From Armatimonadota bacterium (lineage in GTDB: Bacteria; Armatimonadota; UBA5829; DTJY01): a stretch of DNA of 46,609 nucleotides. Under the pieces are notes generated by a model. It ran no database searches, had not been told where the DNA came from, and saw only the letters and a list, made by a program, of their open reading frames with translations. The stretch covers positions 1-46,609 of the forward strand of contig JANYKG010000047.1 in the NCBI GenBank assembly GCA_025358205.1. Direction: 5' to 3'. Positions 1 to 46,609 of this stretch are shown here, in pieces. The position numbers and the translations under genes were made by a program. Numbering within the stretch: position 1 is the stretch's first letter; the number at the start of each line of letters is the position of its first letter.

Positions 1-1050
1 CTAAGCGACGGCGATACGATCTACCTCAAGCGGGGCGAGCGCTTTGCTCAGGGCCGGTCGTTCACTCTGACCACCGATGGCGGGCGAACCGTCACCGGCA
101 CGCTGCCGTCTTACACCCAGCCGGATGTGAAATCCGCGGCGGGCTACTACGCCGATGACGACATGGACATGCTCGACCTGTTCATCGGGATGGAAGGCAC
201 GCTCGGCGTGATCACGGAGATCGAGTTGAAGCTCATCCCCATGCCTCAAGCGATCAACGGCCTGACCATCTTCCTGCCCGAAGAGGATGCTGCGCTGAAG
301 CTGGTCCGCCTCCTCAGGGGCGATGAGGTCGAGGGTCTGGAGCCGGTGCCTATGAAGCCGGTCGCCATCGAGTTTTTCAATGCCGACGTGCTGAACCTGC
401 TGCGCCGGATGAAGCTGGAGTCATCCGCGTTTGAGAAGATACCGACCCTCAAGCCGAGCTACCACACCGCGGTCTACACCGAGTTCCACGCGGATGACGA
501 GGAGTCGTTGGAAGACGCGGTCATGGGCCTGATGGAGGCGATCATGGAGCTTGGCGGAAGCGACGACGACACCTGGTACGCCACCAACGACCGCGAGCTT
601 GAGCCGCTGAAGGCTTTCCGCCACGCCACTCCCGAGGCCGTGAACCTGCTGATTGACCAGCGCAAACGTGACTGCCGGGACCTGACCAAGCTCGGTACCG
701 ACATGTCCGTTCCGGATGCCCAACTCGAAGCTGCCATCGCGATGTACGACGCCGGGCTGAAGGCGAGCGGGCTGGAGTCGGTGGTCTTCGGGCATATCGG
801 GAACAACCACGTGCATGTGAACATCCTGCCAAACAGCATGGATGAGTATGACAAGGGCAAGTCGCTCTACCTGGCGTGGGCGAAGCAGATCGTGGAGTGG
901 GGCGGCTCGGTTTCGGCGGAGCACGGCATCGGCAAGATCAAGGTTCCGTTCCTGGAACTGATGTACGGCCCCTCCGCCATCGCCGAGATGCGCGCACTGA
1001 AGGCGGTTTTCGACCCGTCCGGCATCCTGAATCCGGGGAATTTGTTCTAG
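1..1050 (+). CDS. FAD-linked oxidase, GlcD/D-lactate dehydrogenase type (5' end missing)
   Basis: The reading frame is open from the first base, so the N-terminus lies outside the window; about 349 codons remain. The remaining part covers the end of the PCMH-type FAD-binding domain (SAAGYY, then GMEGTLGVITE, where the flavin-binding domain ends) and the whole FAD-oxidase C-terminal cap. Conserved C-terminal motifs are GHIGNNHVHVNILP and SAEHGIGKIK, the histidine-rich signature of the glycolate oxidase subunit D, D-lactate dehydrogenase and 2-hydroxyglutarate dehydrogenase family. Such enzymes oxidise a 2-hydroxy acid to a 2-oxo acid and pass electrons to an acceptor. It is followed 13 nt later by a ferredoxin-fused reductase on the same strand, so the two may be cotranscribed. 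The exact substrate cannot be told from this fragment. Confidence 0.9.
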   Translation, partial: LSDGDTIYLKRGERFAQGRSFTLTTDGGRTVTGTLPSYTQPDVKSAAGYYADDDMDMLDLFIGMEGTLGVITEIELKLIPMPQAINGLTIFLPEEDAALKLVRLLRGDEVEGLEPVPMKPVAIEFFNADVLNLLRRMKLESSAFEKIPTLKPSYHTAVYTEFHADDEESLEDAVMGLMEAIMELGGSDDDTWYATNDRELEPLKAFRHATPEAVNLLIDQRKRDCRDLTKLGTDMSVPDAQLEAAIAMYDAGLKASGLESVVFGHIGNNHVHVNILPNSMDEYDKGKSLYLAWAKQIVEWGGSVSAEHGIGKIKVPFLELMYGPSAIAEMRALKAVFDPSGILNPGNLF

Positions 1051-1063
1051 GAAGTAAACAACA

Positions 1064-2086
1064 ATGAAGACAACAAGACTTGGGCGGACGGGGCTGATCG
1101 TCACGCGCACAGCGTTCGGCGTGCTGCCGCTGCAGCGCGTGGAGATGCCCGAAGCCGTCTGCATACTTAGAAGTGCATACGACGCGGGAGTCAACTTCTT
1201 TGACACCGCGCGAGTGTACACGGACAGCGAGGAGAAGATCGGGCAGGCGCTTTCCGACATCCGCGACAAGATCGTCATAGCCACAAAGACACACGCGCAC
1301 ACGAAGGCCGAGCTATTTGAGAGCCTGGAGACCAGCCTGCGGAACCTGCGGACGGACTACGTGGACCTCCTGCAGCTTCACAACCCTGACCCGCTGCCTG
1401 ACCCGAACGACGATGACTCAGCATACGCCGGGTTGAAAGAGGCGCAGCGGAAGGGGATGGTGCGGTTCATCGGTATGACGAACCACCGCCGCGAGATCGC
1501 CGTTGCCGCGATTGAGTCCGGGCTGTACGACACAATCCAGTATCCGCTCAGTTACCTCTCCGCGCCGGACGACCTGGCGTTGATAGACACCTGCCGGGCC
1601 GCTGACCTGGGCATCATCGCCATGAAAGCGCTCTCGGGCGGGCTTATCACCAACGCGCGCGCGGCGTTCGCCTTCTTCCGGCAGCATGAGAACGCGGTGC
1701 CGATCTGGGGAATCCAGCGGATGAGCGAGCTTGAGGAGTTCATCGAGATGGAGGCGAACCCGCCCGCGATGGACGACGAGATGCTGGCCGCCATCGAGAA
1801 GGACTGCCGCGAACTGGCGGGCGATTTCTGCCGTGGGTGCGGGTACTGCCAGCCCTGCCCGCAGGAGATACCGATCTCGATGGCCGCGCGGATGTCGCTG
1901 CTTCTGCGAAGGATGCCGCATCAGGGCTTCATGACCGAGGCTTGGCAGGAGAAGATGCGCCGGATCAATAACTGCACCGAGTGCGGCTTCTGCCGAGAGC
2001 ACTGCCCGTACGGACTGGATACCCCCGCACTGCTGAAGAAGCAGTTGGCTGACTATGAACGATTCTATCAGGAACATGCCACGTGA
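1064..2086 (+). CDS. Aldo/keto reductase with C-terminal ferredoxin-like iron-sulfur domain
   Basis: A 340-residue protein. Residues 1 to about 235 form an aldo/keto reductase barrel with the catalytic tetrad visible as Asp47, Tyr52 (FFDTARVYTDSEEKIG), Lys75 (IATKTH) and His106 (LLQLHNPD). The C-terminal part has two cysteine clusters, Cys256/259/262/265 and Cys304/307/310/314, spaced as for two [4Fe-4S] clusters. This architecture is common in anaerobes and environmental bacteria, where the enzyme is thought to couple NAD(P)H or carbonyl chemistry to an iron-sulfur electron path; the substrate is unknown. The start ATG follows the upstream oxidase by 13 nt, which supports a redox operon. Family assignment is secure, physiological role is not. 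Confidence 0.93.
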   Translation: MKTTRLGRTGLIVTRTAFGVLPLQRVEMPEAVCILRSAYDAGVNFFDTARVYTDSEEKIGQALSDIRDKIVIATKTHAHTKAELFESLETSLRNLRTDYVDLLQLHNPDPLPDPNDDDSAYAGLKEAQRKGMVRFIGMTNHRREIAVAAIESGLYDTIQYPLSYLSAPDDLALIDTCRAADLGIIAMKALSGGLITNARAAFAFFRQHENAVPIWGIQRMSELEEFIEMEANPPAMDDEMLAAIEKDCRELAGDFCRGCGYCQPCPQEIPISMAARMSLLLRRMPHQGFMTEAWQEKMRRINNCTECGFCREHCPYGLDTPALLKKQLADYERFYQEHAT

Positions 2087-2095
2087 TAAGTGAAG

Positions 2096-5257
<3,162 letters not shown>

Positions 5258-5273
5258 ATTACTGAAAGGCACG

Positions 5274-5699
5274 ATGAAGGATTCACGGCACCCCCACCAT
5301 CACTATGAGACGGATGAGGGCATTGTGCTCAGGGCGCGCCGCAGATTCTGGGGCTTAACGGCTCTACTCACTGCGGCAGCGGCCTTGTTGGCATTGGTGC
5401 CTCACGACGGCCCATGGTCTGCCGCGATCACTATCATCTACATCTGGGTCGTGATGCTCTCCACGGCTCGCGGCACGGCTATCGGTATCAGGACGCATCC
5501 ATTCGGGGTGATCGTTATCACCCTGATATCCCGACGTGAGTATCCGTGGAATCGAGTGCGCGTACTGAGATGGCCTTTCAAGTTCTTCGGCTGCTACGCG
5601 ACTCTGCGCGTTTCCAGGCTATTCGGGGGCTTCTTGATCTACTCCGGTGGCAAAGAAGGTCCGCGAATGGTATCGGCGCTGGAGCGATGGTGTGCGTGA
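5274..5699 (+). CDS. Small membrane protein, unknown function
   Basis: A 141-residue protein with a His-rich N-terminus (residues 5-10), two hydrophobic helices at about 29-43 and 50-63, and a basic tail. The order (two helices followed by a soluble beta-rich part containing NRVRVLRWPFKFFG) faintly recalls small bacterial PH-like membrane proteins, but I do not recognise the family. The ATG follows the beta-galactosidase stop by 16 nt with GAAAGG upstream, so it is probably cotranscribed with that gene. A real gene is likely from composition and spacing; its function is unknown. Confidence 0.6.
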   Translation: MKDSRHPHHHYETDEGIVLRARRRFWGLTALLTAAAALLALVPHDGPWSAAITIIYIWVVMLSTARGTAIGIRTHPFGVIVITLISRREYPWNRVRVLRWPFKFFGCYATLRVSRLFGGFLIYSGGKEGPRMVSALERWCA

Positions 5700-6089
5700 A
5701 AGGTGGGAACGCCTGCGAGCAAGTCTTGAAGCATGGGGCGTGTCTGCTCGCGACTCATTGCGATGTGTCATTAACCACCGAGACACGGAGGGCACAGAGA
5801 TTATTCGTGAGGAAACCAGGAATGCAGGAATGAGAGGCGTTCTCCAAAACCGGTATTCTGAATTCCCGTCTTTCTCCGTGTCCTCGGTGTCTCTTGTGGT
5901 TGTTTGTTTCCCATCAGCCATCCGCCCTCGTCCGCTAAAGCCGACTTCAGCGGACAAGTCAGCCATTTCCCGACCATCCGACCATTCGACCATTCCGTCC
6001 CTGACCATCAGCCATAAGCCATCTTCGCGTCAGCCATCGACCATCTATTCCGTCCCTGACCATCTGACCATTTCCCCACAGCCATGTCC
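5700..6089. other. 390-nt gene-free interval filled with repeats
   Basis: Separates the small membrane protein gene (+) from the end of the U32 gene (-). It contains the inverted repeat at 5773-5902 and the GACCAT array at 5971-6095, described separately. Short frames through it look like repeat translations. The region is bounded by two gene 3' ends, so no promoter is required here and none is seen. Confidence 0.7.
5773..5902. repeat. Imperfect inverted repeat with CCACCGAGACACGGAGG-type arms
   Basis: The left arm at 5773-5800 (AACCACCGAGACACGGAGG onward) is imperfectly complementary to 5872-5902 (TTTCTCCGTGTCCTCGGTG onward). The centre carries GGAAACCAGGAATGCAGGAA, which resembles the arms of the element at 16113-16196. 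Sequences of this type are widespread in intergenic DNA of environmental bacteria. It sits between the 3' ends of convergent genes, where it could fold as a long hairpin in either transcript. Confidence 0.7.
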
Positions 6090-6095
6090 CTATTT
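5971..6095. repeat. Short-period GACCAT tandem array
   Basis: Three near-perfect octamers CGACCATC/T run from 5971 to 5994. They are followed by looser GACCATC and AGCCATC units to about 6095. An 18-nt unit, ATTCCGTCCCTGACCATC, is repeated exactly at 5992-6009 and 6047-6064. The array reaches the stop codon of the U32 gene at 6090-6092. Confidence 0.8.
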
Positions 6096-7913
6096 CCCCG
6101 TCGTCCACACTTCCATCACGCAGCGGGTGCAGTCGAAGTTCAGCTCCAGGCGGTGGCCCTCCTGGTCAACCAGGAATAGCTGCTCCTTGGGGCGCGCCGT
6201 GCCGCCGAACTTCTTGCACGTGCCGAACTGGTGCTTGATGCAGTAGCGCGTGGTCATCACCCTCCGCCTGCTGATGTCCGTTCCTGCCTCAGCGCCCGGC
6301 TCTATCTTGGTCACGCCATGCCGTCTGTAGAACTCGTCGGCCTTCTGGTTGATAACGTTGCCCTCGAACCGAAGCTCGGTCGCGGGGTAGGGGATGGTGT
6401 TCTTGATCGGTCCGCCGGTCTGCCTGGGGCGGTTCTCCTCGCGCGCGTCCACCAGGTTCTCCAGCACTCCGCGCCTCAGCGAGTTCAGCGTAGAAATCGG
6501 CAGGAAGTAGGTCTCCTTCAGGTCAACCTCGACGTCGGAACACGAGAAATCCGTGCCGCCGGTCTTGGCGAGCTGCTTGCGGATGTTCTCCATCGCCTGC
6601 TCAGGCTTCTCCGCGAGGGCTTTCTCACACGGCATGGTTAGCGTTGCCTCGTTCCCGTCTTCGTCCACTGCCGTTAGCGACAGGCCGTCCTCGGTCTCGC
6701 CCAGCTTCATGGTTACCCCTATCAGCCGTTCGACCTTCGCCTTCTCCAGCCGCATCAGGAACTCGTGATCGTGGTTGCGGTAGATCATCATGCCGACCTC
6801 GATGTGGTCAATCTTGTCCGGGGTGATCACCGGGCCGACCGCGCCGTTTACCACGCTGCCGCGCAGGTCGCCGTACTTGTTGAAGAAGCAGAAGCCGTCG
6901 CCGTTGTGCATCTCAACCATCGAGGCAAGCGAAAAGCTCTTCCGCCCGACCGACGCCACCTGGCCGATCGGTTCGCCAATCATCGTCGGCGACTTCGGTG
7001 ACCCAATCCGTTCCTCCCTGCCGTTTATGTAGTGGGTGGTGTAGCCTCGGTTGAAGGTCTTGTTCACATCAGGGGTGAAGTCCACGGTGCTCATGCCGGA
7101 CGAACTTCGCTCCAGTTTGAGCTGCGCCATGATCTTGTCCAGTTCGGTGCGGTAGTGCGCAACCACGTTCTGTACGTAGGTCTTGTCCTTCAGCCGCCCC
7201 TCGATCTTGAAGCAGCAGACGCCCGCCTGTATCAGGTCTCTCAGGTGCGGGGTGAGGTTCAGATCGCGGATGGAGAGCAGGTGCTGATCGCGGATCAGGG
7301 TTGCGCCGGTGCCGTCCACCAGCGAGTACACCTTGCGGCACGGCTGGGCGCACTGGCCTCGGTTGCCGCTCCGCCTGCCGAACGCATAGCTGAGGTAGCA
7401 CTGGCCGCTGTAGCACACGCAGATCGCGCCGTGGACGAAGGACTCCAGCTCGATGTCCGTCGCCCGCCGTATCCCCTTGATCTCCTTCAGGCTGAGTTCA
7501 CGCGCCAGAATCGCCCGCTGGAACCCGACCTTGCCCAGGAATGCCACCTTCTCAGGCGTGTTGTTGTGCATCTGTGTGCTGGCGATGATCGGCATCGGCG
7601 GCAGGTCGCACTCCAGAAGCCCGGCGTCCTGGATGATCAGGCCGTCCGCGCCCAGGTCATAGATCTCCTGGATGAGGGTCAGCGCGGCGGGGATCTCGTT
7701 GTCGTAGAGCAGGGTGTTGACGGTGACGTAGACCTTCGCCCAGTACTTGTGAGCGTACTTGATCATTTCAGCGATGTCGTCCAGGTTGTTCCCCGCGGCC
7801 TCACGTGCGCCGAACTTGGTCGCGCCCATATAAACGGCATCCGCGCCGCAGTCAATGGCAGCCCGCCCGCACTCAAGATCCTTCGCCGGAGCCAGTAGTT
7901 CGATGTGTTTCAT
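6090..7913 (-). CDS. U32 family protein (RlhA-like, putative tRNA/rRNA hydroxylation)
   Basis: A 607-residue protein beginning MKHIELLAPAKDLE and containing the U32 signature near residues 170-200 (SGQCYLSYAFGRRSGNRGQ followed by CAQPCR). Cysteines in that block are the expected [4Fe-4S] ligands, and a further Cys-rich tail (CIKHQFGTCKKFGG) is present. Known U32 members are prephenate-dependent RNA hydroxylases (RlhA on 23S rRNA, TrhP on tRNA) or the UbiU/UbiV hydroxylation proteins; the old peptidase label is historical. The length and middle domain match RlhA-type proteins (about 650 residues) better than the shorter TrhP. The start at 7913 is chosen because the upstream in-frame extension to 8015 is low-complexity and runs toward the repeat at 8027. 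The exact RNA target is inference. Confidence 0.9.
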   Translation of the reverse strand: MKHIELLAPAKDLECGRAAIDCGADAVYMGATKFGAREAAGNNLDDIAEMIKYAHKYWAKVYVTVNTLLYDNEIPAALTLIQEIYDLGADGLIIQDAGLLECDLPPMPIIASTQMHNNTPEKVAFLGKVGFQRAILARELSLKEIKGIRRATDIELESFVHGAICVCYSGQCYLSYAFGRRSGNRGQCAQPCRKVYSLVDGTGATLIRDQHLLSIRDLNLTPHLRDLIQAGVCCFKIEGRLKDKTYVQNVVAHYRTELDKIMAQLKLERSSSGMSTVDFTPDVNKTFNRGYTTHYINGREERIGSPKSPTMIGEPIGQVASVGRKSFSLASMVEMHNGDGFCFFNKYGDLRGSVVNGAVGPVITPDKIDHIEVGMMIYRNHDHEFLMRLEKAKVERLIGVTMKLGETEDGLSLTAVDEDGNEATLTMPCEKALAEKPEQAMENIRKQLAKTGGTDFSCSDVEVDLKETYFLPISTLNSLRRGVLENLVDAREENRPRQTGGPIKNTIPYPATELRFEGNVINQKADEFYRRHGVTKIEPGAEAGTDISRRRVMTTRYCIKHQFGTCKKFGGTARPKEQLFLVDQEGHRLELNFDCTRCVMEVWTTGK

Positions 7914-7919
7914 GGTGGT

Positions 7920-7925
7920 ATTATA
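7920..7925 (-). promoter_or_regulatory. Candidate -10 box directly upstream of the U32 gene
   Basis: TATAAT on the minus strand lies only 6 nt before the ATG at 7913, with no Shine-Dalgarno sequence between them. If used, it would produce a leaderless or nearly leaderless mRNA. No convincing -35 box is visible 16-18 nt further upstream, so the call is tentative. Confidence 0.3.
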
Positions 7926-8026
7926 TCCGATTTTGGCCATATACGCACGTATGCGGCTTGGCGATGAGGCAGATGAGAAGGATTTCCACCTCTTAGCGGT
8001 GTACTTGATGCCCATACGTGCCAGTT

Positions 8027-8142
8027 CCCTTCTCCTGTTATCGGGAGAAGGGCCAGGGATGAGGGTTTGGTAATCTGCGCCTGCTCCGCGTGGTCTTTTC
8101 GGGATCCCTCACCCCGACCCTCTCCAAATAATGGGCGAGGGA
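8027..8142. repeat. Composite hairpin repeat upstream of the HD hydrolase
   Basis: CCCTTCTCC at 8027-8035 pairs with GGAGAAGGG at 8044-8052, followed by CAGGGATGAGGG. A second block at about 8107-8142 has CCCTCACCCCGACCCTCTCC and GGGCGAGGG arms. This CCCTCACCC/GGGAGAGGG style of repeat is common between genes in many bacterial genomes. It fills the gap between the divergent U32 and HD genes, so it may overlap their promoters. Confidence 0.65.
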
Positions 8143-8175
8143 GCGTACAGTACGTCAGCCATCTCTGGAGGCATC

Positions 8176-8769
8176 GTGGACCGACTGGATCAACAACTCA
8201 GCTTCATACGCGAGATAGACAAACTCAAGAACATTTTTCGCCGCAGCCTTATCACTGACGGCACTCGATACGAGAATGATGTTGAGCATTCCTGGCATCT
8301 GGCGGTGATGGTGACGCTGCTCTCCGATTACGCCGCCGAGCCGGTTGACCTTCTGCGCATGGTCAAGATGGTCCTCGTCCACGATATCGTCGAGATAGAC
8401 GCCGGCGACACCATCGTCTATGATACCAACGCGCGCAAAGAGGTCGTTCAGGCTGAGCAGGCCGCGGCAGACCGTCTGTTCGGTATGCTGCCGGAAGATC
8501 AGTCATCGGAACTCCGCGTGCTCTGGGACGAGTTCGAGGCCAGGGTCACGCCCGAAGCCCGGTTCGCCCGCGCGCTCGACCGCCTGCAGCCAATCATGCT
8601 CAACTGCGCGACCGATGGCCGGACCTGGCGCGAGAACAAGGTGACCTACGACCGGGTAGTTGCGCTCAACCGGCCGATTATCGAGGCAGGAGCACCCGTC
8701 CTTCTGCCGTTCTTTGACCAGCTTCTGCTCGACGCACGCGAGAACGGATGCTTTCGAGAGGATGAGTGA
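8176..8769 (+). CDS. HD-domain hydrolase (YfbR/HDDC2-like nucleotidase)
   Basis: A 197-residue protein with an HD_3-type metal-binding core: EHSWHLAVM supplies the first histidine and VLVHDIVEIDAGD the His-Asp pair, followed by a second helical half (FARALDRLQPIMLN). Relatives such as YfbR are deoxynucleoside 5'-monophosphatases, so nucleotide dephosphorylation in the cytoplasm is the likely role. GTG 8176 is preferred because GGAGG ends 4 nt upstream and the protein then has the family length. An in-frame ATG at 8131 lies inside the repeat and would add 15 unrelated residues. The next gene, a methyltransferase, starts 26 nt after the stop. Confidence 0.85.
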   Translation: MDRLDQQLSFIREIDKLKNIFRRSLITDGTRYENDVEHSWHLAVMVTLLSDYAAEPVDLLRMVKMVLVHDIVEIDAGDTIVYDTNARKEVVQAEQAAADRLFGMLPEDQSSELRVLWDEFEARVTPEARFARALDRLQPIMLNCATDGRTWRENKVTYDRVVALNRPIIEAGAPVLLPFFDQLLLDARENGCFREDE

Positions 8770-8794
8770 AAGTGATGAGTGAACGGATGACATT

Positions 8795-9556
8795 GTGAAC
8801 AACGAACAGAAGGCAAGAGAAATATTCGGAGCGCGGGCGGCGTACTACACGACGAGCGTATCACACACAGACCAGGCGGTCTTGGACCGGGTGGTGGAGC
8901 TGTGCAAGCCGACTTCGGACGCCATAGCACTGGATATCGCGACCGGAACAGGCCATACCGCACTAGCCGTTGCACCGCGCGCCAAGCAGGTTATCGCTAC
9001 CGATATCACGCCCGAGATGCTTGATCAAGGCAGAAAGCTTCAGACCGAGAAAGGGATCGGCAACGTCCAGTTCCGTCTAGCCTCGGTGGATGATCTCCCG
9101 TTCGACGACGGCTCATTCGACATAATCACCTGCCGTCGGGCGGCACACCATTTCGCGGATATCCACCACGCGCTCGCTGAGATGCAACGCGTTCTGAAGC
9201 CGGGCGGGCGATTGGTGATAGACGACCGCAGCGTGCCCGAGGACGACTTTGTAGACGCGACGATGAACCGGCTGGATGTCCTGCACGATGAATCGCATGT
9301 GTGCGAGTATCGGCCAAGCGAGTGGGAGCGAATGCTCACGGAAGCTGGGTACGAGATCGAGGTTGTCGAGACCTACACCAGGCACCGGCCGCTCTCGTCG
9401 CTGACCGACAACGTCTCGCCGGAGAACACGGCCCGCATCCACGAGATTATCTCGGCCCTCGACGCCGACCAGCGCCTGATGATGAACGTCGTGGACAAGG
9501 ACGGGGTGACCCACATCAACCACTGGTTCGTGATGATTGCCGCGACCAGGGGATAG
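8795..9556 (+). CDS. Class I SAM-dependent methyltransferase (UbiE-like)
   Basis: A 253-residue protein with a Rossmann-type methyltransferase fold: motif I is ALDIATGTGHTALAVAP (about residues 48-64), motif II VIATDITPEMLDQG, motif IV FDIITCRRAAHHF and post-IV RVLKPGGRLVIDD. It transfers a methyl group from S-adenosylmethionine to an unidentified small molecule; the family includes MenG/UbiE and Coq5. It starts with GTG at 8795, 26 nt after the HD hydrolase, so the two probably form one transcript. The spacer contains GTGATGAGTGA, a copy of the dispersed repeat at 2096. The substrate cannot be assigned. Confidence 0.9.
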   Translation: MNNEQKAREIFGARAAYYTTSVSHTDQAVLDRVVELCKPTSDAIALDIATGTGHTALAVAPRAKQVIATDITPEMLDQGRKLQTEKGIGNVQFRLASVDDLPFDDGSFDIITCRRAAHHFADIHHALAEMQRVLKPGGRLVIDDRSVPEDDFVDATMNRLDVLHDESHVCEYRPSEWERMLTEAGYEIEVVETYTRHRPLSSLTDNVSPENTARIHEIISALDADQRLMMNVVDKDGVTHINHWFVMIAATRG

Positions 9557-9625
9557 CTTGCTGAGCGCCGTCCCGCCTGAGAACATCGTTGCGATGCTAG
9601 ATACGGCCTACGAAGAAGGCTCGCG

Positions 9626-9654
9626 TTGACAGCGAACCCCGTCTACCCTATACT
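9626..9654 (+). promoter_or_regulatory. Sigma-70 promoter of the GHL10-family gene
   Basis: TTGACA at 9626-9631 and TATACT at 9649-9654 are separated by exactly 17 nt. The -35 box is perfect and the -10 box matches five of six positions. Transcription would begin near 9661, giving a leader of roughly 35 nt that contains AAAGGAGAG ahead of the ATG at 9697. Confidence 0.8.
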
Positions 9655-9696
9655 GATGCAAGCTCAGTTCACATCTCAAAGGAGAGATTGCGAAAC

Positions 9697-11418
9697 ATGA
9701 AAACGCTTGTCCTGACCTCAATTGCCTTGATTTTCCTGCTGTCCGTACTACCCGCAGCCGCCAAAGAACCCCAGTTCACCTACCGGGGCATATGGGTTGA
9801 TACCGGGTCGTTTGCGACCAAAGCGGCGGCAGACAAACTGCTCGACCAGTGCAGTCGCGCGAAGATCAACGTCATCCTGCCAAACGTCATGGTACACGGC
9901 TCCGTGATGCACAAGTCCACGCACTACCTGCACAACGTCGTGGCCAACGATACCTTCGACCCGCTCGCCTATCTCTGCAAGGAAGCGCATGCGAAGGGCA
10001 TGCAGGTACACCCTTGGTACTCCGTATACTACGAAGGCGTGAAGGGCCTGACGCCCTGCAACCCCGAGTGGCTTTGCACCGATATGGACGGCAAGCGGAT
10101 GGACGATACGTACTTCCTCTCGCCCCAGGTTCCCGGCGTAAACGACTACCTGCTCTCCGTCATCAAGGACGGCCTGGCGTACGATGTGGACGGCATCCAT
10201 CTGGACTACATTCGTTATTTCGGCAGCATGTACGACTACTCCGACAAGGGCCGCGAGGGGTTCGTCAAGAGCTACGGCTTCGATCCCAAAGACTTCCTGG
10301 ACAACGGTGAGCGCATTGTCCCGGATGAGCCGTTCCCGGTCCGAGTCATCCACGCCGAGCGGCACAAGAGCAGAACCTGGGAGCAGACATGGGTGGAGAG
10401 CCTCATGGATCGCGCAGGCATCGGCTTCTCATTCATCAGCGAGAAGCCGGAGAACGTGGACTCTCTCCGCGCGCCCGGCCTGCTGGTTTTCAGCATCTAC
10501 TACACAGCCTCGCCTGAGATGTCCGCTGCCATCGAGCGGTACGTGCAGCGCGGTGGAAGCGTGCTCTGCATTGACGGTCTTTCGGCTGGCGCTGATCCCA
10601 AGCTGTACAAGATCTTCGGCCTTAAGCCTGGGAGCATTTGGCATTCGGCTGACTGGCACACGCTCTCCAGTGTTGGCGACGGCACGCTCGCCAAGCGCAT
10701 CCCGCCTTACACATTCAAATCGAACATTAACGAGCCGGGCGGAATGGCTGGCGGGACCGTCGTCGCAAGTTTCAATACCGGTGAGCCGGCGGTTGTCACG
10801 AACGAGTACGGCAAGGGCCACGCTGCTCTGGTCACCTTCAACGCATCTCAGCCGGTGGGCGCGGGTTCTCCTCAGTTGATCCGCACCATCACAGACTGGC
10901 TGCGCGAGCAGTCCGGCGTGAACATGGACCGCGACCTCATGATGGCCAAGCGCGAGGCGTGGATAAGCTGGAAGGCGAACCATATCACTGAGCTGGTGAA
11001 GAATGTCCACGATGCTGTGAAGGCAAAGGACCCGAAACTGGTTGTCTCAGCCGCCGGTGGGTTCTCTTGGAACGAGCACTATATCATCTTCCGTGACGGG
11101 CGCCGCTGGATGGACGAGGGACTGGTGGATATCGCCAACCCGATGGACTATTTCGACGACATCCGCGACCTGCGCGAGTACCTGGCGCTTCACAAGGCAT
11201 CCGCGACCGCAGAGCAACTCAAAAACTTCTATCCCGGCCTGTCGCTGTACACCAGCAAGACCGTTGGCGGCAAGAAGACCAGTGTTTCTCAGGATGCGAA
11301 GGTGGTCAGAGAGCAGCTTGATCTCGTGCGCGATACCGGCTACCGCGGCTATACGCTCTTCTGCTCGGCACAGCTTAACGAAGATCTGATCAAGGTTCTT
11401 GCGGAGGCTGCGAAGTAG
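9697..11418 (+). CDS. Secreted GHL10-family glycoside hydrolase-like protein with inserted amidotransferase-like domain
   Basis: A 573-residue protein with a signal peptide (residues 1 to about 24, ending PAAAKEP). The GHL10 barrel starts at YRGIWVDTGSF and continues through VILPNVMVHG, QVHPWYSVYYEG and VDGIHLDYIRYFG. At about residues 211-407 the barrel is interrupted by a Rossmann-like segment (GLLVFSIYYTASPEMSAAI, RGGSVLCIDG, YGKGHAALVTFNAS) that resembles the glutamine-amidotransferase-like trimerisation domains of GH42 enzymes. The barrel then resumes with SWKANHITELVKNVHDAVKA and VVSAAGGFSW. A role in glycan hydrolysis outside the cytoplasm is inferred; the GHL10 reaction is poorly characterised. 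ATG 9697 is chosen over TTG 9688, which would sit too close to the Shine-Dalgarno sequence. Confidence 0.88.
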   Translation: MKTLVLTSIALIFLLSVLPAAAKEPQFTYRGIWVDTGSFATKAAADKLLDQCSRAKINVILPNVMVHGSVMHKSTHYLHNVVANDTFDPLAYLCKEAHAKGMQVHPWYSVYYEGVKGLTPCNPEWLCTDMDGKRMDDTYFLSPQVPGVNDYLLSVIKDGLAYDVDGIHLDYIRYFGSMYDYSDKGREGFVKSYGFDPKDFLDNGERIVPDEPFPVRVIHAERHKSRTWEQTWVESLMDRAGIGFSFISEKPENVDSLRAPGLLVFSIYYTASPEMSAAIERYVQRGGSVLCIDGLSAGADPKLYKIFGLKPGSIWHSADWHTLSSVGDGTLAKRIPPYTFKSNINEPGGMAGGTVVASFNTGEPAVVTNEYGKGHAALVTFNASQPVGAGSPQLIRTITDWLREQSGVNMDRDLMMAKREAWISWKANHITELVKNVHDAVKAKDPKLVVSAAGGFSWNEHYIIFRDGRRWMDEGLVDIANPMDYFDDIRDLREYLALHKASATAEQLKNFYPGLSLYTSKTVGGKKTSVSQDAKVVREQLDLVRDTGYRGYTLFCSAQLNEDLIKVLAEAAK

Positions 11419-11455
11419 GAGTTTTGGGCAAGTAGTCCTACGCGCGAGTCAGTTC

Positions 11456-11600
11456 CATGTCACCTCTGATGTCACACTCTGTGTCACTTCTGTGCAGGTG
11501 ATTGTGCGCACGGAATCGTGGTTATTCGGGCTGAACAGATGTCATGATGTCACTCCTCGTGTCACCGGTCATGTCACTATTTTGTGTCAGCGACATGGAC
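11456..11600. repeat. TGTCAC-rich degenerate repeat tract
   Basis: At least seven TGTCAC or TGTCA units occur between about 11456 and 11595, in two clusters: ATGTCACCTCTG, ATGTCACACTCTG and TGTGTCACTTCTGTG, then GATGTCATGATGTCAC onward. They lie in the 245-nt interval between the GHL10 gene and the sigma-factor remnant. No hairpin or promoter is clear there. They look like one more degenerate short-period repeat rather than a set of operators. Confidence 0.55.
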
Positions 11601-11675
11601 CTAAATCCGATCAACCTTTTTCGAGGAACGTGGCTCTTTTCTACAGAGGACCAATGATGTAGAATGAGGGTTACT

Positions 11676-12047
11676 ATGGAAGACTTGCAGTCCACAATCG
11701 CAAAAGCTCAGTCAGGCGATCTGGATGCCTATGGACAACTGGTTCGAGGCTTCCAGGGTATGGCCTGCGGATACGCGTATTCCATCCTCGGCGATTTCCA
11801 CCTCGCCGAGGACGCCGCGCAGGATGCGTTCATCCAGGCCTACCGAGAGCTTGGCAGCCTTCGCGAGCTGGGCGCGGCGACAGGAAACAGTGCTGGAGCG
11901 GTGACTGTAAGATTTACGCCTGCTGCGTGGAACAGCGCAGCCTCGATTCCTGCAGTGAGTGCGGCGATTTTCCGTGCGCTGAGTTGGAGAAGTGGGCGAC
12001 CGAATACCCCAGCCACGCTGCGCCATTCGAGAGGCTCAAACAAATGA
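11676..12047 (+). pseudogene. Truncated ECF-type sigma-70 factor remnant
   Basis: From ATG 11676 (GAGGG 6 nt upstream) the protein is a clear sigma-70 region 2: YGQLVRGFQGMACGYAYSIL, then LAEDAAQDAFIQAYREL, the core-binding and -10 recognition helices. Homology stops at about LRELGA (near base 11875). The frame then runs to 12047 through sequence with no sigma region 4, and that sequence is really the out-of-frame tail of a DUF3795 gene. Intact ECF factors have about 180 residues and a C-terminal HTH, both missing here. The product, if made, would be a region-2 fragment of about 65 meaningful residues. A deletion fusing two genes is the simplest explanation. Confidence 0.7.
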
Positions 12048-12061
12048 GGGAGAAGCTGTGA
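11884..12061 (+). pseudogene. 3' fragment of a DUF3795 (Cys-rich) gene
   Basis: In the frame ending at TGA 12059-12061, the codons read CKIYACCVEQ, SCSECGDFPCAELEKW and then FERLKQMREKL. This matches the C-terminal half of DUF3795 proteins, small cysteine-rich proteins with a C-x2-C...C-x2-C pattern and a final CDDYPC-EKL-like motif. The N-terminal half (the usual CGLDC motif) is absent and replaced by sigma-factor sequence in another frame. Its stop overlaps the GTG start of the following peptidase gene by three bases (GTGA), suggesting the intact ancestor was translationally coupled to that gene. Confidence 0.65.
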
Positions 12062-12882
12062 AGATTTACATCATGACTGATTTGGAAGGTGTGGCCGGAG
12101 TCATTGACTCGGAAAACTGGTGCTCGCCCGAGGGCAGGTACTACGAGACCGCGAAGGAGCTTCTGACCCGAGAGGTCAACGCCGCGGTGAACGGCTTCTT
12201 TGACGGCGGTGCGGAGGAGATCGTGGTCGCGGATGGGCACGGGCCCGGCGCCATGAACGGCCTGCTGCTCGACCCGAGGGCGCAGCTCATGCGAGGCTGG
12301 CCCGAAGGCTTTCCCCTAGAGTTGGATGAGTCATATGATGCCGTCGCCTGGATCGGGCAGCACGCAAAGGCCGGTACGGAGTACGCGCACCTTGCCCATA
12401 CCCAGAACTTCGGAATGCTCGATTACTCCATCAACGGCATATCGGTCGGTGAGTTCGGGCAGGTGGCGTTCTGCGCAATGGAATTGGGCGTGCGGCCGCT
12501 CTTCGGATCGGGCGACCTGGCTTTCACCGCCGAAGCCGAGACGCTGTCTCCCGGCATCGAGACCGTCGCGGTGAAGTACGGTACAACACCGGGAACCGGG
12601 GCGACGTGTACCGCCGAGGAATACCGTGGACGCAACAAGGCGGCGGTTCATCTCTCTCCCGAATCATCTCGTCAGCAAATCTACGAAGGCGCCTTGCGGG
12701 CGATCACCCAGGTCCGCGAAGGCACACAGATCGGACTACCAAGTCTGAAGCCGCCCTATGAGGCATCCGTGGAGCGCCGACCCGCCGCCGACAAACCGGC
12801 CAGTTCGTCGTCTGCCACACATGAGTCGAGCATCAGCGAACTGATCAACATATCCCTGGGCATCAAGGGGCCAAAGCCCTGA
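12058..12882 (+). CDS. M55 family D-aminopeptidase (DppA-like)
   Basis: A 274-residue protein with the M55 zinc ligands in their expected places: Asp8 and Glu10 (TDLEGVAG), His61 (ADGHGPG), His102 (GQHAKAGTEYAHLAH) and Glu132 (NGISVGEFGQ). These enzymes cleave D-Ala-containing dipeptides or other N-terminal D-residues and form decameric rings in Bacillus DppA. The start is GTG 12058, preceded by GAGGGAGAAG; an in-frame upstream ATG at 11992 lies within the DUF3795 remnant and is rejected. The GTGA overlap ties it to that remnant. The aminotransferase gene follows after 29 nt. A role in recycling peptidoglycan D-amino acids is plausible but inferred. Confidence 0.92.
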   Translation: MKIYIMTDLEGVAGVIDSENWCSPEGRYYETAKELLTREVNAAVNGFFDGGAEEIVVADGHGPGAMNGLLLDPRAQLMRGWPEGFPLELDESYDAVAWIGQHAKAGTEYAHLAHTQNFGMLDYSINGISVGEFGQVAFCAMELGVRPLFGSGDLAFTAEAETLSPGIETVAVKYGTTPGTGATCTAEEYRGRNKAAVHLSPESSRQQIYEGALRAITQVREGTQIGLPSLKPPYEASVERRPAADKPASSSSATHESSISELINISLGIKGPKP

Positions 12883-12911
12883 CCCCGTAGTCCCATTATG
12901 GAGAAGAAACG

Positions 12912-14213
12912 ATGAAGAACCTTAACCTCACCAAGTCAATGCAGCTATACGCGGAGGCGGCAGAACTCATCCCGTCTGCCAGCCAGACCATGAGCAAGCG
13001 GCCTCAGGCGTTCGTCATGGGCGCGATGCCCATCTACATCGAGCGCGCGGAGGGCTGCCGAATCTGGGACGTGGACGGCAACGAGTACGTTGACTTCATC
13101 GGCTCGCTCGGCCCCATCACGCTGGGCTACTGCTATCCCGCCGTTGACGAGGCCGTGAAGCAGCAGTTGGCGAAGGGCACCATCTACTCCATGCTCAGTC
13201 CGCTTGAGGTGGAGGCCGCGCGCGCCATCACCGAGGTCATCCCGTGCGCCGAGATGGTGCGGTTCCTGAAGACCGGCGCGGAGGGCACATCCGCCGCCGC
13301 CCGCATCGCACGTGGATACACCGGCAAGGAGTTGATCGTCAATCAGGGCTATCACGGCTGGCTGGATACGTGGGCGGCAGAACGCGCAAACGCCGTCGGT
13401 ACGCCCGGGTCTATGAAGGAATCCATAACAAGTTTCGCGTTTGGCGCGTTCGAGGGCGATAGGTGCTTGGATGCCGTGCTGAACCGCCACAAGGGCGAGG
13501 TCGCGTGCGTGTTCATGGAGCCGGTATCCTACGCGAACACCGACACCGGTGACTTCCTGCGCTGGTGCCGTGAACTTGCGGACAAGCACAACACGCTGCT
13601 CGTCTTCGATGAGATAGTTTCCGGCTTCAGAGTTGCACTCGGCGGCGCGCAGGAGCGCTTCGGCGTCACCCCGGACATCGCCGTTTTCGCGAAGGGGATA
13701 TCGAACGGCCTGCCGATTTCCGCGATCGCCGGCAAGCGAGAAGTCATGAAAAAGGCGGAAGACCTGATTATTTCCTCCACCTACGGCGGTGAGACCCTAT
13801 CCCTGGCCGCGACGGTCGCCAGTATATACGAGTACAGGAACAAGCCCGTTATCCCGCACCTTTGGGCGATGGGCGAACGGCTCATGTCCAGCATGAACGG
13901 CATCGCAGAGGAGATCGGGCTGGCACTGGAGTTTCGGGGTTGGCCGGTGATGAGTTCGTATAGCTTTGGCTACGAATCTGATATAAACCAGGACCTGACG
14001 ACGCTCCTCCTCCAGGAGATGGCGAAGCGTGGCGTCCTCCTGCGGCGCGGCGGGCTGAACTTCATCAACTACTCGCATAAGGCTGAGGATGTGGACTTCG
14101 CCCTGACCCAGGCCCGCGAAGTGCTTCCTATCCTGAAGAGTGCGCAGGCATCCGGCGCCATCAAGGACCTTCTCACCACCGCCGATGTGGCAGAAAGCAT
14201 TCGGAGGTTCTGA
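12912..14213 (+). CDS. Class III PLP-dependent aminotransferase (glutamate-1-semialdehyde aminomutase-like)
   Basis: A 433-residue fold-type I PLP enzyme. Visible family motifs are WDVDGNEYVDFIGSLGPITLG at the N-terminus, FLKTGAEGTSAAARIAR, NQGYHGW, LLVFDEIVSGFR (the aspartate that contacts the PLP ring nitrogen) and FAKGISNGLP with the Schiff-base lysine near residue 261. It resembles glutamate-1-semialdehyde aminomutases and the many related class III transaminases seen in sugar or secondary metabolism. No other haem biosynthesis gene is nearby, so hemL is not assigned. It follows the M55 peptidase on the same strand and converges on the sulfotransferase gene with only 7 nt between stop codons. 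Confidence 0.9.
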   Translation: MKNLNLTKSMQLYAEAAELIPSASQTMSKRPQAFVMGAMPIYIERAEGCRIWDVDGNEYVDFIGSLGPITLGYCYPAVDEAVKQQLAKGTIYSMLSPLEVEAARAITEVIPCAEMVRFLKTGAEGTSAAARIARGYTGKELIVNQGYHGWLDTWAAERANAVGTPGSMKESITSFAFGAFEGDRCLDAVLNRHKGEVACVFMEPVSYANTDTGDFLRWCRELADKHNTLLVFDEIVSGFRVALGGAQERFGVTPDIAVFAKGISNGLPISAIAGKREVMKKAEDLIISSTYGGETLSLAATVASIYEYRNKPVIPHLWAMGERLMSSMNGIAEEIGLALEFRGWPVMSSYSFGYESDINQDLTTLLLQEMAKRGVLLRRGGLNFINYSHKAEDVDFALTQAREVLPILKSAQASGAIKDLLTTADVAESIRRF

Positions 14214-14220
14214 GGCGGCG

Positions 14221-15429
14221 CTACCCTCGGACAGCCGTGGCGGCACGATCCTGTCTTGCTCGTGAGAGGGTAACTTCGGGGCAATCGGGAGCCAAGCCGT
14301 AGTACTCGTTGACGTAGTGAAATCGCTCCAGGATGTCCGTGGGAGTCAGACCGTATTGGCCCAGAGAGTAAGTGTGTTCACTGCGGTATGTGCATGACTT
14401 CACGTGTTCTTCCCTCAGGTGTTCGGCGAAGGCAGGGCTGATATCGAGGCGAAGACGCTCATATACGTCTCTAACGGTCCCAAGGGGGTTAGCTATCAGA
14501 TCGTCATAGCGGACAATTGCATGTCGGTTGTCCGGCCAATAGAAAAGGCGCTCCATCGGGTACCGATACCAGTGATCTGATATCCTCAGCACCTTGTCGC
14601 GGAAGGAGTATCTGCGCAGATCGTTGTCAAAGCAGCCGGTAGTGTAGTACATGTAGCTCAAGAAGGACGGTATAGCCTCTAGCGGGTCGCGCACATTGCA
14701 GATCACCTTCGCGTCTGGAAAATACTCGTCGAGCGCGTCAATTTTGGAGGTGAAGGCAGGGTTTTTCGACAGGAAGCGCTTGTTTGGGCCGTGGACGTAC
14801 AAGTGCCGCTGAACGCATCGGCGGTAGAAGGACATGATGCGCTGCCTGTCCGCTGGAGGCATTGCGCTGTCGAAGTGAACAATGTGCCAGATGGCCTGTG
14901 GGAACGGAAACAGGTGTACCAGGAATATGCTCGAAAACAGCGGAAGCAGCAGCAGTTCGTCTTCCTCCGGCTGGAAGAGGCTGATCTTGTGAATCTTGCT
15001 TCCACGGGCGAACACTCGCTTGTCGAAAGCGCGGACCAACCTGTACCCGAAGCCGCCGAGCCAGTGGTCGAGGGTTGCCAGTGCCATGAGGAGTTTTCGC
15101 TCAGTGATCGAAGGCGCGAGGAGCATCTCCCACAACTGCATGGTGGTGTAGTTCTCAGTGTCCCGTGCGAGCATCCGATGAAGGAACGTAGTTCCGCTGC
15201 GTGGTAATCCAAGGATGAACACCGGGGCGCGAACTATGACTTGGCGGTATTTTCTGAAGAGAATCTCATCCAGGAGGAAACCAAGCCAATGACAAATCTG
15301 CAGGAGGAGCAAGAGAGGGATGACAATCGAGACGATGCCCACTCGCTTGAGAGTAGGCCGGGCATGCGTGCCTCTGCTGTGAAACAGCGTCAGCCACAGT
15401 AGTCGAAGGTATTGCCTGAAACCAGACAT
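14221..15429 (-). CDS. Membrane-associated sulfotransferase family protein
   Basis: A 402-residue protein with one N-terminal hydrophobic helix (about residues 30-52) and a cytosolic-type sulfotransferase domain. FILGLPRSGTTFLHRML (residues 71-87) is the 5'-phosphosulfate-binding loop for PAPS, and FLSKNPAFTSKIDALDEYFPDAKVICNVRDP is the 3'-phosphate-binding region. It would transfer sulfate from PAPS to a hydroxyl or amine group on a glycan, lipid or small molecule; the acceptor is unknown. The start at 15429 has AAGGGGAC upstream; longer in-frame starts run into AT-rich intergenic DNA. It lies divergent from rubrerythrin and convergent with the aminotransferase. Confidence 0.88.
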   Translation of the reverse strand: MSGFRQYLRLLWLTLFHSRGTHARPTLKRVGIVSIVIPLLLLLQICHWLGFLLDEILFRKYRQVIVRAPVFILGLPRSGTTFLHRMLARDTENYTTMQLWEMLLAPSITERKLLMALATLDHWLGGFGYRLVRAFDKRVFARGSKIHKISLFQPEEDELLLLPLFSSIFLVHLFPFPQAIWHIVHFDSAMPPADRQRIMSFYRRCVQRHLYVHGPNKRFLSKNPAFTSKIDALDEYFPDAKVICNVRDPLEAIPSFLSYMYYTTGCFDNDLRRYSFRDKVLRISDHWYRYPMERLFYWPDNRHAIVRYDDLIANPLGTVRDVYERLRLDISPAFAEHLREEHVKSCTYRSEHTYSLGQYGLTPTDILERFHYVNEYYGLAPDCPEVTLSRARQDRAATAVRG

Positions 15430-15522
15430 CTTGTCCCCTTCAGAGTGAACCGCCACATTTATTCTAAGCTTCCATCGGGCATCCGTCAAGTCCGCGATGG
15501 ATTTGGGTAGCCAATATTGAGG

Positions 15523-15550
15523 TTTTGAGGCATTTGGTTTTGGATATACT
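15523..15550 (+). promoter_or_regulatory. Candidate promoter of the rubrerythrin gene
   Basis: TATACT at 15545-15550 matches five of six -10 positions. The best -35 is TTTTGA at 15523-15528 with a 16-nt spacer, which is weak; TTGAGG at 15517 has too long a spacer. The box lies 44 nt before the start codon. Confidence 0.4.
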
Positions 15551-15594
15551 ACTGTTGAGCTAGTTTGACCAACGAAAGGAGAACGCACGACACC

Positions 15595-16098
15595 ATGAAG
15601 AAGATGACAGAAGAGAATGTTAAGGGCGCATACGCCGGCGAGAGCCAGGCGCACGTGAAGTATGCCGTGTTTTCAGAGAAAGCCAAGCTGGAGAACCTGC
15701 CGAACATAGGTCGGCTCTTCGCCGCAGCATCATACGCGGAGCAGGTGCATGCCACGGCGCATCTCAGAGTGCTGAAGGGCATAGGGTCTACAGTAGAGAA
15801 CCTCGGCGGCGCGATAGAGGGCGAGGCCTTTGAGGTGGCGGAGATGTACCCGGCGTTCATAGCGGTCGCCGAAGCGCAGGGCGAGCCGTCCGCAAAGACG
15901 AGTTTTTCCCGCGCGATGGAGGCGGAAAAGGTTCACCACGATCTGTATGCCAAGTCCAGAGAGGCTGCTGCTGCCGGCAAGGACGCTGATCTGGCCGACA
16001 TATGGGTGTGTTCGGGATGCGGTTGGACCGGTGAAGGCGAGGCTCCCGACAAGTGCCCGCTCTGCGGCGCGCTGCAGTCCATGCTGATCAAGTTCTAG
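15595..16098 (+). CDS. Rubrerythrin
   Basis: A 167-residue protein with a ferritin-like di-iron domain (ENVKGAYAGESQAHVKY and AEQVHATAHL, then EVAEMYPAFIAVAEAQGE and EAEKVHHDLY) followed by a C-terminal rubredoxin-like knuckle (VCSGCGWTGEG, CPLCGA). Rubrerythrins reduce hydrogen peroxide in the cytoplasm of anaerobic and microaerophilic bacteria, taking electrons through the rubredoxin centre. The start ATG 15595 has AAAGGAG upstream at a longer than usual spacing (13 nt); TTG 15565 is the alternative but precedes that site. Its presence suggests an anaerobic or oxygen-limited habitat. The gene stands alone. Confidence 0.95.
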   Translation: MKKMTEENVKGAYAGESQAHVKYAVFSEKAKLENLPNIGRLFAAASYAEQVHATAHLRVLKGIGSTVENLGGAIEGEAFEVAEMYPAFIAVAEAQGEPSAKTSFSRAMEAEKVHHDLYAKSREAAAAGKDADLADIWVCSGCGWTGEGEAPDKCPLCGALQSMLIKF

Positions 16099-16112
16099 AA
16101 AGACAAATAGTC

Positions 16113-16196
16113 TATAAGGAACCCAGGAATTCAAGAAGGGGAGTCGGCCGCATCGTCAGGCCGCAAACATCTTCCTGTCTTCCTGGTTTCCTTATA
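16113..16196. repeat. Imperfect 26-nt inverted repeat between convergent genes
   Basis: Arms at 16113-16138 (TATAAGGAACCCAGGAATTC onward) and 16171-16196 (ending CTGGTTTCCTTATA) pair with a few mismatches around a 32-nt GC-rich centre. The arm motif GGAAACCAGGAA is shared with the element at 5773-5902. Located just after the rubrerythrin stop and before the stop of the opposite-strand gene, it could serve as a terminator for both. Confidence 0.65.
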
Positions 16197-16237
16197 AATA
16201 TTCTCTCCGTGAAATCCGCGTTCACAGTCGCTGCAAA

Positions 16238-17494
16238 CTAGAGTACGCGTATGATGCGTGCCTCGCCGGGGGCGAGCTTCACTTCGAGTTCCTTCGCGGC
16301 GCTGTTCCACCTTACCGTGCCCAGCGATTTGCCGGGGCCTATACGCCCAGCGTCTGCAACCAATGAGCCGTGATTCAGTGTGAGGCTGACTTGCCCCGGC
16401 TTGTCCCAGTCGCGGTTGACCACCATCAGAACAGGCTTGTTCTCCCTGTCCACGAACCGCCCGATCACGATCTGATCGCCTTCCGCGGATGATATCAGGT
16501 CGTCCGGCGCAAAGCCCTTTGCGCGCAGAGGCACCTTGCCAAGATGCGTTACAGAGACCGATGTCAGACCCATCAGCAGCGGACCGAGACGCTTGAGCTT
16601 TGGGTTGATTTCCGATACCGAGGCATACTGCGGACCCGGTTTTCCGTCAGGCAGGATCACGCCCAGGTAGTGCCACGCTTCCGGTTTGTCCGGGAAGCCT
16701 GCCGACCAGTATGGGAAGTACCAGATGGATTTCGCACCGTAGACCAGCGAAGTATTCACCTGCCAGTACATCTGGTTCAGCGTCGGCGGACGGTACCGTG
16801 TCGCATCCTGAAGCGCCTGGATGATCACCCACATAGGGATGCCCGCCTTCAGGCTGTCCTGGCGAACCACCTCCAGGTTGGCGATAAAGTTGTTCCGCTC
16901 GCCCTTTCTCAGGAACGAATAGTGATCATAGCTCAACATCAGCGGGTGGACAGTTTTCACGAAGTCGCCGACATAGGCATCGTAATTATCGAACTCGATC
17001 TGGTGGGGGCCGCCGTAGTTTGGATACAGGTTGATGTAGGGCAGCCGCTTGGGATCGTTCTCGCGCAGGTAGGAGTGAACCTCGGTCATCAGGCGGTAGT
17101 TTGCAGGCGAGGGTTCATCCCTGATGAAGTAGCCGTAAAGCGCGGGATGGTCCTTGTAGTCGGCAATCATGGCAGCCAGCGCGCTCTTATCCTGGTCGGT
17201 TTGTGGGTCCAGATGTATTCGGTTGTCTCGAACGATCAGTCGAATTCCATGCTTTCTGCATATGTCCAGTGTCTTGATATTCGATGCAGGATCGTCACAT
17301 TCCCTGGGTCCCGGTCCGGTCAGCAGCGTGAATCCTGCTGCGGCCATCTGGGCGAACGTGTCATCCGTAATATAAGCCGGTCCAGGGGCTATCCAGCCAC
17401 CGATTTCGAACTTATCCTGAGTCCAATACGTCTTAGCGGGTGATGATGTCATAGCGGTCAGCATCAGCGCCATGCAGAGCAGCGCATTTCGCAC
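16238..17494 (-). CDS. Secreted TIM-barrel glycoside hydrolase-like protein
   Basis: A 418-residue protein with a signal peptide (residues 1 to about 20, MRNALLCMALMLTAMTSSPA). Features of a hydrolase-like barrel follow: GGWIAPGPAYI, then YGYFIRDEPSPANYRLM (the DEP motif is where such barrels carry an acid/base glutamate), PYINLYPNYGG, MWVIIQALQD and SIWYFPYWS. A C-terminal beta domain (residues about 330-418) looks like the sandwich found after GH barrels. I do not recognise a numbered GH family. GTG 17494 is the start, with AAGGAGGAG about 7 nt upstream. It is an isolated unit among other predicted glycan-processing genes. Confidence 0.75.
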   Translation of the reverse strand: MRNALLCMALMLTAMTSSPAKTYWTQDKFEIGGWIAPGPAYITDDTFAQMAAAGFTLLTGPGPRECDDPASNIKTLDICRKHGIRLIVRDNRIHLDPQTDQDKSALAAMIADYKDHPALYGYFIRDEPSPANYRLMTEVHSYLRENDPKRLPYINLYPNYGGPHQIEFDNYDAYVGDFVKTVHPLMLSYDHYSFLRKGERNNFIANLEVVRQDSLKAGIPMWVIIQALQDATRYRPPTLNQMYWQVNTSLVYGAKSIWYFPYWSAGFPDKPEAWHYLGVILPDGKPGPQYASVSEINPKLKRLGPLLMGLTSVSVTHLGKVPLRAKGFAPDDLISSAEGDQIVIGRFVDRENKPVLMVVNRDWDKPGQVSLTLNHGSLVADAGRIGPGKSLGTVRWNSAAKELEVKLAPGEARIIRVL

Positions 17495-17814
17495 GATGTT
17501 CTCCTCCTTAGAAAATGCAGAGCATTAGCGATATCCATCAGCGTGTGTAGTTCTACATCAGCATAGCGGACGGATGGGAGTATGTCAAATTGTGTTGGAA
17601 TCACAACTCCTTCAGAATCGTCTGAATATTAGGAACAGCATGCACTATGAGTTGGCACGTAAGGTGATCTGTATTGGCTGAAGTTCAAACACGCCTCGTT
17701 GTTTGTAACATGACGCAGGAAGTATGATTTTGCTGATGGAAACCCTGGGTATAACGTTACGGAACTGCATTGGCAAACATACTGTAAGTTGTTCATAAGG
17801 CTAGAGGCTGGCAT
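17495..17814. other. 320-nt divergent intergenic region
   Basis: Lies between the secreted barrel protein (-) and the acetyltransferase-like gene (+), so both promoters should be here. The DNA is AT-richer than its neighbours. GGGTATAACGTTACGG at about 17747 contains TATAAC, a possible -10 box for the plus strand, but no well-spaced -35 box is present. No repeat family or RNA structure is recognised. Confidence 0.4.
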
Positions 17815-18972
17815 TTGAGTACTGTGAAAAAACACAATGGATTACATAATGACGGTCCTGCAACAGAAGCGCCTGCAGCGCCGAAGCCGAAATCGCATAG
17901 GTTGATTTCACTGGATGCCTTCAGGGGTCTGACCATCGTCGGCATGCTTTTGGTGAACGATGCGGCAATGGATACCGCGACTCCCAAGCATCTGATGCAC
18001 GCGCCCTGGAATCAGGGGATAACGTTTGCAGACATGGTGTTTCCGTGGTTCCTGTTCATTGCCGGAATAGCAATCCCGTTTTCGAAGGCTTCGCAGCGCA
18101 AGAAAGGGATGTCCTCGGCAAGCGGCATATGGAAGGCTCTGAACCGTTGCATCATACTTGTACTGCTGGGGTGTTTGTTGGATTCCAGCATGGTCAAGCG
18201 GCCTATTTTCGATCTGGGAGTGCTCCAGTTGATCGGTCTGGCTTACCTGCTGGGCACAATACTTTATGAGTTGCCGGGGTGGTTGCGGTACAGCGTGGCC
18301 GGTCTGCTGCTACTGGGCCACTGGTGGCTGCTCAAGTTTGTTGAGTATCCTGGTGGGCACGCGGGGATCTTGCTGGAAAACCAGAACATTGTGGACTATA
18401 TCAACCGGACTTATCTGCGGACATGGGGTCTCTGGGGTGTGCTGTCAGTTATTCCCACGACAGCCCTGGTTATCGTGGGAACAGGCATAGGCGATCTGTT
18501 CCGTCGTGATGGAATGTCTGGCTCTAAGAAGACGCTCTGGGTGATATTCACCGGTGTTCTGCTGAGCATGATCGGTTGGTTTTGGAGTCAGAATCTTCCA
18601 TTTAACAAACCGTTGTGGACTGCCTCGTATATCATCGAAGCGGCCGGATTAGGTTGCCTTGTGCTGGCAGTATTTTACTGGATAGTGGACGTGAAAGGGA
18701 TTAGCATAATAGTGTTCCCTTTGGTGGTGTTCGGCATGAATGCAATAGCGGCGTATCTGGCTCCGATTCTCACCAAGATACTTATCCTGCAGGAATGGAC
18801 GGTGCGTATGTCGGATGGAAACCGCGTTTCTTTGATTGACGCTGCGCTCAAGGCCTGCGTGCATTCATATGGTAGGATTAACGGTGGATGGGTCTACACA
18901 GGCGGCTACATTGCGGTCTGGTGGCTGGTGATGCTGCACCTGTACCGTAAGAAGATATTTTTCAAGGTTTGA
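17815..18972 (+). CDS. HGSNAT/DUF5009-like multi-pass membrane acyltransferase
   Basis: A 385-residue membrane protein. It has a short hydrophilic N-terminus, then RLISLDAFRGLTIVGMLLVN, the signature of the heparan-alpha-glucosaminide N-acetyltransferase (HGSNAT)/DUF5009 family, and HAPWNQGITFADMVFPWFLF with the conserved Asp-Pro-like loop. Roughly ten transmembrane helices follow. HGSNAT moves an acetyl group from cytosolic acetyl-CoA across the membrane onto a terminal glucosamine; bacterial relatives are presumed to acetylate exported or imported sugars. The start is TTG 17815 with AGAGG 7 nt upstream. The heparinase gene two genes downstream fits a glycosaminoglycan-like substrate, but this link is inference. 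Confidence 0.85.
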   Translation: MSTVKKHNGLHNDGPATEAPAAPKPKSHRLISLDAFRGLTIVGMLLVNDAAMDTATPKHLMHAPWNQGITFADMVFPWFLFIAGIAIPFSKASQRKKGMSSASGIWKALNRCIILVLLGCLLDSSMVKRPIFDLGVLQLIGLAYLLGTILYELPGWLRYSVAGLLLLGHWWLLKFVEYPGGHAGILLENQNIVDYINRTYLRTWGLWGVLSVIPTTALVIVGTGIGDLFRRDGMSGSKKTLWVIFTGVLLSMIGWFWSQNLPFNKPLWTASYIIEAAGLGCLVLAVFYWIVDVKGISIIVFPLVVFGMNAIAAYLAPILTKILILQEWTVRMSDGNRVSLIDAALKACVHSYGRINGGWVYTGGYIAVWWLVMLHLYRKKIFFKV

Positions 18973-19035
18973 ATACACCTGCCCAGATAGTCTGCAAGCA
19001 GGATGCGCGCGGTGCATGGAAAGAGGAGTGGAAAA

Positions 19036-20052
19036 ATGAAGCGACTTCTCATTGCAATTGCAGTCGGATTGACTGTCGCAGCTTCCGGAGCCTACGAAGG
19101 TGGTTCCGGCGGTCCTTATCCATACCTGGGCGACAACTTCAGGGCATTTGTACAGGACTCCTATACCGAAGCGCACAGCGGAAGCCCCGGCGATTTCTAC
19201 GAATGGTTTGGCACTGTGTTTACGGAGCGAGCGCCTGAATTCGCAGGCGTCTACGAGAGAGACCTTCCGCGTTTCTTGGATGCCGAGAAAAATCGCATTG
19301 ACGCCATCCAGACCCCTTATGCTAAAACTGCTGAGGAGATCAGGGTCGGCAGGTATCTACATCAGGTCGTGAAAAAGACCTTGCTCAAATTCAGTCTGGA
19401 CCGTGGATTTGAGTTCTATGCTGCCGAGCGGTTGGGTGAGCGCCAGTGTCTGCTGCAGTCCGTGCTGATTGCCGGGCTTCTCCAGCAGATGGATATACAT
19501 GCCGGGGTCGTCATGGTCTATCGCAACATACAGGGCGATTATAGTTTCAACGGGCACGTAGCTGTCTTGATGAAACTGAGTAACGGCAAAGACATAATCG
19601 TTGATGCGTCCGACCCGATACCGTTTGTTAAGCACCAGGGGATTCTGGCGCAGACAACACAATACGGTTACCTGACTCCAATCTATGCCAAGGACTCGTC
19701 TACGATTGTCGGCTACCGAACCAACTCCGGTCAGCAGGTCGAACCCTATGCAGTTGCCCCCCTGGATGTGGACTATGTGCGGTCTCAGTTCTATTATTAT
19801 CGAGGGGAACGAACTCCGGACGGCATCATTGCGCTCAAGCATACCAAGGCTGGACTGACGGCATCAGCTTACTTTCTGGAGAAAAGCGTGAGTCTCAGGT
19901 CGGCAAACTCCCTGGCGGTATACATGCTTGGCAGAGTCTACGCTGCTCAGGGCAAACGTCACGAAGCCAGAGTCGAATACAGAAAAGCATGGGCGCTGCA
20001 GAAAGCGTATGGATGGGTCCCACCAAGCATTCCTGAAGCTCTGCATGGATGA
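19036..20052 (+). CDS. Secreted transglutaminase-fold protein with C-terminal TPR-like repeat
   Basis: A 338-residue protein with a signal peptide (MKRLLIAIAVGLTVAASGA). The middle has the ordered Cys-His-Asp residues of a transglutaminase-like cysteine protease core: ERQCLLQSVLIAGLLQQMDI (Cys), FNGHVAVLMKL (His) and DIIVDASDP (Asp). The C-terminus, SLAVYMLGRVYAAQGKRHEARVEYRKAW, reads as one TPR motif. These folds usually act as peptidases, amidases or protein-linking enzymes outside the cytoplasm. ATG 19036 has GAGGAG 7 nt upstream and is preferred to an in-frame start at 19003. It lies 63 nt after the acyltransferase gene and may be cotranscribed with it. The fold call is moderate; the substrate is unknown. 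Confidence 0.75.
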   Translation: MKRLLIAIAVGLTVAASGAYEGGSGGPYPYLGDNFRAFVQDSYTEAHSGSPGDFYEWFGTVFTERAPEFAGVYERDLPRFLDAEKNRIDAIQTPYAKTAEEIRVGRYLHQVVKKTLLKFSLDRGFEFYAAERLGERQCLLQSVLIAGLLQQMDIHAGVVMVYRNIQGDYSFNGHVAVLMKLSNGKDIIVDASDPIPFVKHQGILAQTTQYGYLTPIYAKDSSTIVGYRTNSGQQVEPYAVAPLDVDYVRSQFYYYRGERTPDGIIALKHTKAGLTASAYFLEKSVSLRSANSLAVYMLGRVYAAQGKRHEARVEYRKAWALQKAYGWVPPSIPEALHG

Positions 20053-20111
20053 TTGTACCTCTCGATCTCCCGGTTCTTCCTTCATTCGTGAGAGGTAACA
20101 CCCAGTGCAGC

Positions 20112-20134
20112 GCCGAATAATATCCTTATTCGGC
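20112..20134. repeat. 9-bp hairpin upstream of the heparinase gene
   Basis: GCCGAATAA at 20112-20120 and TTATTCGGC at 20126-20134 form a perfect stem with a 5-nt loop. No T-run follows. A second, weaker stem (ACCTCTC near 20056 with GAGAGGT near 20090) precedes it. The location between two same-strand genes could attenuate transcription or mark an operon boundary. Confidence 0.5.
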
Positions 20135-20168
20135 CGATGGAATTCACTGCGAAGGAACAGATAACCAA

Positions 20169-22244
20169 ATGAAGTTCGAACTGCCGTTTGCTTTGCTTAC
20201 CCTCACACTTCTGGCCTCATCTCTTAAGGCAATGGAGTTTTCGAAGCATCCATTCGTGTTGGTTGATTCGAAGGAACTGAATGCCCTTCGCGCTGAACTG
20301 CTGAAGCCTGGGTGGAAGAAAGACGTGTACAACGGCGCCGCCGGGCCGGACGTTGTTTCGCTGGGCAAGGGGCTGAAGCAGAACGCCGACTTCTGGTTTC
20401 AGCAAGAGATCACCATTCCGCCCTACGGTGGCCACGGTCACAACTTTTTCTGTGATGATGGAACTCACCTCAACGCGCCCCCTGAGTACAAGTGCCACCC
20501 TGGGCCGTATGTGTGCCCGAGTTGCGGGAAGAAGTACGACGGGGAGAGATACCAGGCTGCACAGGCGCTGAAGGTACACCATCTGCTTTCTCAGGCTGCG
20601 CTCGATCTCGCACTGGTGGCTGCCATCGAGCACAAACCTGAATACGAGGCAAAGGCGGCTGAGATACTGCTCAAATACTCCGACGTCTACCCCGGTCCGC
20701 ACACCAACGCCACGACCGGTGGCATGATGCTTCAATCGCTGGACGAGGCCGTGTGGGTAATCCGGCTCGCGAAGGCTTACGACCTGGTGCGGAACGACCT
20801 GCCGGCCGATCAGCGCGCCAAAATCGAGAAGTTCCTGCGCACCGTTGCGGAAGGTCTCATCAAGTGCAGCGGCGGCGGTAACTGGAGTTCATGGCACTCA
20901 TCGGCGGTCGGGGTGATCGGATACGCCATCGAGGACGAGAAGCTGGTGACCTGGTCTCTCGATTTCGTGAAAGGCCAGTTGACCCGAGAACTGCCGGACG
21001 ACTGCATCTGGCCGGAGAGCATCCACTGCTACCACTACTATGTGGTGCAGGCGTTCACTCACCTCGCCGAAGCCGCCCGCCACGCCGGGGTTGACCTCTA
21101 CCGCTGGGAGCCTAAGCCCGGCAAGTCCATGATGCAGATGCTGATTGCCCCGCTGAACTACACTTACCCGGACATGCGCCTGCCCGCCATCAACGATGGA
21201 TGGTTCGAGTCCTATCCGCCTGCCGAGGTTTACGAGACGGCCTACCGTTTGGACCCCGATCCACGGTTCGCCTGGGTGCTTGCCAGCCGCAGCCCCAAAG
21301 GCCCGGTATATGCAGGAAACTCTGTTAGGGATGAGGGTGTAACGCTCAGGAACAGCCGTTACGCGCTGTTGTTCGGCTCGGATCTTCCGACTAACCTGGT
21401 TCGGCCCAAGCTCACATCCGCCAACTATCCCGTGCTCGGCATACGCACGCTTCGCTCGTCGGACGACACCGCCATGATGACCTTCCACTACGGCCCGTTT
21501 GTCGGTCACGGTCACCCGGACAAGATGGGCATCACACTCTTCGCGCACGGCAAGCTGTGGGCGGCGGACTACGGCACCCAGGGCTACGGCTCGCAGAGTG
21601 TGTGGTGGTTCAAGTCCGGCTACTCGCACAACATGATTATCGTGGACGGGAAGAACCCCGCTGCCACGAAGGAGCGCGCGGCGGATATCTGGACGGGCGA
21701 TCCTGAGGGCGCACGGTCAACCACGGCGGAAGCGTACCCCGGTGTGAAGTGGACGCGCACGGTCATCAGGGTAGGGGACTACTTTGTGGTGCGCGACCAG
21801 ATGGTGAGCGATGAGAGCCACACATATGACTTCTACCTCCACTCCGAAGGGCGCCTGATTCTTGATGGGCAGGTAGGCGACCCTGCGGCTGTGGAACCCG
21901 CGACGGATTGGATAAAGGACTTGAAGTCGTGGTCGGCATCGGACACGCTTTCCGGTCGCTGGGAGTTTGGCAGCAAGGCGTTGGACATCCGCATGATCGG
22001 CAGCAGCCCGATCACCCCGCTGGTCGGTGAGTGCCCGTCCGATACCGCCGCCGATCCGATCCCGCTGCTCATTGCCAGACAAACAGGCAAATCCGCCGAG
22101 TTCATCACGGTGCTATACTCGCATTTCGCGGACGCCGAACTGACCGTCAACCGTGATGGCGACAACCTTGTCATAGAGCATGATGGTGCGAAGGACGTAC
22201 TGACCTTGCCCAACGCCGGAGCGGCCCCCGCGCTGCAACGGTAG
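20169..22244 (+). CDS. Heparinase II/III family polysaccharide lyase-like protein
   Basis: A 691-residue protein with an N-terminal hydrophobic export signal (residues 1-20). A zinc-knuckle-like insert (CHPGPYVCPSCGKKYDGERY) is followed by an alpha/alpha toroid (VHHLLSQAALDLALVAAIEHKPEYEAKAAEILLKYSDVYPGPH and the WSSWHSSAVG helix). The C-terminal heparinase II/III beta-sandwich begins near residue 390 (MMTFHYGPFVGHGHPDKMG, then AADYGTQGYGS, and a conserved His in GYSHNMIIVDG). The family cleaves uronic-acid-containing polysaccharides such as heparin, alginate or related exopolysaccharides by beta-elimination. Family assignment is good; polymer specificity cannot be read from sequence. It is followed 26 nt later by a membrane protein gene. 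Confidence 0.88.
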   Translation: MKFELPFALLTLTLLASSLKAMEFSKHPFVLVDSKELNALRAELLKPGWKKDVYNGAAGPDVVSLGKGLKQNADFWFQQEITIPPYGGHGHNFFCDDGTHLNAPPEYKCHPGPYVCPSCGKKYDGERYQAAQALKVHHLLSQAALDLALVAAIEHKPEYEAKAAEILLKYSDVYPGPHTNATTGGMMLQSLDEAVWVIRLAKAYDLVRNDLPADQRAKIEKFLRTVAEGLIKCSGGGNWSSWHSSAVGVIGYAIEDEKLVTWSLDFVKGQLTRELPDDCIWPESIHCYHYYVVQAFTHLAEAARHAGVDLYRWEPKPGKSMMQMLIAPLNYTYPDMRLPAINDGWFESYPPAEVYETAYRLDPDPRFAWVLASRSPKGPVYAGNSVRDEGVTLRNSRYALLFGSDLPTNLVRPKLTSANYPVLGIRTLRSSDDTAMMTFHYGPFVGHGHPDKMGITLFAHGKLWAADYGTQGYGSQSVWWFKSGYSHNMIIVDGKNPAATKERAADIWTGDPEGARSTTAEAYPGVKWTRTVIRVGDYFVVRDQMVSDESHTYDFYLHSEGRLILDGQVGDPAAVEPATDWIKDLKSWSASDTLSGRWEFGSKALDIRMIGSSPITPLVGECPSDTAADPIPLLIARQTGKSAEFITVLYSHFADAELTVNRDGDNLVIEHDGAKDVLTLPNAGAAPALQR

Positions 22245-22270
22245 AACGAGGACAATCGAGGACATGCCAG

Positions 22271-23221
22271 TTGAGTATTAGCCAAGGGTCACAAGGCACC
22301 ACTGAGCGAGCTACAACAATGTTTGGCGTATTGCGCCTGGTCATCGCCGCCGTGTTCATTGGGTTGTTGGTGTGGGCGCTGACAATGATGGGACAAGAAC
22401 GCACCCCGGACGCTGAGGGCTATGCGTGGATCTACTTCATCTTCGGTGGATTGGCGCTGCTCATCGGACTGCCGTCACTGGTGATCGGCCTTGGGCTGCT
22501 ATACCGGCGGACGTGGGCATATCACGCCGCAATCTGGCATGACTTCGCGTTTGTTTTGCTGATATTCTATTCGGTCTCCCAGTCACCTGATCGCGTCCGC
22601 TTGCTGCCTGCGCTGCTCATGGCAGTTCTGCCGCTTGCAGAGGTATCCATACTACCGCTCCTCATCACGCGCAGCCGGCCGACTAGCGTAATGCTCCCCG
22701 TTCTGCTGGTGGTGGCAGGCTCACTGGCTTTCCTGAACCCGGTAATGAGCAGGAATCAGGACTATCAGCAAGTGCGCCCGGTGGTTGACTACGCGAAAGC
22801 ACACTGGCTGGACATACCGGATGTCAGGCGCGTTGAGACGAGCGACGTGAATGCAGCCAGCGTCAGTGTGTTCCTGTGGGGTCCCGGTTCGAAGGCGGCA
22901 GTGATCACAGCAGCGAAGGAATCCGGCGGACGATGGCGGTTGCCCACTAGAGATGTGATAGGCAAGAGTCGCCCGGCGCTGATCTATGAATCGTCTGCCG
23001 TTGCGCGTCGTGCCGAATCACCCGAGGGCGCACTGGCAATTCTGAGGGATGCCGGAGTGAAGAATGATGATCTGGTGTACGCGGGTACGATCATGGATGA
23101 GAGCCGTCTACACTACCGTTTTCGTTCCGCGAAAGCAGGCGGCAGTTACTACGTGCCGAATATCGGAACAGGGTTTGATCTCTACCTGGAGGGACCGGAC
23201 GTAGTGATCGAGGGCGGCTGA
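22271..23221 (+). CDS. Membrane protein of unknown function
   Basis: Up to 316 residues. Four to five hydrophobic helices occupy the first about 165 residues (FGVLRLVIAAVFIGLLVWAL, YFIFGGLALLIGLPSLVIGL, FAFVLLIFYSV, LLPALLMAVLPL, SVMLPVLLVVAGSLAF). A soluble C-terminal part of about 150 residues follows, with GPGSKAAVITAAKESGG and YRFRSAKAGGSYYVPNIGTGFDLYL. I do not recognise either part. The start is uncertain: TTG 22271 follows GAGGACA, and ATG 22319 has no good ribosome site. It follows the heparinase gene closely and probably shares its transcript. Confidence 0.65.
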   Translation: MSISQGSQGTTERATTMFGVLRLVIAAVFIGLLVWALTMMGQERTPDAEGYAWIYFIFGGLALLIGLPSLVIGLGLLYRRTWAYHAAIWHDFAFVLLIFYSVSQSPDRVRLLPALLMAVLPLAEVSILPLLITRSRPTSVMLPVLLVVAGSLAFLNPVMSRNQDYQQVRPVVDYAKAHWLDIPDVRRVETSDVNAASVSVFLWGPGSKAAVITAAKESGGRWRLPTRDVIGKSRPALIYESSAVARRAESPEGALAILRDAGVKNDDLVYAGTIMDESRLHYRFRSAKAGGSYYVPNIGTGFDLYLEGPDVVIEGG

Positions 23222-23239
23222 CCGTTCACCGTAGTAGAT

Positions 23240-23290
23240 CACAGTCCACAGTCCGTGAGTTTCGGGGTCCGCAGTCTACGGTCTGCTGTC
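23240..23290. repeat. CACAGTC heptamer repeat at the 3' end of the beta-helix gene
   Basis: CACAGTC occurs twice in tandem (23240-23253), followed by diverged copies (GTCCGCAGTCTACGGTCTGCTG) running past 23276. The last few codons of the beta-helix gene on the minus strand (DETTDSRP) lie within this tract, so the repeat appears to have eroded or supplied that C-terminus. Confidence 0.6.
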
Positions 23291-25180
23291 GGTAGTCTCG
23301 TCCTTGTTTCCGATATTGTCCCGCACCACCATGCCGATGCTGCCTTTCAGAACCAGCCCGTTACCGGTGCATGCGGACGTATTGTTGCCCGAGATGATCC
23401 CGCCAGCCGCGCCGTTGACGACTATGCCGTCGCCGCCGGACAGACGCACATCGTTATCCTGGATGCGTAGGTTGGTCACTTTGCCGGAGATATCTACGGC
23501 GGGTGTACCCGGCGCGACGAGTGTGTTGCCCTTGATGGTGATGAAGTCCGCATAGGTCGGCGCATCCACCTTGATTGCTCCACAGCTTTCGCTGTCCTCT
23601 ATCCTGATCTGCGCCGCGTAATCCCCAACCATCACGCTATTGAACTGGTTGTGCGAGAGGCTGATTCGGCTCGCGACCCGGTTCTGTCCCGCGCCTCGAA
23701 TCCTGATGTCGCAGACGCCCGTTGTGTTGCCGTCCATCCTGATGTAGTCCACTGCTCCATCGAAAACGAAGGGGCTGTTCAACACCATGTTGTTCGTGAT
23801 GAAGAAACCGTAGCCCACTCCGAACCGGAAATCGGGGTTCAGGTATCCCACGCCCTGGTCCTCGAACTTGAGCGCGTAGGAGTCCGGCCCCATCTGCAGA
23901 GCCTCGCCAAGCTGGCAGTTCATCACGTACCCCCACTCCAGATCGTGGACGCGGTACTCTTTCGGCTGCTTGAAACTCACATAGTAGACCGAGCCGGGCT
24001 TCGGGCCTTCGGTACTCCAGTGAATCTTGCTCGCGGACTCCAGGTCGCCGGGCTGAGTCACCGTCTCAATGGAATAATCCTTGCCTTCGACCCATTCCAC
24101 GCCCCCGGTTCTCGGTTCGGAGCCTGCGCGGGTGACCGTGATGTGTCGTGGAAGTCCGTACCACTCGGTTCGCTGGGCGGGTGTCGGCTCATCCACCACC
24201 GCATGCCCGTGCCAGGTTACCCAGTCCCAATCCTTGCCCGGTCTGCGCACGACCTCGCCTTCGCAAGTCGGCTCCAGCCGATCCCCCGTGCTGCCCAACG
24301 GCCCGGCGTGTATCCCGCTCGCAAACCCGGCAGTGCAGTTGCGGATGAACGGCGCTTGCCCACCGACCCAATCGAAAAGCACACCGCCGTTGGTGACCCC
24401 GTGCCGCCCAATCATCTCCAGGTTGTCGAAGTAGTACCCGCCCTGTCCGCAGTGGTTGCCGTTGTCCAGCCGCACGCCGATCTTCGCATCCAGGCGGTCC
24501 ATGTCGCGAACTTTCACCTCACCGCCCGAGCCGATGATGTCCACGCCGACCTCGAAGAACCGGCTGCTCTGAACTCCTGCGTCCAGGTTGCGCCCGACGT
24601 TTATGCCGGTGACGTTGACGAAATCGAGCAGGTAGTCCGTGCCTTGCCCAGTGGTTTCGATGATGCCGATGTTGTTGTCGGGATAGTACTTGATGTGCGC
24701 CAGTTGAACCGCCGCCGAGGAGATGATACCGGCGGGCAGCTTGGCGTCAACCAGCACGCTCAGGTCGCGCAGACGGCAGCCCTTGTTACGTATGCGCACG
24801 GTGGCGGTGGGAACGCGCTTGAGATCAGGCTTGCAGACGAAGCCAAAATCCTTGCGCCCGTCCGTCTGGATGATGTTCGTGACGTCCGCGCCATCGCCGT
24901 AGATGATCTGCCCGGTCTGCGTGGTCTCTATCGTCCCGTGGTTCGGCAAGGCGGAACCGTGGAAGTAGTAATCCCCCGCCGGGAAATGGACGGAGGCTCC
25001 TGAGGGAGCCGCCGCCATGATCTTCGCGATCCGCCTGGTGTTCTCGGACGCCTGTGCCGGGTTGTTGTCCACGAGCGGTTCCCTTACGTACAGCTTGTCC
25101 TTGCGGGTGACATCTATCACATCCGCATTCGCATTCGTGCAAATCAAGATGGTGGCTAACGCTATCAGCAGTCTTCTCAT
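23276..25180 (-). CDS. Secreted right-handed parallel beta-helix (pectate lyase-like) protein
   Basis: A 634-residue protein with a signal peptide (MRRLLIALATILICTNANA). After an N-terminal pectate-lyase-3-like start (NNPAQASENTRRIAKIM, then HFPAGDYYFHG) comes a long series of beta-helix rungs, easiest to see at the C-terminus: ITIKGNTLV, LRIQDNDVRLSGGDGIVVNGA, GGIISGNNTSACTGNGLVLKG and GMVVRDNIGN. Such helices bind or cleave extracellular polysaccharides; no family-specific catalytic triad was recognised. The start at 25180 has a GGGGGGA stretch upstream; the longer frame to 25270 overlaps the Doc toxin gene. The neighbouring heparinase gene is on the opposite strand, so joint use is only suggested by proximity. 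Confidence 0.8.
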   Translation of the reverse strand: MRRLLIALATILICTNANADVIDVTRKDKLYVREPLVDNNPAQASENTRRIAKIMAAAPSGASVHFPAGDYYFHGSALPNHGTIETTQTGQIIYGDGADVTNIIQTDGRKDFGFVCKPDLKRVPTATVRIRNKGCRLRDLSVLVDAKLPAGIISSAAVQLAHIKYYPDNNIGIIETTGQGTDYLLDFVNVTGINVGRNLDAGVQSSRFFEVGVDIIGSGGEVKVRDMDRLDAKIGVRLDNGNHCGQGGYYFDNLEMIGRHGVTNGGVLFDWVGGQAPFIRNCTAGFASGIHAGPLGSTGDRLEPTCEGEVVRRPGKDWDWVTWHGHAVVDEPTPAQRTEWYGLPRHITVTRAGSEPRTGGVEWVEGKDYSIETVTQPGDLESASKIHWSTEGPKPGSVYYVSFKQPKEYRVHDLEWGYVMNCQLGEALQMGPDSYALKFEDQGVGYLNPDFRFGVGYGFFITNNMVLNSPFVFDGAVDYIRMDGNTTGVCDIRIRGAGQNRVASRISLSHNQFNSVMVGDYAAQIRIEDSESCGAIKVDAPTYADFITIKGNTLVAPGTPAVDISGKVTNLRIQDNDVRLSGGDGIVVNGAAGGIISGNNTSACTGNGLVLKGSIGMVVRDNIGNKDETTDSRP

Positions 25181-25202
25181 CCCATCCCCCCGAGCGTATG
25201 CA

Positions 25203-25592
25203 TTACCGATTGGCCGAATGACTCCTGAAGAAATCGCTGGCAACTGACTTGTCAGCCTCTCCTGATGCAACGGCCATCACCAGTCGCACCAGTTCCTCCT
25301 CGGAGAACTCCAACCGCACATCATTCAAGCGCAGGAACACTATGGCGGCGACGGAACCCGTTCTCTTGTTGCCGTCAACGAACGGGTGATTCTGGGTGAT
25401 ATGGAACAGATACGCCGCAGCCATCTCGAAGACGTCCTTGTGCAGATACTGACCCGCGAATCCAGAGGAAGGCATGGCCGACGCGGACACCAACAGTCCG
25501 ATGTCCCGAACTTCGTAGGCGCCACCGTACCGCTGGATCTGGTCCCTGTGAATCTCCAGCACTTCTTCTATGGTAAGGAAGACCGGTTCCAT
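25203..25592 (-). CDS. doc: Doc-type toxin of a toxin-antitoxin pair (Fic family)
   Basis: A 129-residue Fic/Doc protein with the core motif HPFVDGNKRTG (residues 69-79), matching HxFx(D/N)GNKR. Doc phosphorylates elongation factor Tu and stops translation; related Fic proteins transfer AMP. The short size, the preserved His, Asp, Lys and Arg, and the small upstream antitoxin gene favour Doc. The gene starts 3 nt after the antitoxin stop, so the two are translationally linked, with the antitoxin first, as is usual. The conserved glycine-asparagine anchor is intact, so activity is likely. Confidence 0.92.
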   Translation of the reverse strand: MEPVFLTIEEVLEIHRDQIQRYGGAYEVRDIGLLVSASAMPSSGFAGQYLHKDVFEMAAAYLFHITQNHPFVDGNKRTGSVAAIVFLRLNDVRLEFSEEELVRLVMAVASGEADKSVASDFFRSHSANR

Positions 25593-25595
25593 GCT

Positions 25596-25823
25596 CTACT
25601 CCGCCAGCCGCTTTAGCGCTCGTCCGTACTTCCTATTCGTCTCCTCAAGGGCATCGCTGAACTGCCTCCTCCGTTCATCGTCACGTACCGGAGCGACGAT
25701 CAGAACGTTGCCGTCGGTAGATAACTCGAGCGGCGTATCTCGGTCTATCTTCAGCAGTTCCAGAATGCTGCGATCTATCACCAAGGCCGTGCTGTTGCCA
25801 TGCTTTGTCAGTCTCTTGATCAT
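25596..25823 (-). CDS. AbrB/SpoVT-type antitoxin
   Basis: A 75-residue protein beginning MIKRLTKHGNSTALVIDRSI, a classic swapped-hairpin AbrB-like DNA-binding domain (MazE/SpoVT type: xxKxGNSxxLxIPxxxL), followed by an acidic and basic helical tail that would bind the toxin. AAGGAGG lies 7 nt before the ATG. It should neutralise Doc and repress its own promoter. Canonical Doc partners are Phd proteins; an AbrB-type partner is less usual but known in hybrid systems. The palindrome that overlaps the promoter directly upstream fits autoregulation. Confidence 0.88.
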   Translation of the reverse strand: MIKRLTKHGNSTALVIDRSILELLKIDRDTPLELSTDGNVLIVAPVRDDERRRQFSDALEETNRKYGRALKRLAE

Positions 25824-25838
25824 CTCGACACCTCCTTC

Positions 25839-25869
25839 GGTGATACTGTTGTACATATACTGTATCACC
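25839..25869. promoter_or_regulatory. Palindromic operator of the toxin-antitoxin operon
   Basis: GGTGATAC at 25839-25846 is perfectly complementary to GTATCACC at 25862-25869, with a 15-nt AT-rich centre. It overlaps the -10 box (25859-25864) and the start of transcription. This is the expected place for repression by the antitoxin or toxin-antitoxin complex. Confidence 0.7.
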
Positions 25870-25887
25870 ACCAGCCGAGTTTGTCAA
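25859..25887 (-). promoter_or_regulatory. Sigma-70 promoter of the toxin-antitoxin operon
   Basis: On the minus strand, TTGACA at 25887-25882 and TACAGT at 25864-25859 are separated by 17 nt. The -35 box is perfect and the -10 box matches four of six. The start codon of the antitoxin gene is 35 nt downstream of the -10 box. Confidence 0.7.
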
Positions 25888-25900
25888 CCGCTCTCCGACA

Positions 25901-25935
25901 AAAAAGCCCCGCCGTTGCATACGACAGGGCTTTTT
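25901..25935 (-). terminator. Intrinsic terminator after the APC permease gene
   Basis: AAAAAGCCC at 25901-25909 pairs with GGGCTTTTT at 25927-25935 around a 17-nt loop. Read on the minus strand it ends in a T-run (positions 25905 down to 25900), just past the permease stop at 25967, so it should terminate that gene before the toxin-antitoxin promoter. The T-run on the plus strand could also work in reverse. Confidence 0.75.
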
Positions 25936-25966
25936 CGGGTTTCTTGTTCGATGTTGAACGTTCGTC

Positions 25967-27508
25967 TCAACGGTCCTCGTACTGCGCCTTGACCTCTTCC
26001 TGCGCCGCTTCCAGTCCGCTCATGTTTCGCTTGTGCAGTTCGCTGTGCTTGCGTCCGTAGAAGAAGTAGATCAGCAGCCCAATGAACAACCAAACGAACA
26101 GCCTTATCCAGTTCTCTTTGGGCAGCGCGAACATCAGCATCGAGCACATGAGCACGCCAAGAATCGGAATGACAGGCACCCACGGACAGTGGAACGGTCT
26201 CACCGCGTCCGGGTGCGTCTTGCGCATAATCATCACCGCTATGCACACGATGACAAACGCGAGCAGCGTGCCTATGTTCACCAGTTCCGCCAGTACCCTG
26301 AGCGGGATGAGTGCGCCCATTGTGGCCACCAGACAGCCGGTGAGAATGGTTGATTTCCAGGGGGTGCGGAACTTCTCATGCACCGCGCCGAAGAAACTTT
26401 TCGGGACCAGTCCGTCGCGCGCCATGGCCAGCATAACCCTAGGCTGGCTGAGCATCAGCACGAGCAAAACTGATGTGATGCCTGCCACAGCCGCCAGTGA
26501 GATCAGGAACTGCGCCCACGGAAGGCCGACCTGTGCGAACGCGTTGGAGACCGGGGCTTCCACGCTGATCTTGTTGTAGGGCACCATGCCGGTGATGACC
26601 GCGGTCACGGCGATGTAGAGCGCCGTGCAGATGACCAGTGAGGCCATGATGCCGATCGGCACGTCGCGCTGAGGGTTCTTCGCTTCCTCCGCGTGAGTGG
26701 AAACCGAGTCAAACCCGATGTACGCGAAGAATATCACTCCGGCACCCGCTAGCATGCCCAACGGCAACCCGCCTTCTCCCGACTGACCTAGAACCGTATG
26801 GCCAAACATGCTGATGCCGGTCCAGCCATAGGGCGCGAACGGTATCCAGTTCTTCGGGTCCACGTAAAATGCGCCGACCACGATCACGAAGAGCACTACC
26901 GCGACTTTGAGGATCACCATCGCGTTGTTGAAGGTGGCACTCTCCTTGATGCCCTTTACCAGGATAATGGTGACCAGTAGTGCGACCACAATCGCCGGGA
27001 AATCCACCCACGTCCCTGTAGGTATCAGCTTCCCGATGGCTGGGTCAAAATCAAATGGTGCATTAGACAACACTTTTGGCACATGCAGGTGGAATATACC
27101 TATGAAATCCTGGAAATACTTCGACCATCCGTGCGCCACAGTCGCAGATGCCACCGTGTACTCCAGTATCAGATCCCATCCGATGATCCAGGCGAACAGC
27201 TCGCCCACCGTGGCGTATGCGTAGGTGAACGCTGATCCGGCGACCGGCACCATGGACGCGAACTCCGCATAGCACAGCGCGGCGAATACGCACGCGACTC
27301 CCGCTACCGCGTAGGAGAGCATCAGCGCGGGTCCGGCCTTGTCATGTGCGGCGATCCCGGTTAGCACGAAAATGCCCGTTCCGATCACGCATCCAATTCC
27401 CAGGCTGGTGAGCGCCCACGGCCCCAGCACCCGGCGCAGGCGGTTGTCGCCCTTCGCCTCTTCCAGTATGGTTTCAAGCGGTTTTCTTGCCATGAGTCTC
27501 TTGACCAT
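25967..27508 (-). CDS. APC superfamily amino acid permease (cationic amino acid transporter type)
   Basis: A 513-residue protein with about 12 to 13 membrane helices. Family motifs include LTSLGIGCVIGTGIFVLTG at the first broken helix (the GIGxxIGTGIF substrate-binding motif), the Ala/Ser-Gly-rich helix MVPVAGSAFTYAYATVGE and FFAYIGFDSVSTHAEEAKNP in helix 6. The sequence resembles YfnA/CAT-type secondary transporters that import amino acids with protons. The C-terminal tail is hydrophilic (ELHKRNMSG onward). ATG 27508 has GGAGG 7 nt upstream. No neighbouring metabolic gene suggests the substrate. Confidence 0.93.
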   Translation of the reverse strand: MVKRLMARKPLETILEEAKGDNRLRRVLGPWALTSLGIGCVIGTGIFVLTGIAAHDKAGPALMLSYAVAGVACVFAALCYAEFASMVPVAGSAFTYAYATVGELFAWIIGWDLILEYTVASATVAHGWSKYFQDFIGIFHLHVPKVLSNAPFDFDPAIGKLIPTGTWVDFPAIVVALLVTIILVKGIKESATFNNAMVILKVAVVLFVIVVGAFYVDPKNWIPFAPYGWTGISMFGHTVLGQSGEGGLPLGMLAGAGVIFFAYIGFDSVSTHAEEAKNPQRDVPIGIMASLVICTALYIAVTAVITGMVPYNKISVEAPVSNAFAQVGLPWAQFLISLAAVAGITSVLLVLMLSQPRVMLAMARDGLVPKSFFGAVHEKFRTPWKSTILTGCLVATMGALIPLRVLAELVNIGTLLAFVIVCIAVMIMRKTHPDAVRPFHCPWVPVIPILGVLMCSMLMFALPKENWIRLFVWLFIGLLIYFFYGRKHSELHKRNMSGLEAAQEEVKAQYEDR

Positions 27509-27825
27509 CAGGCAACCTCCATGTCGTGGATGCGAACATATTACATGACCCGTCCGTCACCGTCAAGTCGTCAAAAATGGGGACAGACACAATTATCGGT
27601 CGAATAAGCTGACGAGAATGCCCGGGCATATCGCCCGATCGCATGCAAGCGTGGAAATCCTGTCAATAATTGTGTCTGTCCCCATTTCCCCCACCATTCC
27701 ATTTCCCCCACCATTTCCATTTCCAAAGCAATGATCAGATTGATTATGCGTTTCACGTTCTTCTCCTTTGCATCCTTCACTATCTGCGCGTGGTCACAAC
27801 AGATAACTAGTGGGAAACCGTGGCT
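27509..27825. other. Gene-free interval holding the REPIN-like pair
   Basis: The 317 nt between the permease start and the small unknown gene hold the REPIN-like pair, the C-rich direct repeat, and the upstream region of the permease. A 69-codon frame crossing the pair on the minus strand is considered spurious because half of it is repeat sequence. Confidence 0.6.
27575..27687. repeat. REPIN-like inverted pair of the RAYT-associated repeat
   Basis: A 22-nt sequence containing AATGGGGACAGACACAATT (27575-27596) occurs as a perfect inverted copy at 27666-27687. The 69-nt centre includes the palindrome ATGCCCGGGCAT. The same repeat brackets the transposase gene at 28541-29300. This pair without a transposase is what a non-autonomous RAYT-mobilised element (REPIN) looks like. 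Immediately right, CATTTCCCCCACCATT is repeated twice (27683 to about 27715) as a short direct repeat. Confidence 0.85.
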
Positions 27826-28032
27826 TCAGAGTGCACAACCAACTATCTCGCAATGCGGACACTTGCATAGGCCTGAAGCCAGTACCAAATCATCCCTGCA
27901 CAGAGCATAGGCCAAGAGAGCTTCTCTGTCTGCCGTCATGCATGCAGAATGCTCTTGCCATGTGTTGCCTATATACTCGGCCAATCCTCGCCAAAGTGCA
28001 GCTTCGAGAGAACGGTACTCATGGTTATTCAT
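27826..28032 (-). CDS. Small protein of unknown function
   Basis: A 68-residue protein starting MNNHEYRSLEAALWRGLAEY and ending with a cysteine-containing tail (GLCKCPHCEIVGC). Its ATG overlaps the stop of the upstream 151-residue gene by 8 nt (ATGAATAA), which supports a two-gene unit. No clear ribosome site precedes it, so translation may depend on coupling. I do not recognise the family. The lower GC than flanking core genes and its position between two copies of a mobile repeat suggest accessory DNA. Confidence 0.5.
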   Translation of the reverse strand: MNNHEYRSLEAALWRGLAEYIGNTWQEHSACMTADREALLAYALCRDDLVLASGLCKCPHCEIVGCAL

Positions 28033-28480
28033 TCCGCAGACTTATCAACAAGGCCTGCCGTTCGCGCCATCTGTCGACAATGTGTGCAAGTACACTAGAC
28101 TCCCCTTGCAGTACGTCCCTAGCGCACTCCCTGACCGCGTCGGAAGTCATGGCCAAGTACTCCTCAATCATGTCGTCAGGAGTCTGAGATTCCGGCTCAA
28201 ATATCATATTCGGGCAATGTAGTTGCACCAGATACTCAAGTGGATATCCATGCTCTGATGCCCTATCATTCGGTGGTTTCATATCAGGTAGCACAAAAAA
28301 GCTTACCGTCACATATGTATCCATGCGGTCTAGTGTGAGATAAACTCCAGTAGTTGGGCTGGCATAATACACGTACAAAGCAAGAGTGTCTCTCCGCTTA
28401 TAAATCAGTGCAAACCCGTAATCCTCTACCAGAAACGCATAGAACTTTTGAACCAACTTGAAGAACCTGTAGTCTCGCAT
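28025..28480 (-). CDS. Unknown protein, accessory gene
   Basis: A 151-residue soluble protein with no signal peptide. It is rich in aromatic residues (FFKLVQKFYAFLVEDYGFAL, YVYYASPTTGVYLTLDRMD, YVTVSFFVLPDM) with an acidic C-terminal half. The pattern of a compact alpha/beta domain starting KFYAFLVEDYGF is reminiscent of small immunity-type proteins, but I cannot place it in a family. GAGGAG lies 9 nt before the ATG, so it is a credible gene. With the overlapping 68-residue gene it forms an AT-richer island between the REPIN-like pair and the RAYT element. Confidence 0.6.
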   Translation of the reverse strand: MRDYRFFKLVQKFYAFLVEDYGFALIYKRRDTLALYVYYASPTTGVYLTLDRMDTYVTVSFFVLPDMKPPNDRASEHGYPLEYLVQLHCPNMIFEPESQTPDDMIEEYLAMTSDAVRECARDVLQGESSVLAHIVDRWRERQALLISLRNE

Positions 28481-28540
28481 CTCATTTATCTCCTCACTTC
28501 ACAGCCAGGCCGGCCAGTTGTGGATCCTCGCTGCGCTCGG

Positions 28541-29300
28541 AAATGGGGACAGACACAATTATTTCGTCTATCATCAGCGTCATCCCTTCCTCGGGCGACC
28601 CGGCGAGCGGAGGATCTGAGAGCGACCGGCAAGGCTGCACACCCTGTCCACGAACTCCTCGTCGCCGCATGGGAACCCGACATGAGTCCGCTTTCGGATC
28701 ATGTCCACGAACTCCTCATCCTCCGGTCTGCCCAACGCGTACTCCCAATCCTCTATCGCCGCGCCCCAACGTGAATCGCTGCGGATGACGCTGTCCGCTC
28801 GCATTCCCAGGTGGAAAGCCGCACTGCTCCAGCGGTAGTCGGAAGCTCGCGCGACCATCCGCGCTCTGACCGGGTTTCTTTCCACATACCGAATCGCCTT
28901 CACCAGATGCTCTCCGTCCAGCGATGTCGAGAAGAACCTGCCCTGCCATAGATGACCGGTCCAGCCGTGTCGCCAATTGCTGATCCGGCTGTAGCGCGTG
29001 TGCAGCGAATGGAGTGTCTTTCCCATGGAATCGGCAGCGTGCGGAAGTGCGACGATGTGGATGTGGTTCGTCATGAGGCAGTAGGCGAGTATGTCCAGTC
29101 CGAACTTCTCGGAGTATTCCTCCAGCCACTTCAAGTAGTCTCTGCGGTCGGAATCCTCGAAGAACACGTTATCCCCGCGGTTGCCGCGCTGGGTAATATG
29201 GTAGGGTATCTCCGGTAATATATAACGAGCACACCTGGGCATACTGCACAGTTGGCGAGCGGGAAGGAAATTCCTTCTGGAAATTGTGTCTGTCCCCATT
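28541..29300 (-). mobile_element. RAYT element with terminal inverted repeats
   Basis: The element is bounded on the left by the 22-nt repeat at 28541-28562 and on the right by 19 nt of its inverse at 29282-29300. The single gene inside encodes a Y1 HUH transposase of the REP-associated tyrosine type. The same repeat makes the transposase-free pair at 27575-27687. The length (760 nt) fits a one-gene IS200-like unit. Target-site duplications are not seen and are not expected for this class. Confidence 0.85.
28580..29242 (-). CDS. REP-associated tyrosine transposase (RAYT, Y1 HUH family)
   Basis: A 220-residue protein with the full IS200-like signature: MPRCARYILPEIPYHITQRG at the N-terminus, MTNHIHIVALP with the HUH histidines at residues 60 and 62, the helix LVKAIRYVERNPVRA with the catalytic tyrosine at about 119, and the Trp-rich SDYRWSSAAFHLG. 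It cuts and rejoins single-stranded DNA at REP hairpins. ATG 29242 is chosen because the longer frame to 29377 would run out through the terminal repeat. Nothing is broken or missing, so it may be active. Confidence 0.93.
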   Translation of the reverse strand: MPRCARYILPEIPYHITQRGNRGDNVFFEDSDRRDYLKWLEEYSEKFGLDILAYCLMTNHIHIVALPHAADSMGKTLHSLHTRYSRISNWRHGWTGHLWQGRFFSTSLDGEHLVKAIRYVERNPVRARMVARASDYRWSSAAFHLGMRADSVIRSDSRWGAAIEDWEYALGRPEDEEFVDMIRKRTHVGFPCGDEEFVDRVCSLAGRSQILRSPGRPRKG

Positions 29301-29332
29301 AAACACTGGTGCCAAATCCGCCGGTTTTGTCG

Positions 29333-29338
29333 TATAAT
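29333..29338 (+). promoter_or_regulatory. Candidate -10 box of the amidase operon
   Basis: TATAAT at 29333-29338 is a perfect -10 box 70 nt before the amidase start. The best-placed -35 (TGCCAA at 29310, 17-nt spacer) is poor, so the call rests on the -10 alone. The box lies between the right end of the RAYT element and the hairpin repeat at 29371. Confidence 0.35.
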
Positions 29339-29370
29339 AGGGGAGACACTGGTTTGATGTCGCCTTCTCG

Positions 29371-29404
29371 TCCGCATTATTCACAAGCGAATAATCCAGG
29401 CTAG
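29371..29404. repeat. ATTATTCA/TGAATAAT repeat, single-hairpin form
   Basis: GCATTATTCAC AAGC GAATAATCC followed by AGGCTAG. The left half equals the left arm of the first hairpin at 34996-35006 and the right half equals the right arm of the second hairpin at 35051-35062, including the flanks TCC and GGCTAG. It therefore looks like an internal deletion of the two-hairpin element. It ends 3 nt before the amidase start codon and supplies the AGG that may act as the ribosome site. Confidence 0.75.
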
Positions 29405-29407
29405 CCC

Positions 29408-31219
29408 ATGGAGAGGATTTTGCAGTACAGAACATGCCTTCTGATTCTTCTAGTCATTACACTCGCCATGCCCACGGTCGCGTTCGGCTATGATGCCGTG
29501 ACGCTGATTGCGGGCGGCGAGAAGCCTTTTCTTCACAAGCAGCCCCTGCTCATCAACGGCACGGTGTACGCCACGCTGCCCGCGCTGAGTACCGTCGGTG
29601 CAGGGTATGTTACCGACGCGAACTCGAAGTCGGACGGCCAGAAGGTGGAGATCAAACCAGCCAGCGGTGAAGGCTTCCCGGTTAAGGCGAAGCTTGTGGA
29701 CGGCGAGTTGATGATTCCCTTGCAGGAGATCGCCGCCAGGTTGGACGCTGATATCGAGTGGAATGCCGCCACACGCACGCTCATTCTACGCTCGCGCATC
29801 AGGAATGTGTGGTTCGACGGCTCCCAGTTGAAGGTGACAACCTCCTACCCGGTCGTCTCAAACGTGATATGGTGGGCGGGCGGGAAGAAGCTGATCCTAG
29901 ATATGAAGGGCTTGCGGGTCCCTACCTCTCTGGCCGATATTCCCATCATGAACTGCACCGCCGTACCAATCCGCGCCGGAGTCCAGGCCGACGGGCAGAC
30001 CGGGCGAGTGGTGCTGGATATGCCGTCGGTGGTCAAATGGAAACTCACCAGTCCGCCGAAGACGGCGGAGATAGTGGTGAGTGTTCTCGGGCTGCAGAAA
30101 CCGTTCCTCGCCGATGTCAGCGCTCCGGCCACACCGACCCAGACGGAGGTACTGCCAATGGATTCCGCACAGCCGCAAATGGGCGCCTTGCCGGTTCAGA
30201 TCGTCAAGATCAGCCACCGAACCATCGGCAACCGACGGATAGACGTGGTCGTTGAGGCCGATGCGCCTTCTAAGTGGGAGACCTCTCTGACCCGCGATCC
30301 GGATGAGCTGATGCTGGATCTGAAACATGCCGTGCTGGACAAACCGATGGACGACACGCGCGTCAATCATCCACTTATCAAAGGGATCCATGCTGCGCAA
30401 CTCGGCGACAATGTGCGAGTCACGCTTGACCTCAACCGAATCGTCGGTTTCGACGTGACGAGAGAAGGCGCGAATACGCTGACGCTTAGCCTTATCCTGC
30501 CGAAGAATGCGGGCGGTCCGCTTGCGGGCAAGACCATTGTGATAGACCCAGGGCACGGCGGTTCGGCGACCGGCGCCACCGGGCTGGACGGCTCACAGGA
30601 AAAGGCATCCAACCTGGCCATTGCCACCCGGGTCAGGCGGCTTCTCTTCGACGCGGGAGTCTGCGCTATACTCACTCGTGCAGGCGACTACGGGCTGGAT
30701 GCCAAGCAAAAAGTGGATTTGGAGATGCGAGCCGCCTGTGCGCAACGTCATTCGGCGGATGTCTTCCTCAGTATTCACAGCAATTCGGTTGGCGGGAACA
30801 AGGCGCCATCCGGCCTGGAAACCTACTATCACGGTCACGATCTGAGCGGCAAGGCGCTGGCCTACTGTGTGCATTCCGAGATAGTCAAGGCCGGCCTGCT
30901 GCCGGACCTGCGTGTGCGCAGTGATACCACTCTGTACCAGACGGGTCTGGGCGTCTTGCGAAACGCCTCTGAAAAGTACAGCGTACCGGCGGCGCTCATC
31001 GAAGTCGGGTACCTGAATCATCCCGACGATCTGGCGAAGATAACCAGCCCGGAGTTCCAGCAGAAGATCGCTGAGGCGGTAGTGAGCGGGTTCAAGCAGT
31101 ATTTTGAGGGCGGCGGGTCTGCGGTGAAAGCTGATACTGCGCCGTCAATCACCAATGGCAAGGCGGCATCGGGCGATGACAAGGCGGTTCCGGGCGGCCC
31201 AAAGAGGCCGGGGGAGTGA
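29408..31219 (+). CDS. N-acetylmuramoyl-L-alanine amidase (AmiC type)
   Basis: A 603-residue exported amidase. Parts in order are a signal peptide (residues 1-27), a copper-amine-oxidase-N-like domain (KPFLHKQPLLINGTVYATL, then MIPLQEIAARLDADIEW), two AMIN-like beta repeats (residues about 135-230 and 260-355) and an Amidase_3 catalytic domain from residue 375. Zinc ligands are seen in IVIDPGHGG, the glutamate of GSQEKASNLAIA, SIHSNS and the catalytic glutamate of LIEVGYLNHP. It splits the amide bond between MurNAc and L-Ala of peptidoglycan in the cell envelope. It opens a five-gene run with GerMN, murI, rph and rdgB. A low-complexity tail (residues about 575-603) ends it. Confidence 0.94.
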   Translation: MERILQYRTCLLILLVITLAMPTVAFGYDAVTLIAGGEKPFLHKQPLLINGTVYATLPALSTVGAGYVTDANSKSDGQKVEIKPASGEGFPVKAKLVDGELMIPLQEIAARLDADIEWNAATRTLILRSRIRNVWFDGSQLKVTTSYPVVSNVIWWAGGKKLILDMKGLRVPTSLADIPIMNCTAVPIRAGVQADGQTGRVVLDMPSVVKWKLTSPPKTAEIVVSVLGLQKPFLADVSAPATPTQTEVLPMDSAQPQMGALPVQIVKISHRTIGNRRIDVVVEADAPSKWETSLTRDPDELMLDLKHAVLDKPMDDTRVNHPLIKGIHAAQLGDNVRVTLDLNRIVGFDVTREGANTLTLSLILPKNAGGPLAGKTIVIDPGHGGSATGATGLDGSQEKASNLAIATRVRRLLFDAGVCAILTRAGDYGLDAKQKVDLEMRAACAQRHSADVFLSIHSNSVGGNKAPSGLETYYHGHDLSGKALAYCVHSEIVKAGLLPDLRVRSDTTLYQTGLGVLRNASEKYSVPAALIEVGYLNHPDDLAKITSPEFQQKIAEAVVSGFKQYFEGGGSAVKADTAPSITNGKAASGDDKAVPGGPKRPGE

Positions 31220-31223
31220 CATC

Positions 31224-31787
31224 ATGAAAGCGTTTCGAATCATCCTGATATCGGTTGTCATTCTGGGCTGCGCGGCGCTGGGTATCTACATGACCAGAAC
31301 GCGCAGCGCGGTCGTATCTCATCTAGAGAACAAACCGCCAACGCCGTCCGTATCAGTTCCGAAAAAGACGGTTAAGGTGTATCAGGTTGAGGTGAAGGGC
31401 AATGAGGTCAAGCTCCGCGCCGTCGAGAAAGAAGTTCCGACCGGAAGAAATCTTGCAGAAACCGCGCTTCGGACTCTGATCGAGCAGGGAGATCAGGAAA
31501 ACTTGGCGAACCCTATACCCAAAGGTACCAGACTGCTGAGTTTCAGAGTGCGGAAGGGGCTAGCCAGGGTAGACCTCAGCCGCGAGTTTGTAGACAATTT
31601 CTCCGGTGGCTCGGAGGCCGAGGGACTGACCATAGGCTCTATTCTGCGCACACTCTCCCAGTTCAAGGAGATCAAGCAGGTTGAGTTCTTTGTGGCGGGC
31701 AAACCGCTTGACACACTCGGTCATCTGGAGCTTTCCGGACCTCAGGATGTACACTGGACCGGTTCGCAATTTGGTGGTGAGAATTGA
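31224..31787 (+). CDS. GerMN-domain membrane-anchored protein
   Basis: A 187-residue protein with one N-terminal membrane helix (FRIILISVVILGCAALGIYM, the cysteine not in a lipobox) and a GerMN domain at about residues 50-180 (NLAETALRTLIEQGDQENL, TRLLSFRVRKGLARVDLSRE, GSILRTLSQFKEIKQVEFFV). The domain is named from Bacillus GerM of spore germination but is common in non-sporulating bacteria, where it lies on the outer side of the membrane near peptidoglycan enzymes. It sits between the amidase (4-nt gap) and murI (4-nt overlap), consistent with a cell-wall role. ATG 31224 has GGGGGAG upstream. Confidence 0.88.
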   Translation: MKAFRIILISVVILGCAALGIYMTRTRSAVVSHLENKPPTPSVSVPKKTVKVYQVEVKGNEVKLRAVEKEVPTGRNLAETALRTLIEQGDQENLANPIPKGTRLLSFRVRKGLARVDLSREFVDNFSGGSEAEGLTIGSILRTLSQFKEIKQVEFFVAGKPLDTLGHLELSGPQDVHWTGSQFGGEN

Positions 31788-32653
31788 AGATCAATGCGCC
31801 TGTAGGCATTTTCGACTCCGGAGTCGGCGGTCTGACCGTGGTCAAGCGGGTTCTGGAGAAGCTTCCGAACGAAAGCGCTCTGTATCTGGGAGATCAGATA
31901 CACGTCCCATACGGAGAACGCACGGCAGATGAGATTCGGGCGTTCGCTCTCGGCATCACTGATTTCCTCATACGCGGCGGCGCGAAGATGGTCATCATGG
32001 CATGCAACATGTCATCGGCCGTTGCGCTGGAAACAGCCGTGGAGCGCTTCCCTCGCATCCCCATCATTGGGGTCATTGAGGCAGGGGCAAGAGCCGCACT
32101 GCACACCGCGCACGGCGGGACCATAGGCGTGCTGGCAACCACTGGCACAGTGAACTCAGGCGCCTACACGAACATACTGACCAGTCTGACTCCCGACGTT
32201 CGCGTCATCCAGCAGGCGTGCCCCAGGTTTGTCACCATCGTCGAATCGGACATGTGTGACACCGCCGAGGCGGACGATGCCGTTCGCGAGTACGTCGAGC
32301 CGCTGCTCTCCGCGGGCTGCCGCACCATCGTCCTCGGCTGCACCCATTACCCGTTCCTTATGCGCGCCATCCGTGCCGCCGTTGGGCCTGACGTGACGAT
32401 CATAGACCCGGCGGAGGAAACCGCGATTGAAGCCGCAAATATACTGTTTGATGCCGGTATGTTGAATTCCCCACACGCAGAGCCGGCGCATGCCTGCTTC
32501 ACCACGGGCAGCCCCAGCCAGTTCGCCGACCTCGGCGGGCGGCTTATAGGCAGACCGATGGGTGAAGTGCAGAAAACCACGTGGGGAATAGAATTGCAGG
32601 AGATAGCATGGCAAGAGAAGACGGCAGGGCAAACAACCAGATTCGCCCTGTAA
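31784..32653 (+). CDS. murI: Glutamate racemase
   Basis: A 289-residue racemase starting [11 protein letters not shown] (Asp11, Ser12). Both catalytic cysteines are present: Cys74 in MACNMSSA and Cys186 in LGCTHYPFL, with His188. It interconverts L- and D-glutamate for peptidoglycan. The usual first-cysteine motif is ACNTASA, so Met replaces the Thr here, and the substrate-side loop reads [12 protein letters not shown] instead of the usual GDTARVPYG; both are noteworthy but compatible with function. TTG 31784 is the start, overlapping the GerMN stop by 4 nt (TTGA). The 3' end overlaps rph by 46 nt. Aspartate racemase activity cannot be excluded. Confidence 0.9.
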
Positions 32654-33333
32654 AGATCACACGAGGATACATGAAATATGCGGAGGGTTCGTGCCTTATT
32701 GAGGTGGGCGACACCCGCGTGATATGCACGGCGAGCGTAGAGGAGAAGGTTCCTCCGTTCCTGAAAGGTTCCGGCGGCGGTTGGGTAACGGCTGAGTACG
32801 GCATGATCCCCCGAAGCTGCCTGACGCGCAACCAGCGTGAGGCCACCAGGGGCCAGTTGGGCGGGCGCACCATGGAGATTCAGCGGCTCATAGGCCGGTC
32901 TTTGCGGTCCATCATTGACCTGAAGGCGATAGGCGAGCGGACCATCTGGATAGACTGCGATGTGATTCAGGCGGACGGCGGCACTCGCACGGCTGCTATG
33001 ACGGGTGGGTTCGTGGCCCTCGCCGATGCGGTGTCCTGGCTCAGGATTCACGGGATGACCAAGAGCAACCCAATCACAGACATGCTGGCAGCCACTAGCG
33101 TTGGCTTTGTCGGCGGCGAAGAGATGCTCGACCTGAAATATTCCGAGGACTCCATGGCGGCTGTGGACATGAACGTGGCTATGACCTCCAGCGGCAAGTT
33201 CGTCGAGATCCAAAGCACTGCGGAAGGTCTGCCGTTCGGACGTGAGCGGTTCAACCGGTTGCTGGATCTGGCGCAGGGCGGTATTCAGGAGCTATTCGCG
33301 CTGCAGAAGGAAGTCCTCGTCGGCGTGCTCTGA
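32608..33333 (+). CDS. rph: Ribonuclease PH
   Basis: A 241-residue phosphorolytic exoribonuclease that trims the 3' ends of tRNA precursors. The family blocks are complete: [67 protein letters not shown], the catalytic-site [18 protein letters not shown], and [13 protein letters not shown] at the C-terminus. ATG 32608 has AGGAG 5 nt upstream, inside murI, so it overlaps the murI gene by 46 nt in another frame. The order murI, rph and rdgB with a GerMN gene nearby matches the conserved block in Bacillus. Confidence 0.96.
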
Positions 33334-33345
33334 GGCTCATATCCT

Positions 33346-33407
33346 TATCGCCAAATCGCCGGTTCTATATTCTGGCGTCTTGTCCCCATTTTGGTGTCTT
33401 GGCGATA
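33346..33407. repeat. Inverted repeat in the rph-rdgB spacer
   Basis: TATCGCCAA at 33346-33354 and TTGGCGATA at 33399-33407 form a 9-bp perfect stem around a 44-nt loop. The loop contains two related units (GGCGTCTTG and GGTGTCTTGG) and TTGTCCCCATTTT, which shares ten bases with the RAYT-associated repeat and may be a fossil of it. The right arm ends 12 nt before the rdgB start. Confidence 0.5.
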
Positions 33408-33419
33408 GAAAGCCCAACA

Positions 33420-34025
33420 ATGAAACTGGTAGTCGCGACTCGTAACCAGAAGAAACTGATGGAGCTGCAGGAGTTACTGGCCGACATGCCGGTGACCTTG
33501 CTTTCTATCGCCGAGTTCCCGGATGCTCCCGACGTGGAGGAGACCGGCAGCACCTTTGCCGCAAACGCAGAGTTGAAGGCTGTCTCCGCCGCCGCAGCCA
33601 CCGGGTTGGTCGCGCTGGGTGACGACTCCGGCCTGGAGGTTGACGCGCTTGACGGTCAGCCGGGCGTCATGTCCAAAAGGTTCGCCGGCCCGGACGCCAC
33701 CGACCGCGACAAGTATCGGCTGATTCTCCATCTACTCAGCGAGATTCCAGATGAGGAACGAACTGCCAGGTTTCGCGCGGCGGTGGCAGTGGCGCTTCCT
33801 GATGGCACAGTCACCGTCGTGGAAGGTAAGTGTGAGGGCGTGATAGCTCGTGAGCCAAGCGGCAGCGGAGGATTCGGCTATGATCCTGTCTTCTTTATCC
33901 CATCGCTTGGCAAAACAATGGCCGAGCTGACCAGTGATGAGAAGCATGCCGTCAGCCATCGGGGTGAGGCGCTTAGAAAAGCCGCGTCCGCTCTCCGATC
34001 CGTCTTGTCCAATTTCCCTCTGTGA
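33420..34025 (+). CDS. rdgB: XTP/dITP pyrophosphatase (RdgB/HAM1 family)
   Basis: A 201-residue enzyme that hydrolyses ITP, XTP and their deoxy forms, cleaning the nucleotide pool. Motifs are LVVATRNQKKLMEL (phosphate loop), FAANAELKAVSAAAATG, LGDDSGLEVDALDGQPGVMS with the metal-binding aspartates, GFGYDPVFF, and MAELTSDEKHAVSHRGEA. ATG 33420 is the start; an upstream in-frame TTG at 33399 lies in the hairpin. Only a weak GAAAG precedes the ATG, so efficient translation may need coupling or hairpin folding. It closes the five-gene run and is followed by a complex terminator. Confidence 0.95.
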   Translation: MKLVVATRNQKKLMELQELLADMPVTLLSIAEFPDAPDVEETGSTFAANAELKAVSAAAATGLVALGDDSGLEVDALDGQPGVMSKRFAGPDATDRDKYRLILHLLSEIPDEERTARFRAAVAVALPDGTVTVVEGKCEGVIAREPSGSGGFGYDPVFFIPSLGKTMAELTSDEKHAVSHRGEALRKAASALRSVLSNFPL

Positions 34026-34049
34026 TCACCAGATCGGCGCTTCTGAAAC

Positions 34050-34151
34050 AAAAAAGGCACCGGGACATATGCCCGCAGTATTCATGAATAATGCTCTGAA
34101 GGCTCTGGATTATTCACTTCCTGAATAATCCAGATTGGCCCGATGCCTTTT
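34050..34151. terminator. Bidirectional terminator whose loop holds a hairpin repeat element
   Basis: AAAAGGCACCGGG at 34052-34064 pairs with CCCGATGCCTTTT at 34139-34151 (12 of 13 positions), with an A-run on the left and a T-run on the right. This is an intrinsic terminator shared by rdgB (+) and the secreted protein gene (-). Its 74-nt loop is occupied by the repeat at 34080-34133, which suggests the element landed in an existing terminator loop or was tolerated there. Confidence 0.7.
34080..34133. repeat. ATTATTCA/TGAATAAT repeat, two-hairpin form (copy in terminator)
   Basis: A degenerate first hairpin (ATTCATGAAT at 34080-34089) is followed by GCTCTGAAGGCT and a perfect 12-bp hairpin: CTGGATTATTCA at 34105-34116 and TGAATAATCCAG at 34122-34133, loop CTTCC. 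It aligns with 34996-35062, including the spacer (TCTGAAGGCT against TCAGAAGGAC). Confidence 0.85.
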
Positions 34152-34203
34152 CTGCAAATCTACTTCTTAGCCCGAAGCGCCTGGTCACGCTCCGGTTTGG
34201 CTA

Positions 34204-34788
34204 CTAGTCAGCCATTACGGTAATCGTGCTACCGCACTGGTTGTCGTTGCTGGAGTTGCCGTCCCACTTGTCATATCGCAGCATGATCGAGTACTGTTGG
34301 CTGTTGTTTGAGCTAAGTCCGGCGGTCACCTGCGGCAGTTCCATCGTGTAGGTTGATGGGCTGCCGACGCTCCTGTCTATTGTCTTTGTGACAACGATCT
34401 CGCCATCGCCTGCTCCCTTGTGAACGTCCACGGTCACAGCATTTCGCTTGCTGCTCCATATCCCCCAGGACTTTCGCCCGGAGAGCTTGACGCTCAGCTT
34501 TAGCACAAAGTTGCCGCTTGGTGTCACGATCTGCTGCCGGGTCCAGTTGCCGGCTAATACTGTGCCGTTGTAGTGATCATACGTTGTGGGCCACGCTATG
34601 TTTGTAGTCGCGCCGCTGTCCACATCGCTGAACACCACACAGCCCATATCAATGGTCAGACTATTCGGCTTGCCGACTGTACCCTTCTTTCCAGCCTCAA
34701 TCTCGCACTTCCATCCAGCGAATAGTGCGCTTGCCGATACTGCTACAAGCAGTAGTATGCCCAATACCCAGAATGCCTTTCGTTTCAT
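34204..34788 (-). CDS. Secreted protein of unknown function
   Basis: A 194-residue protein with a clear signal peptide (MKRKAFWVLGILLLVAVSAS, cleaved near ALFAG). The mature part is predicted all-beta: Ser/Thr/Gly-rich with WKCEIEAG, DMGCVVFSDVDSGATTNIAW, FVLKLSVKLSGRK and YSIMLRYDKWDGNSS, and three cysteines. No catalytic motif or family is recognised; an extracellular carbohydrate- or surface-binding role is a guess. GAGGAGGG lies just before the ATG at 34788. It is bracketed by two copies of the hairpin repeat (34080-34133 and 34996-35062) and stands between core operons, so it may be an insertion. Confidence 0.65.
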   Translation of the reverse strand: MKRKAFWVLGILLLVAVSASALFAGWKCEIEAGKKGTVGKPNSLTIDMGCVVFSDVDSGATTNIAWPTTYDHYNGTVLAGNWTRQQIVTPSGNFVLKLSVKLSGRKSWGIWSSKRNAVTVDVHKGAGDGEIVVTKTIDRSVGSPSTYTMELPQVTAGLSSNNSQQYSIMLRYDKWDGNSSNDNQCGSTITVMAD

Positions 34789-35119
34789 CTCGTTACCCTC
34801 CTCATTGTTGTGTCGGTGATTACAACTACCACAGTGACCAGGGAATATGCGCTACTGTGCGGCTTTAGCGCCGCTTAAGGCGTACCGATCTGCTTATACT
34901 GTTACAGATCAATGTTCACATTTCCTCCCTGTTTACAGCGCCATACGAAAACTTGTACGTCGGCACGATTCATGAGGTTTCGTCACCGGTGGTCCGCATT
35001 ATTCACGAAAGCGTGAATAATGCTCAGAAGGACCTGGATTATTCAATTCATGAATAATCCAGGCTAGGAAATATGTTGTTTCCCCCAGAAGAGTTAAGCA
35101 AGAATTAAGGAAAATTTGT
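34789..35119. other. Gene-free interval upstream of pyruvate kinase
   Basis: Holds the upstream region of the secreted protein gene (-) and of pyruvate kinase (+). It contains a palindrome GCGGC TTTAGC GCCGC near 34860 and the two-hairpin repeat at 34996-35062. No coding frame with conserved features is seen, and no convincing promoter for the minus-strand gene was found. Confidence 0.5.
34996..35062. repeat. ATTATTCA/TGAATAAT repeat, full two-hairpin form
   Basis: Hairpin one: GCATTATTCAC at 34996-35006 pairs perfectly with GTGAATAATGC at 35013-35023, loop GAAAGC. Spacer TCAGAAGGAC. Hairpin two: CTGGATTATTCA at 35034-35045 pairs perfectly with TGAATAATCCAG at 35051-35062, loop ATTCA. It is followed by GCTAG, as at 29400. 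This is the best preserved of three copies in the window. Confidence 0.9.
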
Positions 35120-35148
35120 TTGACTACTAGGCGCGGGCACTGTACAAT
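35120..35148 (+). promoter_or_regulatory. Sigma-70 promoter of pyruvate kinase
   Basis: TTGACT at 35120-35125 and TACAAT at 35143-35148 with a 17-nt spacer; five of six positions match in each box. The predicted start of transcription is about 25 nt before the ATG at 35180. Confidence 0.8.
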
Positions 35149-35179
35149 ATCCTGAAGAACAAAAACGAATGGATATAGG

Positions 35180-36637
35180 ATGAGAAGAACTAAAATAATC
35201 TGCACAATCGGACCTGCCTCTCAATCGCCGGAGATGCTCAAGAGTCTGGGCGAGGCCGGTATGAATGTGGCGCGCCTGAACTTTTCGCACGGCACCAAAG
35301 AAGAACACGCCAAGCGTATAACGGACATCCGCGCGATGGAGAAAGAGCTTGGGATGCCGATTGCGGTTCTGCAGGATCTGCCCGGCCCTAAGATACGAAC
35401 CGGGCCTATGGCGGAACCGACGGACCTGGCTCCAGGCCAGAGGTTTGTATTCACTACTAGGGACGTGCCGGGAAATGCCGGCGAGATCACACTGCCCTAC
35501 CCCGAGCTGATTGAACAGGCAAAACCTGATCAACTTGTGTTCGTGGCCGACGGTGAACTGGAGTTCCTGGTGGAGTCAGTAACCGCCACGGATATGGTCA
35601 CGCGAGTGGTGGTCGGCGGTCCCATGTCCGGCCGCAAGGGCGTGAACATGCCGGGCGCGCGGATGAATCTGCCGTCCGTCACGGAGAGTGATATCGAGGA
35701 CCTGCAGTTCGGCATTGCGAACGACGTAGACTGGGTGGCGGCATCATTCATCCGATGCGCGTCGGACCTGCAGCCGGTGCGCGAGGTTATCAAGGGTTCC
35801 GGCAAGCGCGTACTCCTCATTGCCAAGATTGAGAAAAGCGAGGCTGTTGAGGACATTGACGCGATCATCGAGGCCGCCGACGCTATTATGGTAGCGCGCG
35901 GTGATCTGGGCGTAGAGATGCCGCTGGAGCAGGTGCCCATCGTGCAGAAGCAGATCATCCGCAAGTGCAACAACGCGGGCAAACCTGTGATCACGGCCAC
36001 GCAAATGCTGGAATCCATGACGAACAACCGCCGACCGACACGCGCTGAAGTGACCGATGTGGCAAACGCCATCTTCGACGGATCGGACGCAGTGATGCTC
36101 TCAGGCGAGACGGCAGTGGGGGCGTTCCCAATCGAGACGGTCTGCATGATGTCGCGAGTGGCAGCCGCCGCAGAATCCGCGCTGAATTACCGAAAATTGC
36201 TGCAGGAGAGAGCCGCAGCCGCAACGAAGACTGTAACAGAGGCTATCGCGATGGCGACGGCGGAGATCGCGCAGGACCTTGGGGCCGCAGCGATTGTCAC
36301 ACCTACGTCGTCCGGGGCAACCGCGCGGGCTGTATCCAAGTTCAGGCCCCAGGCGCCGATACTCGCTGCCGCGATGTTCGAGAATACATATCGGCAACTC
36401 GCGTTATCATGGGGTGTCTATCCAATACTGGTGGTCCCAAGCCGAAACACCGACGACATGATTGACCAGGCGGTGGCGGGCGCAACTCAGGTCGGACTCG
36501 TTAAGGACGGCGATACTGTAGTGCTGACAGCGGGCATACCGGCTGGGGTGCCTGGGCGCACAAACCTGATTAAGGTTCACACCGTAGGCCAGTCCGTAGG
36601 CGGACAGAATTACCGTGAACTGCATCCTGACAAATAG
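35180..36637 (+). CDS. pyk: Pyruvate kinase
   Basis: A 485-residue glycolytic enzyme converting phosphoenolpyruvate and ADP to pyruvate and ATP. The A/B/A/C domain order is complete: RTKIICTIGPASQSPEML and NVARLNFSHGT (ADP-binding loop), the B lid (LVEHV region of residues about 70-170), IAKIEKSEAVEDIDAI with the catalytic lysine, VARGDLGVE with the magnesium ligands, ITATQMLESM, and DGSDAVMLSGETAVGAFPIE. The C-terminal regulatory domain (VTPTSSGATARAVSKFRP) is present. ATG 35180 is the start; the ribosome site is weak (TATAGG). The gene is expressed from the promoter at 35120 and is followed 16 nt later by the FtsB-like gene. Confidence 0.97.
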   Translation: MRRTKIICTIGPASQSPEMLKSLGEAGMNVARLNFSHGTKEEHAKRITDIRAMEKELGMPIAVLQDLPGPKIRTGPMAEPTDLAPGQRFVFTTRDVPGNAGEITLPYPELIEQAKPDQLVFVADGELEFLVESVTATDMVTRVVVGGPMSGRKGVNMPGARMNLPSVTESDIEDLQFGIANDVDWVAASFIRCASDLQPVREVIKGSGKRVLLIAKIEKSEAVEDIDAIIEAADAIMVARGDLGVEMPLEQVPIVQKQIIRKCNNAGKPVITATQMLESMTNNRRPTRAEVTDVANAIFDGSDAVMLSGETAVGAFPIETVCMMSRVAAAAESALNYRKLLQERAAAATKTVTEAIAMATAEIAQDLGAAAIVTPTSSGATARAVSKFRPQAPILAAAMFENTYRQLALSWGVYPILVVPSRNTDDMIDQAVAGATQVGLVKDGDTVVLTAGIPAGVPGRTNLIKVHTVGQSVGGQNYRELHPDK

Positions 36638-36653
36638 GCTTAGTGGCGATATC

Positions 36654-37109
36654 ATGCCAAAAAAACAGACAACGAAACGCCCGAAAACAAGACGAATGCG
36701 CACGAAGCGGACCAAGGCGCCAAAGCTGCTGCGAGTCCTGCTCGTGCTCACGCTGCTCGCTGCCGGCGGTTACTGCCTCAAGGCTACCGTGTGCAAACTG
36801 GCCAGACCGTATCTGATCTCCCACAGCGAATCGCAGGAGATCGTGGCGCTGCAGAAGCAAATAGCTTCGGCAAATATCGAAAACATCCAGCTCAAGCGGG
36901 AGTCCGAATTGATGGGAACTCCGCAGGGCAAAGAGGCTGAAGCCCGCAAGTTGGGTTGGGTGAAGAAGGGCGAAGTGGCGTTGGTGGTTCAGCAACCGGA
37001 TCAGTCGAGGTTGTTGCAGGAACAGGCGGAAGCCATGAAGGAAACCTTCTGGCAATCCGCCGGCAAGAAGCTGGTAGGAGTATTCGCCCGCACGGATTCT
37101 ACACATTAG
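36654..37109 (+). CDS. FtsB/DivIC-like membrane protein
   Basis: A 151-residue protein: a Lys/Arg-rich N-terminus (KKQTTKRPKTRRMRTKRTKA), one membrane helix (LLRVLLVLTLLAAGGYCLKA), a short coiled coil (SQEIVALQKQIASANIENIQ) and then EARKLGWVKKGEVALVV, the typical GWVxxGE end of the septum formation initiator family (FtsB/DivIC). Such proteins form the FtsQLB complex in cell division. A longer C-terminus (residues about 120-151) is extra. ATG 36654 is preferred over GTG 36615, which overlaps pyk. The location between pyk and mfd supports cotranscription with pyk. Confidence 0.8.
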   Translation: MPKKQTTKRPKTRRMRTKRTKAPKLLRVLLVLTLLAAGGYCLKATVCKLARPYLISHSESQEIVALQKQIASANIENIQLKRESELMGTPQGKEAEARKLGWVKKGEVALVVQQPDQSRLLQEQAEAMKETFWQSAGKKLVGVFARTDSTH

Positions 37110-37117
37110 CTCGCGGG

Positions 37118-37136
37118 TAATGCTATAATAGCATTA
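37118..37136 (+). promoter_or_regulatory. Extended -10 promoter inside a palindrome, upstream of mfd
   Basis: TGCTATAAT at 37121-37129 is an extended -10 element with a perfect TATAAT; no -35 box lies 17 nt upstream. The box is in the centre of the inverted repeat TAATGC-TATAATA-GCATTA (37118-37136), so a dimeric regulator could cover it. The mfd start is about 98 nt downstream. Confidence 0.6.
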
Positions 37137-37227
37137 ACATACTGGAAATCAGGGTTTTGGACGTGTGCCCCCCGGGGCGCCGCGCCAAAGCCCTTTTCGG
37201 CGTTTGGCCGGATATGGGCGGTAGTAG

Positions 37228-40200
37228 ATGAATATGGAAAAGATAACAAAACTGCTGAGGGAAACAACTCAGCTTCAAGATGTCCTCAAAATGATGGACT
37301 GCGGCATCGGCGTGGAGGTCGAGGGACTGGCCTCGCCTGCGAAGTGCATGGTCATAGCCGCCGTGCAGCAGGATATGCCGCGCCCGATCCTGATCGTGAC
37401 CTACAACTACGAGCAGGCCGAGCGGATATGCGAGGACATCTCGGCGATAGTGGGTGAAGAAACGGACATCCTGCTGGTGCCGCCTGCGGACAGCATGATC
37501 TACCAGTCGGGAGACACCGATTTCGACATCATCGGCAAGCGGCTGACCGCACTCGCCCGACTCCAGGACGGCAAACCCTGCATTGTGATCGCGCCGATCG
37601 CGGCTGTGCTCCAGCGCACCGTCCCGCCCGATACGCTTGCGTCCCACCGCATACGCATTGAGAAGGGCAGCGAGCTTGACCTTGATGAAACGCTGCTGAA
37701 ACTAGTTTCCCTGGGCTACGAACGCTCGGATATGGTGCAACGGCAGGGCGAGTTCAGTCGGCGCGGCGGCATACTGGACGTTTTTCCATCCACCAGCGAC
37801 TCCCCGATACGTATAGAGTTCTTCGGCGACGAGGTGGATAGCATCCGCCTGTTTGAGGTGGAATCGCAACGGTCTTCCGTCCACCTCGATGTTGCGGACA
37901 TCTCGCCTGCGCGCGAACTGCTGCTGGATCAGGACAAGGCTGATGCCGCTGCCGATGAGCTGGCCGAACTGCTTACCTCCGAGGTAGCCAATCTGAAGCA
38001 AGAAGTCAGCCCGGCTGTTGCAGAACGACTGGACGAGAATGTGAAGAACGCCATCGTCCAATTGCGGAACCTGGCATATTTCGATGGTATAGAATACTAT
38101 TTTCCGGTAGTCTACCCCCAGGAAACCTGCATGCTGGACTACCTGCCGGCGGATGCGCTGGTGATTGTGGACGAGCCGCACCAGATAGCATCGCATTGGG
38201 AGGAACTGCACGAAGAACTGCTGGAATCACTGAACGCGCGAGTCATGCGCGGTGATGCCATCGCGCTCCCATCAGACCACGTAGCGCCGTTCAACAAGGC
38301 CGCCGCGCACCTCCGGCAAAGAGGGCGAAACCTGATCCTCACAATGCTGCACAGACAGTCATCGTGGCTGGATACCGAGAACCGCGTGACGATGTCCGCA
38401 GCCCCGATGGACACGTTCGGCGGGCAGATAGACATATTGATCGAACAACTCGGCACGTGGCTGGCAAACGACTGTAGGGTTGTGCTGGTCTCCCATCAAC
38501 CGCACCGGATTGTGGAGATACTGACCGAGCACAAGCTGCCGACCACGCCGGTGGAAGACCTGCCCAGCGGCGGCAAAGGCATCTACGTACTGGAAGGTGT
38601 CCTGCGATCCGGCTTCAAGCTCATTGATGCCCGCCTGATGGTGGCCACGGACTCCGAGATGTTCGGGCTGCGCAGTTCGTACCGCCCAAGGAAATCGTAC
38701 AAGAAAGGTGTTGCCATATCGTCGCTGCTGGAACTCAATGAAGGCGACTATGTGGTTCACATCCACCACGGCATAGGCCGATACCAGGGTCTGACGCGGC
38801 TGACCGGCACAAGCGGCGAGAAGGACTATCTGCTGCTGGAGTACTCCGGCGCGGACAAGCTGTACGTGCCTGCCGACCAGATAGACCGCGTGCAGAAGTA
38901 CATCGGCGCGGATGACGCACAACCCACAATACACCGACTCGGCGGCACGGAATGGGCGCGGGCAACCAAGAAAGTCAAAGACTCTGTGCGCCAGATGGCG
39001 GTGGAGCTAGTGCAGCTCTACGCGGTGCGGCAGTCACAGGAGGGCTACAGTTTCTCGCCCGATACCCCTTGGCAGCAGGAGATGGAATCGTCATTCGAGT
39101 ACCAGGAGACGCCCGATCAGTTGGAGGCCATCCAGGAAGTGAAGCAAGACCTGGAAGCGCCGAAGCCGATGGACCGCTTGATCTGCGGCGACGTGGGCTA
39201 CGGCAAGACAGAGGTCGCGATCCGCGCGGTCTTCAAGGCTGTGAACGACGGCAAGCAGGTAACCATCCTCTCGCCGACGACCGTTCTGGCACAGCAGCAC
39301 TACAACACATTCCGCGAACGGTTCGCTGCATTCCCGGTGAAAGTGGCCATGCTCAGCCGCTTCTGCTCGCGCGCGGAACAGAAGGCTACCGTGGAGGGCC
39401 TGCGGACGGGCGAGGTGGATGTGGTGATAGGCACGCACAGGCTGCTCTCCAAGGACATCGAACTGCGAGACCTGGGGCTTGTTGTCGTTGACGAGGAGCA
39501 GCGGTTCGGTGTGGCGCACAAGGAACGGCTCAAACAGCTTCGGACGAGCGTGGACGTGCTCACTCTGACCGCGACCCCGATACCGAGGACACTTCATATG
39601 TCGCTATCGGGCATACGCGACATGACCGTGATAAACGATCCGCCCGAGGGCCGGACGCCCATCAAGACCGCCTGTCGAGAGTACGACGACGAGTTGGTGC
39701 GCGACGCGATACTCCGCGAACTGGACCGCGATGGACAGGTCTTCTATGTCCACAACCGCGTAGAGAGCATAGAGCACGTAGCCGAGCATGTGAGGAAGCT
39801 GGTTCCATATGCCAAGGTGGTGGTAGGACACGGGCAGATGCATGAGGACGAGCTTGAAAAGGTGATGATCGAGTTCTCTGAGAAGAAGTACGACGTACTC
39901 GTCTGCACCACCATCATCGAGAGCGGTCTGGACATACCGAACGTGAACACCATCATCATCAACAATGCGGACAAGCTAGGGCTGGCGCAGCTCTACCAGC
40001 TCAGGGGTAGGGTGGGGCGGTCGAACCGTCAGGCATACGCGTACCTGCTGTACAAAACCGACCTGATGATGACGGAAACAGCGACGAAACGGCTTCAGGC
40101 TATCCGCGAGTTCTCCGATCTGGGGTCGGGATTCCGTATTGCGCTGAGAGATTTGGAGATACGCGGCGCGGGGAATCTGCTGGGCGCCGAACAGCATGGG

Positions 40201-40752
40201 CACATGGCGGCGGTGGGGTTCGACATGTACTGCCAACTGCTGTCCGAAGCGATTCAGGAGGTCAAAGGCGAAGAACCGAGACGGCCTGACCTTCCGCCCG
40301 TTGACCTGCCGATGGACGCGCACATTCCGGTGAAGTACATCCCGACCGAGTCGCTGCGGCTATCCTTCTACAAGAAGATGACGGCGGTGCGCGATGAGAA
40401 GGACGTGGATCAGTTGGCCGACGAGATCAAAGACCGGTTCGGCGAACTGCCCAAACCCGTTAGGAACTCGATGGACATACTACGGCTGCGATTGAAGGCC
40501 GCGAGCGTGGGGCTGGCGTCCATATCCGTGGACCGGCGGCAGGTGATCGCCAAGTTCGCGACCGGCATCAGGCTCGCGCCCGACGTGGCGAGAGAGCTGA
40601 AGAAGAAGTACGAGGGCTGCGTGTTCCAGGGCGACAAGATCATGATACACGCGGAGACGCCCAGAGTGCTGAAGTTGATCGGCTACATCATGGACGATCT
40701 ACCAGCAGCGCTGGAGGAATCCAAGGCGCTTTACCTGGCGCAGTTGTATTAG
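37228..40752 (+). CDS. mfd: Transcription-repair coupling factor Mfd
   Basis: A 1174-residue DNA translocase, full length for the family (E. coli 1148). The N-terminal UvrB-homology module spans residues 1 to about 340 (PADSMIYQSGD, RRGGILDVFPS). The RNA polymerase interaction domain is near 500 (GDYVVHIHHGIGRYQGL). The motor follows with Walker A GDVGYGKTEVA at about 654, DEEQRFGV at about 753, LTATPIPRTLHMSLSG, and GLDIPNVNTIII and QLRGRVGRS in the second RecA lobe. The autoinhibitory TRCF domain ends it. Mfd removes RNA polymerase stalled at DNA damage and recruits UvrA. The ATG follows a 98-nt leader of high GC. Confidence 0.98.
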   Translation: MNMEKITKLLRETTQLQDVLKMMDCGIGVEVEGLASPAKCMVIAAVQQDMPRPILIVTYNYEQAERICEDISAIVGEETDILLVPPADSMIYQSGDTDFDIIGKRLTALARLQDGKPCIVIAPIAAVLQRTVPPDTLASHRIRIEKGSELDLDETLLKLVSLGYERSDMVQRQGEFSRRGGILDVFPSTSDSPIRIEFFGDEVDSIRLFEVESQRSSVHLDVADISPARELLLDQDKADAAADELAELLTSEVANLKQEVSPAVAERLDENVKNAIVQLRNLAYFDGIEYYFPVVYPQETCMLDYLPADALVIVDEPHQIASHWEELHEELLESLNARVMRGDAIALPSDHVAPFNKAAAHLRQRGRNLILTMLHRQSSWLDTENRVTMSAAPMDTFGGQIDILIEQLGTWLANDCRVVLVSHQPHRIVEILTEHKLPTTPVEDLPSGGKGIYVLEGVLRSGFKLIDARLMVATDSEMFGLRSSYRPRKSYKKGVAISSLLELNEGDYVVHIHHGIGRYQGLTRLTGTSGEKDYLLLEYSGADKLYVPADQIDRVQKYIGADDAQPTIHRLGGTEWARATKKVKDSVRQMAVELVQLYAVRQSQEGYSFSPDTPWQQEMESSFEYQETPDQLEAIQEVKQDLEAPKPMDRLICGDVGYGKTEVAIRAVFKAVNDGKQVTILSPTTVLAQQHYNTFRERFAAFPVKVAMLSRFCSRAEQKATVEGLRTGEVDVVIGTHRLLSKDIELRDLGLVVVDEEQRFGVAHKERLKQLRTSVDVLTLTATPIPRTLHMSLSGIRDMTVINDPPEGRTPIKTACREYDDELVRDAILRELDRDGQVFYVHNRVESIEHVAEHVRKLVPYAKVVVGHGQMHEDELEKVMIEFSEKKYDVLVCTTIIESGLDIPNVNTIIINNADKLGLAQLYQLRGRVGRSNRQAYAYLLYKTDLMMTETATKRLQAIREFSDLGSGFRIALRDLEIRGAGNLLGAEQHGHMAAVGFDMYCQLLSEAIQEVKGEEPRRPDLPPVDLPMDAHIPVKYIPTESLRLSFYKKMTAVRDEKDVDQLADEIKDRFGELPKPVRNSMDILRLRLKAASVGLASISVDRRQVIAKFATGIRLAPDVARELKKKYEGCVFQGDKIMIHAETPRVLKLIGYIMDDLPAALEESKALYLAQLY

Positions 40753-40760
40753 AAAGATTA

Positions 40761-40775
40761 TCCGCTTCATGCGGA
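40761..40775 (+). promoter_or_regulatory. Small hairpin before the flavoprotein ribosome site
   Basis: TCCGC TTCAT GCGGA forms a 5-bp stem between the mfd stop and the GGAAGG at 40778. It is too short to terminate; it might affect translation of the next gene. Low weight. Confidence 0.25.
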
Positions 40776-40796
40776 CTGGAAGGTATGGATTTGAGA

Positions 40797-42074
40797 ATGG
40801 CGAAAGTGGTAGTAATAGGCGGCGGGGCCGGTGGAATGCTGGCGGCGGGGCGCGCGGCTGAGAACGGCGCGAAGGTCGTCCTCATCGAGAAGAACGGCGT
40901 GCTGGGCAAGAAGCTGCGCATCACCGGCAAGGGCCGCTGCAACCTGACGAACACCGCCGAGATGAGCGACTTCATCGCGGCTTTCGGTGCGAACGGCAAG
41001 TTCCTCTACAGCGCGTTCTCGCGGTTTCACGCCCAGGATATCAGGGATTTGTTGGAGGGGTTGGGCATGCCGACCAAGGTCGAGCGCGGCGGTCGCGTGT
41101 TCCCGGTCTCGGACGACGCGAACGAGGTCGCCGATACCCTTGAGCGGTGGCTGAAGAAACTGAGAGTGGATGTACGCAAAGGTGCGAAAGCAGAACGAAT
41201 CGTCACAGGCGAACATCCAACATCCAATTCCGGGAATCCGCAATCCGCAATCCGCAATCCGCAATGCGTGAGCGGTGTCAAGGTTTTTAGCGGGATCGTC
41301 CCGGCGGATGCAATCATCCTCGCAACCGGCGGGATCACCTACCCCAAGACCGGCTCCACCGGCGAGGGATACCGCATGGCGGCGGAGGTCGGGCACAAGA
41401 TCATCACGCCGGTGCCGTCGCTCTCCGCGCTCGAAACCAGCGACGGGTGGGTTTCCGCGCTCCAGGGTCTGAGCCTCAAGAACGTTCAGGCGACCATCTA
41501 CACGGGCGAGAAGAAGGTCGCTGAGGAGTTCGGCGAGATGCTCTTCACGCACTTCGGCGTCTCCGGGCCGATCATCCTCTCGCTCAGCAAGGTGTACGCG
41601 GAACTCAAGAAGAAGTCCGATGTGTCACTGACGATCAACCTGAAGCCCGCGCTGAGCCGGGAGCAGCTTGACGCACGGCTGACCGAGGACTTCAGGCAGA
41701 CGAAGATGTACAAGAACTATTTGCCCGAACTGCTGCCGAGAACGCTGATTCCGGTCTTTGCCGCGCTCAGCCGGGTGCCGGAAGAGACGCCCGTCAACCG
41801 CATCACGACCGTTCAACGCGCGAGGATGATAGACATGCTGCTGGGTCTGCGGCTGACCATCGCGGGCCAGAGATCCGTTGACGAGGCGATAGTGACTTCA
41901 GGCGGCATACCGATCAACCAGGTCAACCCAAGCACGATGGAATCCAAGCTGGTATCCGGGCTGTACCTGGCAGGCGAGATGATAGACATAGACGCGGTGA
42001 CCGGCGGGTATAATCTACAGGCCGCGTTCTCCACCGGCTGGGTGGCTGGGGACTCGGCATCTACAGGGCAGTAG
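40797..42074 (+). CDS. HI0933/BaiN-family FAD-dependent flavoprotein
   Basis: A 425-residue flavoprotein: VVVIGGGAGGMLAAGRAAENG (dinucleotide-binding loop), KNGVLGKKLRITGKGRCNLTN, ADAIILATGGITYPKTGSTG and the end DAVTGGYNLQAAFSTGWVAG, all diagnostic of the HI0933/YhiN/BaiN family. BaiN-type enzymes have been linked to bile-acid or related hydride transfer; most members have unknown substrates. An insertion at about residues 139-155 (encoded by 41212-41266) is a translated tandem repeat (EHPTSNSGNPQSAIRNPQ) absent from what I recall of the family, yet in frame. ATG 40797 is chosen; ATG 40785 is too close to GGAAGG and TTG 40791 is also possible. It follows mfd by 44 nt. Confidence 0.85.
   Translation: MAKVVVIGGGAGGMLAAGRAAENGAKVVLIEKNGVLGKKLRITGKGRCNLTNTAEMSDFIAAFGANGKFLYSAFSRFHAQDIRDLLEGLGMPTKVERGGRVFPVSDDANEVADTLERWLKKLRVDVRKGAKAERIVTGEHPTSNSGNPQSAIRNPQCVSGVKVFSGIVPADAIILATGGITYPKTGSTGEGYRMAAEVGHKIITPVPSLSALETSDGWVSALQGLSLKNVQATIYTGEKKVAEEFGEMLFTHFGVSGPIILSLSKVYAELKKKSDVSLTINLKPALSREQLDARLTEDFRQTKMYKNYLPELLPRTLIPVFAALSRVPEETPVNRITTVQRARMIDMLLGLRLTIAGQRSVDEAIVTSGGIPINQVNPSTMESKLVSGLYLAGEMIDIDAVTGGYNLQAAFSTGWVAGDSASTGQ
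41212..41266 (+). repeat. Tandem heptanucleotide repeat inside the flavoprotein gene
   Basis: AACATCC occurs twice (41212-41225), then a diverged unit, then four perfect copies of AATCCGC (41235-41262) and a broken fifth. The tract reads through in frame as GEHPTSNSGNPQSAIRNPQC. The same AACATCCAAC type occurs in intergenic DNA at about 43220 and 43273. Confidence 0.9.
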
Positions 42075-42175
42075 GAAGACCCAAGAAGTTTCTTTCACCA
42101 TGAAACCTGCCTTTGAATGAAAGGTTTGTGTGTGACCACAGAGTTGGTAGAATGTCACTGAAAGGTGGTGTTCTG

Positions 42176-42568
42176 ATGAAACGAATGATATTGGGATTGA
42201 TGTTAGTCTGTATGGTATTCGGCTTTGCGATTCCTCTGTTCGCCGCAGATCCCGGCGACGTGATCGTGGGCGACGATGTGGTGCTTCGGATCAGGTTCGC
42301 AGCGGGTGGTTACACGATTCAGGAGCGAGTGGACGGTGTCACTTATCGAATCAACCTCTGTCTGGGGGCCAAGCCTTTTGACCCGGCGTCCGTGCGAGTT
42401 ACACAGCAGAATGGTGAATGGGTGGTCATGATAGGCAATAGAATGATCATCACCGCTGACGAAGAGACAGCGAGATTCAACCACAGCACAACGAAGGAAC
42501 TGGCGACGACGTGGGCAAACAACCTGAAACGTGTTATCCCGCAGGCGAAAAACCAATCCACGGGATAA
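42176..42568 (+). CDS. Small secreted protein resembling the periplasmic N-terminal part of MscS-type proteins
   Basis: A 130-residue protein with a signal peptide (MKRMILGLMLVCMVFGFAIPLFA). The mature part reads GDDVVLRIRFAAGGYTIQERVDGVTYRI, then VVMIGNRMIITADEETARFNHSTTKELATTWANNLKRVIPQA. This pattern (LFxIR, SxxERAxAI-type helix, VTxxDAxxx, WAxxLRxxLP) is known to me from the periplasmic N-terminal segment of some mechanosensitive channels and related stand-alone proteins. No channel domain is present here. ATG 42176 has AAAGGTGG upstream, and a longer frame from 42113 has no signal peptide. Function unknown. A strong hairpin terminator follows at 42602. Confidence 0.65.
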   Translation: MKRMILGLMLVCMVFGFAIPLFAADPGDVIVGDDVVLRIRFAAGGYTIQERVDGVTYRINLCLGAKPFDPASVRVTQQNGEWVVMIGNRMIITADEETARFNHSTTKELATTWANNLKRVIPQAKNQSTG

Positions 42569-42601
42569 GGGCCGAAAGATAAAAGCTCAGATTACAACGT
42601 G

Positions 42602-42630
42602 AAAGGCCCGTCCATTTGGACGGGCCTTTT
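42602..42630. terminator. Strong bidirectional intrinsic terminator
   Basis: AAAGGCCCGTCC at 42602-42613 pairs perfectly with GGACGGGCCTTT at 42618-42629, loop ATTT, flanked by an A-run and a T-run. It separates the convergent secreted-protein gene (+) and the tRNA operon (-) and can terminate both. Confidence 0.9.
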
Positions 42631-42637
42631 CGCAAAC

Positions 42638-42715
42638 TGGGGCGAGAAATGGGACTTGAACCCACGGCCTCCAGGGCCACAACCTGGCGCTCTAACCAGC
42701 TGAGCTACTCCCGCC
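42638..42715 (-). tRNA. tRNA-His (GTG)
   Basis: The minus strand folds as a full cloverleaf: acceptor GCGGGAG with TTCTCGC, D arm AGCTCAGCTGGTTAGAGC, anticodon arm CCAGG-TTGTGGC-CCTGG (anticodon GTG) and T arm with TTCAAGT. An extra 5' G opposite the discriminator C marks histidine. CCA is encoded at the 3' end. It is the last of three tRNA genes in one operon. Confidence 0.95.
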
Positions 42716-42781
42716 ACGGCTACGCACAGTACAAAGATTTTTAGTATAGAGTACATAGACCCAGAGAACGCTCCGGTCATT

Positions 42782-42816
42782 GTTCTTTGTACTTTGTACT
42801 TCCGTACTGTGTATTT
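42782..42816. repeat. TACTTTG heptamer tandem repeat between tRNA genes
   Basis: Two TACTTTG units followed by TACTTCC and GTACTGTG copies. An inverted relative, CAGTACAAAG, is near 42728. It fills the 106-nt spacer between tRNA-Arg and tRNA-His and would be transcribed in the precursor. Confidence 0.7.
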
Positions 42817-42821
42817 GAATC

Positions 42822-42897
42822 TGGCGCCCCCGACAGGAATCGAACCTGTGGCCCACTGCTTAGAAGGCAGTTGCTCTATCCCCTGAGCTACGGAGGC
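42822..42897 (-). tRNA. tRNA-Arg (TCT)
   Basis: Minus-strand cloverleaf: acceptor GCCTCCG with CGGGGGC (one G-U pair), anticodon arm ACTGC-CTTCTAA-GCAGT (anticodon TCT), T arm CAGGTTCGATTCCTG, and an encoded CCA. 76 nt in length. Reads AGA/AGG arginine codons. Confidence 0.97.
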
Positions 42898-42900
42898 AGT

Positions 42901-42976
42901 TGGAGCGGGAGACGAGGCTCGAACTCGCGACATCCAGCTTGGAAGGCTAGCGCTCTACCAACTGAGCTACTCCCGC
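42901..42976 (-). tRNA. tRNA-Gly (TCC)
   Basis: Minus-strand cloverleaf: acceptor GCGGGAG with CTCCCGC, anticodon arm CTAGC-CTTCCAA-GCTGG (anticodon TCC; one A-G mismatch or G-U pair in the stem), T arm GAGTTCGAGCCTC, and an encoded CCA. First gene of the operon, 3 nt upstream of tRNA-Arg, 25 nt after the -10 box. Confidence 0.97.
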
Positions 42977-43001
42977 ATAATCACACACTAAGGCAGGAGG
43001 T

Positions 43002-43030
43002 ATTATACCCCCAAGAACGTTTTCTGTCAA
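43002..43030 (-). promoter_or_regulatory. Perfect consensus sigma-70 promoter of the tRNA operon
   Basis: On the minus strand TTGACA (43030-43025) and TATAAT (43007-43002) are separated by exactly 17 nt. Twelve of twelve positions match, as expected for a strong stable-RNA promoter. No GC-rich discriminator is obvious just after the -10 box. Confidence 0.92.
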
Positions 43031-43049
43031 GAAATGTTAGCCTCTAATG

Positions 43050-43350
43050 CAATTCAAGATTTCAGATTTGAGATTGCGGAAAGGGAGGCCCGGAGGAATT
43101 AGCCGCCGATTAGCGCGGATAGGAACATGCCGGAAATCAGATAGATAACAGCATCAAGACACGGGAACCGGGTTGGAACCAACCACCGAGTCACTGAGGA
43201 CACCGAGTCCAGAGGAGATCGGGAACATCCAACGTCCAATCATGTTACAGGCAGATCCGCCGGGGCGGACGCCCAACATCCAACCTTGAAGACGAACGAG
43301 GGCACAAGGATAATAAGTCCGGAATCCGGTCACGTATCACTCATCACGAA
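43050..43350. repeat. Mosaic of short-period repeats in the gene-free region 42977-43669
   Basis: Several unrelated repeat types lie side by side: AAGATTTCAGATTTGAGATT (about 43054), ACCACCGAGTCACTGAGGAC (about 43184, relative of the arms at 5773), AACATCCAACGTCCAAT (about 43223), CCCAACATCCAACCTTG (about 43272, relative of 41212), and TCACGTATCACTCATCAC (about 43330, identical to 2118). It is a landing zone or graveyard of the genome's repeat families. No gene is supported here. Confidence 0.7.
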
Positions 43351-43485
43351 GGGAACGCCACGATCTCCAATGATTAGCCCCGCTTGCACAAGGGTATAGT
43401 GTGGCTGAAACGCATTGCTGAGGTGCAGCCATTTCGCCGGAAACGGGCCTTGCGGGTATATATCTACTGCGCTCGAAAAAAAAAC

Positions 43486-43514
43486 TTGCATTTCTTGTGA
43501 ATTGGTTGTATACT
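43486..43514 (+). promoter_or_regulatory. Candidate promoter of the RRM protein gene
   Basis: TATACT at 43509-43514 with TTGCAT at 43486-43491, 17-nt spacer. The -35 box is weak (three of six), but a run of ten A residues directly upstream (43475-43484) could act as an UP element. The start codon is 156 nt downstream, giving a long leader. Confidence 0.5.
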
Positions 43515-43669
43515 CTGCATCGTTAGAATCAACGACGGCACCGGTGTTCGCTATCCCGTAGATTGCTTTGCCATTCTGCGACGGATCGAATCCTCCGCTA
43601 GTGACATCCATATGTCACGTGCTACCATGTTGAAGAATCTTTGGGTATTCCCAGAAGGATGGCAATGAA
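43515..43669 (+). promoter_or_regulatory. Long 5' leader of the RRM gene
   Basis: If the promoter at 43486 is used, about 150 nt of leader precede the RRM gene. It includes the hairpin GTGACA-TCCATA-TGTCAC at about 43600-43617 and AGAAGGA before the ATG. Long leaders are typical of cold-induced RNA-binding and cold-shock genes; no defined riboswitch or thermosensor fold was recognised. Confidence 0.35.
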
Positions 43670-43981
43670 ATGGCAAACAAGTCACTGTATGTAGGCAATA
43701 TGCCCTACAGCGCAACCGAGAGCGATATCCGCAGCCTGTTCGAGGCTTACGGACCCGTCGCAGAAGTAAGAATCATCGGCGATAAGGGCTTCGCGTTCGT
43801 CGAAGTTCCCGAAGAGCAGATGCAGGCTGCGATCGATGCTACAAACGGCAAAGATTTCGGCGGCAGAACCCTCACAGTCAACGAAGCAAGACCTCGCACA
43901 GAGCGCACCGGCGGCGGTGGCGGTGGTAGAGGCGGCGGCGGTGGCTACGGCGGTGGTGGCGGCGGCGGTCGTCGCTGGTAG
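43670..43981 (+). CDS. RRM RNA-binding protein with Gly-rich tail
   Basis: A 103-residue protein: one RNA recognition motif (RNP2 [23 protein letters not shown]1 DKGFAFVEV) followed by a linker NEARPRTER and a low-complexity tail of Gly with Arg, Tyr and a final RRW. It matches the bacterial Rbp family of cyanobacteria and other phyla, which bind single-stranded RNA and are often raised in the cold. RNP1 lacks one of the usual aromatic residues (KGFAFVEV against KGFGFVEF). AGAAGGA precedes the ATG. A strong terminator follows at 44014. Confidence 0.95.
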
Positions 43982-44013
43982 TTTCCAGTCTCCAGTAAAG
44001 TAATAAACACTTC

Positions 44014-44045
44014 AGGCGTCCGGTGCATACATCGGGCGCCTTTTT
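44014..44045 (+). terminator. Intrinsic terminator after the RRM gene
   Basis: AGGCGTCCGGTG at 44014-44025 pairs with CATCGGGCGCCT at 44030-44041 (12 bp including two G-U pairs), loop CATA, followed by a T-run. Nearly identical to the terminator at 44362. Confidence 0.9.
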
Positions 44046-44181
44046 CGTGCGTGGTCGTTTCGAACATGGCTTGTTTGGAGTTCGCAGTTTGCGCATCACG
44101 AGCGCTGGGTAAAGCCTTGTGGATTGCGGACAACTACCGCAACGAACGTTTTGATTTTGGCGACCTGAAAGGAGAATGACC

Positions 44182-44328
44182 ATGCAAGAAACTAAGACTA
44201 CCGCCGTTGATCCCGTCTGCGGTATGACCGTGGACAAAGACACCGCGTTCGAGGCCGAGCGCGACGGTAAGACCTATTACTTCTGCAGCGAGCTTTGCCG
44301 GGACGAGTTCCTGTCCGAGACCGAATAG
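44182..44328 (+). CDS. YHS-domain small protein
   Basis: A 48-residue protein with the YHS signature: AVDPVCGMTV, then YYFCSELCRDEFL. The three cysteines are those that bind metal in heavy-metal-linked YHS domains, which occur alone or fused to copper ATPases and ferritin-like proteins. AAAGGAG lies 7 nt before ATG 44182 and the gene ends in TAG 44326-44328, so it is a well-formed short gene. It is expressed as its own unit, enclosed by two similar terminators. A metal-binding or trafficking role in the cytoplasm is inferred from the family. Confidence 0.88.
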   Translation: MQETKTTAVDPVCGMTVDKDTAFEAERDGKTYYFCSELCRDEFLSETE

Positions 44329-44361
44329 CGAATTCGGCGCGACTGGTCTCTACCACAATTC

Positions 44362-44391
44362 AGGCGTCCGGTGCATGCATCGGACGCCTTT
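44362..44391 (+). terminator. Intrinsic terminator after the YHS gene (duplicate of 44014)
   Basis: AGGCGTCCGGTG at 44362-44373 pairs with CATCGGACGCCT at 44378-44389, loop CATG. The whole block of about 40 nt differs from the terminator at 44014 by only a few bases, some of them compensatory or neutral for the stem. A recent duplication or shared repeat is likely. Confidence 0.85.
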
Positions 44392-44479
44392 CTCGTGTCT
44401 GAGTAGTGATACACTTCACGCATGAACATGAACGATCGAAGAATTTGCCAAAATTCTCATGTGCTGATACAAGCGCATA

Positions 44480-44508
44480 TTGACATTCCATGCAACCAGG
44501 CGTAACAT
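44480..44508 (+). promoter_or_regulatory. Candidate promoter of the zinc-ribbon/minor-capsid-like pair
   Basis: TTGACA at 44480-44485 is perfect; TAACAT at 44503-44508 (four of six) follows at a 17-nt spacing. The gene start is about 130 nt downstream. Confidence 0.5.
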
Positions 44509-44638
44509 AATGATGGTCTGTCGTGGTAGCGCAGATTGACACACCGGGCTTATCGACACGCCAAGCCACGATGCAGACTGCTGAAATCGAAGTGACCGGT
44601 AATATGAACCGGCGAATAGATTGCAGGGAGCATGAGCC

Positions 44639-45754
44639 ATGAAGCACTGTCCTAAGTGCCGTTATCCGAACCCAGACAACAGAGCCGAGTGCTTCCAGTG
44701 CAGCGCAACCTTGTCCGGCTGCATACCCGTTCAACCGCAGAAGCCTGCATCAATACTGAGCCAGGTCAAATCTGCACTCGTGGATCTTACAGCCCCGCCG
44801 GTGATGACAACTGGTACACCGATGGTGCCTGTTTCCTTGCCACCACAACGGCAGACGCAATCATTGCCAGTGCAGGCCAGTAACAATAGGCTGAGCTACG
44901 GGCCATTCCACGCTCAGGAGTTTGTTGGCCCGCTACGTGTATCGCGATCCGCTTGTAACGACAACTGGACTATTTCCGTTGAGTTCCGGCAGAGTTCGTC
45001 CACGATTTTCCGCGAGGTCATACTCCGAGTTCAGCAGTTTCCAACTTTTGAGCAGGTCATAACCGAATCCGGGCAAACAACTTACCGAGTCACGTTTTCG
45101 GCAAGCCAGATCAAGGAGTTCGAGTCCATCTACTCCCTTGTGAAACAGTGGAAACTTACCGAGGTCAAAGTATCGGGCAGAAGCATTCCGCTGCCTGATG
45201 TCAACAAATGGCTTCGCTGCTTCCGAGACAAGGCCGCGTGCCTGCGCTCTAACCCTCTGTTCTGTTGGGGTGCCAGCTCTATGACGTTTAACCTGTTCGG
45301 TTGCCACCGCACCATGATCCGCGATGCGCACCCGGAATGGACGGACAACTGGTATGAGTTCGCTTCGATGCGACAAGACGGCGTGTGCCTGATAAACAAG
45401 GCCATGATAGCAGCGAAAATCGCGGAAAACCTGCAATCGTACAACTTCTGTCCAGCTCTGAATATGGATTTCGTCACACTCGGATTCTCGTTGATACCAG
45501 ACGAGGTGAATCCGCGCAGAGATCGCGATTGGGAATATGTATACCTTGCGGATCGTCGCACTCCAGGCGGAGTCAGACCGAGACTCACAGAGATAGTGCT
45601 GGACACAACCACCGGAACGATCTCGACACTCACCGGAAAGATGAACATCAGCATGGGTCTCTGCACAACAATCACCGTGACGCCGCAGTTTGCCAACTTG
45701 TACCTGAAGTTGCAGTCATACTTCGGTATGCAGCAGCCACCAGTGAGGTACTGA
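44639..45754 (+). CDS. Zinc-ribbon protein of unknown function
   Basis: A 371-residue protein. The N-terminus is a zinc ribbon (CPKCRYPNPDNRAECFQCSA: two CxxC pairs at residues 4-7 and 18-21). A Pro/Gln/Ser-rich linker (about 30-85) leads to a globular region with repeated beta strands (WTISVEFRQSSSTIFREVIL, TTYRVTFSASQIKEFESIYS) and a second Trp-rich part. I cannot name the family; the first half (VEFRQSSSTIFREVILRV and a following helix) has the look of a PH-like domain. GGGAGC precedes the ATG at 44639. Its stop overlaps the next start (TGATG), so the pair is translationally coupled. No signal peptide is present. Confidence 0.65.
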   Translation: MKHCPKCRYPNPDNRAECFQCSATLSGCIPVQPQKPASILSQVKSALVDLTAPPVMTTGTPMVPVSLPPQRQTQSLPVQASNNRLSYGPFHAQEFVGPLRVSRSACNDNWTISVEFRQSSSTIFREVILRVQQFPTFEQVITESGQTTYRVTFSASQIKEFESIYSLVKQWKLTEVKVSGRSIPLPDVNKWLRCFRDKAACLRSNPLFCWGASSMTFNLFGCHRTMIRDAHPEWTDNWYEFASMRQDGVCLINKAMIAAKIAENLQSYNFCPALNMDFVTLGFSLIPDEVNPRRDRDWEYVYLADRRTPGGVRPRLTEIVLDTTTGTISTLTGKMNISMGLCTTITVTPQFANLYLKLQSYFGMQQPPVRY

Positions 45755-46470
45755 TGATCTCACCAAAGACGCGGCTTATCATCATAGGCATAATTGGAAT
45801 CATAGTCCTACTGTGCATCCCGAAACTGGTGTGGCTTGGCGTATGTCTCATCATCTTATGGGTTGTGATATTGGCAAGGCGTCAACCTAAGACCCCACAA
45901 CAATCATTCACAACACCAGCAATGCCCACAACCGGCGCAGTTGCGGATCACACAGCAACCATGAATGGATACCGTAACGCCCATCACAAGGAAGTGATCT
46001 CGAATGGCTATGACCTCGTGCAGGTGTCGTCTCACGGAGCCTGCTGCCCTCGTTGCCAGCCTTACGAGGGTATGATTCTATCGCTCAGTGGCAAGGACAA
46101 GCGGTATCCAAGCCTTTCTCAAGCGAAGGCGGCGGGGCTGTTTCACGATGGCTGCCGCCATTCCACCTACCTGTGGATAGAGGGATTTGGTGACAAAGAA
46201 GGTCCATCACAGAAGTATGACCCTGAGGCTTACGCTGACAGGCTGACTCAACAATCAATAGCTCAACGCATCCGTCACTGGAAGAAGCGCATGGCGTCAG
46301 CTTCAACCGATGTAGAAACCAAGGAGTGCAAGGAACAGATTAAGACCCTGCAGGCGACCATGCGCAAGCATATTGACGATGCCAATGCTCGCGGCAGAGT
46401 GAGACACAATGAGAATTGGATAACACTGAAACGGAACTCCAAGGATGAGCAGCCCACAGCGGACGATTAG
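45754..46470 (+). CDS. Membrane-anchored protein with phage-minor-capsid-2-like Cys/His domain
   Basis: A 238-residue protein. Two hydrophobic helices (TRLIIIGIIGIIVLLCIPKL and VWLGVCLIILWVVILA) are followed by a short linker, then QVSSHGACCPRCQPYEGMIL, SLSGKDKRYPSLSQAKAAGL and FHDGCRHSTYLWIEGF. This second block matches the Cys/His-rich C-terminal domain seen in phage minor capsid protein 2-type and portal-associated proteins (VSxH...C..C.xxEGkxxSxxG...YPsl..A...GLfHxxCRHs). A helical Lys/Arg-rich tail ends it. In phages this domain is not fused to membrane helices. ATG 45754 overlaps the upstream stop (ATGA). The function in a membrane setting is unknown; no other phage gene is nearby. Confidence 0.7.
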   Translation: MISPKTRLIIIGIIGIIVLLCIPKLVWLGVCLIILWVVILARRQPKTPQQSFTTPAMPTTGAVADHTATMNGYRNAHHKEVISNGYDLVQVSSHGACCPRCQPYEGMILSLSGKDKRYPSLSQAKAAGLFHDGCRHSTYLWIEGFGDKEGPSQKYDPEAYADRLTQQSIAQRIRHWKKRMASASTDVETKECKEQIKTLQATMRKHIDDANARGRVRHNENWITLKRNSKDEQPTADD

Positions 46471-46515
46471 CCGCACCTATTCTGATCCCCTGGTATGATC
46501 AGCCGCAGGTGAACC

Positions 46516-46609
46516 ATGAATATGGACGGAGCAGCGTGGGCTGCATTCCTGAGAGTGTACGCGACCTTGGCTCTGGAGACTCGGCCCCACAGGGCGCGGA
46601 CGTCCCCAT
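46516..46609 (+). CDS. Possible partial gene at the window edge
   Basis: From ATG 46516 the frame stays open to the end (MNMDGAAWAAFLRVYATLAL onward, 31 codons). AGGTGA lies about 5 nt upstream. Another frame starting GTG 46509 is also open, so this is only a candidate. No family can be recognised from so few residues. Confidence 0.2.
   Translation, partial: MNMDGAAWAAFLRVYATLALETRPHRARTSP

What the first reader, a model, noticed from the sequence alone, without database searches (positions are those of the whole stretch)
41212..41266. In-frame heptanucleotide repeat inside a conserved flavoprotein gene
Two AACATCC units and four perfect AATCCGC units lie within the coding region of the BaiN/HI0933-type gene and are translated as about 17 extra residues (EHPTSNSGNPQSAIRNPQ) between two conserved parts. 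The same units occur in intergenic DNA near 43220 and 43273. Finding an intergenic repeat type tolerated in a core-like gene, with the reading frame kept, is unusual and suggests active spread.
Basis: partly seen in the sequence, partly recalled or inferred. Interest (0 to 1): 0.6.

Follow-up and report, generated by a model that had tools for sequence, protein, structure and literature searches.

The report
In-frame four-heptamer repeat element insertion
A short dispersed DNA repeat made of exactly four 7-base words has landed, without breaking the reading frame, in a flexible surface turn of a conserved enzyme gene; the same kind of repeat sits inside about a dozen other genes of this uncultured bacterium and recurs patchily in its phylum and beyond.

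Summary
At 41212-41265 the TIGR00275/HI0933 flavoprotein gene carries (AACATCC)2 and (AATCCGC)4, read in frame as residues 143-160. AlphaFold2 places them in a low-confidence loop joining two strands of a beta-hairpin. Close orthologues have a 2-8 residue turn there; one sister genus has an unrelated 27-residue insert in the same turn.

The repeat is not local. The genome (Armatimonadota) holds about 40 or more copies of an element with a fixed size of four heptads, ANTCCGM x4. Perfect copies lie mostly inside genes (12 of 14), mixed copies mostly between genes (3 of 27 inside; Fisher p = 4e-6). All 15 intragenic copies lie on the sense strand, where they encode hydrophilic NPQSAIR/NPKSEIR-type peptides. 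A second four-heptad family forms ~150-bp palindromes here and in a sister genus, and its arm recurs in Desulfobacterota MAGs.

The heptad CGGANTK differs at one fixed base from the Xanthomonas GGGANTN repeats, whose four-unit bias was linked to G-quadruplexes. These copies lack GGG tracts, so that explanation cannot be general.

Best reading: a copy of a dispersed, probably mobile four-heptad element, filtered by protein-level selection. Dispersal is supported; present-day activity and the mobilising machinery are not shown.

The parts
40785..42074 (+). BaiN/HI0933-type FAD flavoprotein gene (TIGR00275, 'aminoacetone oxidase family FAD-binding enzyme'), 429 aa, host gene of the insert
41211..41264 (+). 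whole in-frame insert, residues 143-160 EHPTSNSGNPQSAIRNPQ; low-pLDDT loop (144-159) between strands 136-143 and 160-167
41212..41227 (+). AACATCC x2.3 heptads (AACRTCC type)
41235..41265 (+). AATCCGC x4 + AAT: four-heptad element (ANTCCGM x4), sense orientation
43224..43239 (+). intergenic AACATCC AACGTCC heptads of the same kind
43274..43280 (+). single intergenic AACATCC unit
43057..43090 (-). degenerate intergenic heptads AATCTCA AATCTGA AATCTTG (reverse strand)

Best explanation
The insert is a copy of a dispersed repeat element whose unit of dispersal is a block of exactly four heptads (ANTCCGM x4), here AATCCGC x4 preceded by two AACATCC heptads. Such blocks have been copied to many places in this genome, mostly between genes. 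Because this heptad has no stop codon in either direction, a copy that keeps the frame can survive inside a gene. Survivors are those that land in a length-tolerant surface loop, inter-domain linker or gene end, and, in this genome, those in the orientation that encodes the hydrophilic peptide NPQSAIR/NPKSEIR. In the flavoprotein the copy lengthens a beta-hairpin turn and probably does not change catalysis. Shown: genome-wide dispersal, the fixed count of four, sense bias, loop position, absence from most orthologues. Inferred: that blocks move or are copied as units (mobile, MITE/REPIN-like), and that protein-level selection causes the sense bias. Unknown: the enzyme or process that copies them.
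For: Dispersed copies with no control matches: 73 vs 0, 62 vs 0 for the broader four-heptad pattern. Fixed count: runs of heptads with at most one mismatch are {2:3, 3:1, 4:35, 5:8, 6:2}; runs of the words AATTCGA/AATCCGA/AGCACGA are {2:7, 3:1, 4:17, 5 or more:0}. In 1.09 Mb of viral-contig loci fetched for having at least four, strict runs fall from 132 at four to 7 at five. Intragenic copies: 12 of 14 perfect vs 3 of 27 mixed, Fisher p 4e-6; 15 of 15 sense, p 6e-5. Host genes include IleRS, SbcC/Rad50-like, SpoIID, GH15-like, sulfatase, RND pump and the IspD-IspF junction. Turn position. Four of four same-family genomes lack strict four-heptad copies. A complete inverted pair of four-heptad arms lies in frame in RuvC of G031 (about +34 residues against E. 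coli RuvC), which local slippage cannot make.
Against: No empty allele within a species, no target-site duplication and no mobilising gene was identified. In IleRS the array does not add its own length: net +2, +1 and -2 residues against G001, G002 and G003, so replacement, or insertion with deletion, occurs. Flanks show no conserved target. RAYT (PF01797) copy number does not track heptad counts across the set: rho 0.16, p 0.23. Sense-only survival is not universal: a FolC-like gene of G020 holds an antisense copy.
Confidence: 0.68

Rival explanations
1. Local replication slippage: a chance heptamer inside the gene expanded in place, as in phase-variable simple sequence repeats; the frame is kept because three added heptads equal 21 bases.
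For: Perfect tandem units. Heptamers are the most abundant long SSR class in many genomes and slippage has been proposed (Mrazek 2007, as cited in PMC4679880). Four units could be one seed plus three (inference).
Against: The same word appears at dozens of unrelated sites. Lengths are fixed at four rather than graded. Mixed-word arrays also have four heptads, which copying one seed would not give. Composite inserts with AACRTCC heptads upstream recur at several sites. A paired inverted element sits in RuvC of G031.
Confidence: 0.15
2. A loop selected for its own protein function, for example a binding segment of the flavoprotein.
For: The frame is kept, and two relatives also have a long, different sequence in this turn.
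Against: The same peptide occurs in a dozen unrelated proteins of this genome. The loop is predicted with low confidence, as a flexible segment would be. Other relatives have a 2-8 residue turn.
Confidence: 0.06
3. The four-heptad array is kept because it folds into a G-quadruplex on the complementary strand.
For: Four units match the four-tract rule proposed for Xanthomonas GGGANTN repeats (PMC4692102). The complementary strand here has four GG pairs (sequence).
Against: No GGG tract exists in CGGANTK. The second family (AATTCGA/AGCACGA words) has no G tract at all yet also has exactly four heptads. Single-strand folding energies are not better than shuffles (that program was not asked to score quadruplexes).
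Confidence: 0.05
4. Assembly or binning artefact.
For: Draft assembly of 200 contigs; reads not available.
Against: The array is 31 bp, shorter than common reads (general knowledge). The ORF continues in frame with conserved sequence on both sides. The pattern repeats in independent genomes.
Confidence: 0.02

Closest known systems
GGGAATC / GGGANTN heptameric repeats of Xanthomonas and GGGGA(T/C)T of Nostoc (PMC4692102)
   Same: Heptad period; near-identical unit (complement of ANTCCGM reads CGGANTK vs GGGANTN); most arrays have four units; frequent convergent inverted pairs; dispersed, mixed-word arrays
   Different: Here the GGG tract is broken (CGG), so the proposed three-tetrad quadruplex is not possible; Xanthomonas arrays run up to 26 units, here almost none exceed five; only 7-11% intragenic there, against 15 of 41 scored copies here, in frame in conserved genes
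TAACTGA direct repeats of Beggiatoaceae, cyanobacteria and Bacteroidetes (PMC4679880)
   Same: Dispersed heptamers, patchy over distant phyla, no known transfer mechanism
   Different: TAACTGA has stops in the forward orientation and stays at gene edges; arrays up to 43 units; no rule of four reported in the passages read
Rickettsia palindromic elements (RPE)
   Same: Selfish-looking repeats inserted in frame in many conserved genes and tolerated at the protein surface (general knowledge; not tested here)
   Different: RPEs are palindromes of roughly 100-150 bp; the flavoprotein insert is a single direct-repeat arm. The RuvC insert in G031 (L242) is closer to an RPE
REP/REPIN elements with RAYT transposases (PMC3116915)
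   Same: Short dispersed repeats, sometimes as inverted pairs; RAYT-type Y1 genes are present in this genome, one in the window
   Different: REP cores are short palindromes, not four direct heptads; RAYT number does not follow heptad counts
Cyanobacterial STRR heptanucleotide repeats
   Same: Heptad tandem repeats dispersed between genes (general knowledge; heptanucleotides of Calothrix are mentioned in PMC4692102)
   Different: Different unit sequences; not compared here

Membership tests
TIGR00275 / HI0933-like flavoprotein (host gene) | Match above curated cut-off over the full length, conserved residues kept on both sides of the insert | tested here: met
   TIGR00275 436 bits vs cut-off 184, residues 8-422; PF03486 262 bits; 2i0z 242 bits; 32-sequence alignment A1 with dozens of invariant columns that include the window protein
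Dispersed four-heptad repeat (Xanthomonas GGGANTN type) | Heptad direct repeat with a preference for four units | tested here: met
   reference PMC4692102
Dispersed four-heptad repeat (Xanthomonas GGGANTN type) | GGG tract in each unit, allowing a three-tetrad G-quadruplex | tested here: not met
   complementary unit is CGGANTK; only GG (sequence)
Dispersed four-heptad repeat (Xanthomonas GGGANTN type) | Mostly intergenic | tested here: met
   26 of 41 scored copies not inside a gene, 15 inside. Met only as a majority; the intragenic share is much higher than in Xanthomonas
Rickettsia palindromic element-like in-frame insertion | In-frame insertion of a repeat in conserved genes, absent from orthologues | tested here: met
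   BaiN +15 to +18 residues, SbcC about +15 vs G002; IleRS only -2 to +2; RuvC of G031 about +34
Rickettsia palindromic element-like in-frame insertion | The inserted unit is itself a palindrome | tested here: not met
   window insert is a direct repeat with weak single-strand folding; met only for the RuvC copy in G031
REPIN / RAYT system | Copy number linked to a resident RAYT transposase | tested here: inconclusive
   Spearman 0.16, p 0.23; genomes with 10 or more pairs have more Y1 genes (p 0.006), but G028 has 18 heptad pairs and no Y1 match, and genome size was not controlled
Slippage-type phase-variable SSR | Graded copy number between sites and strains | tested here: not met
   between sites: peak at four, few above; between strains: not testable with these tools
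Known RNA family (Rfam 15) | Match at gathering score | tested here: not met
   only tRNAs in the window; four palindrome-bearing loci gave one weak miRNA match, 31.5 bits against a cut-off of 211

The most novel reading that the evidence does not exclude
Four heptads is a mechanistic unit: a shared, undescribed mobilising system recognises or copies blocks of exactly four 7-nt words (word alphabets such as AATTCGA/AATCCGA/AGCACGA and ANTCCGM) and spreads them across Armatimonadota, Desulfobacterota and other bacteria, singly or as palindromic pairs. It is independent of G-quadruplexes and also supplies new in-frame loops to core proteins.
Probability: 0.3. Interest if true: 0.8.

Novelty: new variant of a known kind. 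Interest (0 to 1): 0.58.

Why it matters
It shows that a short dispersed repeat can be a regular source of in-frame peptide inserts in conserved bacterial genes, and that the four-unit rule seen for heptamer repeats holds in families with no GGG tracts. That removes the quadruplex as a general reason for 'four' and makes the question testable: what process copies blocks of exactly four heptads? The recurrence of the same word alphabet and arm in separate phyla argues either for transfer between phyla or for a shared machinery that was not found described in the papers searched here.

Tried and rejected
First orthologue alignment had minus-strand loci unreversed and was redone. RAYT as the mover: no correlation over the whole set. 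Conserved flank or target of the four-heptad block: only a 3' AAT is informative. Rfam: nothing relevant. Literal sequence searches of the paper library: one paper holding a single 14-mer, not read, then none. Folding of the single arm: not better than shuffles. 'of' with a locus id is not accepted, so other phyla were sampled only through loci already in hand. The two-unit match L136 in a glutamate-synthase-like ORF was set aside, by eye, as an ordinary chance match in conserved sequence.

Full report
OBSERVATION. The window is one contig (C128) of a 4.08-Mb draft genome with 200 contigs. Its closest named relative in the collections searched is an uncultured Armatimonadetes MAG (G001 has a contig of the same 17,089-base length). 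At 41212-41227 there are 2.3 perfect AACATCC units and at 41235-41265 4.4 perfect AATCCGC units. They lie in ORF 40785-42074, a full-length TIGR00275/HI0933 flavoprotein. The insert reads EHPTSNSGNPQSAIRNPQ, residues 143-160.

POSITION IN THE PROTEIN. Among 27 orthologues from related genomes the turn between these two strands is short in nearly all, typically 'DG' (about 2-8 residues). The same-family genomes G001 and G003 have the short form. G002 and G004, one genus of the same family, carry an unrelated segment of about 27 residues in the same turn and have almost no heptads of this kind. The turn therefore accepts inserts in general. AlphaFold2 with a 32-row alignment (mean pLDDT 88.9) gives strands 136-143 and 160-167, with a low-confidence loop between them (block means 62 and 55; residues 152-155 below 50). 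The sequence alignment to 2i0z places the insert at the corresponding connection.

NOT A LOCAL EVENT. The degenerate heptad pair AATCYGMAATCYGM occurs 73 times in this genome with 0 control matches. The same-family genomes have 0-1, while scattered genomes elsewhere in the phylum have many (G020 64, G031 85, G055 137). Reading the sites one by one shows in-frame copies in IleRS, SpoIID, a GH15-like enzyme (two arrays), a sulfatase, a GH116-like enzyme, an M16-like tandem ORF, an SbcC/Rad50-like ATPase, an alpha-mannosidase-like ORF, an RND pump, a heparinase-like protein and the junction of an IspD-IspF fusion. Family assignments for most rest on Pfam or PDB matches; the M16 and mannosidase labels are by eye only. 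An ApbE gene carries AACATCC-type heptads. In IleRS the array replaces loop sequence with a net change of only -2 to +2 residues; in SbcC it adds about 15 residues against G002.

FOUR HEPTADS. Sites that show only two perfect units are usually four degenerate heptads. Counting runs of heptads with at most one mismatch to ANTCCGM, with at least two exact, gives {2:3, 3:1, 4:35, 5:8, 6:2}. A second family with words AATTCGA/AATCCGA/AGCACGA gives {2:7, 3:1, 4:17} and none longer. Many of these loci were fetched for having two AATCYGM units, so the low end is affected by how they were chosen, but the fall above four is not. In viral contigs fetched for having at least four, strict runs fall from 132 at four to 7 at five; those IMG/VR contigs may include host flanks. 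A strict four-heptad search of 291 genomes of the phylum found 16 with copies, in 16 different genera.

GENES VERSUS INTERGENIC DNA. With a codon-usage score trained on long ORFs of this genome, 12 of 14 perfect arrays but only 3 of 27 mixed arrays lie inside genes (Fisher p 4e-6). All 15 intragenic arrays are sense (p 6e-5). The sense peptides NPQSAIR and NPKSEIR are hydrophilic (mean hydropathy -1.1, -1.9), while the antisense ADCGLRI and SDFGFRI are not (+0.6, +0.1). The two antisense cases in this genome, L001 and L005, lie at N-termini that look like signal peptides (by eye). I infer protein-level selection. Perfect copies in genes may be younger, because harmful older copies are lost, or may be kept for their peptide; the data do not separate these. 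Sense is not a universal rule: G020 has an antisense copy in a Mur-ligase-fold protein that looks like FolC.

SECOND FAMILY AND OTHER PHYLA. In G000 and the sister-genus genome G003 the second family forms ~150-bp palindromes: AAxxxCGAAxxxCGAAxxxCGAAxxxCGAAACAA, a core of some tens of bases, then the reverse complement of the same form. Two loci were folded: one as RNA with z -3.2; another, truncated and folded as DNA, was not better than shuffles. The 34-nt arm, one mismatch allowed, occurs 22 times in G000, 13 in G003, 22 in a Syntrophaceae MAG (G293 = L051), 6 in a 'Proteobacteria' MAG (G313 = L095) and 2 in a Deltaproteobacteria MAG (G312 = L093), with 0 control matches. Intergenic DNA of this genome shows autocorrelation peaks at lags 7, 14 and 21 (0.276, 0.262, 0.264 against about 0.254), which coding DNA does not show beyond its period of three.

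WHAT KIND OF THING. The complement of the ANTCCGM heptad is CGGANTK. The Xanthomonas repeats are GGGANTN, mostly four units, often in convergent pairs, and their four-unit bias was linked to G-quadruplex formation (PMC4692102). The present family keeps the rule of four without GGG, and the second family has no G tracts at all. Quadruplexes cannot be the general reason. A full pair of four-heptad arms lies in frame in RuvC of G031: the query matches E. coli RuvC 3-19 and 31-149 at residues 53-69 and 115-236, an excess of about 34 residues. That is hard to explain by slippage and resembles Rickettsia palindromic elements in effect.

MECHANISM. Most likely: blocks of four heptads are copied or moved as units by an unknown process; in-gene survivors are filtered for frame, loop position and a tolerable peptide. 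RAYT-type Y1 transposases, one of them in this window, are candidates only by analogy: their number does not follow heptad counts across 61 genomes. Present-day activity is not shown.

LIMITS. No genome of the same genus was available, so no empty allele was seen. No reads were available. Organism names for most comparison genomes are hidden. Only a small, biased sample of other phyla was searched. The absence of earlier description rests on a limited open-access library.

Noticed in passing
L276-L281 (G000) and L282-L286 (G003), about positions 45-225 in each: A ~150-bp palindromic repeat with four-heptad arms AAxxxCGAAxxxCGAAxxxCGAAxxxCGAAACAA...TTGTT(reverse complement), where xxx is drawn from a small word set (ATT, ATC, GCA, ACT); shared by two genera and, with a longer core, by a Syntrophaceae MAG (L291).
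   Followed up: partly
L242 1292-2047 + (genome G031): RuvC gene with a complete inverted pair of four-heptad arms inserted in frame near its N-terminus, about 34 extra residues.
   Followed up: yes
L227 870-2315 + (genome G020); L230 3-2762 + (genome G045): Four-heptad arrays inside a FolC-like Mur ligase (antisense reading ADCGLR) and inside SecA (sense).
   Followed up: partly
L177 (G000 C92:54456-54483): The stop-free four-heptad array lies exactly between IspD and IspF, so that both are read as one fused protein with linker KSEIRNPKSE.
   Followed up: yes
L141 about 1340-1440, L143/L145, L169/L185, window 41212-41265: Composite inserts with a common order: AACRTCC-type heptads upstream of AATCCGA-type heptads, at two sites followed by AACACC-type heptads.
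   Followed up: partly
L128 about 1530-1560, L131, L146, L147, L189 and elsewhere: Further heptad types near the arrays (ACTCATC, GATTCTC, AAATTCC, AACACCT), as if much intergenic DNA of this genome were built of heptads.
   Followed up: partly
L013 and L014 (G002, G004): An unrelated insert of about 27 residues in the same hairpin turn of the flavoprotein in a sister genus without these heptads.
   Followed up: partly
window 28580-29377 -: A 265-aa Y1 (RAYT-like) transposase gene; one of three Y1 matches in this genome.
   Followed up: partly
L004 about 850-1130: The SpoIID gene carries several repeat types in one stretch, including QHPTSN, KSEIRNPKSEI and two SAEASADK-like peptides.
   Followed up: no
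window 42780-42817 (among tRNA genes 42641-42976): Imperfect TTTGTAC heptads between tRNA genes.
   Followed up: no
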